NCBI RefSeq assembly: GCF_004571065.1
Contig: NZ_SPQN01000047.1
Coordinates: forward strand, 1 to 35,919
Source: Geodermatophilus sp. DF01-2
GTDB taxonomy: Bacteria > Actinomycetota > Actinomycetes > Mycobacteriales > Geodermatophilaceae
DNA length: 35,919 bases
Direction of reading: 5' to 3'
The notes beneath the pieces were generated by a model that saw only the letters and a list, made by a program, of their open reading frames with translations, was not told the origin of the DNA and made no database searches. Both the position numbers and the translations under genes were made by a program. How positions within the stretch are numbered: position 1 is the stretch's first letter; each line of letters starts with the position of its first letter. Shown piece after piece: positions 1-35,919 of the stretch.

Positions 1-16
1 CACGGCCGCGCCGGGC

Positions 17-1084
17 GTGGCCCGCCGGCGGTTCCTCGTGGCCGCGGGCGGTACGGCGGCGCTGGCCCTCGTCGCCGGGGTCGGCGGCTGGCTGCTCACC
101 GGGCGGGAGGGGCTGGCGCGGGTGCGGGCGGCCATCCGGCTGCCCCGGCCGGTCCGGCCGGCGGGCCCCGTGCCGCCCGGCGCGGACCTGGAGGTCCCCG
201 GCCTCACCCCGCTGTTCATCCCCAACGAGCGCTTCTACCGGATCGACACCGCGCTGCGCGTGCCCATCGTCGACCCGGCCACCTGGCAGCTGGAGATCCG
301 TGGCCTGGTCGACCGCCCCTACACGCTGACCTACGCCGACCTGATGGAGATGCCGCAGATCGAGGCCGACATCACGCTGGCGTGCGTCTCCAACCCGGTC
401 GGCGGCGACCTCGTAGGCAACGCCCGCTGGCAGGGCGTGTCGCTGCGGGCGCTGCTGGAGCGGGCCGGCCTGCAGGAGGGCGCCGTCCAGCTGATCGGTC
501 GCTCGGTCGACGGCTTCACGGCCGGCTTCCCGACGATCACGGCCCTCGACCTCGAGGAGGCGATGGTCGCCGTCGGGATGAACGGGGAGCCGCTGCCGGC
601 CGAGCACGGGTTCCCCGCCCGCCTGGTCGTGCCCGGGCTGTACGGCTACGTGTCGGCCACCAAGTGGCTCTCGGCGATCGAGCTGACCACCTGGGACGTC
701 GACGGCTACTGGATCCCGCGCGGCTGGGCCAAGGAGGGCCCGATCAAGACGCAGTCCCGGATCGACGTCCCGACCCGGGGCACGGCGGTCCCGGCGGGAC
801 CGACACCGATCGCCGGGGTGGCCTGGGCGCCCACCCGCGGGATCGAGCGGGTCGAGGTGCGCATCGACGACGGCCCGTGGCAGGAGGCCGAGCTGGCGGC
901 GCCCTACGATGTCGACGTCTGGCGGCAGTGGGTGCTGCCCTGGGACGCCACACCCGGCGTCCACCGGATCGCCGCGCGGGCCACCGACGGGGCGGGCGAG
1001 GTGCAGACCGACCAGCGGACCCCGGTCGCTCCGGACGGTGCGTCCGGGTACCCGGTCATCGAGGTGCTGGTCGAGCCGGTCTGA
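17..1084 (+). CDS. Membrane-anchored sulfite-oxidase-type molybdopterin oxidoreductase (5' end beyond window)
   Basis: Oxidoreductase with the sulfite oxidase/YedY molybdopterin fold. From the GTG at 17 a basic RRRF stretch leads into a hydrophobic segment (about residues 8-27), as in the actinobacterial proteins with an N-terminal membrane domain. The frame stays open to base 2, so the true start probably lies left of the window. The core has LACVSNPVGGDLVGNARWQG, where Cys123 is the expected Mo ligand, and VPGLYGYVSATKWL, typical of the pterin pocket. The C-terminal 100 residues (IAGVAWAPTRGIERVEVRIDDG onward) form the Ig-like dimerisation domain. The substrate cannot be told from sequence; the family includes sulfite oxidases and methionine-sulfoxide reductases. 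The gene converges on the next one across a 27-nt gap containing a hairpin. Confidence 0.85.
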   Translation: MARRRFLVAAGGTAALALVAGVGGWLLTGREGLARVRAAIRLPRPVRPAGPVPPGADLEVPGLTPLFIPNERFYRIDTALRVPIVDPATWQLEIRGLVDRPYTLTYADLMEMPQIEADITLACVSNPVGGDLVGNARWQGVSLRALLERAGLQEGAVQLIGRSVDGFTAGFPTITALDLEEAMVAVGMNGEPLPAEHGFPARLVVPGLYGYVSATKWLSAIELTTWDVDGYWIPRGWAKEGPIKTQSRIDVPTRGTAVPAGPTPIAGVAWAPTRGIERVEVRIDDGPWQEAELAAPYDVDVWRQWVLPWDATPGVHRIAARATDGAGEVQTDQRTPVAPDGASGYPVIEVLVEPV

Positions 1085-1086
1085 CT

Positions 1087-1102
1087 CCGGGCCACCGCCC
1101 GG
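1087..1102. terminator. Hairpin between convergent genes
   Basis: CCGGGC-CACC-GCCCGG is a perfect 6-bp stem with a 4-nt loop. It fills most of the 27-nt gap between the stop codons of the molybdoenzyme (+) and the winged-helix gene (-). There is no U-tract, as is common in actinobacteria. It is a plausible bidirectional terminator on position alone. Confidence 0.5.
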
Positions 1103-1111
1103 TCGCCGTCG

Positions 1112-2209
1112 TCAGCCGGTGACCTCGACGGCCTTCAGCGCGACCCCGCGGAAGGCGGCCAGCCGCTCGGCGGCCTCGGTGACCGCCTCCCGGGCGACCG
1201 GGGCGGCCCAGAGGTCGACCGCCACGGTGAGCCTCGAGCCGGTCTTGCGGGGGCGCCAGGTGCCGGCGACGTCGCCGTCGACGAGCACGGCGCCGGGACG
1301 GCCGAGCACCGGCCACAGCGCCTTGGCCCGGTCGCGTTCCGGCACCAGCAGTGGCCGGTCGCGGGCCTGCAGGAACAGGTCGAACGGGCCGAGCAGGTGC
1401 ACGCCGGAGGCGGGTGGGACGTCGCCGAGCCGGTCGGCGTCCTCGGCGAGCAGCCAGCGCCGCTCGCCGTCCACCGAGACCTCGACGGCGTCCTCCGGCC
1501 ACCGGGCCCGCACGTCCGCGACCGGTGCGTCGAGGTAACCGGCGACCTGCTGCGGCCTCGCCGGGCCGAGCAGGTGCAGGTAGCCGCGGACGACGTCCAG
1601 CTGCGGCGGCACCGCCTCGGTCGGCACCAGCCCCGGCGCCGGGCGCAGGACCGGCGGCGAGGTGCCGGGCTGCAGCTCCAGACCGGCGCGCAGGGCGGCC
1701 AGCCGGAACGGCATCTCGAACAGGTGCGTGGCGTCGCACGGGCGGCAGGACCGCAGGTACGGCGCCGACATCATCCCGGTCACCCGCGCCGAGACCTCGC
1801 CCTTGACCGTCGGGGCGGTCACCACCGACCGCAGAGCCGCAGCGACGGCGTCCAGCGCCTCGAGGTTGCCGATGCCGGCGGCCTTGAGCGGCTTCGACGC
1901 GTCGTAGATCCGCTTGCCGGCGTCGGCGTCGGAGAACGGCGCGGTGGCCGCGGCGACCCCTGGGAGGTCGTCCCGGCGGTACAGGTGCGGAGCGCCGCGG
2001 ATCGTCCACACGGTGGCCGGTTCGTCGCCGGCGAGCGCCCGCACCTCCACCCCGCGCAGCGCCAGCGCCCACAGTCCGCCGTCCGGCCCGGTGTCTTGGA
2101 CGCCGAGGTCGAGGACGGCGGTGTCGGCGATGCTGCCGGAGAGGCGGCCGAGCTGCTGGGCGTGCACCCGCAGGTCGAGCACCTGCCGGCGGGTCAGGGT
2201 CGCGGTCAC
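1112..2209 (-). CDS. Winged-helix DNA-binding protein of the AlkZ/YcaQ (HTH_42) superfamily
   Basis: A 365-residue protein of the HTH_42 superfamily, which includes the DNA glycosylases AlkZ and YcaQ that excise alkylated bases and unhook crosslinks. Recognisable segments are the N-terminal LTRRQVLDLRVHAQQL, the LGVQDTGPDGGLWALALRG segment, a central PCDATHLFEMPFRLAALRAGL, and the C-terminal LVDGDVAGTWRPRK. In AlkZ-type enzymes the catalytic motif is Q-x-Q or Q-x-D; the aligned residues here appear to be Q38-D39-T40, so glycosylase activity is uncertain. It reads toward the molybdoenzyme and sits just downstream of the DUF1707 gene. The ATG at 2209 is followed directly by conserved sequence and is the likely start. 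Confidence 0.75.
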   Translation of the reverse strand: MTATLTRRQVLDLRVHAQQLGRLSGSIADTAVLDLGVQDTGPDGGLWALALRGVEVRALAGDEPATVWTIRGAPHLYRRDDLPGVAAATAPFSDADAGKRIYDASKPLKAAGIGNLEALDAVAAALRSVVTAPTVKGEVSARVTGMMSAPYLRSCRPCDATHLFEMPFRLAALRAGLELQPGTSPPVLRPAPGLVPTEAVPPQLDVVRGYLHLLGPARPQQVAGYLDAPVADVRARWPEDAVEVSVDGERRWLLAEDADRLGDVPPASGVHLLGPFDLFLQARDRPLLVPERDRAKALWPVLGRPGAVLVDGDVAGTWRPRKTGSRLTVAVDLWAAPVAREAVTEAAERLAAFRGVALKAVEVTG

Positions 2210-2240
2210 GGCCGGACCGTAGCGGCGGGGGACGACGGCG

Positions 2241-2627
2241 TCAGCGCCTCGGCCGGCCGATGCCCACGGTGTAGAGGACGAGCAGGGCGGCGCCGGGGAC
2301 GCTCAGCCAGATCCACCACGGGTGGACGTCGCCGTCACTGGTGAACGACACCAGCCCCCACACCACGAGGTTCACCGCCGTGATGCTCGCCCAGACGATC
2401 GTCAGCACCCGCATCGCGGTGCCGGCGCCGTCGGCGGAGAACGCCCGTCCCAGCGGTGGCGGCGACGGCGGGCCGGGCGGTGGCTCGGGCAGGTCGCGGG
2501 TCACCCGGGCCAGCTCGCCGCGGGTCCGGGCGGCCCACGCCGACTGCACGCGGGTGTCGAACTCGGGCAGGTCGAGCTGCCCGGCGGCCACGGCCCGGCG
2601 CAGGGTGTGGCTTCTGCGGTGTCGCAC
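2241..2627 (-). CDS. DUF1707 domain membrane protein, N-terminus possibly disturbed
   Basis: The stretch TLRRAVAAGQLDLPEFDTRV followed by ARTRGELARVTRDLP is the core of DUF1707, a short actinobacterial domain of unknown function normally placed before membrane segments. Two hydrophobic segments follow (VLTIVWASITAVNLVVWGLV and WWIWLSVPGAALLVLYTVGI). The usual N-terminal SDADRERV-type lead is missing or altered: the residues before the core read VRHRRSH, and a 52-bp inverted-repeat element begins 2 bp upstream of the GTG chosen here (2625-2627). The open frame runs further upstream through that element and the MarR gene, but this is only absence of stops. Start uncertain; function unknown. Confidence 0.55.
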   Translation of the reverse strand: MRHRRSHTLRRAVAAGQLDLPEFDTRVQSAWAARTRGELARVTRDLPEPPPGPPSPPPLGRAFSADGAGTAMRVLTIVWASITAVNLVVWGLVSFTSDGDVHPWWIWLSVPGAALLVLYTVGIGRPRR

Positions 2628-2628
2628 G

Positions 2629-2680
2629 CGCTCTTGCGGTCCTGCAGCGCCGCAGAACCGTCCGCACGACCGCAAGAGCG
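2629..2680. repeat. Long inverted repeat between marR and the DUF1707 gene
   Basis: Two perfect 13-bp arms, CGCTCTTGCGGTC (2629-2641) and GACCGCAAGAGCG (2668-2680), flank a 26-nt centre that can form a smaller stem (CTGC...GCAG). It begins 4 bp beyond the MarR stop codon (gene read leftward), so it could end marR transcription. Its position at the abnormal N-terminus of the DUF1707 gene also suits an inserted REP-like element. No second copy was seen in the window. Confidence 0.6.
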
Positions 2681-2683
2681 AGT

Positions 2684-3100
2684 TCAGTCGGTCAGCGCAT
2701 GCAGGATCCGGGCCAGCGCAGCACGGTCGGCGGCGTCGAGCCGGCCGAAGAGGTCCCGGGTGTCGGCGGCCCGGGCGGCGGCGATCTCCTCCTGCGCCCG
2801 GCGCCCCTCGGCCGTCGGCGTCAGCACCACCGCGCGCCGGTCGGTGGGGTCGGGCGCCCGCTCCACCAGCCCACGGGCCTGCAGCGCGTCGGCGACCTCG
2901 GTGGCCGAGCGCGGGGCGATGTGCAGGGCCTCGGCGAGGTCGGAGAGCCGGGTGCCGGCCCGGTCGACGACGACGCGCAGGGCGCGGGCGTGGTGCGGCG
3001 AGAGCTCCCAGGGCGCCAGGGTGTCGCGCCACCGCCGGCGCTGCGTCCGGGCGACCCGCAGAAGCAGCTCACCCAGCGCCTCGGCGTCGTCGTCCGACAT
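2684..3100 (-). CDS. MarR-family transcriptional repressor
   Basis: A 138-residue MarR regulator. The winged helix-turn-helix spans about residues 30-100: LSPHHARALRVV, then LSDLAEALHIAPRSATEVADAL as recognition helix, then RGLVERAPDPTDRRAVVLTPT as the wing, with the DxRxxxxxLT signature. It is divergent from an ABC drug exporter with 56 nt between start codons, the classical arrangement in which a MarR protein represses the exporter and itself until a ligand binds. The ATG at 3100 lies 6 nt after a TAGGCT -10 element, so the message is probably leaderless. The ligand is unknown. Confidence 0.9.
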   Translation of the reverse strand: MSDDDAEALGELLLRVARTQRRRWRDTLAPWELSPHHARALRVVVDRAGTRLSDLAEALHIAPRSATEVADALQARGLVERAPDPTDRRAVVLTPTAEGRRAQEEIAAARAADTRDLFGRLDAADRAALARILHALTD

Positions 3101-3106
3101 GCGAGC

Positions 3107-3140
3107 AGCCTAGTGGCTGCCTCACTGTGAGGTATCCTCA
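3107..3140. promoter_or_regulatory. Divergent promoter/operator region: double palindrome for the MarR protein
   Basis: Two palindromes share a half-site: CCTCACTGTGAGG (3120-3132, perfect 6+1+6) and TGAGGTATCCTCA (3128-3140, perfect 5+3+5). The second contains TATCCT (3133-3138), a reasonable -10 for the exporter. The first lies in the -35 zone of marR, whose -10 is TAGGCT on the minus strand (3107-3112). A repressor bound here would block both promoters. Assigning it to the adjacent MarR is inference from position and symmetry. Confidence 0.7.
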
Positions 3141-3156
3141 GTATCGGCGAGGGGAG

Positions 3157-4998
3157 GTGGTCGCCATCGACGGGACCACGGGATCGGGCGGCGGGCGCTC
3201 CGGGCGCACCGTCGACCCCGCCGACCGCGCCCAGCTGGAGCGCAACCCGGTGCCGCTGCGCCGGGTGACCGCGCTGTTCGCACCCTTCCGCTGGCAGGTC
3301 GCCGTGGTCGTGGCGCTCATCGTCGCCTCGTCCGTGGTGGCGTTGGCCACGCCGTTCCTCGTCCGGCTGGTGATCGACGAGGCGCTGCCCCGGCAGGACG
3401 TGCGCCTGCTGGTCTGGGCGGTCGCCGCCATGCTCGCGGTCGCCGCGACCACCGCCGTCCTCGGCGTGGTGCAGACCTGGCTGTCGACGACGGTCGGCCA
3501 GCGGGTCATGCACGGCCTGCGGACGGCGGTGTTCGACCACCTGCAGCGGCAGTCGCTGGGGTTCTTCACCCGCACGCGCGGTGGCGAGGTGCAGTCGCGG
3601 CTGACCCACGACATCGCCGGCATGCAGTCGGTGGTGACCACGACGGCGACGTCGCTGGCGTCCAACGCGACCACCGTCGTCGGCACGATCGTCGCGATGG
3701 TGGTGCTGTCCTGGCGGCTGTCGCTGCTCTCCCTCGTCGTCCTGCCGCCGGCGGTGCTGCTGACCCGCAAGGTGGCGCGGATGCGCCGCGCGGTCACCGC
3801 GCAGCGCCAGCGGCACCTGGCCGACCTGCACGCGCAGGTGGAGGAGGGGCTCTCCGTCAGCGGGGTGCTGCTCGGCAAGACCCTCGGCGCCGGCCCCGCC
3901 CAGTCGCGCCGCTTCGCCGCGACGTCGGAGGATCTCGTCGGCCTCGAGGTGCGCGCGCAGCTGGCCGGGCGGTGGCGGATGGCCACGATGAGCATCGTCT
4001 TCGCCGGCATCCCGGCGCTGATCTACCTCGCCGCGGGCCTGCCGGTCACCTCCGGCGGCATGACCATCGGCACGCTCGTCGCCTTCACCGCGCTGCAGGG
4101 CACGCTGTTCCGCCCGCTCATGGGCCTGCTCGACGTCGGCGTCTCGGTGACCGCCTCGATGGCCCTGTTCAGCCGGGTGTTCGAGTACCTGGACCTGCCC
4201 GTGGAGGTCGACGACCCGGCCGACCCGGTGCCGCTGGACCCGGCGCGGGTGCGCGGCGAGGTGCGGCTGGAGGGCGTCTCGTTCACCTACCCCGACGGCC
4301 ACCGGCCCGCGCTGGACGGCGTCGACCTCGCCGTCCCTGCCGGGACGACGCTGGCGCTGGTGGGGGAGACCGGCTCGGGCAAGAGCACGCTGGCCTCGCT
4401 GGTCGCCCGGCTGGCCGACCCGACCGCGGGCCGGGTCACCGTCGACGGCGTCGACCTGCGCGACCTCTCCCTGGCCACGCTGTCGCGGGTGGTCGGCGTC
4501 GTCGCGCAGGAGACCTACCTGCTGCACACGACGGTGCGGGAGAACCTGCGGCACGCCCGGCCCGACGCGTCCGACGCGGAGATCGAGGACGCCGCCCGCC
4601 GCGCCCAGGTGCACGACGTCGTCGCCGCGCTGCCCGACGGCTACGAGACCGTCGTCGGCGCGCGCGGGCACCGCTTCTCCGGCGGGGAGAAGCAGCGGCT
4701 GGCGATCGCCCGGACGCTGCTGCGCGACCCGCGGGTGCTGGTGCTCGACGAGGCGACCAGCGCCCTGGACACCGGCACCGAGCGGGCGGTGCAGGCCGCG
4801 CTCGACGAGGCCAGCCGGGGCCGGACGACGATCACCATCGCGCACCGGCTCTCGACCGTGCGCTCCGCCGACCGGATCGCCGTCCTCGCCGGCGGCCGGG
4901 TCGTGGAGAGCGGTCCGCACGAGGAACTCCTCGCCCGCGGCGGCCGGTACGCCGCCCTGGTGGCCGCCGGCGACCGCGCCGTGGCGCTGGCCGCCTGA
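3157..4998 (+). CDS. ABC multidrug exporter, fused transmembrane and ATPase domains
   Basis: A half-transporter of the MsbA/LmrA exporter type, about 613 residues. The membrane domain covers roughly residues 30-330 (first helix VAVVVALIVASSVVALATPFL; FFTRTRGGEVQSRLTHD is the conserved cytoplasmic loop). The nucleotide-binding domain follows, with Walker A GETGSGKST near residue 405, signature FSGGEKQRLAIAR, Walker B VLVLDEATSALD and the switch His in ITIAHRLSTV. All ATPase residues are present. The GTG at 3157 directly follows GAGGGGAG and lies after the operator; GTG 3127 is in frame but falls inside the operator, so it is less likely. Partner MarR gene is divergent. Likely substrates are hydrophobic drugs. 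Confidence 0.88.
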   Translation: MVAIDGTTGSGGGRSGRTVDPADRAQLERNPVPLRRVTALFAPFRWQVAVVVALIVASSVVALATPFLVRLVIDEALPRQDVRLLVWAVAAMLAVAATTAVLGVVQTWLSTTVGQRVMHGLRTAVFDHLQRQSLGFFTRTRGGEVQSRLTHDIAGMQSVVTTTATSLASNATTVVGTIVAMVVLSWRLSLLSLVVLPPAVLLTRKVARMRRAVTAQRQRHLADLHAQVEEGLSVSGVLLGKTLGAGPAQSRRFAATSEDLVGLEVRAQLAGRWRMATMSIVFAGIPALIYLAAGLPVTSGGMTIGTLVAFTALQGTLFRPLMGLLDVGVSVTASMALFSRVFEYLDLPVEVDDPADPVPLDPARVRGEVRLEGVSFTYPDGHRPALDGVDLAVPAGTTLALVGETGSGKSTLASLVARLADPTAGRVTVDGVDLRDLSLATLSRVVGVVAQETYLLHTTVRENLRHARPDASDAEIEDAARRAQVHDVVAALPDGYETVVGARGHRFSGGEKQRLAIARTLLRDPRVLVLDEATSALDTGTERAVQAALDEASRGRTTITIAHRLSTVRSADRIAVLAGGRVVESGPHEELLARGGRYAALVAAGDRAVALAA

Positions 4999-5014
4999 GC
5001 TGCCGGAGCGGTCG

Positions 5015-5166
5015 TCAGAGCGTCGGTGACCACAGGCCCCTCGCGTCGTCCAGCGCCGGGAGGACGACGAGAGCAGCAGCGCCCGCGGCAGCGAGGACCA
5101 GCAGCAGGGCCGTCGTCACCCGCACCGCGAGGGGCCCGGCCAGGTGGCGCCAGATCAGGAGTACAC
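5015..5166 (-). pseudogene. Small membrane protein normally encoded with class E sortase (frameshifted)
   Basis: After the sortase stop codon the minus strand reads GTG TAC TCC and then a stop at codon 4. One frame over it continues LIWRHLAGPLAVRV followed by a hydrophobic helix rich in L, V and A and ends at TGA (5015-5017). Actinobacterial class E sortases are often followed by a roughly 50-residue membrane protein starting MY..LWR.LPGP..VRV, so this looks like that gene with one base lost near 5155-5160. It could also be a sequencing error. The start and reading-frame repair are inferred. Confidence 0.5.
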
Positions 5167-5168
5167 GC

Positions 5169-5737
5169 TCAGACCTCCTGGAGGGCGCTGGGGTCGTCCG
5201 GCGACTCCGCCTTGGGAACCGAGTCCTCCAGCGCCCCGTGAACGACGAGCCGCTCGCGGGTGGAGAACTTCGGATGGCAGGTGGTCATGGTGAGGAAGGC
5301 CCCGGTCGGGTCGCCGTCCATCGCCCCGCCGGGCGTGGGTGCGACGACGCTGCTCTCGCTCGGGTCGACGACGGCCGTCGTCGTCACCCGGTAGACGTGC
5401 CAGGTGTCCACGGTCTCCACGACGACGGGGTCGCCGGGTTCCAGGACGTCGAGAGCGATGAACGGGCTGCCACGGCCGACGCGGTGACCGGCCATGGCGA
5501 AGTTCCCCTGCTCGCCGGGCATCGCCGAGCCGACGTAGTGGCCGGGGCCGTCCTCGAGCTCCTCGGGGTCGGTGCCCTCGACCACGGCGCGGTCCAGTCC
5601 TCGCCGAAGCGCGGGATGTGCACGAAGGCGAAGGCCTGCCCGAAGTCGAACTCGGGATCAGGCGACCCGGGGGTCGCCCAGTCGTCGCGGAGTTCCTCGG
5701 CCACCCGGTCCTGGGCGCGGTCGCTGAAGAGGTCACG
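5169..5737 (-). pseudogene. Class E sortase, 5' truncated and frameshifted
   Basis: The intact 3' part (5169-5585) reads GHYVGSAMPGEQGNFAMAGHR, with the catalytic His, then LTMTTCHPKFSTRERLVVHG with the catalytic Cys and Arg of class E sortases, which join proteins to the actinobacterial cell wall. The preceding part, DLFSDRAQDRVAEELRDDW to VHIPRFGEDW, is in another frame; adding one base near 5590 restores IPRFGEDWxRAVVEGTDP, so about one base is missing. Upstream of DLFSD (5734) homology stops: the N-terminal membrane anchor is gone and the DNA becomes the antisense of a DHFR-like gene. Catalytic residues survive, but without anchor and with a frameshift it is probably dead. Confidence 0.75.
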
Positions 5738-6097
5738 ACCCTGGACGGGGTCGTGCAGGCTCCGGGCGGGCCGGACGAGGACACCTCCGGCGGCTTCCGT
5801 TCCGGCGGGTGGCTGGTGCCGTCGATCGAGGAGACCCTGGGCGCCCAGATGGACGCGTGGTCCGCCGGGGTGGAGGACTTCCTGCTGGGCCGGGGGACCT
5901 ACGAGGTCTTCGCGGCGGCCTGGCCGCAGACGCCCATCGAGGACGACCCGGTGGCCGAGGCGCTGAACACGCGGACCGAGCACGTCGTCTCGCGCACCCT
6001 GACCTCGGTCGGCTGGCACGGGGCGCGGCTGGTGCGCGGCGACGTGGTGGAGACCGGCGCGATGGGCGCCGAGTACGAGGACACCGTCAGCGGCTGA
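5732..6097 (+). pseudogene. RibD C-terminal/dihydrofolate-reductase-like protein, truncated at both ends
   Basis: VTTLDGVVQAPGGPDEDTSGGF, then FLLGRGTYEVFAAAWPQ and GWHGARLVRGDVVE are the first half of the bacterial dihydrofolate reductase-like (RibD C-terminal) family, usually about 190-200 residues. The first beta strand and start codon are missing: homology begins at about 5732, where the antisense sortase sequence begins. After GDVVET the protein ends in [12 protein letters not shown] and stops, so the C-terminal half is also gone. The open frame extends left to an ATG at 5618, but that stretch is antisense sortase. It overlaps the 3' end of the EAL gene by 11 bases. Confidence 0.7.
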
Positions 6098-7334
6098 GCG
6101 CTGCAGCAGGGACGGCGACGGCCGGCGTGCGGGGCGCGGGGACGGCGAGCGCCTCGGGCGGGCCGGGCCGGCCGAAGAACCAGCCCTGGCCGTAGTCGAC
6201 GCCCAGCGCCCGCAGCGCGGCGGCGTCGTCCACCGTCTCCACGCCCTCGGCGACCACCCGGGCACCGGAGCCGTGCGCGAAGGTGGCCAGCGAGCCGACC
6301 AGGGTGGAGAGCACCCGGTCGGAGGCCACGCCGCTGGCGATGCTGCGGTCGAGCTTGATGACGTCGGGGGCGGTCGCCACGATGTGCCGCAGCGAGGAGA
6401 AGCCGGCGCCGACGTCGTCGATGGCCAGCCGGAGTCCGGCGGCCCGGAACGGGGCGAGGGCGGCGGCGAGCTCGTCGTAGTCCTCGACCTCGTCGTGCTC
6501 GGTGAGCTCCAGGACGACCCGCTCCAGCGGCAGCCGGCGCAGCAGCCGGGCGCAGCCGGCGGTGAGCAGCGTGGCCGGAGAGACGTTCATGGCGACGTAG
6601 CCGCCGACCCGGTCCAGGTGTGCGGCGGCGCCCTCGAGGGCCTGGAGCTCCAGGACGTGGCCCAGCCCGACGCTGTGCGCCTCGGCGAAGACGACGTCCG
6701 GGGTCAGGCCCCAGTCGACGGGGAAGCGGGACAGCGCCTCGGCGCCGACGCGGGTGCCGGTGGCGAGGTCGACGATCGGCTGCAGGTGGATGACCGGGCC
6801 GCCGGCGGCGATGAGCCGGTCGAGCCGGCCCTCGATCTCGGCGCGCCGCTCCTGGGCGCGGACCTCGGGCTCGACGATGACCGCCGCGGCGCCGGCCAGG
6901 ACCTTCATGAGAGCCACGTCGCGCTTGCCGAGCTCCTTGTCGGAGGCGAACCCGAACGCGCAGAAGGTGCCGTAGAGGCTGCCGTCGCTGAGGGTCACGG
7001 GGGCGGAGACGTAGCTGCGGATCCGCGGGATGCGGGCCGCGGGCAGCTCCATCGCCACCGGGTTGCGCCTCACGTCGGGGATGACCGCCGGCAGTCTGCC
7101 GTCGAGGATCGCCTGGCAGAAGGACGTGCCCTGCCGCTGGGTCACCCCGTCCCGGATGAACGGCACCGCGGACTCCACGACCTCCAGGTGCTGGGTCGTG
7201 CCGTCCAGGCGGCTGAGGAAGGCGACACTCAGGTCCAGCGACTTCTTCGCGGTCACCAGCAGGTCGGCGATCTGCCGCTCGGCGGCCGAACGCTTCGTGC
7301 GCACTGGCGGCCTCCTCTCGTCCAGCACGGTCAT
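6087..7334 (-). CDS. GAF-EAL cyclic-di-GMP phosphodiesterase
   Basis: A 415-residue soluble protein. Residues about 20-165 form a GAF sensor ([44 protein letters not shown]). Residues about 185-400 form an EAL domain that hydrolyses c-di-GMP to pGpG. The catalytic set is complete: EAL within GAEALSRF, Asn in AMNVSP, Glu in [12 protein letters not shown], the DD pair in [12 protein letters not shown], Lys in VIKLDRS, Glu in AEGVET and Gln in [10 protein letters not shown]. There is no GGDEF domain, so it should only degrade c-di-GMP. The final 20 residues are low-complexity P/A. It is divergent from the monooxygenase gene; its GAF ligand is unknown. Confidence 0.9.
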
Positions 7335-7444
7335 CGGCCGGCCGGCAGCGGAGCTGGAGCCCCCTCACCCGTTGGGGGAGGGGAAGGACCGGGCCACGGC
7401 GGTGGTTTCGCATGGCAACACCAGCTGAGAGGTCTCGAGAGCAC

Positions 7445-8434
7445 ATGAGCATCCCGTTGTCCGTCCTCGACCTGGCGCCGATCCCCAGGGGTCAGACGCC
7501 GGCCGACAGCATCGCGGCGAGCGTCGCACTCGCCCGGTGCGCGGAGCGGTCCGGCTACCGCCGGGTCTGGTACGCCGAGCACCACAACATGCCGACGATC
7601 GCCTCCTCGGCGACCAGCGTGCTGATCGCGCACGTCGGCGCGCAGACGTCGTCCATCCGGCTCGGCGCCGGCGGCGTCATGCTGCCCAACCACTCACCGC
7701 TGACCATCGCCGAGCAGTTCGGCACCCTCGACGCGATGTACCCCGGCCGGATCGACCTGGGGCTGGGGCGGGCGCCCGGCTCGGACCAGAACACGATGTA
7801 CGCGCTGCGCCGCGACCCGCGCTCGGCCGACCGCTTCCCGCAGGACGTGCTCGAGCTCCAGGGCTACCTGACGGGTTCGTCGAGGGTCCCCGGCGTCGAC
7901 GCGGTCCCGGGCAAGGGCTCGAACGTGCCGCTGTACGTGCTCGGCTCCTCGATGTTCGGCGCGACGCTCGCCGCCGCGCTGGGCCTGCCCTACGCGTTCG
8001 CCTCGCACTTCGCGCCGGCGATGCTGCGACCCGCGGTGGAGGCCTACCGGCGCGAGTTCCAGCCGTCGGCGCAGCTCGCCGCGCCGTACGTGATCGCCGG
8101 CGTGAACGCGGTGGCCGCCGACAGCCGCTCCGCCGCGGAGGAGGCGTACGCCGCCGCCCGCCGGAGGCTCGCCGTCGGCCTGTTCGGCCGGGGCCGGTCG
8201 CTCTCGGACGACGAGGCGCAGCTGCTGCTCTCCTCGGCGGCCGGGGCGCACGTCGACACGATGCTGACCCACACCGCCGTCGGCACGCCGGCCGAGGTGC
8301 GCGAGCACCTGTCGCGGTTCGCGAAGGAGGCCGACGCCGACGAGCTGATCGTCGCCCACCAGTTCCCCGGCGTGGAGGGCCGGCTGCGCTCGGTGGAGCT
8401 CACCGCCGAGGCGATGGAGACCGTTCCCGCCTGA
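7445..8434 (+). CDS. LLM-class flavin-dependent monooxygenase (luciferase-like, MsnO8 type)
   Basis: A 329-residue member of the bacterial luciferase-like FMN/F420 monooxygenase family. It begins [21 protein letters not shown], followed by [27 protein letters not shown] and [43 protein letters not shown], the classic TIM-barrel core of this group. Residues near the end ([25 protein letters not shown]) complete the barrel. The ATG at 7445 is preferred to 7412 because family members begin at this point and a GAGAG lies upstream. Substrate unknown; it stands alone, followed by a long palindrome. Confidence 0.88.
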
Positions 8435-8498
8435 GTGGCTGCCCGCCCGGGTTCTTCCCCCGCTCGGGGACGCAGCCGCGGTGCACAGGCACGCCGGC

Positions 8499-8570
8499 CG
8501 CCGTCCTCACCTCGTGGTCGCCTACCTCGCGGTACAGCGCGAGGTAGGCGACGGTCCGGTGAGGACGGCG
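8499..8570. terminator. 72-bp interrupted palindrome, probable bidirectional terminator
   Basis: Outer arms CGCCGTCCTCACC (8499-8511) and GGTGAGGACGGCG (8558-8570) are perfect complements. After a 5-nt mismatch on each side, inner arms GTCGCCTACCTCGCG (8517-8531) and CGCGAGGTAGGCGAC (8538-8552) are also perfect, closing a 6-nt loop. It lies between the 3' ends of the monooxygenase (+) and the response regulator (-), so a terminator for both is likely, though it is unusually long. Confidence 0.6.
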
Positions 8571-8611
8571 GAGCAGGCGACGACCCCGGTCGATCGTCTC
8601 GTGGAAACGGC

Positions 8612-9274
8612 TCAGTCCTCCAGCAGGCCGGCCTCGTGGGCGAGGATCGCGGCCTGCGTGCGGTTGGCCAGCTCCAGCTTGGTGAGCAGCCGCGAGACGT
8701 ACGTCTTCACCGTGGCCTCGCTGACGTAGAGCCGCCTCGCCAGCTCGGCGTTCGACTCCCCGCTGCCCAGCAGTTGCAGCACCTCGCGCTCGCGGTCGGA
8801 GAGCCCCTCCACCCGGCGCAGGGCCCCCGCCCGTCGCGGTGCCGCCCGGCGGTCGACGTAGCTGTCGATGAGGGCCGCCGTCACGGCCGGCGAGAGGGTC
8901 GCCGTCCCGTCGGCGACCGCGCGCACCGCGGCGGCGATCTCACGCGGCGGCGTGTCCTTGAGCAGGAAGCCGGCGGCCCCGGCGGCCAGCGCCGCGTACA
9001 CGTACTCGTCCACGTGGAACGTCGTGAGGACGGCGACCTGCGGCGGCTCGGGCAGCGCGAGGATCTGCCTCGTCGCCGCCAGCCCGTCCATGACCGGCAT
9101 GCGGATGTCGACGAGGACGACGTCCGGCCGCAGCTCCCGCGCCGCCCGCACGCCGTCCGCCCCGTTGCCGGCCTCGCCGACGATCTCGAAGCCGCCGGTC
9201 GACTCCAGTACCGTGCGCAGCCCGAAGCGCACCAGCTCCTCGTCGTCGACGAGCAGCACCCGGACGTCGCTCAT
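8612..9274 (-). CDS. NarL/LuxR-family response regulator
   Basis: A 220-residue two-component response regulator. The receiver domain (about 1-120) has the acidic pocket DD10-11, phospho-acceptor Asp56 in VVLVDIRMP, the TT switch in VAVLTTFH and Lys in FLLKDTP. The LuxR-type helix-turn-helix (about 155-215) has LSDREREVLQLLGSGESNAELARRLYVSEATVKTYV. It overlaps the upstream kinase gene by 4 bases (ATGA), so the two are translated together and form a cognate pair. The neighbouring divergent ABC exporter is a likely target, a common layout for this kinase family. Confidence 0.93.
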   Translation of the reverse strand: MSDVRVLLVDDEELVRFGLRTVLESTGGFEIVGEAGNGADGVRAARELRPDVVLVDIRMPVMDGLAATRQILALPEPPQVAVLTTFHVDEYVYAALAAGAAGFLLKDTPPREIAAAVRAVADGTATLSPAVTAALIDSYVDRRAAPRRAGALRRVEGLSDREREVLQLLGSGESNAELARRLYVSEATVKTYVSRLLTKLELANRTQAAILAHEAGLLED

Positions 9275-10416
9275 GTCGGCAGCACCGCCTCCACCGCGAA
9301 CCCGCCGTCCAGCCGTGGCTCGGCCGTGAGCCGGCCGCCCAGTGTGCGCACCCGCTCACCCAACCCCACCAGGCCGTAGCCGCCTCCCGGGACCGGCTCG
9401 GCGCGCCGGACCGGTGGCCCGTTGAGCACCCGGACGACGAGCTCGCCGGCCGGCCGCTCGACCGTCACCTGCACCTCGCCGCCGGGCGCATGCCTGCCGG
9501 CGTTGGTCAGCGCCTCCTGCACGATCCGGTAGGCGGCGCGCCCGACGACCGGGTCGACCGGCGCCGCCCCCTCCGCCGGACCGGTCAGCGCGACGTCCAT
9601 GCCGGCCTCCCGCGACTGCGCGACGAGGCGCGGCAGGTCCTCCAGACCAGGCTGGGGGCCGAGCGGCGCGGCCTCGCCGACGTCCTCGGCGCGCAGCACG
9701 CCGACCATCTGCCGCAGCTCCTCGAGGGCCCGTCGTCCCGCCGTCTGCACCTGGCCGGCCAGCTGCTCGACCCGGTCGGGGTTCCGCGCGGCCACCTCGA
9801 TCGCGCCGGCCTGCAGCACCATGAGGCTGACCCGGTGCCCGACGGCGTCGTGCATCTCCCGGGCGATGCGGGTCCGCTCGGTGAGGACGGCGTCGCGTGC
9901 CAGCAGCTCCCGCTCGGCCTCGGCGCGCTCGGCCCGTTCGCGCAGCGCACCGAGCAGCTCGGCGCGGGTGCGCACCCAGGCGCCCACCGCGCCGGGCAGC
10001 AGGACGGCGAAGGCCGCGCTGACGAAGGCGCCGAGGGCCAGCTGCCACGTGTCGACGGCCCACGGCTGGGCGACGGCCGCGACGCCGAGCACGGCGGCGA
10101 CCACGCGCAGCGGCCAGCGGGGCTCGTACCGGCCCATCGCGTAGGCGGCGACCAGCAGCGCGAGGGTGACCACGGGGGAGAGGGCGGTGAGCGTCGCGCC
10201 GAGGAGGAACGGCACGAGCGGCGCCGTCCGCCGGAGCAGGAACAGCGCCAGGGTCAGCACCGGGGTGCCGGCGAAGAAGACCCACACCGGCACGGGGGAC
10301 GCCGTCGGGGCCTCCATCCCGGTGCCGACGGCGATGGTGACCGCGCCGAACGCGGCGAGGCCGAGCTCCGCGCCGATGCTGCGCCGGGGCAGCGACAGCG
10401 ACGTCCGGACGGCCAT
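9271..10416 (-). CDS. Sensor histidine kinase (HisKA_3 type)
   Basis: A 381-residue membrane kinase. About five hydrophobic segments occupy residues 15-150 (for example LGLAAFGAVTIAVGTGM and LLVAAYAMGRY), then a short coiled linker (LRERAERAEAERELLARDAVLTERTRIARE). The HisKA_3 box REMHDAVGHRVSLMVLQAGAIE carries the phosphorylated His. The ATPase domain has RIVQEALTNAGRHAPGG (N box) and GGGYGLVGLGERV (G box). It has no extracytoplasmic sensor domain, so it may sense within the membrane. A TACGCT -10 on the minus strand (10423-10428) is 6 nt from the ATG, so the transcript is probably leaderless. Confidence 0.92.
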   Translation of the reverse strand: MAVRTSLSLPRRSIGAELGLAAFGAVTIAVGTGMEAPTASPVPVWVFFAGTPVLTLALFLLRRTAPLVPFLLGATLTALSPVVTLALLVAAYAMGRYEPRWPLRVVAAVLGVAAVAQPWAVDTWQLALGAFVSAAFAVLLPGAVGAWVRTRAELLGALRERAERAEAERELLARDAVLTERTRIAREMHDAVGHRVSLMVLQAGAIEVAARNPDRVEQLAGQVQTAGRRALEELRQMVGVLRAEDVGEAAPLGPQPGLEDLPRLVAQSREAGMDVALTGPAEGAAPVDPVVGRAAYRIVQEALTNAGRHAPGGEVQVTVERPAGELVVRVLNGPPVRRAEPVPGGGYGLVGLGERVRTLGGRLTAEPRLDGGFAVEAVLPT

Positions 10417-10602
10417 GCGGCGAGCGTAGGCGCGCGGTGATCACCGACCCGTCGTCCGTCCGTCGCCGATCCGGGTCGACTTTCGGATGACGAGGTCGCG
10501 ACGTCCGGAGTCCTCGTTCTGCCCGCCCGGCCGACGCGACCGGAGACCTCGGAGCGAGAGGTTCCTCCCGGAACCGGAGACGCCGGTCGGAGGAGGACCC
10601 CG

Positions 10603-11493
10603 ATGATCACGGTCAGCGGACTGACCAAGAGGTACGGCGACCGGACGGTCGTCGACGCCGTCTCGTTCGAGCTGGAGCCGGGCACGGTGACCGGCTTCCT
10701 GGGGCCGAACGGCGCCGGCAAGACCACGACGATGCGGATGGTCACCGGCCTGGTGCCGGCGACGTCCGGGCAGGCGCTGGTCGGCGGCCGGCCCTATCCC
10801 TCGCTGCCCAACCCGGGTGCGGTGATGGGCACGCTGCTCGACGCCGGCGCCGTGCACCCTGGCCGGACCGGACGCACCCACCTGCGCATCCTCGCCGCGA
10901 CGGTCGGCGTGGCCGACCGTCGGGTCGACGAGGTGCTGTCGCTCGTCGGGCTCTCCGACGCGGCCGGCCAGCGGATCGGCGGCTACTCGCTGGGCATGCG
11001 GCAGCGGCTCGGCATCGCCGCGGCGCTGCTGGCCGACCCGCCGGTGCTCATGTTCGACGAGCCCGCCAACGGGCTGGACCCCGAGGGCATCCGATGGATG
11101 CGCGACCTGCTGCGCGGGCACGCGGCGCGCGGCGGCACGGTGCTGCTGTCGTCGCACCTGCTGGGCGAGGTCGAGCACACCGTCGACCGGCTGGTCGTGA
11201 TCGGCGGCGGTCGGGTCGTAGCCGACGGCCCGATCGCCGCGCTGCTGGGCACCGACGGCACCGCGGTGCGCGCGGTCGACGTCCCGGCGTTCGCTACCGC
11301 CCTGGAGGCCGCGAGGTTCCACGTGCAACACCGCGACGACGGCGCGCTGCTCGTCGCCGGTGCCGACCCCGCCGCCGTCGGCGCGGTGGCCGCCGCGGGC
11401 GGTCACGTGCTGACCGACCTGCGTCCCCTCGAGCACGGGCTCGAGGACCTCTTCTTCTCCCTCACCGCTCCCGAGAGGACGTCCCTCCGATGA
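10603..11493 (+). CDS. ABC-2 type exporter ATP-binding protein
   Basis: A 296-residue ATPase of the DrrA/bacitracin-resistance class. It shows Walker A GPNGAGKTT, the variant signature YSLGMRQRLGIAAALL, Walker B VLMFDEPANGLDP and the switch His in LLSSHLLGEVEHTVDRL. The C-terminal 80 residues (from AVRAVDVPAF) form the small regulatory tail of this class. GGAGGAGG precedes the ATG. It is divergent from the kinase gene and overlaps the permease gene by ATGA, so the two make one operon. Substrate may be a peptide antibiotic or a lipid; the adjacent two-component system probably controls it. Confidence 0.92.
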   Translation: MITVSGLTKRYGDRTVVDAVSFELEPGTVTGFLGPNGAGKTTTMRMVTGLVPATSGQALVGGRPYPSLPNPGAVMGTLLDAGAVHPGRTGRTHLRILAATVGVADRRVDEVLSLVGLSDAAGQRIGGYSLGMRQRLGIAAALLADPPVLMFDEPANGLDPEGIRWMRDLLRGHAARGGTVLLSSHLLGEVEHTVDRLVVIGGGRVVADGPIAALLGTDGTAVRAVDVPAFATALEAARFHVQHRDDGALLVAGADPAAVGAVAAAGGHVLTDLRPLEHGLEDLFFSLTAPERTSLR

Positions 11494-12242
11494 CCGTCAC
11501 CGTCTCTTCCCTCCCTGCTCCCGGGACCGCGCGCCCGGCGGCCCCGTCGACCGGCACGCTGACCGGGCTGGAGGTCCGCAAGTCGCTGTCCACCCGCTCC
11601 GGCCGGGCGGTGGCGACGGCGGCCGTCGTCCTCGGGCCGCTGGGGGTGGTGCTGGCCAGCCTGACCGGGGAGGGCACCTTCCCCGCGGCCGTCGCGCTCG
11701 GCTTCATCGGCATGCTCACCGCGCTGGTCCTGCTGGCGCTCGGCGTGCTGTCGACGGCGGGGGAATGGACGCACAAGAGCGTGCAGACCATGTTCCTCCT
11801 CGTGCCGCAGCGCGGGCGGGTGCTGCTGGCCAAGGCGCTGGCACTCGCGCTGCAGGGCGCGGTGCTCGCCGCGCTCGGGGCGGGGCTGTCCCTGGCGCTG
11901 CTGTGGCTGATCCCCGACCCGGTGGCCTGGACGGCGGCCGGGCCCGCGGTGGTGGTGGCCGTCGCGGCTGGTGCGGCGTTCGCGGTGATCGGCGCCGGGA
12001 TCGGTGCGGCACTGGGCAACTCGCCGGCCGCGCTGACCGGCGCCTACCTGACGATGCTCGGCGTGCTTCCGGTGCTGCAGGCGGTCAAGCCTGAGTGGGC
12101 CGAGAAGCTGGACCCGGCGACGGCGATCGTGACGATGGCGCAGTCGGGGGTGACGACGACGCCGGTGCTGGTGATCGCCGGGTGGGTCGTCGTGGCGTCG
12201 GTGGCCGGCTGGGTCCTGACCTCCCGCCGCGCGGTCCAGTAG
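11490..12242 (+). CDS. ABC-2 type exporter permease
   Basis: A 250-residue integral membrane protein with about six hydrophobic segments (for example AVVLGPLGVVLASLTG, AVALGFIGMLTALVLLALGV and VLVIAGWVVVASVAGWVL). The segment GEWTHKSVQTMFLLVPQRGRVLLAKALA is typical of ABC-2 permeases paired with DrrA-like ATPases. The ATG at 11490 overlaps the ATPase stop codon; the longer open frame upstream is only antisense-free space inside the ATPase gene. It ends with TAG, showing that UAG also serves as an ordinary stop here when no SECIS-like hairpin with a GGUC loop follows. Confidence 0.88.
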   Translation: MTVTVSSLPAPGTARPAAPSTGTLTGLEVRKSLSTRSGRAVATAAVVLGPLGVVLASLTGEGTFPAAVALGFIGMLTALVLLALGVLSTAGEWTHKSVQTMFLLVPQRGRVLLAKALALALQGAVLAALGAGLSLALLWLIPDPVAWTAAGPAVVVAVAAGAAFAVIGAGIGAALGNSPAALTGAYLTMLGVLPVLQAVKPEWAEKLDPATAIVTMAQSGVTTTPVLVIAGWVVVASVAGWVLTSRRAVQ

Positions 12243-12254
12243 TTGAACGAACGC

Positions 12255-12297
12255 ACGCTGAACGCCCTCTCGATCCGATCGAAAGGGCGCTCAGCGT
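12255..12297. terminator. 20-bp stem hairpin after the ABC operon
   Basis: ACGCTGAACGCCCTCTCGAT (12255-12274) pairs with ATCGAAAGGGCGCTCAGCGT (12278-12297) across a 3-nt loop with two mismatches. The mismatches are A-C in the plus-strand RNA and would be G-U in a minus-strand RNA. It sits 12 nt after the permease stop and is the likely terminator of the exporter operon. Confidence 0.7.
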
Positions 12298-12424
12298 GTA
12301 CTCGGCGGCTGGTCCTGATGACGCCGTTCCGCTTCGGCCGTCCGGTGGGATCAGCGCAGCGCCGTCGCCATGCGTGCGGAGGCGCGCGCCGGCGGCTGAC
12401 CAGGCGGGTCGGCACGAGCGCTCC

Positions 12425-12430
12425 TAGGCT
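12425..12430 (+). promoter_or_regulatory. -10 element for a leaderless selenoprotein transcript
   Basis: TAGGCT ends 6 nt before the ATG at 12437, placing the transcription start at or very near the start codon. No ribosome-binding site is visible. The same TANNNT plus 6-7 nt layout precedes marR, the kinase, fdrA, carbamate kinase and alkB genes. Confidence 0.5.
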
Positions 12431-12436
12431 CGGTCG

Positions 12437-13096
12437 ATGGACTCCCCCGACCTGCTGGCCCTGCGCTCCGACGAGCGCGCCGCCCTCGTGCTCCTCGGCC
12501 TGCGCGGCGACTGGTAGCCGTACTGCTGCGCCCAGGCGGTCCGCCTGGCCCGATCCCTGTCCCGCCTCGCCGACGCCGGTGCGGAGGTGGTGCTGACCTC
12601 CACCGACCCGCCGGAGGTTCAGCTGGCGATGAACCGCACCTGGCACCTGCCCTACCGCTGGGTCAGCGACCCCGACGGCACGCGGTTGGCCAAGCCGCTC
12701 GGCGCCTGGGACGAGGGCGCGTCGATCTTCCGACCGGTCGTCGTCGTGGTGGCCCCGGACGGCAGGGAGGTGTTCCACGAGCTGTCCCGGGACTTCACCG
12801 ACCGTCCGGACGACGAGCCGATCCTGGCCGCCGTCGAGGCGCTCGGACTCGACCCGGTGCCGGCGCCCGCGCCGTGGGATCCCCCGGACACCGGGCCGCG
12901 GCCGTCGAAGCGGGCCTTCCAGCCGTCGTCGTTCATCCCCTACTTCCGCGCGATCAAGTTCAACACCGGCGCACTCGCCGAGCGGATGTTCGACGCGCGT
13001 GACCGCGAGCAGCTGCTCACCGAGCAGCACATGGCCGAGTCGTTCCTCGCGGCCTTCGACGAGTGGCGCGCTGAGCACCCCCCGGATCGCCAGTGA
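12437..13096 (+). CDS. Thioredoxin-fold/peroxiredoxin-like protein with UAG at the redox Cys position (putative selenoprotein)
   Basis: Reading through codon 27 (TAG, 12515-12517) gives 219 residues. Residues 1-26 end in VLLGLRGDW; after the TAG comes PYCCAQAVRLARSL. AhpC/TSA-like proteins have RG.WCPYC at this point, so the stop replaces the first Cys of a CxxC, giving UxxC. The downstream frame is intact and family-like: VVLTSTDPPEVQLAMN, then VSDPDGTRLAKPLG and IFRPVVVVVAPDGREV, with a 60-residue C-terminal extension. A SECIS-like hairpin follows the TAG. UAG-directed selenocysteine is known in Geodermatophilus and Blastococcus. Role: probably a thiol or peroxide oxidoreductase. The alternative, a nonsense-mutated gene, fits less well because position and hairpin agree with Sec. 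Confidence 0.8.
12515..12548 (+). promoter_or_regulatory. UAG selenocysteine codon and bacterial-type SECIS hairpin
   Basis: Fourteen nt after the TAG a 17-nt minihelix forms: CCAGGC (12532-12537), loop GGUCC (12538-12542), GCCUGG (12543-12548). The E. coli fdhF SECIS also has a 17-nt minihelix, 11 nt after its UGA, with GGUCU at the apex, where SelB binds. Here the loop differs in one base. The upper stem lacks the bulged U of fdhF. The hairpin lies within the coding frame, as bacterial SECIS elements do. Confidence 0.7.
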
Positions 13097-13257
13097 GACA
13101 GCAGCCGCAGGGGCACGCCACAAGCGCCTGGCTGGCGACGCTCGACACGGCGGCGCCGACGGACGTGACCCACGACGACGCACTCGCTGCACTGGACGCG
13201 GCCCGGGAGGAGCCCACGACGCGATGGCCTGGACCGAGCGTGACATCCCTGACCTGA
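13093..13257 (+). CDS. Possible small protein, 54 residues, overlapping both neighbours
   Basis: A GTG at 13093 overlaps the selenoprotein stop (GTGA), and the frame runs to TGA at 13255-13257, overlapping the SDR by 34 bases. The product would read MRQQPQGHATSAWLATLDTA, later DVTHDDALAALDAAREE. Codon third positions are mostly G or C, as in real genes here. No family is recognised. It may be a coupled small protein, the remnant of a longer gene, or chance; there is no ribosome-binding site apart from coupling. Confidence 0.25.
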   Translation: MRQQPQGHATSAWLATLDTAAPTDVTHDDALAALDAAREEPTTRWPGPSVTSLT

Positions 13258-14165
13258 CCGGGCGCACCGCGGTGGTGACGGGCGCGAACGGCGGGCTCGG
13301 CCTGCAGACGGCGCTGGCGCTGGCCGGTGCGGGTGCGCACGTGGTTCTCGCTGCCCGTGACCCGGAGAAGACGGCGGCCGCGGAGGCGCGGATCCGGGTG
13401 AGCTCCCCGTCGGCGTCCCTGGAGGTGGTGCCGCTGGACCTCGGCGACCTGTCGTCCGTGTCGGCCGCCGCGCGGACGGTGCTGGACGGGCGCGACCGCG
13501 TGGACATCCTGGTGAACAACGCCGGGGTCATGGCGATGCCGCAGCGGACGACGGTCGACGGGTTCGAGATGCAGCTCGGCGTCAACCACCTGGGGCACTG
13601 GGCGCTGACCGCGCACCTCTTGCCGGCGCTGCTGGCCGCACCGGCCGCGCGAGTGGTGACGGTGACGAGCACGGCGCGGCACCGGGCGCGGCGGCTGGAC
13701 CCGGCCGACGTCCACCTGCAGCGGGGTTACGGAGCGTGGAGCGCGTACGCGCGGTCGAAGATGGCGAACCTGCACTTCGGGCTGGGGCTGCAGCAGCGGT
13801 TCGCCGCGGCCGGCGTTCCGGCTTCGAGTCTGTTGGCTCACCCGGGCCTGACGAACACCGACCTGCAGGCGCGGGCGGTGCGGGAGGGCGGCGCCGGTTG
13901 GGTAGGGGCGTTCTTCGAGGTGATGACGGCGCGGTCGGGCATGTCGCCGTTCGAGGGCGCCCGGCCGCAGTTGCGGGCCGCGACCGACCCGCGGGCGCGT
14001 GGCGGTGAGCTGTACGCGCCGCGGTACGGCTCCCACGGCCCAGCCGTGCGGCGGCCGATCCTGCGCCGGCACCGCCTGCAGGAGAAGATCGACGTGCTGT
14101 GGGAGGTCTCCGAACGCGAGACCGGCCTCCCCCTGAATGTCGAGGCCGCCCGCTCCGCCCCGTGA
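13224..14165 (+). CDS. Short-chain dehydrogenase/reductase (retinol dehydrogenase-like)
   Basis: A 313-residue SDR. It has the NAD(P) motif VVTGANGGLGLQTALALA, the NNAG strand in DILVNNAGVMAMP, the LGVNHLGHWALTAHLLP helix, catalytic Ser in VVTVTSTARHRA, and YARSKMANLHF with catalytic Tyr and Lys (YxxxK appears as Y-A-R-S-K). Length and the GFEMQLGVNHLGHF-type segment match the group annotated as oxidoreductase/retinol dehydrogenase-like in actinobacteria. The ATG at 13224 follows GGGAGGAG. Substrate unknown. The next 160 bases (14166-14325) hold no convincing gene. Confidence 0.9.
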   Translation: MAWTERDIPDLTGRTAVVTGANGGLGLQTALALAGAGAHVVLAARDPEKTAAAEARIRVSSPSASLEVVPLDLGDLSSVSAAARTVLDGRDRVDILVNNAGVMAMPQRTTVDGFEMQLGVNHLGHWALTAHLLPALLAAPAARVVTVTSTARHRARRLDPADVHLQRGYGAWSAYARSKMANLHFGLGLQQRFAAAGVPASSLLAHPGLTNTDLQARAVREGGAGWVGAFFEVMTARSGMSPFEGARPQLRAATDPRARGGELYAPRYGSHGPAVRRPILRRHRLQEKIDVLWEVSERETGLPLNVEAARSAP

Positions 14166-14172
14166 CCGGTGC

Positions 14173-14184
14173 ATTCAGTCCGAC
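14173..14184. repeat. Left copy of a 12-bp inverted repeat flanking the low-GC cassette
   Basis: ATTCAGTCCGAC here and GTTGGACTGAAT at 17289-17300 are inverted copies matching at 11 of 12 positions. They bracket the two-gene cassette with lower GC. This could be a trace of integration, but such a short match could also arise by chance. No recombinase gene is present. Confidence 0.3.
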
Positions 14185-14325
14185 CGGCCGGCCGATGTCC
14201 CTGGGCCGTGAGGACGGCGGCGTGCGTCTCCTACCGCCTGACCTCCTCCCGCAGCGAGGCACGCCTCTGCGCCATCTACAACGCGATGCCGTAGCCAGCA
14301 CGGCTCAGCGTTCCACGGCGGACCG

Positions 14326-14934
14326 ATGATCTCGGACCAAGGTGGGCGTCGCTCACGTCTCAGGCTGGCGCCGGCCAGCACCGCCCTCGTCCTGGCCGAC
14401 CTTTCATCCCTAGCCCCAAGAATCCGGACGGCGAATGATGTCGTTGACAGCCTGGAGTTGTCTCGTGATCTAGTGGAGCGAACACTCTTAGCGGACCGTG
14501 AGGCTGGTGAGGTGGTGGATGTGGATCTTCGGTTCTACGGGGGTTTCCTCGCCCACGACGGAACTGCCACGACGCAGTACTCGCTGCTGCGGCGACACAT
14601 TGGAGGAATTCAAGGATTGCGACACGGTATTCGCTTGAACCCCTTGGCGGTTACGGCACTTGCTTGTCGCCCATCTGCGCGCATTCTTGGGACGTATCGA
14701 GACGGCAGGCAGCGAATGGTCGACCAGATGTTGGCTCAGGATGCTCACTTCCTGGCGGGTCGATACGAGATGCTGGGCATTATAGCCGATGATGAGGATT
14801 ACTTCCCGGCCGTCTTGGCGCTAGGCGCTGAAGGGGCGAGTCCCATTCGTTGGCTCCGGCAACGGACCAGTGGACGCAACGACGCCCACCTGACAGGTAC
14901 TCGCGTGACCACCCTAACGGATGTGCAATGGTGA
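14326..14934 (+). CDS. NYN/PIN-like nuclease domain protein
   Basis: A 202-residue protein whose order of motifs suits the NYN (PIN-like) nuclease fold: LVLADLSSL with Asp25 after a beta strand, VDVDLRFYGGFLAHDG, then QRMVDQMLAQDAHF with Asp133 and Asp139, then LGIIADDEDYFPAVLALGAEG (Asp155, Asp156, Asp158), resembling the SDDSDF.P motif of NYN proteins. These acidic residues would bind the metal for RNA cleavage. Base composition is about 55 % GC in a sampled line, with codons such as TTA that are rare in the neighbours, so it is probably acquired. It overlaps the NTPase gene by 7 bases. Assigned by motif reading, not by search. Confidence 0.6.
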   Translation: MISDQGGRRSRLRLAPASTALVLADLSSLAPRIRTANDVVDSLELSRDLVERTLLADREAGEVVDVDLRFYGGFLAHDGTATTQYSLLRRHIGGIQGLRHGIRLNPLAVTALACRPSARILGTYRDGRQRMVDQMLAQDAHFLAGRYEMLGIIADDEDYFPAVLALGAEGASPIRWLRQRTSGRNDAHLTGTRVTTLTDVQW

Positions 14935-17252
14935 ACATAACTCAAGGCTCCCGCCAAGATGGTGAAGCTCAAAATTTGACCGGTTCGCAGGAGTCGGAGT
15001 CTCTTGGTAGACTAAGGATGGACCTCGCGGCCTTCGCCGATCCTGGCACCCGCGTGTCCTTCTCCCCTGTCCGCGAAAATGTCGTCCGAGCCACGTGGGA
15101 CGAGGACGGCCGATCTCGAAGCGCAAGGTTTCGCCTTGACGAGAGCGGACCGACACATGCACGTTTCGACGAAGAAGCGGAGCAGCTGTACCGAAGCTTC
15201 CTAGCCGGGCAGGGCATGGGAAACCTTCGCGCTCTCGCGCGAAACATTCTACAGGTCATTCCAGAATTTCCAGGCTTCATTCCGTCCCTGGGGCGTCTGG
15301 AAGGTGTTGCCCCAACCGACGGGGACGCGGCAGCTCTTCTTCTCGCGGCGGCTGAGTCGTCGCCCGACTTCACGAACGTGGTCTTTGTTGCAGCGGATGC
15401 CGGGCTCGGTAAAACTGTGTTGTTGAAGCAGGTAGTGCGCGACCAAGCCCGCCGGTATCTGGCGGGCGAGGTGACGTCGCTGTGGCTATACGTCGATGCG
15501 CAAGCTCGTCGACTGGCGGCCTTGGACGAAGCGATGGCCGGTGAACTGGACCGAATTCGGGCCAAATTCTCCTATGACGCAGCTGTACCTTTGGTTCGCA
15601 CAGGTGCCTTGACCCTCGTAGTCGATGGTTTCGATGAGCTCATTGGCAGCGTGGGGGCTTACGATGAGGCCTTCAACAGCTTGGCCGACTTTATTGGTGG
15701 ACTAGAGGGCGGCGGGACGCTCGTGGCGGCTGCCCGGAGTGCGTACTACGAACAGGAATTCCTCGCACGCGTAGGGCGTGGCCTTGGACGGGGCGAACGC
15801 TGGCGCGTCCGACCTTTACGCCTAAAAGAATGGGGGCCAACTCAGCGTAAGGCACTTGTGCTTGGTGAGGCTGATCGTCGGGGTCTCGGCATCGAGACCG
15901 GGGAGCGAGCCTATCTGCAAGTTGAGGAAGCGCTCGCTGGTGGAGAGCTAGCAGGAGTTGCCGGTAAGCCGTTCTTTGTTGATCGAACAGCTGATCTCAT
16001 CCTCGATGGCGGCATCACCCCCGAAGGAGCGAGGGGTGGTCTGCTTGATCGGCTCGTAAATGCCTACCTTGAGCGCGACGCAGGAAAGCTGCTATCGGCG
16101 GCAAAGTCTCCCCTCCTCAGTGTCGATGCTCTTCGCTCCTTCTTCGATGAGCTTGCATTTGAGATGTGGCGTCAAGAGACGCGGGAGCTTAGTCGTGCCT
16201 CCGTCCGAGAGTTGGCGTCACTGCTCGGCGAAATGGAAGGTTTGGACGAGGACGGTGTCCGAGAAGTGGCGACCCGCGCCCCGTATCTCGCCATGCTTAG
16301 AGAGGGGTCGCTTCCCGGAAGTGTGGGTTGGGAGCATGATGTGTACTTCGCGCACTTCCTTTCACGCCCGCTCTCCGAAGGAATGGAGGATGGCGATGCG
16401 CGGAAGTTGGCTCGCTTGCTCCGACGGGGCAGGTTGCCCGAGGAAGCAGCCCTGCTGGCTGGGAAGTTGACCCATGAAATTCCCAGCCAAGGTCTTATCG
16501 ATCTTCTTGCGGCGGCGGTTCTGAGCGAAGACATCGACATGGACCGTGTACGACGGAATGCCGGCCTTTTGGCAGGCGGACGACTCGCGGGAGAGCGGCA
16601 TGAGGGCCTTCGGCTTCACGGACTCCGGGTCGGAGACATTTCCCTCGGATCCGCCGAATTTGTTGCATGCATGCTTGACGGTCTGGATCTCGGTGGGACG
16701 GATTTGACTGGCACTCGTTTCCTGAGCTGCGAAGCGATCACTCCGTGCCTGTTTCAAAGAGTTGTAGTGGCACCTTCTTCGACAGTGCTCGAGATCGGCG
16801 ACATTCCGGTCGATGCATTCCAAGGCGTGATCTTGCGCGGAGATGCGAGTGACCGTTGGTTGTACTCGCCTAATGAAATTAGAGACACACTCAACGCGTG
16901 TGGCCTGCCAGCTGCTGCTCCGGAACTGACGACCCGAAGGGTGGACCCGGCAGTATTGAACCTTCTTGAGCGTGTGTGCAAAGTGTTTGCGCATACGAAC
17001 TTTGTGGCTGAGGCTGCGGATAATGACTTCACTGTCGTTACGCGCGATGGCGCATGGCCTTTCCTCCGGAAAGCGTTGATCGACTCCGGGCTCGTTGTGC
17101 CGCGCGTGAGGCAGGCGAGTGGGCACAAGACGTTTCTGGAACGGACCGTGCCGCCCGCTATAATCATGGCCGGACTGGATGTGGATGCAACGGTGCCGTC
17201 CGAGGTGGCCGCCTTTTGGGAACGGCTAGAGACGGACTCGATGTCTGGTTAG
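14928..17252 (+). CDS. NACHT/STAND-type NTPase with pentapeptide-like repeats
   Basis: A 774-residue multidomain protein. Residues about 140-300 form a P-loop NTPase: Walker A ADAGLGKTVLLKQ with Lys162-Thr163, and Walker B LTLVVDGFDEL with Asp233, Asp236 and Glu237, the D-x-x-DE form typical of NACHT modules. The segment WEHDVYFAHFLSR near residue 475 resembles the winged-helix end of NACHT proteins. A stretch near 560-605 (LRLHGLRVGDISLGSAEF, LDGLDLGGTDLTGTRF) resembles pentapeptide repeats, a possible ligand-sensing solenoid. ATG 14928 overlaps the NYN gene and is preferred to the in-frame extension to 14850. Bacterial NACHT proteins act against phage. Here the NYN protein would be the effector. 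Low GC suggests transfer. Confidence 0.7.
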   Translation: MVNITQGSRQDGEAQNLTGSQESESLGRLRMDLAAFADPGTRVSFSPVRENVVRATWDEDGRSRSARFRLDESGPTHARFDEEAEQLYRSFLAGQGMGNLRALARNILQVIPEFPGFIPSLGRLEGVAPTDGDAAALLLAAAESSPDFTNVVFVAADAGLGKTVLLKQVVRDQARRYLAGEVTSLWLYVDAQARRLAALDEAMAGELDRIRAKFSYDAAVPLVRTGALTLVVDGFDELIGSVGAYDEAFNSLADFIGGLEGGGTLVAAARSAYYEQEFLARVGRGLGRGERWRVRPLRLKEWGPTQRKALVLGEADRRGLGIETGERAYLQVEEALAGGELAGVAGKPFFVDRTADLILDGGITPEGARGGLLDRLVNAYLERDAGKLLSAAKSPLLSVDALRSFFDELAFEMWRQETRELSRASVRELASLLGEMEGLDEDGVREVATRAPYLAMLREGSLPGSVGWEHDVYFAHFLSRPLSEGMEDGDARKLARLLRRGRLPEEAALLAGKLTHEIPSQGLIDLLAAAVLSEDIDMDRVRRNAGLLAGGRLAGERHEGLRLHGLRVGDISLGSAEFVACMLDGLDLGGTDLTGTRFLSCEAITPCLFQRVVVAPSSTVLEIGDIPVDAFQGVILRGDASDRWLYSPNEIRDTLNACGLPAAAPELTTRRVDPAVLNLLERVCKVFAHTNFVAEAADNDFTVVTRDGAWPFLRKALIDSGLVVPRVRQASGHKTFLERTVPPAIIMAGLDVDATVPSEVAAFWERLETDSMSG

Positions 17253-17288
17253 GCCATCGCGACCAGATGCTAGCTTAGCTCTGCGCGC

Positions 17289-17300
17289 GTTGGACTGAAT
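17289..17300. repeat. Right copy of the 12-bp inverted repeat
   Basis: GTTGGACTGAAT is the inverted partner of 14173-14184 (11 of 12). It lies 37 bases after the NTPase stop codon and 15 bases before the coxG-like stop codon. GC returns to host level just to the right. Confidence 0.3.
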
Positions 17301-17314
17301 ACGCCATAGCTTCA

Positions 17315-17962
17315 CTAAGGGCGGCGACCCAGGCGGTAGCCGACGGCGACCCCGAGCAGGGTCAGGAGGCTGCCGCCTAGTGCGCCAAGAGCCAGCGTGC
17401 GGAGGTCGGGCGTTCCCGCGGGAACGCCCGCCTTGCCGGTGAACACCTCCGGCTGAGCAGCGGGAGCTTCGGCGCCCGTCTCGCTCGCCGCGGCCGCCGA
17501 CGGGGCGGCGGCGATCGGCACGACGGTGCCGGTCAGCTCGGCGTCCACGGCGGTGAAGAACTGGGCGGCCGTCCGCTTGGCGACCCCGGTGATCATCCGC
17601 TGCCCTACACCCGCCACCGGCCCACCGACCACGGCGTCCGCCGAGTAGGTCAGCGTGGTCGCGTCGGCGTCCGGCGTCAGCTCGATCGTCACCGTCGCCC
17701 GCACCTGCCCCGGCGCCCCGGCGCCGGACGCGTGCATCACGTACGACTCGGGCCGCTGCTGGTCCGACAGCCGCACCTCGCCGGCGTACGTCCCCTTCAC
17801 CGCCCCGACGCCCACCGCGACGTTCATCCGGTACTCGTCCTCGCCGACCCGCTCCAACGACAGACACCCCGGGATGGTCCGCGCCAGCACTGCCGGATCG
17901 GTCAGCGCCGACCACACCTCCTCCGGCGAGGCGTGCAGCACCGCAGAGCCGTCGAGGTTCAC
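17315..17962 (-). CDS. CoxG-like SRPBCC protein with C-terminal membrane anchor
   Basis: A 215-residue protein with an N-terminal START/SRPBCC domain (about 1-150): LHASPEEVWSALTDPAVLARTIPGC, GVGAVKGTYAGEVRL and TLTYSADAVVGGPVAGVGQRMI are hallmarks of the carbon monoxide dehydrogenase subunit G family. A low-complexity Ala-rich linker and a C-terminal hydrophobic helix (LALGALGGSLLTLLGVAVGYRL) follow. CoxG in carboxydotrophs anchors the Mo enzyme to the membrane; the same role is inferred here. It overlaps the Mo-subunit gene by ATGA. It ends in TAG followed immediately by TGA. Confidence 0.85.
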   Translation of the reverse strand: MNLDGSAVLHASPEEVWSALTDPAVLARTIPGCLSLERVGEDEYRMNVAVGVGAVKGTYAGEVRLSDQQRPESYVMHASGAGAPGQVRATVTIELTPDADATTLTYSADAVVGGPVAGVGQRMITGVAKRTAAQFFTAVDAELTGTVVPIAAAPSAAAASETGAEAPAAQPEVFTGKAGVPAGTPDLRTLALGALGGSLLTLLGVAVGYRLGRRP

Positions 17963-20382
17963 GCCATCGCTCCAGTCCCGGCGCGCCGCTCGGCGACCGC
18001 CGTTCGTTCCGCAGAAGGGTCACGCACCAGGTCGTACAGCTCGGTCGGCGAGATCGGCATGGAGGTGATCCGCCGTCCCACCGCGTCCTCGATCGCCGAC
18101 GCCAGCGCCGCCGACCCGGGGATCACGCCGGCCTCGCCGGCGCCCTTGATTCCCAGCGGGTTCAGCGGCGACGGCGTCTGCTGGTGGTCGATCACCACGT
18201 CGGGCACCTCGGACGCGTACGGCATCAGGAAGTCCATGAACGACGCGTTCTGCAGCTGCCCGTCGCTGTCGTAGGCCATCCGCTCGTACAGCGCCCCGCC
18301 CACACCCTGCGCCACGCCGCCGTGCACCTGGCCCTCGACGATCATCGGGTTCACCACGTTGCCGCAGTCGTGCACCACCGCGTACTTGACGACGTCGATC
18401 TCCCACGTCGCGGGGTCGATCTCCACGATCGCCGCGTGCGCACCCGACGCGAACGTCGACCGGATCGGCGAGTAGTAGTCGCGGTGCTCCAGCCCGGGGG
18501 CGTCCCCCGGTGACACCGGGGGCTCGTCGTCCTTGGCCTGGACGGCGAACTGCGTCGCCTGCTTGGCCGCCTCGTCGAACGCGTAGCGCAGCGGGTTGGA
18601 GAGGACGGCGACCGTCCGCAGCGGGATCGAGGCCCCCGGCGTCCCCCTGACCTGGACGACGCCGTCGGAGATCTCCAGGTCTTCCGGGTCGGCCTCCAGG
18701 ACGTCGGCGGCGATCCGCAGCGCCTTCTCGCGCACACCGCGCGCGGCCAGCGCGATCGCGTTGCCGCTCATCACCGCCGCCCGCGAGGCGAACGTGCCCA
18801 CCGCGTAGGGGAAGCGCCGGGTGTCGCCGGTGGTCACCTCGACGTCCTCGATCGGCACCCCGAGCTCGGAGGCCACGATCTGCGCGAACGACGTCTCGTG
18901 CCCCTGGCCCTGCGTCGTCAACCCGGTGGAGACCAGCACCTTGCCGCTGCCCAGCACCTGCACGTGCCCGCCCTCGTACGGGCCGGGGCCGGTGCCCTCG
19001 ACGTAGAGCGCCATCCCGACGCCGAGCAGCTTCCCGCGCGCCTCGGCGTCGTCCCGCAGCGCGTCGACGCCGTCCCACCCGACCAGCGCCTTCAGCTTCT
19101 CCAGCAGCCCCGGGTAGTCGCCGGAGTCGTAGACGACCGGCCGGCCGTCCTGGAACGTCAGGTGGTGGTCGTAGGGGAACTGGTCGGGCTGGATGAGGTT
19201 GCGCTCGCGGACGACGGCCCGGTCCAGGCCGAGCGCGTCGGCGATGCGGTCCATCGTCCGCTCCATCGCGAAGCAGCCCTGCGGGCGCCCGGCGCCGCGG
19301 TACGGCGTCACGATGACCGTGTTCGTGTAGACGCTCTCGACGACCACCCGGTACACGGGGATCACGTAGGGGCCGACCAGCTGGGTCGCGGTGATGATCG
19401 GCACGATGATCCCGTAGGGGGTGTACGCGCCGTTGTCGTGCCAGATGTGGGCGTCGAGCGCGGTCAGCCGCCCCTCGTCGTCGAACCCGACGGTGATCTC
19501 CTGCTTCTGCTGGCGCTCGTGCGCCGAGGAGATGAAGTGCTCGCGACGGTCCTCGGCCCACTTCACCTCCGCACCCAGCGCGATCGCGGCCATCGGCACC
19601 AGCAGCTCTTCGGGCCACGGGTGCATGATCTTCACGCCGAAGCCGCCACCGACGTCCGGCGCCACGACCTCGACCTCGTCCAGCGACAGCTCCAGCTTGG
19701 CCGCGATCGCCGCGCGCACCGACGTCGACGCCTGGGTGCTGGTGTACACCCGCAGGCTGCCGTCGTCGGCGTCCCAGCGGGCGTGCACGCCGCGCCCCTC
19801 CATCGGCATGCCGGCGCTGCGCTCGATGTACTGGGTGAAGGAGAGCGTGTGCGGTGACGCGGCCAGTGCCGGCTCGACGTCCCCGGTCTCCTGATGGTGC
19901 CGGGCGGCCACGTTGTCCGGGACGTCGCCGTGCACGGCGGCCGTGGCCGCGCTCGCGGCATCGACGCCGATGACGGCCGGCAGCTCCTCGTAGCCCACCA
20001 GAATCCGCTCGGCGGCGTCCTCGGCGACGTACCGGTCGATCGCGACGACCATGACGACCGGCTCGCCGACGTGGTTGACCTCGCCGTTGGCCAGCGGGTA
20101 GCCGGTGCGCGGGGCGTGCAGCTGCGGGTGCGGGATCAGCACCGGCAGCGGCTCGGCCATCGGGCCGGTGAGATCCTCGTAGGTGTAGATCGCGACGAGG
20201 CCCTCGACGTCCAGGGCCGCGTCGACGTCGATGTCGGCGATGCGCGCGTGCGCGTGCGGGCTGCGCACGAAGGCGGCGGCCAGCGCACCGGGACCGATGT
20301 CGTCGAGGTAGCGGCCCCGGCCGGTGATGAGCCGGGCGTCCTCCCGCCGACGGACCGGCTCGCCGAACAGTTTCGTCGTCAC
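17959..20382 (-). CDS. Molybdenum hydroxylase large (Mo-binding) subunit, CoxL form II/xanthine dehydrogenase type
   Basis: An 807-residue catalytic subunit of the xanthine oxidase family. It starts LFGEPVRRREDARLITGRGRYLDD and carries VVAPDVGGGFGVK, PYRGAGRPQGCFAMER, TTQGQGHETSFAQI and GIKGAGEAGVIPGSAAL, whose Glu is the catalytic base. True CO dehydrogenases have AYRCSFR at the active site; this one has YRGAGR, so it is a form II-like hydroxylase of N-heterocycles or aldehydes rather than a CO oxidiser. With the permease and the ring-opening enzyme of this locus, a pyrimidine or purine substrate is likely. The GTG at 20382 follows GGGAGGGGG; the open frame upstream of it is not coding. Confidence 0.9.
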   Translation of the reverse strand: MTTKLFGEPVRRREDARLITGRGRYLDDIGPGALAAAFVRSPHAHARIADIDVDAALDVEGLVAIYTYEDLTGPMAEPLPVLIPHPQLHAPRTGYPLANGEVNHVGEPVVMVVAIDRYVAEDAAERILVGYEELPAVIGVDAASAATAAVHGDVPDNVAARHHQETGDVEPALAASPHTLSFTQYIERSAGMPMEGRGVHARWDADDGSLRVYTSTQASTSVRAAIAAKLELSLDEVEVVAPDVGGGFGVKIMHPWPEELLVPMAAIALGAEVKWAEDRREHFISSAHERQQKQEITVGFDDEGRLTALDAHIWHDNGAYTPYGIIVPIITATQLVGPYVIPVYRVVVESVYTNTVIVTPYRGAGRPQGCFAMERTMDRIADALGLDRAVVRERNLIQPDQFPYDHHLTFQDGRPVVYDSGDYPGLLEKLKALVGWDGVDALRDDAEARGKLLGVGMALYVEGTGPGPYEGGHVQVLGSGKVLVSTGLTTQGQGHETSFAQIVASELGVPIEDVEVTTGDTRRFPYAVGTFASRAAVMSGNAIALAARGVREKALRIAADVLEADPEDLEISDGVVQVRGTPGASIPLRTVAVLSNPLRYAFDEAAKQATQFAVQAKDDEPPVSPGDAPGLEHRDYYSPIRSTFASGAHAAIVEIDPATWEIDVVKYAVVHDCGNVVNPMIVEGQVHGGVAQGVGGALYERMAYDSDGQLQNASFMDFLMPYASEVPDVVIDHQQTPSPLNPLGIKGAGEAGVIPGSAALASAIEDAVGRRITSMPISPTELYDLVRDPSAERTAVAERRAGTGAMA

Positions 20383-20422
20383 CGCCGTCCCCCTCCCGGT
20401 GCTTTTCGCGCGCGAAAGGCAG

Positions 20423-20941
20423 TCACTGGACGTCCCGCATGGTCGCAGCCGCGTGTCGGACCGCCTTCTCGATGCTGGCGTAGCCGGTGCACCGGCAGAG
20501 GTTGCCGCCGACCATCTCGTCGATCTCCTCATCGGTCAGCTCCGCCGAGGCCTCGCGGCCCTCCAGCCCGGCGGCGATGGTCACCAGGAAACCCGGGGTG
20601 CAGAAGCCGCACTGGAGGGCGTGGCACTCGCGGAACGCCTCCTGGACCGGGTGCAGCACCTGGCCGCCCCGTCCGTCGTCGCGGGCCAGGCCCTCCACGG
20701 TCCTCACCTCGGCTCCGTCCACCTGGACGGCGAGCAGCAGGCAGGAGCGCACCGGGGCGCCGTCGACCAGCACCGTGCAGGCGCCGCAGACGCCGTGCTC
20801 GCAGCCGACGTGGGTGCCGGTCAGGCCGAGGTCGTGGCGCAGCGCGTCCGACAGCAGCCGCCGCACCGGGACCGTGGCTTCACGTGGAACACCGTTGACG
20901 GTCAGCCGGATCGTCCGCTCGGTGTCGACGGAGACGGTCAT
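20423..20941 (-). CDS. Molybdenum hydroxylase 2Fe-2S subunit
   Basis: A 172-residue electron-transfer subunit. The plant-ferredoxin-like N-terminal cluster is bound by Cys47, Cys52, Cys55 and Cys67 ([16 protein letters not shown], then RSC). The C-terminal helical cluster has QCGFCTPG and [10 protein letters not shown]. All eight cysteines of the family are present. Its ATG overlaps the end of the FAD-subunit gene by 4 bases. Electrons pass from Mo through these clusters to FAD. Confidence 0.95.
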
Positions 20942-21825
20942 GCGGGGGTCCTCTCGGCGGCTTCCACAGCTGCAGAGGCCAGGGTGCGTTCGGTCAGGAC
21001 GCCGACCAGCAGCCGGCGGTAGTCGGCGCTGGCGTGCAGGTCGCCGTCCGGGTCGACCAGGGTCCGGGCCAGCGCACCGGCGGCGGCCCAGTCCGCCTTC
21101 TCCACGGACCGGCCGCCGACGGCGTCGGTGAGGTCGTGCGCCTCGGGGGTCAGGCCCACCGAGACGTAGGAGGCGCGGACGGCGGTGACGCGGCGGTCCT
21201 CGTCGAGCGTGACGACGACGCCCGCACCGCAGACCGCGTAGTCGCCCTTGCGCCGGGCGACCTCGGCGAAGGCGGCCCCGGAGCGGTCGGGCAGCGCGGG
21301 GAAGAAGGCGGAGGTGACGACGGCCGGCCCGGACAGCGAGGTCTCGAGCGGCCCGACGAAGAGGTCACGCCACCCCACGGTCTCCATGCCGGACGGTGTC
21401 GCGACGGTGACCGAGCCATCGGTCAGGGCGAGCACGGAGGTCATCTCCCCGGAGGGATCCGCGTGCGCGATCGAGCCGACCGTCGTCCCGCGGTTGCGGA
21501 TGGCGGGGTGGGCCACGTTCGCCGTCGCCCGGGCCAGCAGCGGCTGCACCCGGGCGGCGGCCATGGCCTGGGGGTGGCCCCCGAGCAGGGAATTGTGCCG
21601 GACCAGCGCCCCCACCCGCACGCCGTCCCCGGTGGCCTCGACCGTGTCGAGGCCGGGGACCCGGTTGATGTCCACCAGCGTGGCCGGCGCCGCGAGCCGC
21701 ATGGAGAGCAGCGGGAGCAGCGACTGGCCGCCGGCGAGCACCTTGGCACCCTCCTCGGCGGAGAGGACCTCGAGGGCCTCCTCCAGGGAACCCGGGTCGG
21801 CGTAGCGGAAGGGAGCGGGTTTCAC
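20938..21825 (-). CDS. Molybdenum hydroxylase FAD-binding subunit
   Basis: A 295-residue flavoprotein of the CoxM/XdhB family. [17 protein letters not shown] is the usual start; [18 protein letters not shown] and [14 protein letters not shown] are the two FAD-binding loops, and the C-terminal CO-deh-flav domain begins near [19 protein letters not shown]. The GTG at 21825 overlaps the permease stop codon (GTGA), so the long open frame on its 5' side belongs to the permease in another frame. Order permease, FAD, FeS, Mo, CoxG with overlaps at most junctions indicates one operon. Confidence 0.93.
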
Positions 21826-23294
21826 CTGTCGCGGTTTCCTTCGTGGCCTTCGGCGGCGAGCCGCGCCTCCTGGCCGGTGGTGCGGTCGACGGACGACGGG
21901 TCGAAGCTGGGGTCGTCGCCCAGGGCCGCGCCCTCGCCCCGCTCCCGTCCGTAGCCCCCCTCGGTCAGCAGGGCGTTCTTCATCTCCGCCGGTGCGACCG
22001 CGTGGGCCACGTGCCAGCCGACGACGACGACGATCGAGCCGAGCGCGATGCCGCCCAGCACGAACGTGTCGCTGAAGACCATCGTGACGTTGCCGATGGC
22101 GATGATGATGCCTGCGGCCAGCGGAACGAGGTTGATCGGATTGGCGAAGTCGACCCGGTTCTCCTTCCAGATCTTGGCCCCGAGCAGGCCGATCATCCCG
22201 TAGAGCACGACGGTGATCCCACCGAGCACGCCGCCCGGGATGATGTTGATCAGCGCGCCGAACTTCGGGCACAGCCCGAGCAGGATCGCCACGATCGCCG
22301 CGACGTAGTAGGCCGCGGTCGAGTAGACGCGGGTCGCGGCCATGACGCCGATGTTCTCGGCGTAGGTCGTCGTCGGGGAGCCGCCGACCGAGGTGGCGAT
22401 CACGGTGCCGACGCCGTCGGCGAACACCGCCCGGCCCATGACCGGGTCGAGGTCGCGCTTGGTCATCTCGGCGACCGCCTTGACGTGCCCGGCGTTCTCG
22501 GCGACCAGGGCGATCACGGCGGGCAGCGCGAGCAGGGCGAAGTTGATCGAGAAGGTGGGGGCGGTGAAGTTCGGGAGCCCGATCCAGTCGGCCTCGGCGA
22601 CGGCGGCGAAGTCGAGCCGGTCGCGGGTCACGATCTCGCCGGTGCCGTCCGGCGAGGTGATCGGCCCGGCCGTGGCGTCGAGCAGGATCGACAGCAGGTA
22701 TCCGAACACCAGGCCCAGCAGGATCGAGATGCGAGCCCAGAAGCCGCGCAGCAGCAGCGAGGCCACGATGACGAACGACATGGTGGCCAGGGCGACCCAC
22801 TGGTCCTGCGGCCAGTAGACGCCCGCGACCACCGGTGCGAGGTTGAAGCCGATCAGCATGACCACCGCGCCGGTGACCGCGGGCGGGAGCACCTTGTTCA
22901 AGGCCCGGACACCGATGAAGTGGACGAGCAGGCCGACCAGCGCGAGCACCACACCGGCGACCAGGATGGCCCCGACGACGGCGCTCGAGTCCCCACCTGC
23001 CGCGCGGATGGCCACGACCGAGCCCACGAAGGCCGCACTCGTGCCCAGATAGCTGGGTACCTTCCCCTGGACGATGAGCAGGAAGATGATCGTCGCGACC
23101 CCGCTCATCATGATCGCCAGGTTGGCGTCGAGCCCCATGATCAGCGGGAAGACGAACGTGGCGCCGAACATCGCCACCACGTGCTGCGCGCCGATGCCGA
23201 TGGTGCGCGGCCACGACAACCGTTCGTCGGGGGCGACGGCCTCGCCCAGCGGCGGGGTCTTGCCGTCCCCGTAGAGCTTCCAGCCGAACGCCAT
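21822..23294 (-). CDS. NCS2 uracil/xanthine permease
   Basis: A 490-residue transporter of the nucleobase-cation symporter 2 family (UraA, RutG, UacT). The start KLYGDGKTPPLGEAVAPDERLSWPRT is typical of the UraA/RutG branch. IGIGAQHVVAMFGATFVFPL is helix 1, ALVAENAGHVKAV holds the substrate-binding Glu of helix 8, and SVGGSPTTTYAENIGV is the helix 10 motif. About 14 hydrophobic segments are present. The ATG at 23294 follows GAGGAGG. First gene of the hydroxylase operon, it probably imports the substrate, which from its branch is more likely uracil or a related pyrimidine than a purine. Confidence 0.92.
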   Translation of the reverse strand: MAFGWKLYGDGKTPPLGEAVAPDERLSWPRTIGIGAQHVVAMFGATFVFPLIMGLDANLAIMMSGVATIIFLLIVQGKVPSYLGTSAAFVGSVVAIRAAGGDSSAVVGAILVAGVVLALVGLLVHFIGVRALNKVLPPAVTGAVVMLIGFNLAPVVAGVYWPQDQWVALATMSFVIVASLLLRGFWARISILLGLVFGYLLSILLDATAGPITSPDGTGEIVTRDRLDFAAVAEADWIGLPNFTAPTFSINFALLALPAVIALVAENAGHVKAVAEMTKRDLDPVMGRAVFADGVGTVIATSVGGSPTTTYAENIGVMAATRVYSTAAYYVAAIVAILLGLCPKFGALINIIPGGVLGGITVVLYGMIGLLGAKIWKENRVDFANPINLVPLAAGIIIAIGNVTMVFSDTFVLGGIALGSIVVVVGWHVAHAVAPAEMKNALLTEGGYGRERGEGAALGDDPSFDPSSVDRTTGQEARLAAEGHEGNRDR

Positions 23295-23391
23295 GGGTGC
23301 CTCCTCGACCCGCTCCTGGGACCTTGGCCGGCACCGCGGAACGGACGTTGCCGGCACCAGGGGGCGCCAATGTGACACGCACCATGGACGG

Positions 23392-23409
23392 CGCGGAAGT
23401 ACCTCAGCG
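23392..23409. promoter_or_regulatory. Operator site A between permease and fdrA
   Basis: CGCGGAAGTACCTCAGCG matches the site at the carbamate kinase promoter (31568-31585) at 16 of 18 positions. The consensus is a palindrome CGCTGA-N6-TCAGCG; site A has one half-site mismatch. It lies about 100 bases before the permease start, near a possible leftward -35. Confidence 0.6.
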
Positions 23410-23433
23410 CTAAATCGTCGTCGCGCCGATGCC

Positions 23434-23462
23434 TTACCGCTGAGAGAGCTCGCGGGTACGGT
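23434..23462 (+). promoter_or_regulatory. Promoter of fdrA with a weaker operator copy
   Basis: TTACCG (23434-23439), a 17-nt spacer and TACGGT (23457-23462) form a good promoter; the GTG start at 23470 follows after 7 nt, so the message is probably leaderless. The spacer contains CGCTGAGAGAGCTCGCGG (23438-23455), which keeps the left half-site CGCTGA of the shared operator but a poor right half. Confidence 0.5.
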
Positions 23463-23469
23463 CGGCCAC

Positions 23470-24969
23470 GTGAGCGCGTCCCCTCCTCCGACCGGCTTGC
23501 GGCACGTCTCCCTGCGCAGCGGCGTCTACGCCGACTCGGTGCGGTTGATGCAGGTCAGCCGGGACGTCGGCGCCCGCGACGGGGTCACCGCGGTCCTGGT
23601 CGCGATGGCCACGCCGCTCAACCTCGAGCTGGCCGCCGGCATGGGCCTGTCCCCCGGGGACGGCACCTCGCCGGACCGGTTGCTGGTCGCGATCGCCGCC
23701 GTGGACGACGACGCCCTGGCCGCCGCGGTCGCCGCCGTCGACGCCGCGCTGGCCGCCCGCGAGCGCGCGGCCGGCCCCGCCCAGGCTGTTCCGCTGCGGA
23801 CGGTCGGCGCCGGGCTCGACGCGCTGCCCACCGACGGCCCCGCGCTGGCGATCGTCAGCGTGCCCGGTCGGTACGCGGTCGCCGAGGCCGCCGACGCGAT
23901 CGCCGCCGGCCGCAGCGTGCTGGTCTTCTCCGACGGCGTCCCGGTCGAGCACGAGGTCGCGCTCAAGCGCGCCGCGCACGACGCCGGGGTGCTGGTCATG
24001 GGCCCCGACTGCGGGACGGCGATCGTCTCCGGCCTCGCCCTCGGCTTCGCCAACGTGGTTCGCCGCGGCCCGGTCGGCCTGGTCGCCGCGTCCGGCACCG
24101 GCGCGCAGCAGGTCTCCTGCCTGCTCGACACGGCCGGCGTCGGGGTCTCGCACGTGCTCGGCGTGGGCGGCCGCGACCTGTCCGAGGCCGTGGGCGGGCT
24201 GGGCACGCTCGACGCGCTCGCTGCCCTGGACGCCGACCCGGCCACCGAGAGGGTGCTGCTGGTCTCCAAGCCGCCCGCGCCGTCCGTGGCCGAGGAGGTG
24301 CGCGCCGCGTCCGAGGGCCTCTCCGTCCCGGTCCGCTCGGCCGCGCTCTCCCCGGGAAGCCCCGACCTCACCGCCGCGGTCGAGGCGCTGCTCGCCGACA
24401 TGGGCGTCGCGGTGCCGTCGTGGCCGTCCCGGAGCACGACCCGCCCCGCCGCGCAGGGCGCCGTCCTCAAGGGCCTCTACGCCGGCGGGACCCTCGCCGA
24501 CGAGGCGATGCTGCTGGCCGCCCCCGTGCTCGGTGACGTCCGCTCCAACACCCCGCTGAGACCCGAGCTCGGCTCCGTCGTCGACCCATCCGCCCCAGAC
24601 CTGTCCGCCTCGGGCCACGTCGTCATCGACTTCGGGGACGACGCGCTGACCGTCGGCCGGGCGCACCCGATGATCGACCCGACGCTGCGGCTCGAGGCGC
24701 TGGCCCGGGTGGCGGCGTCCGGTGAGCCCGCGGTGGTGCTGATGGACGTCGTCCTCGGCCACGGCGCCGGCCCCGACCCGGCCGCCACCCTCGCCCCCGC
24801 GCTGCAGGCGGCCGGTCTCCCCGCCGTCGTCGCGCTCATCGGCACCGAGGCCGACCCGCAGGGCTGGAGCCGGCAGGCCGACGCCCTGGCCGCGGCCGGC
24901 GCCGCCGTCTTCGCCTCCAACGCCGCCGCCACACGGCACGCGCTCGACCTGCTGGGAGCCGCGCGATGA
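23470..24969 (+). CDS. fdrA: FdrA-family protein (AllF-like subunit of a carbamoyltransferase)
   Basis: A 499-residue protein related to succinyl-CoA synthetase subunits. RHVSLRSGVYADSVRLMQVS is the FdrA start; LVMGPDCGTAIV, GLVAASGTGAQQVSCLL and VLGVGGRDLSEAVGG are the ligase-like motifs; the C-terminal half has KGLYAGGTLADEAM and VVIDFGDDALTVGRAHPMIDP. E. coli FdrA has 555 residues and has been reported to act with YlbE (DUF1116) and YlbF as oxamate carbamoyltransferase, making carbamoyl phosphate from oxalurate in allantoin breakdown. The DUF1116 gene follows and carbamate kinase lies in the same putative regulon, so phosphorolysis of a ureide is inferred. Start chosen by conservation and promoter position. 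Confidence 0.85.
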   Translation: MSASPPPTGLRHVSLRSGVYADSVRLMQVSRDVGARDGVTAVLVAMATPLNLELAAGMGLSPGDGTSPDRLLVAIAAVDDDALAAAVAAVDAALAARERAAGPAQAVPLRTVGAGLDALPTDGPALAIVSVPGRYAVAEAADAIAAGRSVLVFSDGVPVEHEVALKRAAHDAGVLVMGPDCGTAIVSGLALGFANVVRRGPVGLVAASGTGAQQVSCLLDTAGVGVSHVLGVGGRDLSEAVGGLGTLDALAALDADPATERVLLVSKPPAPSVAEEVRAASEGLSVPVRSAALSPGSPDLTAAVEALLADMGVAVPSWPSRSTTRPAAQGAVLKGLYAGGTLADEAMLLAAPVLGDVRSNTPLRPELGSVVDPSAPDLSASGHVVIDFGDDALTVGRAHPMIDPTLRLEALARVAASGEPAVVLMDVVLGHGAGPDPAATLAPALQAAGLPAVVALIGTEADPQGWSRQADALAAAGAAVFASNAAATRHALDLLGAAR

Positions 24970-25021
24970 CGTCTTCCTCCAACGCCGCCGCCGCGCGGCA
25001 CGCCCTCGACCTGCTGGGAGC
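24907..25021 (+). repeat. Tandem partial copy of the 3' end of fdrA
   Basis: The last coding bases of fdrA (24907-24959, encoding VFASNAAATRHALDLLGA) recur at 24971-25021 with one codon shortened and a few substitutions, each followed by a short spacer and ATGA. The second copy can encode 21 residues from ATG 24966 (MTSSSNAAAARHALDLLGAV), then a second ATG at 25029. The rest of the gap to 25104 contains no recognisable gene. Confidence 0.7.
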
Positions 25022-25104
25022 GGTGGCATGAGGGAGCTGGCGAGCTCGTCGATGGACAGAGCAGCCCAGGCCACGCGGCCGACGAGCGCCATGGAGGAGG
25101 TCGC

Positions 25105-26502
25105 GTGAGCCTCCTCTCCGGCCCGCCGACCGTGGTTGCCGCGGGCGTCGACGTCTTCTCCGCCGCGCTGCGCGCCCAGGGCGCGGACGTCCACGACGTC
25201 GACTGGCGCCCACCCGGCTTCGGCGACCCCGCCGACCTCGCCGCGCTCGCGCTCGACCGGCGCCGGGCCGCAGCCAACCGCACCGCCGTCGAGCGGGTGA
25301 TGGCCGCGGGATCGCGGCTGGTCGACGTCCGGCCGGCGCGCGAGGTGCTCGGCCTCCCCGACCGCACGCTGCTGCACTCGGGTCCTCCGCTGACCTGGGA
25401 GATGGCGTCGGGCCCGATGCGCGGCGCGCTGATCGGCGCCTGCTTGTTCGAGGGCTGGGCGACGACCGTGGCGGAGGCCGAGGGGCTGCTCGCGTCCGGG
25501 GGCATCGCCCTCGACCCCTGCCATCATCACCGCGCCGTCGGCCCGATGGCCGGCGTCACGTCGCCGTCCATGTGGATGTGGTGCCTGGAGGACCCGGTCT
25601 CGGGCGGGCAGGCGTTCTGCAACCTCAACGAGGGCCTCGGCAAGGTGCTCCGCTACGGCGCCTACAGCGACGAGGTGCTCGACCGGCTGCGCTGGATGCG
25701 GGACGTCCTCGGCCCGGTGCTGGCGGCGGCCGTGCGCGCGATGGCCGACCCGCTCGACGTCAAGGGCGTGCTCGCGCAGATGCTGCAGATGGGCGACGAG
25801 GGGCACAACCGCAACCGCGCCGGCTCGCTGATGACCCTGCGCGAGCTGTCACCGGCGGTCGTGGAGGTGGACGCGCCGTCGTCCGACATCGCGGCGGCGC
25901 TGCGCTTCATCGGCGGCAACGAGCACTTCTTCCTCAACCTCGGCATGCCGACGGCGAAGCTCGCCATGGACGCCGCGCGGGACGTGCCCGGCTCGACGAT
26001 GGTCACCGTGATGTCCCGCAACGGGACCGAGTTCGGCATCCGGACCGCCGGCACCGGCGACCGCTGGTTCACCGGCCCGGCCGACACCCCGGTGGGCCTG
26101 TTCCTCGGCGACTACGGTCCGGACGACGCCAACCCCGACATCGGCGACTCCGCGATCATGGAGACCTACGGCGTCGGCGGCTTCACCATGGCCGCGGCGC
26201 CGGCGATCGTCCGCTTCGTCGGCGGCACGGTGCCCGACGCGCTGGCCACCACCGAGCGGATGTACCAGCTGACGCTGGCCGAGAACCCGGCCATGCAGGT
26301 GCCGATCCTCGGCTTCCGCGGCTCACCGACCGGCATCGACGTCCTCGCCGTGGCGCGCACCGGCTGGCTGCCGCAGATCAACACCGGCATGGCCGGGCGG
26401 GTCGCCGGGACCGGGCAGGTCGGCGCCGGCCTGGTGCAGCCGCCGCGGGAGTGCTTCGAGCAGGCGCTGGCCGCGCTCGCCGCCGAGGCGCGAACCGCCT
26501 GA
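25105..26502 (+). CDS. DUF1116 protein (YlbE/AllG-like)
   Basis: A 465-residue DUF1116 protein, the usual companion of FdrA. Typical stretches are LIGACLFEGWA, LDPCHHHRAVGPMAGVTSPSM, FCNLNEGLGKVLRYGAYSDEV, QMGDEGHNRNRAGSL and FIGGNEHFFLNLGMPTAK. E. coli YlbE is reported to be one subunit of oxamate carbamoyltransferase, so this protein probably holds part of the carbamoyl-transfer site. The third E. coli subunit (YlbF, DUF2877) is not in this window. The GTG at 25105 follows GGAGGAGG. It is in an operon with fdrA, 135 bases downstream. Confidence 0.88.
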   Translation: MSLLSGPPTVVAAGVDVFSAALRAQGADVHDVDWRPPGFGDPADLAALALDRRRAAANRTAVERVMAAGSRLVDVRPAREVLGLPDRTLLHSGPPLTWEMASGPMRGALIGACLFEGWATTVAEAEGLLASGGIALDPCHHHRAVGPMAGVTSPSMWMWCLEDPVSGGQAFCNLNEGLGKVLRYGAYSDEVLDRLRWMRDVLGPVLAAAVRAMADPLDVKGVLAQMLQMGDEGHNRNRAGSLMTLRELSPAVVEVDAPSSDIAAALRFIGGNEHFFLNLGMPTAKLAMDAARDVPGSTMVTVMSRNGTEFGIRTAGTGDRWFTGPADTPVGLFLGDYGPDDANPDIGDSAIMETYGVGGFTMAAAPAIVRFVGGTVPDALATTERMYQLTLAENPAMQVPILGFRGSPTGIDVLAVARTGWLPQINTGMAGRVAGTGQVGAGLVQPPRECFEQALAALAAEARTA

Positions 26503-26510
26503 CCCTTCGT

Positions 26511-26567
26511 CGAGCGCTGCGGACTCGTGGCCATCCGTCGCTGATCACCACGAGTTCGTAGCACTCG
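26511..26567. terminator. 22-bp imperfect stem between convergent genes
   Basis: Arms 26511-26532 (CGAGCGCTGCGGACTCGTGG...) and 26546-26567 (...CCACGAGTTCGTAGCACTCG) pair with a few mismatches. Most are C-A in plus-strand RNA but G-U in minus-strand RNA, so the stem is stronger for leftward transcription, that is for the DUF2470 gene, while still able to serve the DUF1116 gene. Confidence 0.6.
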
Positions 26568-26595
26568 ATGCGGGACGCGCGCCGGCCGCTGAGGG

Positions 26596-27393
26596 TCAGC
26601 CGGTACAGGCCAGCAGCGCCCGGACGGCGGCCGGGAGCTCGCCGGGCGCGGTGAGCGGGGCGGGGAACGGCGTCCGCAAGTCATAGCAGCCGGTACGGGG
26701 CTCGACGCGGAACAGCACGCCGAACCGGTCGACACCGAGCAGGTGCACCGGGTCGTTCCCGGCCCGTGTCTGCACGCGGCCGCGCAGCTCGGCCAGCGGA
26801 CGGGCGTGCTCGGCGAGGAGGTCGTCCTCGACGGCGCCGAGCGGATCCGGCCGGGCGGCGGCGTACTCCTCCGGCGCGATCTCGATGCAGTCGCCCCCCG
26901 CGTGCAGCAGCACCTCGGCGACGTCCAGGCGCAGCAGCGTCGCGGTGAGCCCGACGTCGAGCAGGACGTCGTCCGGCCGGACGGTGGCGAAGGCCAGCAC
27001 GAGCTCGGGTTCCTCGTCCGCGGGCACGGGGGTCAGCCAGCCGGCGAGCTCCAGCCGGGCCCGGAGCGGGTTGCGCAGCGGCCGCGTCGACCGGGAGGTC
27101 ACCGTCACCCGCGCCGGCAGGTCGCCCTCCGGGGCCTCGCGGACCGCTGTCGCCAGGCCGCCGTCGCGGGGGACGACGACCAGCACGCGGCCGTCGTCTA
27201 GCGTGGCCGCGGCCAGGAGCCGGCTGGTGCCCAGACCGAGGGTGTGCACCGAGGCGGCCGGCCGGGTGGCGACCGTGCGGGCGCGCTCGGCGGCCTCGGC
27301 GGCGCGGTCGGTGGGCGGGGGCGGGGGCGGGAGTGGGGGGCGACCGGGCACGAGCCCTCCTCGGGGGTCGGCGTCGGGGGTAGCGGGACTCAC
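26596..27393 (-). CDS. DUF2470 domain protein, probably iron-regulated
   Basis: About 265 residues. The C-terminal 85 (DPLGAVEDDLLAEHARPLAEL, then DPVHLLGVDRFGVLFRVEP and RTPFPAPL) form a DUF2470 domain, found in heme-iron utilisation and HugZ-like proteins. Residues about 45-170 look like a diverged pyridoxamine-oxidase-type split barrel (GLGTSRLLAAATLDDGRVLVVVP, DLPARVTVTSR). A Pro-rich stretch lies near the N-terminus. An IdeR/DtxR-like box overlaps its promoter, fitting a role in iron or heme handling. GTG 27393 or 27405 may be the start; they are in tandem copies of a 12-bp repeat and lack a ribosome-binding site, suggesting a leaderless mRNA. Confidence 0.7.
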   Translation of the reverse strand: MSPATPDADPRGGLVPGRPPLPPPPPPTDRAAEAAERARTVATRPAASVHTLGLGTSRLLAAATLDDGRVLVVVPRDGGLATAVREAPEGDLPARVTVTSRSTRPLRNPLRARLELAGWLTPVPADEEPELVLAFATVRPDDVLLDVGLTATLLRLDVAEVLLHAGGDCIEIAPEEYAAARPDPLGAVEDDLLAEHARPLAELRGRVQTRAGNDPVHLLGVDRFGVLFRVEPRTGCYDLRTPFPAPLTAPGELPAAVRALLACTG

Positions 27394-27408
27394 TAAGGGA
27401 CTCACTAA
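27385..27408. repeat. Two tandem 12-bp units at the DUF2470 start
   Basis: GGGACTCACTAA occurs twice in a row. On the minus strand each unit supplies an in-frame GTG (27391-27393 and 27403-27405), so the gene has duplicate start codons four residues apart. The right unit runs into the iron box. Confidence 0.8.
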
Positions 27409-27424
27409 GGTGAGCCTAACCAAA
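27406..27424. promoter_or_regulatory. IdeR/DtxR-type iron box
   Basis: TAAGGTGAGCCTAACCAAA, read on the minus strand, matches the DtxR/IdeR consensus TTAGGTTAGGCTAACCTAA at 16 of 19 positions. It covers a minus-strand TAGGCT -10 whose start site would fall at the GTG 27405, so bound repressor would shut off the DUF2470 gene. It also lies 13 bases before rpsD. Confidence 0.7.
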
Positions 27425-27436
27425 CCAGGAGGTTCC

Positions 27437-28039
27437 GTGAACACCCCGCGTCCCAAGGTGCGGCTCAGCCGCGCGCTCGGCATCCCGCTGACGCCGAAGT
27501 CCGTGCAGTACTTCGAGCGCCGTCCCTACCCGCCCGGCGAGCACGGCCGCAAGCGTCGCAAGGACAGCGACTACTCCACGCGGCTGCGCGAGAAGCAGCG
27601 GCTGCGGGCGCAGTACGACATCAGCGAGACCCAGCTGCGCGCCGCCTTCGACCGGGCCCGGCGCTCGGGCGGCAAGACCGGCGAGGCGCTGATCCAGGAC
27701 CTCGAGTCCCGGCTCGACGCCACGGTGCTGCGGGCCGGCTTCGCCCGCACGATCTACCAGGCCCGCCAGTTCGTCACCCACCAGCACGTGCTGGTCAACG
27801 GGAAGCGGGTGGACCGGCCCTCCTACCGGCTGAAGCCCGGTGACTTCGTGCAGATCGTCGAGAAGTCGCGCACCAAGGAGCCGTTCCTCGTCGCCGCATC
27901 CGGCGCGCACGCCACCCCGCCCGCCTACCTCGAGGTGCGGCTGGCCGACCTGCTCGTGCGCTACGACCGGACGCCCGACCGCGGCGAGGTGCCGGTGGTC
28001 TGCGAGGAGCAGCTCGTCGTCGAGCACTACTCCCGCTGA
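27437..28039 (+). CDS. rpsD: 30S ribosomal protein S4
   Basis: A 200-residue S4 of the zinc-free type: the N-terminal CxxC...C zinc knuckle of classical S4 is absent, and the protein begins PRPKVRLSRALGIPLTPKSV, then RRPYPPGEHGRKRRKDSDYS, as in Streptomyces S4. The S4 RNA-binding domain covers SRLDATVLRAGFARTIYQARQFVTHQHVLVNGKRVDRPSYRL. S4 binds 16S rRNA early in 30S assembly. AGGAGG lies 6 nt before the GTG. The gene stands outside the alpha operon, also as in Streptomyces. Whether the genome has a second rpsD cannot be seen here. Confidence 0.95.
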   Translation: MNTPRPKVRLSRALGIPLTPKSVQYFERRPYPPGEHGRKRRKDSDYSTRLREKQRLRAQYDISETQLRAAFDRARRSGGKTGEALIQDLESRLDATVLRAGFARTIYQARQFVTHQHVLVNGKRVDRPSYRLKPGDFVQIVEKSRTKEPFLVAASGAHATPPAYLEVRLADLLVRYDRTPDRGEVPVVCEEQLVVEHYSR

Positions 28040-28049
28040 TCCTGGGGGC

Positions 28050-28596
28050 GTGGACCCTCGCGACGTCCGGCGCAGCAAGCGGCTGTCGTACGTGCTGCGC
28101 CACGCCCCCGGCAGCGCCGGGCTGACCCTGGACGCCGCCGGCTGGGCCGACGTCGGCGCGCTCCTGGCCGCCTTCGGCTGGACGCGCGCCGAGCTCGACC
28201 ACGTCGTCGTCGCCGATGACAAGCGCCGGTTCGCCTTCGACGACGGCGGAACGCGGATCCGGGCCAGCCAGGGGCACAGCGTCGCCGTCGACCTCGGCTA
28301 CGCCGCGCAGGACCCGCCGCCGGTGCTCTTCCACGGCACGGCGGAGCGGAACCTGCCGGCGATCGAGGCCGAGGGGCTGCGGTCCGGACGCCGGCACGCG
28401 GTTCACCTGAGCACGGACGCCGCGACGGCCCGCCGGGTGGGCGCCCGCCACGGCCGGGCGGGCGGGCGGGAAAGCCATCGTCCTCCGGGTCGACGCCGCA
28501 GGGATGGTGCGGACCGGTGCGGTCTTCACCCGTTCGGCGAACGGGGTGTGGCTCGTCGACGCCGTCCCGCCGGCCTTCCTCGCCGTCGCGGACTGA
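28050..28596 (+). pseudogene. kptA: RNA 2'-phosphotransferase (KptA/Tpt1), frameshifted
   Basis: The first frame gives RDVRRSKRLSYVLRHAPGSAGLTLD and FHGTAERNLPAIEAEGLRSG, then HAVHLSTDAATARRVGARHG, the KptA/Tpt1 fold that transfers a 2'-phosphate from RNA to NAD. The family's C-terminal strand pair, IVLRVDAAGMVRTGAVF followed by SANGVWLVDAVPPAFL, is present but in the +1 frame, ending at TGA 28594-28596. One extra base in the G-rich tract 28455-28470 (repeats of GGGC) explains this. Joined, the protein would have about 180 residues, the normal length. It may be a true mutation, a slippage-prone site, or an error in sequence. GTG at 28050 follows GGGGG, 10 bases after rpsD. Confidence 0.75.
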
Positions 28597-28648
28597 CCCG
28601 TCCCGCCGCTCCGGGGAGTGCCGGCGTTGCCTGGGGCGGCGGCCGGGC

Positions 28649-28711
28649 TCAGCGGGCGAGCGTGCCCAGGTCCACCGGCAGCTGGATGCCGCTGACGTGC
28701 CGGCGTGGCTT
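28649..28711 (-). pseudogene. 3' fragment of a short-chain dehydrogenase-like gene
   Basis: The minus strand reads HVSGIQLPVDLGTLAR and then TGA (28649-28651). The pattern (V)SGI.LPVDLG resembles the usual C-terminus of SDR enzymes (TG..LPVDGG). The homology would have continued to the right but is replaced there by the TetR gene. Too short to be certain. Confidence 0.35.
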
Positions 28712-29192
28712 CGCGGCGGTCACCGTGGACCACGTCGCCGCGGCCGCCGGCGTCAGCCGTCGGACGTTCTACAACCACTTCCCGACCAAGGCCGCCGCGC
28801 TCTTCGACCCCGACCCCGAGGACGCCGGCCGGCTGGTCGGCCTGCTCGCCGCGGCCGACGGGATGCCCGACCCCTGGGCCGCGCTCGGCGCGGTCTGCCG
28901 GCAGTACCTCACCCCCCACACCGGGACCCTCGCCGTCCGCCGGCGGCCGGCCGAGGACCCGGAGCTGGCCGCCTACGCGCGGAGCGCCCACGGGCACGTC
29001 GCGGTCGCCCTCGACGCGTGGGCCCGCCGGCAGTGGCCCGACGACCCGTTCGTCGCCGGGCTCGCGGCACAGGCGGCGACCGCCGTCCTCGGGGCGGCCT
29101 TCACCGCCTGGCAGCCCGACGACGACCCGGCCGCCTTCCTCGACCTCGTCGACCGCGGTTTCGTGTTCCTCAGGGTCACGCTCGGCCGGTGA
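28686..29192 (+). CDS. TetR-family regulator, N-terminally truncated
   Basis: RRGFAAVTVDHVAAAAGVSRRTFYNHFPTKAAALF is the helix-turn-helix of a TetR repressor, followed by an all-helical ligand domain ending at residue 168. Normal TetR proteins have about 20 more residues before this, including the first DNA-binding helix; here the upstream DNA reads as the antisense tail of another gene. The in-frame ATG at 28686 gives MPLTCRRGFAAV, so a shortened protein could be made, but DNA binding is doubtful. It may be a pseudogene formed by deletion. Confidence 0.6.
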   Translation: MPLTCRRGFAAVTVDHVAAAAGVSRRTFYNHFPTKAAALFDPDPEDAGRLVGLLAAADGMPDPWAALGAVCRQYLTPHTGTLAVRRRPAEDPELAAYARSAHGHVAVALDAWARRQWPDDPFVAGLAAQAATAVLGAAFTAWQPDDDPAAFLDLVDRGFVFLRVTLGR

Positions 29193-29334
29193 CCCGGGCG
29201 GCGGTGGGTCGGCCCGGCAGCGCGTCGAGCGGCAGCCCGGCGTAGAGCATCCCGATCAGCTCGCCGTCGGTCGAGTGCAGGCCCTCGTAGGCGGCGAAGC
29301 ACGGGCGGCCGGCGACGGTCGCCTCGCTCCACCA
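29176..29334 (-). pseudogene. Fragment of a Cache-type sensor domain
   Basis: On the minus strand WWSEATVAGRPCFAAYEGLH, then STDGELIGMLYAGLPLDALPG and a TGA resemble the end of a Cache sensor domain (the GKPYF.AYEPI.D..G.VIG.LYVG.PL pattern of chemoreceptors and kinases). No membrane or output domain follows, and the preceding residues are not in the same frame. It overlaps the TetR 3' end and lies just downstream of the barbiturase gene. Confidence 0.4.
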
Positions 29335-29367
29335 CGTGCGCGCCCGAGGTTCCCTGGTCGCGCACGG

Positions 29368-30483
29368 TCACCTGCTGCCGGAGGTCCGGATGATCGCCGC
29401 CACCGGGCCGCCACCGGACGGGCCCTGGTGCACCGCCGCCACCGACACGAAGACCGCCGGATCGCCGGTCACCGAGGCGGCCACGCCACCGACCGTCGCC
29501 TTGATCTGGCGGTGCCAGAAGACGTCGGAGTCGTCGAGCATCGCGTTGCGCCGGCCCCGGACGTAGCCGGTCGGGTCGGCCTCGCACTTGAGGAAGACGT
29601 TGACCAGCCGGTCGCCCAGGTCGGACGGGCGCGGTCGCTCGGGCAGGTCGAGGCCGGCGTCGCGGATGGCGTTCCAGATGCCGTCCTGGTCGAGAGCGTC
29701 CGTCATCACCGAGTGGCCGATGCGGTAGTTGCCACCGTGCCCGCGGGCGTTGCCGACGACGACGATCTGCGCCCGGTCCAGCTCCACGCCCGAGGAGCAG
29801 GAGGCGACGGCGCTGTAGAGGGACAGGTCGCGCATGACCTGCTCCTGCTTCGGCATCTCGATCTCGCCGAGGGCCACCGCGATCCCCAGGGCCGTCGTCC
29901 CGTTGGACAGGTCCATCGAGCCGTGCGGCTCGTCGTAGTAGGTGTCCTCGCCGCGGGACTTCGCGTCGCGGATGGTCTCGATGGTCAGCAGCGGCGTCTT
30001 GGTCTGCACGTAGTGGACGTCGGCCGGGTCGGTGATCCCCGCCTCCGCCATCGCCCGGCGCACGCCCTCGGCGACCTTCTCGACCATCGCGATGCGGCCG
30101 ATGTCCTCGGGCAGCAGGACGTCGCTCATCGCGTAACCGACGGTCAGCCGCGGCTCGTCGGTCGTCTCCACCGCGTCCTCGGGCAGCGTCGCGAAGACGG
30201 TCGCGTGCGGGCTGATCACGCCGTCCGTGCCGCCCGACCACACGATCGGGATCTGGGCGACCTCCTTCGTGGAGCGCGTGCCCTTCTCGAGCAGCACCTC
30301 GCGGAAGGCCCGGTCGGCGATGATCCGGGTGTAGTCGTTGACCCCGCCGTTGCCCTCGGTCTTCCCGATCACGGCGACGACCCGGTCGGCCGCCATGACG
30401 CCCTCGTCGATGAGCTTCGCCAGCTCGGAGGCATCACTGACGTTGTGCAGCGGGACCTTGCGGACCTCGATCGGTGCGGGCAC
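29368..30483 (-). CDS. Ring-opening amidohydrolase (barbiturase/cyanuric acid hydrolase family)
   Basis: A 371-residue member of the family with a threefold internal repeat and a Ser-Lys pair in each repeat. Lysines are in VIGKTEGNG (Lys41), VQTKTPLL and RQIKATVGG; serines in [24 protein letters not shown] and [13 protein letters not shown]. Known members open cyanuric acid to carboxybiuret or barbiturate to ureidomalonate. Sequence alone does not decide which. Association with an NCS2 permease and a Mo hydroxylase favours barbiturate made from uracil. The GTG at 30483 follows GAGAGGAA. Probably co-transcribed with carbamate kinase, 96 bases upstream. Confidence 0.88.
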
Positions 30484-30494
30484 GGGGGTTCCTC

Positions 30495-30526
30495 TCTTCG
30501 GGGTCGTGGCTCTTCGGGGTCGTGGC
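30495..30526. repeat. Perfect tandem 16-bp repeat before the barbiturase gene
   Basis: TCTTCGGGGTCGTGGC occurs twice head to tail (30495-30510 and 30511-30526), between the carbamate kinase stop and the barbiturase start. Further along, AAGGAGGGGGTCCTTT (about 30553-30582) resembles units inserted in recQ. Function unknown. Confidence 0.7.
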
Positions 30527-30579
30527 CCCTCCCGGGTACCGCCCCGAGCGTGCGGGGGTGGGAAGGAGGGGGTCCTTTC

Positions 30580-31539
30580 TCAGGTCTGCAGGACGGTGCC
30601 GGCGTCGTTCCCGGTGACGGCATCGGCGATGTGCTCGAGGGACGTGATGACGGCGCGGGACGGGTGGCCGGGGCTCGACGACTCGACGAAGCGCAGCGCG
30701 GCCGCGACCTTGGGGCCCATCGAGCCCCGGGCGAACTGGCCGGCGGCGGCGTGCTCGCGCAGCTCGTCGGCGGTCACCCGGCCCAGCGGGCGCGCGGCCG
30801 GCGTCCCGAAGTCGATCATCACGTGCGGGACGTCGGTCGCGATGACCAGCGTCCCGGCGGCCAGCTCCCGGGCCAGCAGTGCAGCGGTGAGGTCCTTGTC
30901 GACGACGGCCTCCACGCCGCGCAGTGCCCTCCCGGCGCCGTCGTCCACCACCGGGATGCCGCCCCCGCCGGCGCAGGCGACGACGAAGCCCGCGGCTAGG
31001 AGGGCCTCGACCGCCGGCACGTCGATCACCGACCGCGGATCGGGGGAGGCGACGACCCGCCGCCAGCCCCGCTCGCCGCGGTCCTCCCAGGTCTGGCCGT
31101 GCGCCATGGATCGCTCGGCCTGCTCCCGCGGCAGGAAGCGGCCGACCGGCTTGGACGGATCGCGGAAGTGCGGGTCGCCGGCGTCGACCAGAGTGCGGGT
31201 GACCAGGGCGGCAGTGCGCTGCGGCAGACCGCGCTCGGCCAGTGCGGCGTCGAGCTCGTCGGCCAGCGTGAAGCCGATCGTCGCCTGGGTCTGGGCGACG
31301 CACCAGTCCAGCGGCACCGGCGGGACCTCGGCTGCTGCCAGCTCGTTCTTGACCAGCAGGTTGCCCACCTGGGGCCCGTTGCCGTGGGTCAGCACGACCT
31401 GGACGCCGGTGGCCACCACCGCGGCGATGTGCTCGCACGCCGCCGAGATGGCCTCCCGCTGGGCGCCGGGCGTGGCCGACCCGTCGGGGCCGGTCATCGC
31501 GTTGCCCCCGAGGGCGATCACGACGCGGGCGGGGGGCAC
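30580..31539 (-). CDS. Carbamate kinase
   Basis: A 319-residue amino-acid-kinase-fold enzyme. RVVIALGGNAM, VVLTHGNGPQVGNLL, WEDRGERGWRRVVASPDP, VVACAGGGGIPVV and VEAVVDKDLTAALLA are the conserved carbamate kinase blocks. It converts carbamoyl phosphate and ADP to ATP, CO2 and ammonia. No arginine deiminase or ornithine carbamoyltransferase gene lies nearby; the likely source of carbamoyl phosphate is FdrA/DUF1116, as with the E. coli allantoin carbamate kinase. The GTG at 31539 is 6 nt from a TAGGGT -10 (31546-31551, minus strand), so the mRNA is probably leaderless and is controlled by operator B. Confidence 0.93.
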   Translation of the reverse strand: MPPARVVIALGGNAMTGPDGSATPGAQREAISAACEHIAAVVATGVQVVLTHGNGPQVGNLLVKNELAAAEVPPVPLDWCVAQTQATIGFTLADELDAALAERGLPQRTAALVTRTLVDAGDPHFRDPSKPVGRFLPREQAERSMAHGQTWEDRGERGWRRVVASPDPRSVIDVPAVEALLAAGFVVACAGGGGIPVVDDGAGRALRGVEAVVDKDLTAALLARELAAGTLVIATDVPHVMIDFGTPAARPLGRVTADELREHAAAGQFARGSMGPKVAAALRFVESSSPGHPSRAVITSLEHIADAVTGNDAGTVLQT

Positions 31540-31567
31540 CCGCCGACCCTAGCGGGCGATCCCTCAG

Positions 31568-31585
31568 CGCTGAAGTATCTCAGCG
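31568..31585. promoter_or_regulatory. Operator site B at the carbamate kinase promoter
   Basis: CGCTGAAGTATCTCAGCG is a perfect palindrome of 6-bp arms (CGCTGA/TCAGCG) with a 6-nt centre. It covers the expected -35 (31569-31574) of the leaderless promoter at 31546-31551 and overlaps the last codons of the PHP gene. It matches site A at 16 of 18 positions. A repressor bound here would block the carbamate kinase-barbiturase operon. Confidence 0.7.
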
Positions 31586-32398
31586 ACGCCAGAAGTCGAA
31601 CGGATCCCGGCCGGGCCGGAAGCCCGCCGCCTCCACGATGTCCACCGCGAGGTCGAAGTGCTGGCCGACGACGGCCGGCTGGTGGGCGTCGCTGCCGAAG
31701 CTGACCGCCTCGCCGCCCTCCTCGTGGAACCAGCGCACCTGGTCGACCGAGGCCAGCGGGCTGGTCGTGTTGACCTCGAGCGCCCGGCCGGTGCCGGCCA
31801 GCGCCCGGAACACCGCCCGGTACTCCTCCTCGTAGTCCTTCTCGGCGTACCGGTCGCTGCCGCCGGGCCAGTACCGCCGCGGGAAGTCGACGTGCGCGAG
31901 CACCTGGAAGACGTCGCTGCTCTCCACCATGTCGACGACCTCGGCCAGGTAGCGGCGCATCGTCGTGTCCGGGTCGGGATAGAGCAACCGGCCCACGCCG
32001 TGGAGCCGGCCGTCCTGGCTCAGCGAGTGCAGCGAGCCGAGCACCCGGTCGACGGGGGACTCGCGCAGGTGGGCGGCGATGCTGGCGGCGAACAGGTGCG
32101 GCTCGCCGGTCTCCACGCCCGACCAGATGCGCAGCTCGGGGAAGTGCTCGCGGCACTCCTCGAGCTCGGCGAAGTACCCCTCGACGTCGATCGGCAGGTG
32201 CCGGGAGGCGTGCCGGTCGACCAGCCCGTCGGCGGTCGCGCGGTCGTCCGGTGACCACGTGGTGAAGTCGAGGTGCTCGGTGAAGGCGATCGCGGGCAGG
32301 CCCCGGGCGATGGCGCGCGCGCAGGCGCGCGCCATCGTGGAGGACTCGGGGGTGTCCCAGGACCACCCGGTGTGCACGTGGTTGTCCGGCGGTCGCAT
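31580..32398 (-). CDS. PHP-domain phosphatase (histidinol-phosphatase HisK-like)
   Basis: A 272-residue PHP-fold metal phosphoesterase. Metal-binding motifs are DNHVHTGWS at the start, FTEHLDF, SGVETGEPH, GSLHSL, VLAHVDFPRRY and SFGSDAHQP near the end, matching the HisJ/HisK class of histidinol phosphatases that also act on other phosphomonoesters. It does not sit in a his operon, so the substrate is uncertain. AGGGAGGAGGAG lies upstream of the ATG on the minus strand. Its last codons contain the operator of the downstream carbamate kinase operon. Confidence 0.88.
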   Translation of the reverse strand: MRPPDNHVHTGWSWDTPESSTMARACARAIARGLPAIAFTEHLDFTTWSPDDRATADGLVDRHASRHLPIDVEGYFAELEECREHFPELRIWSGVETGEPHLFAASIAAHLRESPVDRVLGSLHSLSQDGRLHGVGRLLYPDPDTTMRRYLAEVVDMVESSDVFQVLAHVDFPRRYWPGGSDRYAEKDYEEEYRAVFRALAGTGRALEVNTTSPLASVDQVRWFHEEGGEAVSFGSDAHQPAVVGQHFDLAVDIVEAAGFRPGRDPFDFWRR

Positions 32399-32479
32399 CG
32401 CCTGTGGATTCTCCTCCTCCCTCCGCAGGCTGCGCGCGGCGACCGGACCTGTCGCCCCGGCTGCCTACTGTCGGGAGCC

Positions 32480-34828
32480 ATGACCACCGCCGCGCCGCCG
32501 TCCTCGACGACCGCGGAGGCCCTCGAGGTACTCCGCGAGCTGACCGGCCGCCCCGACGCGGCGTTCCGCGAGGGGCAGGACGCCGCCGTGTCCGCCCTGG
32601 TCGACCGGTCCGAGCGGGCGCTGGTCGTGCAGCGCACCGGCTGGGGGAAGTCAGCGGTCTACTTCGTCTCCACCGCGCTGCTGCGCCGCCGCGGTGCCGG
32701 GCCGACGTTGCTGGTCAGCCCGCTGCTGGCGCTGATGCGCGACCAGGTCGCCGCCGCCTCCCGCGCCGGCATCCGCGCGGTCGAGATCTCCAGCGCCAAC
32801 GCCACCGAGTGGGACGACGTCGCCGCAGCGTTGGCCGCCGACGAGGTCGACGTCCTCCTGGTCTCCCCCGAGCGGCTGACCAACCCCCGCTTCCGCGAGG
32901 AGCAGCTGCCGGGGCTGGTGGCCCGCTGCGGACTGCTGGTCGTCGACGAGGCGCACTGCGTGTCCGACTGGGGGCACGACTTCCGCCCCGACTACCGCCG
33001 CATCCGCGACCTGCTCGGCACCCTGCCGGCCGGGACGCCGGTGCTGGCGACGACCGCGACCGCCAACGAGCGCGTCGTCGCCGATGTCGCGGAGCAGCTC
33101 GGCGCCGGCGGCGTCTCGGTGACGACGGTGCGCGGCCCCCTCGCCCGCGACTCGCTGCGCCTGGGCGTGCTCCGGCTGTCCACCGACCGCGCCCGGCTGG
33201 CGTGGCTGGCCGCCCACCTCGGCGACCTGCCGGGCAGCGGCATCGTCTACACGCTCACCGTCGCCGCAGCCGAGGAGACCGCCGCGCTGCTGCGGGACGC
33301 CGGCCACGAGGTCCGCGCCTACACCGGCCGGCTCGACGACGCCGACCGGCGCGAGGCGGAGGAGGCGCTGCGGGAGAACCGCGTCAAGGCCCTGGTCGCC
33401 ACCTCCGCGCTCGGCATGGGCTTCGACAAGCCCGACCTCGGCTTCGTCGTCCACCTGGGGGCGCCGTCGTCGCCGGTCAGCTACTACCAGCAGGTGGGCC
33501 GCGCCGGGCGGGCCGTCGAGCACGCCGACGTGCTGCTGCTCCCCGGCCCCGAGGACCTCGCGATCTGGCAGTGGTTCGCCACCTCGTCCATGCCGCGGGA
33601 GGACCACGCCGCCGCGGTGCTCTCCGCGATGGCCGACGGCAAGGCGTGGTCGGTCGCGCGGCTGGAGACGGTCGCCGACGTCCGCCGCTCCCGGTTGGAG
33701 CTGCTGCTCAAGGTGCTCGCCGTCGACGGCGCGGTGGAGCGGGTGCAGGGTGGCTGGCGCACCACCGGCCGGCCGTGGGTCTACGACGCCGACCGCTACG
33801 CCCGCGTCACCCGCACCCGGGAGGCCGAGCAGCGGGCGATGATCGCCTACGCGAAGCCCGTCGACGAGGCGCAGTGCCGGATGGCCTTCCTCCAGGAGGC
33901 GCTCGACGACCCGACCGCGGCACCGTGCGGCCGCTGTGACGTCTGCGCCGGCCCCTGGTACTCGACCGACGTCCCCGAGGGTGCGGCCCAGGCGGCCTCT
34001 GCCGCGCTGGACCGCCCCGGCGTCGAGCTCGCGCCGCGCGCCCAGTGGCCGACCGGCGCCGACCGGCTCGGTGTCGAGGTCAAGGGCAAGATCGCGCCGG
34101 CCGAGCAGGTCGACCCGGGCCGGGCCGTCGCCCGGCTCACCGACCTGGGCTGGGGTCAGCGCCTCCGCTCCCTGCTCGGGGACGACGGCGTCGGCGGGGT
34201 GGTCGACCTCGAGGTCCCGAGCCCTGTATCGGCTCCGCTGCAGGGCTGGCCCCGTCCAGAGGCTCGCCGCGGCCCCGTCCAGGGCACCGCCCTGAGCTTG
34301 CGAAGGGCGGGGAGGACGGGGTCCTTTCACGGTGAGGAGGACGGGGTCCTTCTCCGAGGCGCGGGGGGCAGCGGGGTCCTCCATCCGGTGCGGCGGGCGC
34401 CCTCCGACGTCCCGCCGAACGAGGAGTTGCTGCGAGCGTGCGCCCGGGTGCTGGCCGCCTGGGACTGGGCCGAGCGCCCCGCTGCGGTGGTCGCGGTGCC
34501 CTCGCGCCGGCGGCCACGCCTGGTCACCGGCCTCGCGCAGGGGCTGGCCGGGCTCGGGCGGTTGCCCTACCTCGGCGAGCTCTCCCTCGCCCACGACGGG
34601 CCCACCGGGCAGCCCGGAGGCAACAGCGCCTTCCGGCTCGCAGGGGTCTGGCAGCGGATCGTCGTCGGCCCGGAGCTGCGGGAGCGGCTGGCCGAACTCG
34701 GGGCGGTACCGGTGCTGCTCGTCGACGACCTCGCCGATTCCCGGTGGACGATGACCGTCGCCGGCCGTGAGCTCCGCCTGGCCGGCGCCTCGCGGGTGCT
34801 GCCCTTCGCCCTGGCGCTGACCGCGTGA
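32480..34828 (+). CDS. recQ: RecQ-family DNA helicase with C-terminal phosphoribosyltransferase-like domain
   Basis: A 782-residue helicase. FREGQDAAVSALV is the Q motif; RTGWGKS (Lys57) is Walker A; DEAHCVSDWGHDFRPDYRRI (DEAH at 156-159) is motif II plus the RecQ aromatic loop; TSALGMGFDKPDLGFVVH and QQVGRAGR are motifs V and VI. A RecQ zinc site follows (CRMAFLQEAL, then CGRCDVC). Residues about 640-782 resemble a phosphoribosyltransferase (VLLVDDLADSRWTMTVAGREL), known from other actinobacterial RecQ proteins. The linker at about 583-632 is repeat-derived. It unwinds DNA during recombination repair. A TACTGT -10 is 8 nt before the ATG at 32480. Confidence 0.9.
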   Translation: MTTAAPPSSTTAEALEVLRELTGRPDAAFREGQDAAVSALVDRSERALVVQRTGWGKSAVYFVSTALLRRRGAGPTLLVSPLLALMRDQVAAASRAGIRAVEISSANATEWDDVAAALAADEVDVLLVSPERLTNPRFREEQLPGLVARCGLLVVDEAHCVSDWGHDFRPDYRRIRDLLGTLPAGTPVLATTATANERVVADVAEQLGAGGVSVTTVRGPLARDSLRLGVLRLSTDRARLAWLAAHLGDLPGSGIVYTLTVAAAEETAALLRDAGHEVRAYTGRLDDADRREAEEALRENRVKALVATSALGMGFDKPDLGFVVHLGAPSSPVSYYQQVGRAGRAVEHADVLLLPGPEDLAIWQWFATSSMPREDHAAAVLSAMADGKAWSVARLETVADVRRSRLELLLKVLAVDGAVERVQGGWRTTGRPWVYDADRYARVTRTREAEQRAMIAYAKPVDEAQCRMAFLQEALDDPTAAPCGRCDVCAGPWYSTDVPEGAAQAASAALDRPGVELAPRAQWPTGADRLGVEVKGKIAPAEQVDPGRAVARLTDLGWGQRLRSLLGDDGVGGVVDLEVPSPVSAPLQGWPRPEARRGPVQGTALSLRRAGRTGSFHGEEDGVLLRGAGGSGVLHPVRRAPSDVPPNEELLRACARVLAAWDWAERPAAVVAVPSRRRPRLVTGLAQGLAGLGRLPYLGELSLAHDGPTGQPGGNSAFRLAGVWQRIVVGPELRERLAELGAVPVLLVDDLADSRWTMTVAGRELRLAGASRVLPFALALTA
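34229..34375. repeat. REP-like palindromic units inside recQ
   Basis: This in-frame stretch contains GCCCTGAGCTTGCGAAGGGC, close to the widespread CCCTGAGCTTGTCGAAGGG repeat, two direct copies of GAGGACGGGGTCCTT (about 34311 and 34336), and two copies of GGCCCCGTCCAG-like sequence. It encodes a low-complexity linker between the helicase and the C-terminal domain. It looks like intergenic repeat DNA inserted without breaking the frame. Confidence 0.6.
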
Positions 34829-34868
34829 GGACTCGTACAGGCGTTCGATCCGGCGTAGCCTCGCGACC

Positions 34869-35492
34869 ATGTCGCTCGCGCATCAGCCGTCGATGTGGGA
34901 CCTGGCCGAGGAGGCCACGCTGGGGTCGCTCGCGGTCACGCGGCACCACCTGAGCCGCGGTGCATGGGTCGACCGCCTGACCGGGTGGGTCCAGGGGTCC
35001 GACGCCGTCCTCGAGGTGCTGCTCGGCGACATCGGCTGGCGCGCCGACCGGCGGCAGATGTACGAGCGCGCGGTCGCCGTCCCCCGGCTGCTGCGGTGGT
35101 ACGGCGGCCACGAGACCCTGCCGCACCCGCTGCTGACCGAGGCCCGGACGGCGTTGAACGCCCACTACGGGCCGGAGCTCGGCGAGCCCTTCGTCAGCGC
35201 CGGGATGTGCCTGTACCGCGACGGCAGGGACAGCGTCGCGTGGCACGGTGATCGCCTCGGCCGCGGCCGGAGCGGCGAAACGATGGTGGCGATCGTCTCC
35301 TTCGGGTCGCCGCGGCCACTGATGCTCCGCCCGGTCGGCGGCGGGGAGAGCCTGCGCTTCCCGCTCGGGCACGGCGACCTGGTCGTCATGGGGGGCTCGT
35401 GCCAACGCACGTGGGAACACTGCATCCCGAAGACGGCCAAGGCGGTCGGCCCGCGCGTCAGCGTCCAGTTCCGTCCCCGGGGCGTCGCCTGA
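34869..35492 (+). CDS. alkB: AlkB-like Fe(II)/2-oxoglutarate dioxygenase
   Basis: A 207-residue AlkB homologue that would repair alkylated bases by oxidative demethylation. The iron ligands are His and Asp in SVAWHGDRLGRG and His in TWEHCIPKT; the arginines of GPRVSVQFRPRG bind 2-oxoglutarate. The N-terminal YERAVAVPRLLRWYGGHETLPHPLL is the nucleotide-recognition lid, resembling ALKBH2-like actinobacterial proteins. A TAGCCT -10 (34856-34861) lies 7 nt before the ATG at 34869, so the message is probably leaderless. It follows recQ by 40 bases on the same strand, possibly a repair cluster. Confidence 0.92.
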   Translation: MSLAHQPSMWDLAEEATLGSLAVTRHHLSRGAWVDRLTGWVQGSDAVLEVLLGDIGWRADRRQMYERAVAVPRLLRWYGGHETLPHPLLTEARTALNAHYGPELGEPFVSAGMCLYRDGRDSVAWHGDRLGRGRSGETMVAIVSFGSPRPLMLRPVGGGESLRFPLGHGDLVVMGGSCQRTWEHCIPKTAKAVGPRVSVQFRPRGVA

Positions 35493-35719
35493 GCGGTGTG
35501 ACCGGGGCCGCACCGGCGAGCGGTAGGTCGCTGGTCGCAGCGCCGTTGCACCTCCCGTCCGAACGGCCGGACCTGCGGGAACGGCCGCGCGGACACCAGG
35601 GAGGACCTCCTCCGGACCCCCGTGCACCATCTCTCCACGGGCGTGTATGGTTCTTTCCGCACCGAGCGAGAACGGACCGGGCCGCCAGCCTGGTCAACCG
35701 CCTCTCCAGCCCCCGCGGC

Positions 35720-35747
35720 CGGACAGTTGCGGAGCCCGGTGTACAGT
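35720..35747 (+). promoter_or_regulatory. Promoter of the ribosomal RNA operon
   Basis: CGGACA (35720-35725), a 16-nt spacer and TACAGT (35742-35747) form a -35/-10 pair followed by GGGAAC. The TACAGT box is typical of actinobacterial rrn promoters. A second possible -10 (TATGGT near 35646) lies further upstream. Bases 35493-35640 hold only a weak hairpin (GTCCG...CGGAC near 35559-35574). Confidence 0.55.
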
Positions 35748-35919
35748 GGGAACACCGCCTCGAACGAAGGCCCACAAGGCCGGGGTACGAGCGCGTCCGC
35801 TCCTTGAGAACTCAACAGCGTGCCGAAAGTCAGTGCCAAGTATCGAACCCCTTTTTTGTGGGTTTCTTTGGGTTGATGGATGTCGAGAGTGCTAGTTCTC
35901 GGTTCTTCAGGTCAGGGGT
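35748..35919 (+). ncRNA. Leader of a 16S-23S-5S rRNA operon (16S beyond window)
   Basis: CTTGAGAACTCAACAGCG (35803-35820) followed by TGCCGAAAGTCAGTGCC is the antitermination/processing sequence found ahead of 16S in many actinobacteria. Downstream, AACCCCTTTTTTGTGGGTTT is AT-rich compared with the rest of the window. The conserved 16S start (AGAGTTTGATC) is not reached, so only the leader is present. Confidence 0.75.

Follow-up and report, generated by a model that had tools for sequence, protein, structure and literature searches.

A peroxiredoxin-like gene interrupted by a single TAG codon

The window analysed here is a stretch of 35,919 nucleotides (contig NZ_SPQN01000047.1 of assembly GCF_004571065.1) from Geodermatophilus sp. 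DF01-2, whose genome (G000) is a 4.45-Mb draft, 99.68% complete, within a genus group to which Geodermatophilus chilensis B12 and Geodermatophilus sp. DSM 45219 also belong by genome. Its forward strand carries at 12437-13096 a frame running from an ATG at 12437 to a TGA at 13094-13096, with a TAG at codon 27 (12515-12517) as the sole interruption; on read-through, with codon 27 taken as selenocysteine (Sec), it would encode a peroxiredoxin-like (AhpC/TSA) selenoprotein of 219 residues. The TAG occupies the first Cys position of RGDWCPYCC and is the putative Sec codon for the first residue of a UxxC motif (RGDW-U-PYCC). After a spacer of 14 nt (12518-12531), a SECIS-like hairpin of 17 nt follows on the same strand (12532-12548; CCAGGC-GGUCC-GCCUGG). 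The original prediction, made from the sequence alone, had described both elements, a TAG on the first Cys of a redox motif in an otherwise open frame and a 17-nt minihelix 14 nt past it, and both were confirmed. It also took TAG to be the plain stop of an ABC permease gene in the window; a TAG does end the open reading frame at 11094-12242, but the permease identity is weak, as its part at 11490-12242 scored 18.7 bits against the ABC-2 permease model (cut-off 27.2).

The read-through protein scored above the cut-off of Pfam family PF00578 (AhpC-TSA; 47.7 bits, cut-off 26) and below that of the SelL-related redox protein model NF040769 (17.1 bits, cut-off 120), and a profile search of solved structures gave no match at a threshold of 0.001. 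An AlphaFold model obtained with 13 orthologues as input had a mean pLDDT of 86.6 and a pTM of 0.84, and the 50 Foldseek matches shown for it were all of the peroxiredoxin type by title (BCP/PrxQ, AhpC, AhpE and both 1-Cys and 2-Cys peroxiredoxins), with identities of 15-24% and TM-scores by query length of 0.42-0.52. The model contains two long C-terminal helices (163-183 and 187-213), which probably lie outside the matched region because most of the Foldseek alignments span 123-141 columns. When the protein was aligned to the PrxQ-like homologue L095, Cys30 fell on the cysteine of its PGC sequence, residue 27 being three residues upstream of Cys30.

Regarding the neighbourhood, the gene is followed by a short-chain dehydrogenase gene (13224-14165), and a dehydrogenase of this kind (66-90% identity) was detected in the 3-kb flanks of 6 of 16 named relatives, either after the gene (L009, L010 and L012) or before it on the other strand (L011, L013 and L024). 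Further along, the NACHT domain model was matched weakly (27.0 bits, cut-off 26.7) by an 800-codon frame (14850-17252), and a 92-nt tRNA-Ala (GGC) of odd length, possibly a false call, was reported by ARAGORN at 21842-21933 within long open frames.

Conservation of the codon and of the hairpin

Orthologues with at least 71% identity over the main match were found in 30 of the 112 Geodermatophilaceae genomes; the 16 named actinobacterial loci are among these 30 and were counted once, and a 17th locus from Azospirillum (30% identity, with Cys at the site) was excluded from the TAG count. All 30 carry TAG at codon 27, which is thus not peculiar to one strain. The frame downstream of the TAG is intact in 28 of them, all with the same 14-nt spacer, and the other two, G104 and G029, which were recovered as pieces of the frame, have lost one base of the spacer that separates TAG and hairpin. 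The deletion is identical in Modestobacter sp. DSM 44400 and Blastococcus sp. CT_GayMR19 (L022/L023 = L055/L056), with the remaining frame intact, and this shared change could be a sequencing error, a recent loss or something odder.

Codons +5 to +11 after the TAG, which comprise the hairpin, read GCC CAG GCG GTC CGC/CGT CTG GCC in the 28 intact orthologues and are otherwise invariant. The sole variation, CGC to CGU at codon +9, is one-sided and keeps the pair (G-C to G-U), and no two-sided compensatory change was found among the 28. Among the 61 columns that hold a single amino acid with four or six synonymous codons, the codon was invariant in 5 of the 6 that lie in the hairpin and in 2 of the other 55 (p=2e-5 by Fisher's test, an approximate value as the sequences are related). 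At codon +9, CGG is absent, although it accounts for 283 of the 584 Arg codons in the rest of the gene, more than any other. In raw synonymous diversity the hairpin region was the lowest of 188 windows of eight codons; a second region, about 152 codons past the TAG, showed equally low diversity, slightly lower than that of the hairpin once corrected for amino acid. Folding energy was also compared with that of 200 shuffled sequences, of which 90 did as well as the 46 nt counted from the TAG (z = 0.05) and 12 as well as the 24-nt core (z = -1.63), and no Rfam family was detected in the window at gathering scores. As judged from these alignments, the synonymous conservation of the hairpin is evidence for selection beyond the protein sequence, and its energy alone is no evidence.

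The bacterial SECIS is a hairpin located shortly after the Sec codon and topped by a GGUC-type apex; that of Escherichia coli fdhF is a 17-nt minihelix with an apical GGUC in the loop GGUCU, a spacer of 11 nt and a bulged U, and serves a UGA codon. The hairpin of the window has the same length and the same apical GGUC, but differs in its 14-nt spacer, its GGUCC loop, the absence of a bulged U and the UAG codon that it follows. An energy near that of the shuffles over 46 nt, together with the lack of compensatory changes, would also fit Sec being inserted through some other signal, with the synonymous fixation produced by something else, e.g. an overlapping element. This explanation is nevertheless very unlikely, given that the hairpin resembles in position and GGUC apex the one past the Sec codon of the FDH gene of the same genome (see below) and that only the pair-keeping codons CGC and CGU are used at codon +9 (28/28), compared with 49% of the Arg codons in the rest of the gene.

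The terminal stop of the 28 intact orthologues is TAG in 14 and TGA in 14, and therefore in half of them TAG would be both a stop and a Sec codon within one message, which provides an internal control. Outside the family, the order sample (397 genomes) yielded a single orthologue, 53% identical, in a genome of another family (G133), which reads RGDF-TGA-PFCC, with TGA at codon 27 and the same 14-nt spacer, and whose tRNA-Sec has the anticodon UCA. Among the 24 genomes of the family of G133, this genome alone matched at 1e-10. In a class sample (394 genomes from the larger group, at 1e-15 and with at most seven candidates scored per genome), only G000 and G023 matched, and a plasmid search with the gene returned two Azospirillum records of about 28% identity.

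Cysteine was found at the codon-27 site in some distant homologues, with RGSWCPYC in L087, L096, L099 and L100 and RGDWCPYCC in Azospirillum sp. B506 (L025), the latter not being an unbiased control because the pattern set that found it contained this motif. The aligned PrxQ-like paralogues lack the motif. The aligned Cys homologues, L025 included, stop near residue 140, and none of the genomes searched yielded a close orthologue with Cys at this codon. Seven distant homologues with one TGA or one TAG (L087-L093) were also examined as putative further selenoproteins and rejected, since the stop lies where their conserved part finishes and looks like an ordinary gene end; WCPYC is present in L087, and the other six are PrxQ-like proteins without it.

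A true stop at the TAG, leaving a pseudogene or two short open reading frames, the downstream one starting at a GTG at 12587, is even less probable than a signal other than the hairpin. An open frame from 12587 does exist, and the frameshift of two orthologues would fit such decay, but the TAG is kept throughout the family orthologues found, with both conserved frames intact around it in 28 of them, the codons on its two sides form a peroxiredoxin-like motif, and the only orthologue with a different codon has UGA.

tRNA-Sec(CUA) and the sel genes

In the genome of the window, an Rfam tRNA-Sec match of 66.6 bits (gathering score 47) was detected on contig C133 at 113623-113714 (L001), with the anticodon CTA (CUA) as read by ARAGORN under the label tRNA-Pyl. 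This tRNA is flanked by selA (415.5 bits, cut-off 267.9) on one side and selD (387.4 bits, cut-off 125) on the other, and selB (269.6 bits, cut-off 242.25) is located on the same contig at 110997-112040, so that the tRNA-Sec(CUA) and the three sel genes named as a check in the original prediction are all present above curated cut-offs. Seven other tRNA-Sec matches of this genome, one of them above the gathering score (48.8 bits), were discarded as ordinary Ser, Tyr, Leu, Thr or Met tRNAs. As a separate observation, the tRNA-Pyl label was also given by ARAGORN at 22 further CUA loci, which makes it an annotation trap.

In the family, tRNA-Sec was found in 108 of the 112 genomes, and the anticodons of all 110 matches were read: CUA is present in 101 genomes, one of which (G059) has both anticodons and is counted here, and UCA only in seven (genera g5, g6 and g7). 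No tRNA-Sec was found in the other four genomes, which are 72-82% complete. All 30 genomes carrying the peroxiredoxin-like gene have a tRNA-Sec(CUA). A suppressor tRNA that reads the UAG as pyrrolysine or as one of the standard amino acids, to which the tRNA-Pyl label would point, is the least probable of the alternatives considered, since the CUA tRNA exceeds the tRNA-Sec gathering score, lies between selA and selD and is similar to the UCA tRNA-Sec of genome G070, and since the same codon is UGA in the orthologue of a UCA genome and Cys in some distant homologues.

FDH as a second gene

FDH genes were found with PF00384 and examined in nine genomes. In that of the window's genome (contig C101), the sequence around an in-frame TAG reads ENQARI-U-HSATVPGLG, and a hairpin (GGTCCCC-GGTCT-GGGGACC) follows 11 nt after this codon. 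When in-frame stops were counted, one TAG was found in each of the six CUA genomes, whereas of the UCA genomes G133 and G070 had one TGA each and G072 had five in its matched stretch. The context of the Sec site was recognised by pattern in 6 of 8 loci, with TAG in G000, G023, G104, G061 and G059 and TGA in G133; G029 contributed to the counts only, the TGA context was seen in G072, and that of G070 was not matched by the pattern. Thus, the recognised sites have TAG in five of five CUA genomes and TGA in the one UCA genome. In a wider search with TIGR01591 (1e-80; 97 of the 112 genomes), the FDH-like proteins were almost all free of stops and none had a TAG, with one TGA each in G071, G073 and G074, of genus g7, whose readable tRNA-Sec is UCA. 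Thus, in FDH as in the peroxiredoxin-like gene, two unrelated genes, the Sec codon tracks the anticodon. As far as these comparisons indicate, UAG is not obligatory at the Sec site, where the codon is apparently UAG or UGA depending on the tRNA-Sec of the genome.

A genome with two tRNA-Sec anticodons

Genome G059, from the genus group of the window's genome, has, besides its tRNA-Sec(CUA), a second tRNA-Sec with the anticodon UCA (81.8 bits, contig C17), located at one end of a low-GC island of 5 kb (62% GC) that is flanked on either side by transposase-type genes (L118:1173-5323). The gene adjoining this tRNA is AhpD-like and peroxidase-related, scoring 112.4 bits against TIGR01926 (cut-off 81.8), and has an in-frame TGA at the U of CFYU; against the NCBIfam model AhpD_rel_CFYUT, whose name holds this motif, it scored 51.6 bits, below the cut-off of 175. 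A second gene of the island with an in-frame TGA had neither a family nor a plasmid match, and the hairpins after both TGAs were not exceptional in energy compared to shuffles. The genome encodes one SelB above the cut-off, with a second match below it, and carries the FDH with TAG.

The rest of contig C17 was similar to another contig of G059 (C11) in GC and tetramers (correlation 0.78-0.88), a measure that is not sharp, as G133, from another family, gave 0.78 and the window 0.71 in the same comparison; because of this lack of sharpness, contamination could also be the source of C17. What G059 offers is a lead towards the use of two Sec codons by a single genome, not a demonstration of it. 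Among the titles and abstract openings listed, none reports two Sec codons in one genome, although Mukai et al. (2016) may discuss it. A broader reading, possible but rather doubtful, is that this peroxiredoxin subfamily is an obligate selenoprotein whose Sec codon has switched between UGA and UAG along with the anticodon, and that at least one genome of the Geodermatophilus group, G059, uses both codons with a single recognisable SelB.

Relation to known selenoproteins and proposed mechanism

A selenoprotein AhpC with a UAG Sec codon and a predicted bSECIS was reported by Santesmasses et al. (2017; PMC5330540) for Blastococcus saxobsidens DD2, so the claim of the original prediction that the client is new is not supported. 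The genome of another strain of this species, DSM 44509, has eight PF00578 matches, seven of them above the cut-off, and the only one bearing a TAG is the orthologue of the gene of the window (L018); because of this, the published DD2 AhpC is very probably the same gene. The two share the AhpC type, the UAG Sec codon, the predicted SECIS, the tRNA-Sec(CUA) and the family, whereas the gene described here is the orthologue of the Geodermatophilus group, 74% identical to that of DSM 44509 (G008/L018). The same article cites Mukai et al. (2016) for the UAG selenoproteins FDH and UGSC of Geodermatophilus and Blastococcus. The present system is like that one in its tRNA-Sec(CUA) and in the TAG-containing FDH of the same genome, but its client is a peroxiredoxin-like protein. 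Thiol:disulfide oxidoreductase selenoproteins that are peroxiredoxin-like, belong to PF00578 and have the UxxC motif are tabulated in PMC13188914; as far as that table goes, they share family and motif with the protein of the window and differ from it in being encoded with UGA and in the absence of some 75 extra residues, predicted here as helices. The UAG-Sec code, and very probably the protein itself, is thus known from close relatives, and the client protein is very probably not new.

UAG-directed Sec insertion is strongly supported because the genome has a tRNA-Sec(CUA), selA, selB, selD and an FDH with TAG, the TAG is present in 30 of 30 family orthologues, the orthologue of a UCA genome has UGA and some distant homologues have Cys. 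With high confidence, on these comparative grounds, the gene may be taken to encode a peroxiredoxin-like thiol oxidoreductase in which Sec, inserted at UAG, would be the first residue of a CxxC-type motif, and the UAG-Sec mechanism with a SECIS is very likely the one advanced in the original prediction. In Geodermatophilus and Blastococcus, work by Mukai in 2016 is said to have proved UAG-directed Sec by 75Se or mass spectrometry.

For charging, SelB binding, Sec insertion and catalysis we infer the following course. SelA and SelD would produce Sec-tRNA on the tRNA-Sec(CUA), and SelB would deliver it to the ribosome while binding the GGUC-topped hairpin directly past the UAG. A UAG marked in this way would outcompete release factor 1, and UAGs without a hairpin would still terminate. 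In the protein, the attack on the substrate, a peroxide or a disulfide, would most likely come from Sec27 and the resolution from Cys30, although the roles could be reversed.

These data add one more actinobacterial genome with a UAG-encoded selenoprotein, in a gene that routine annotation would probably truncate or miss. Genome G059 makes it possible to test whether a single cell can use both Sec codons. The presence of the same Sec site as TAG or TGA according to the anticodon, in two genes, would represent a clean natural codon switch for one amino acid.
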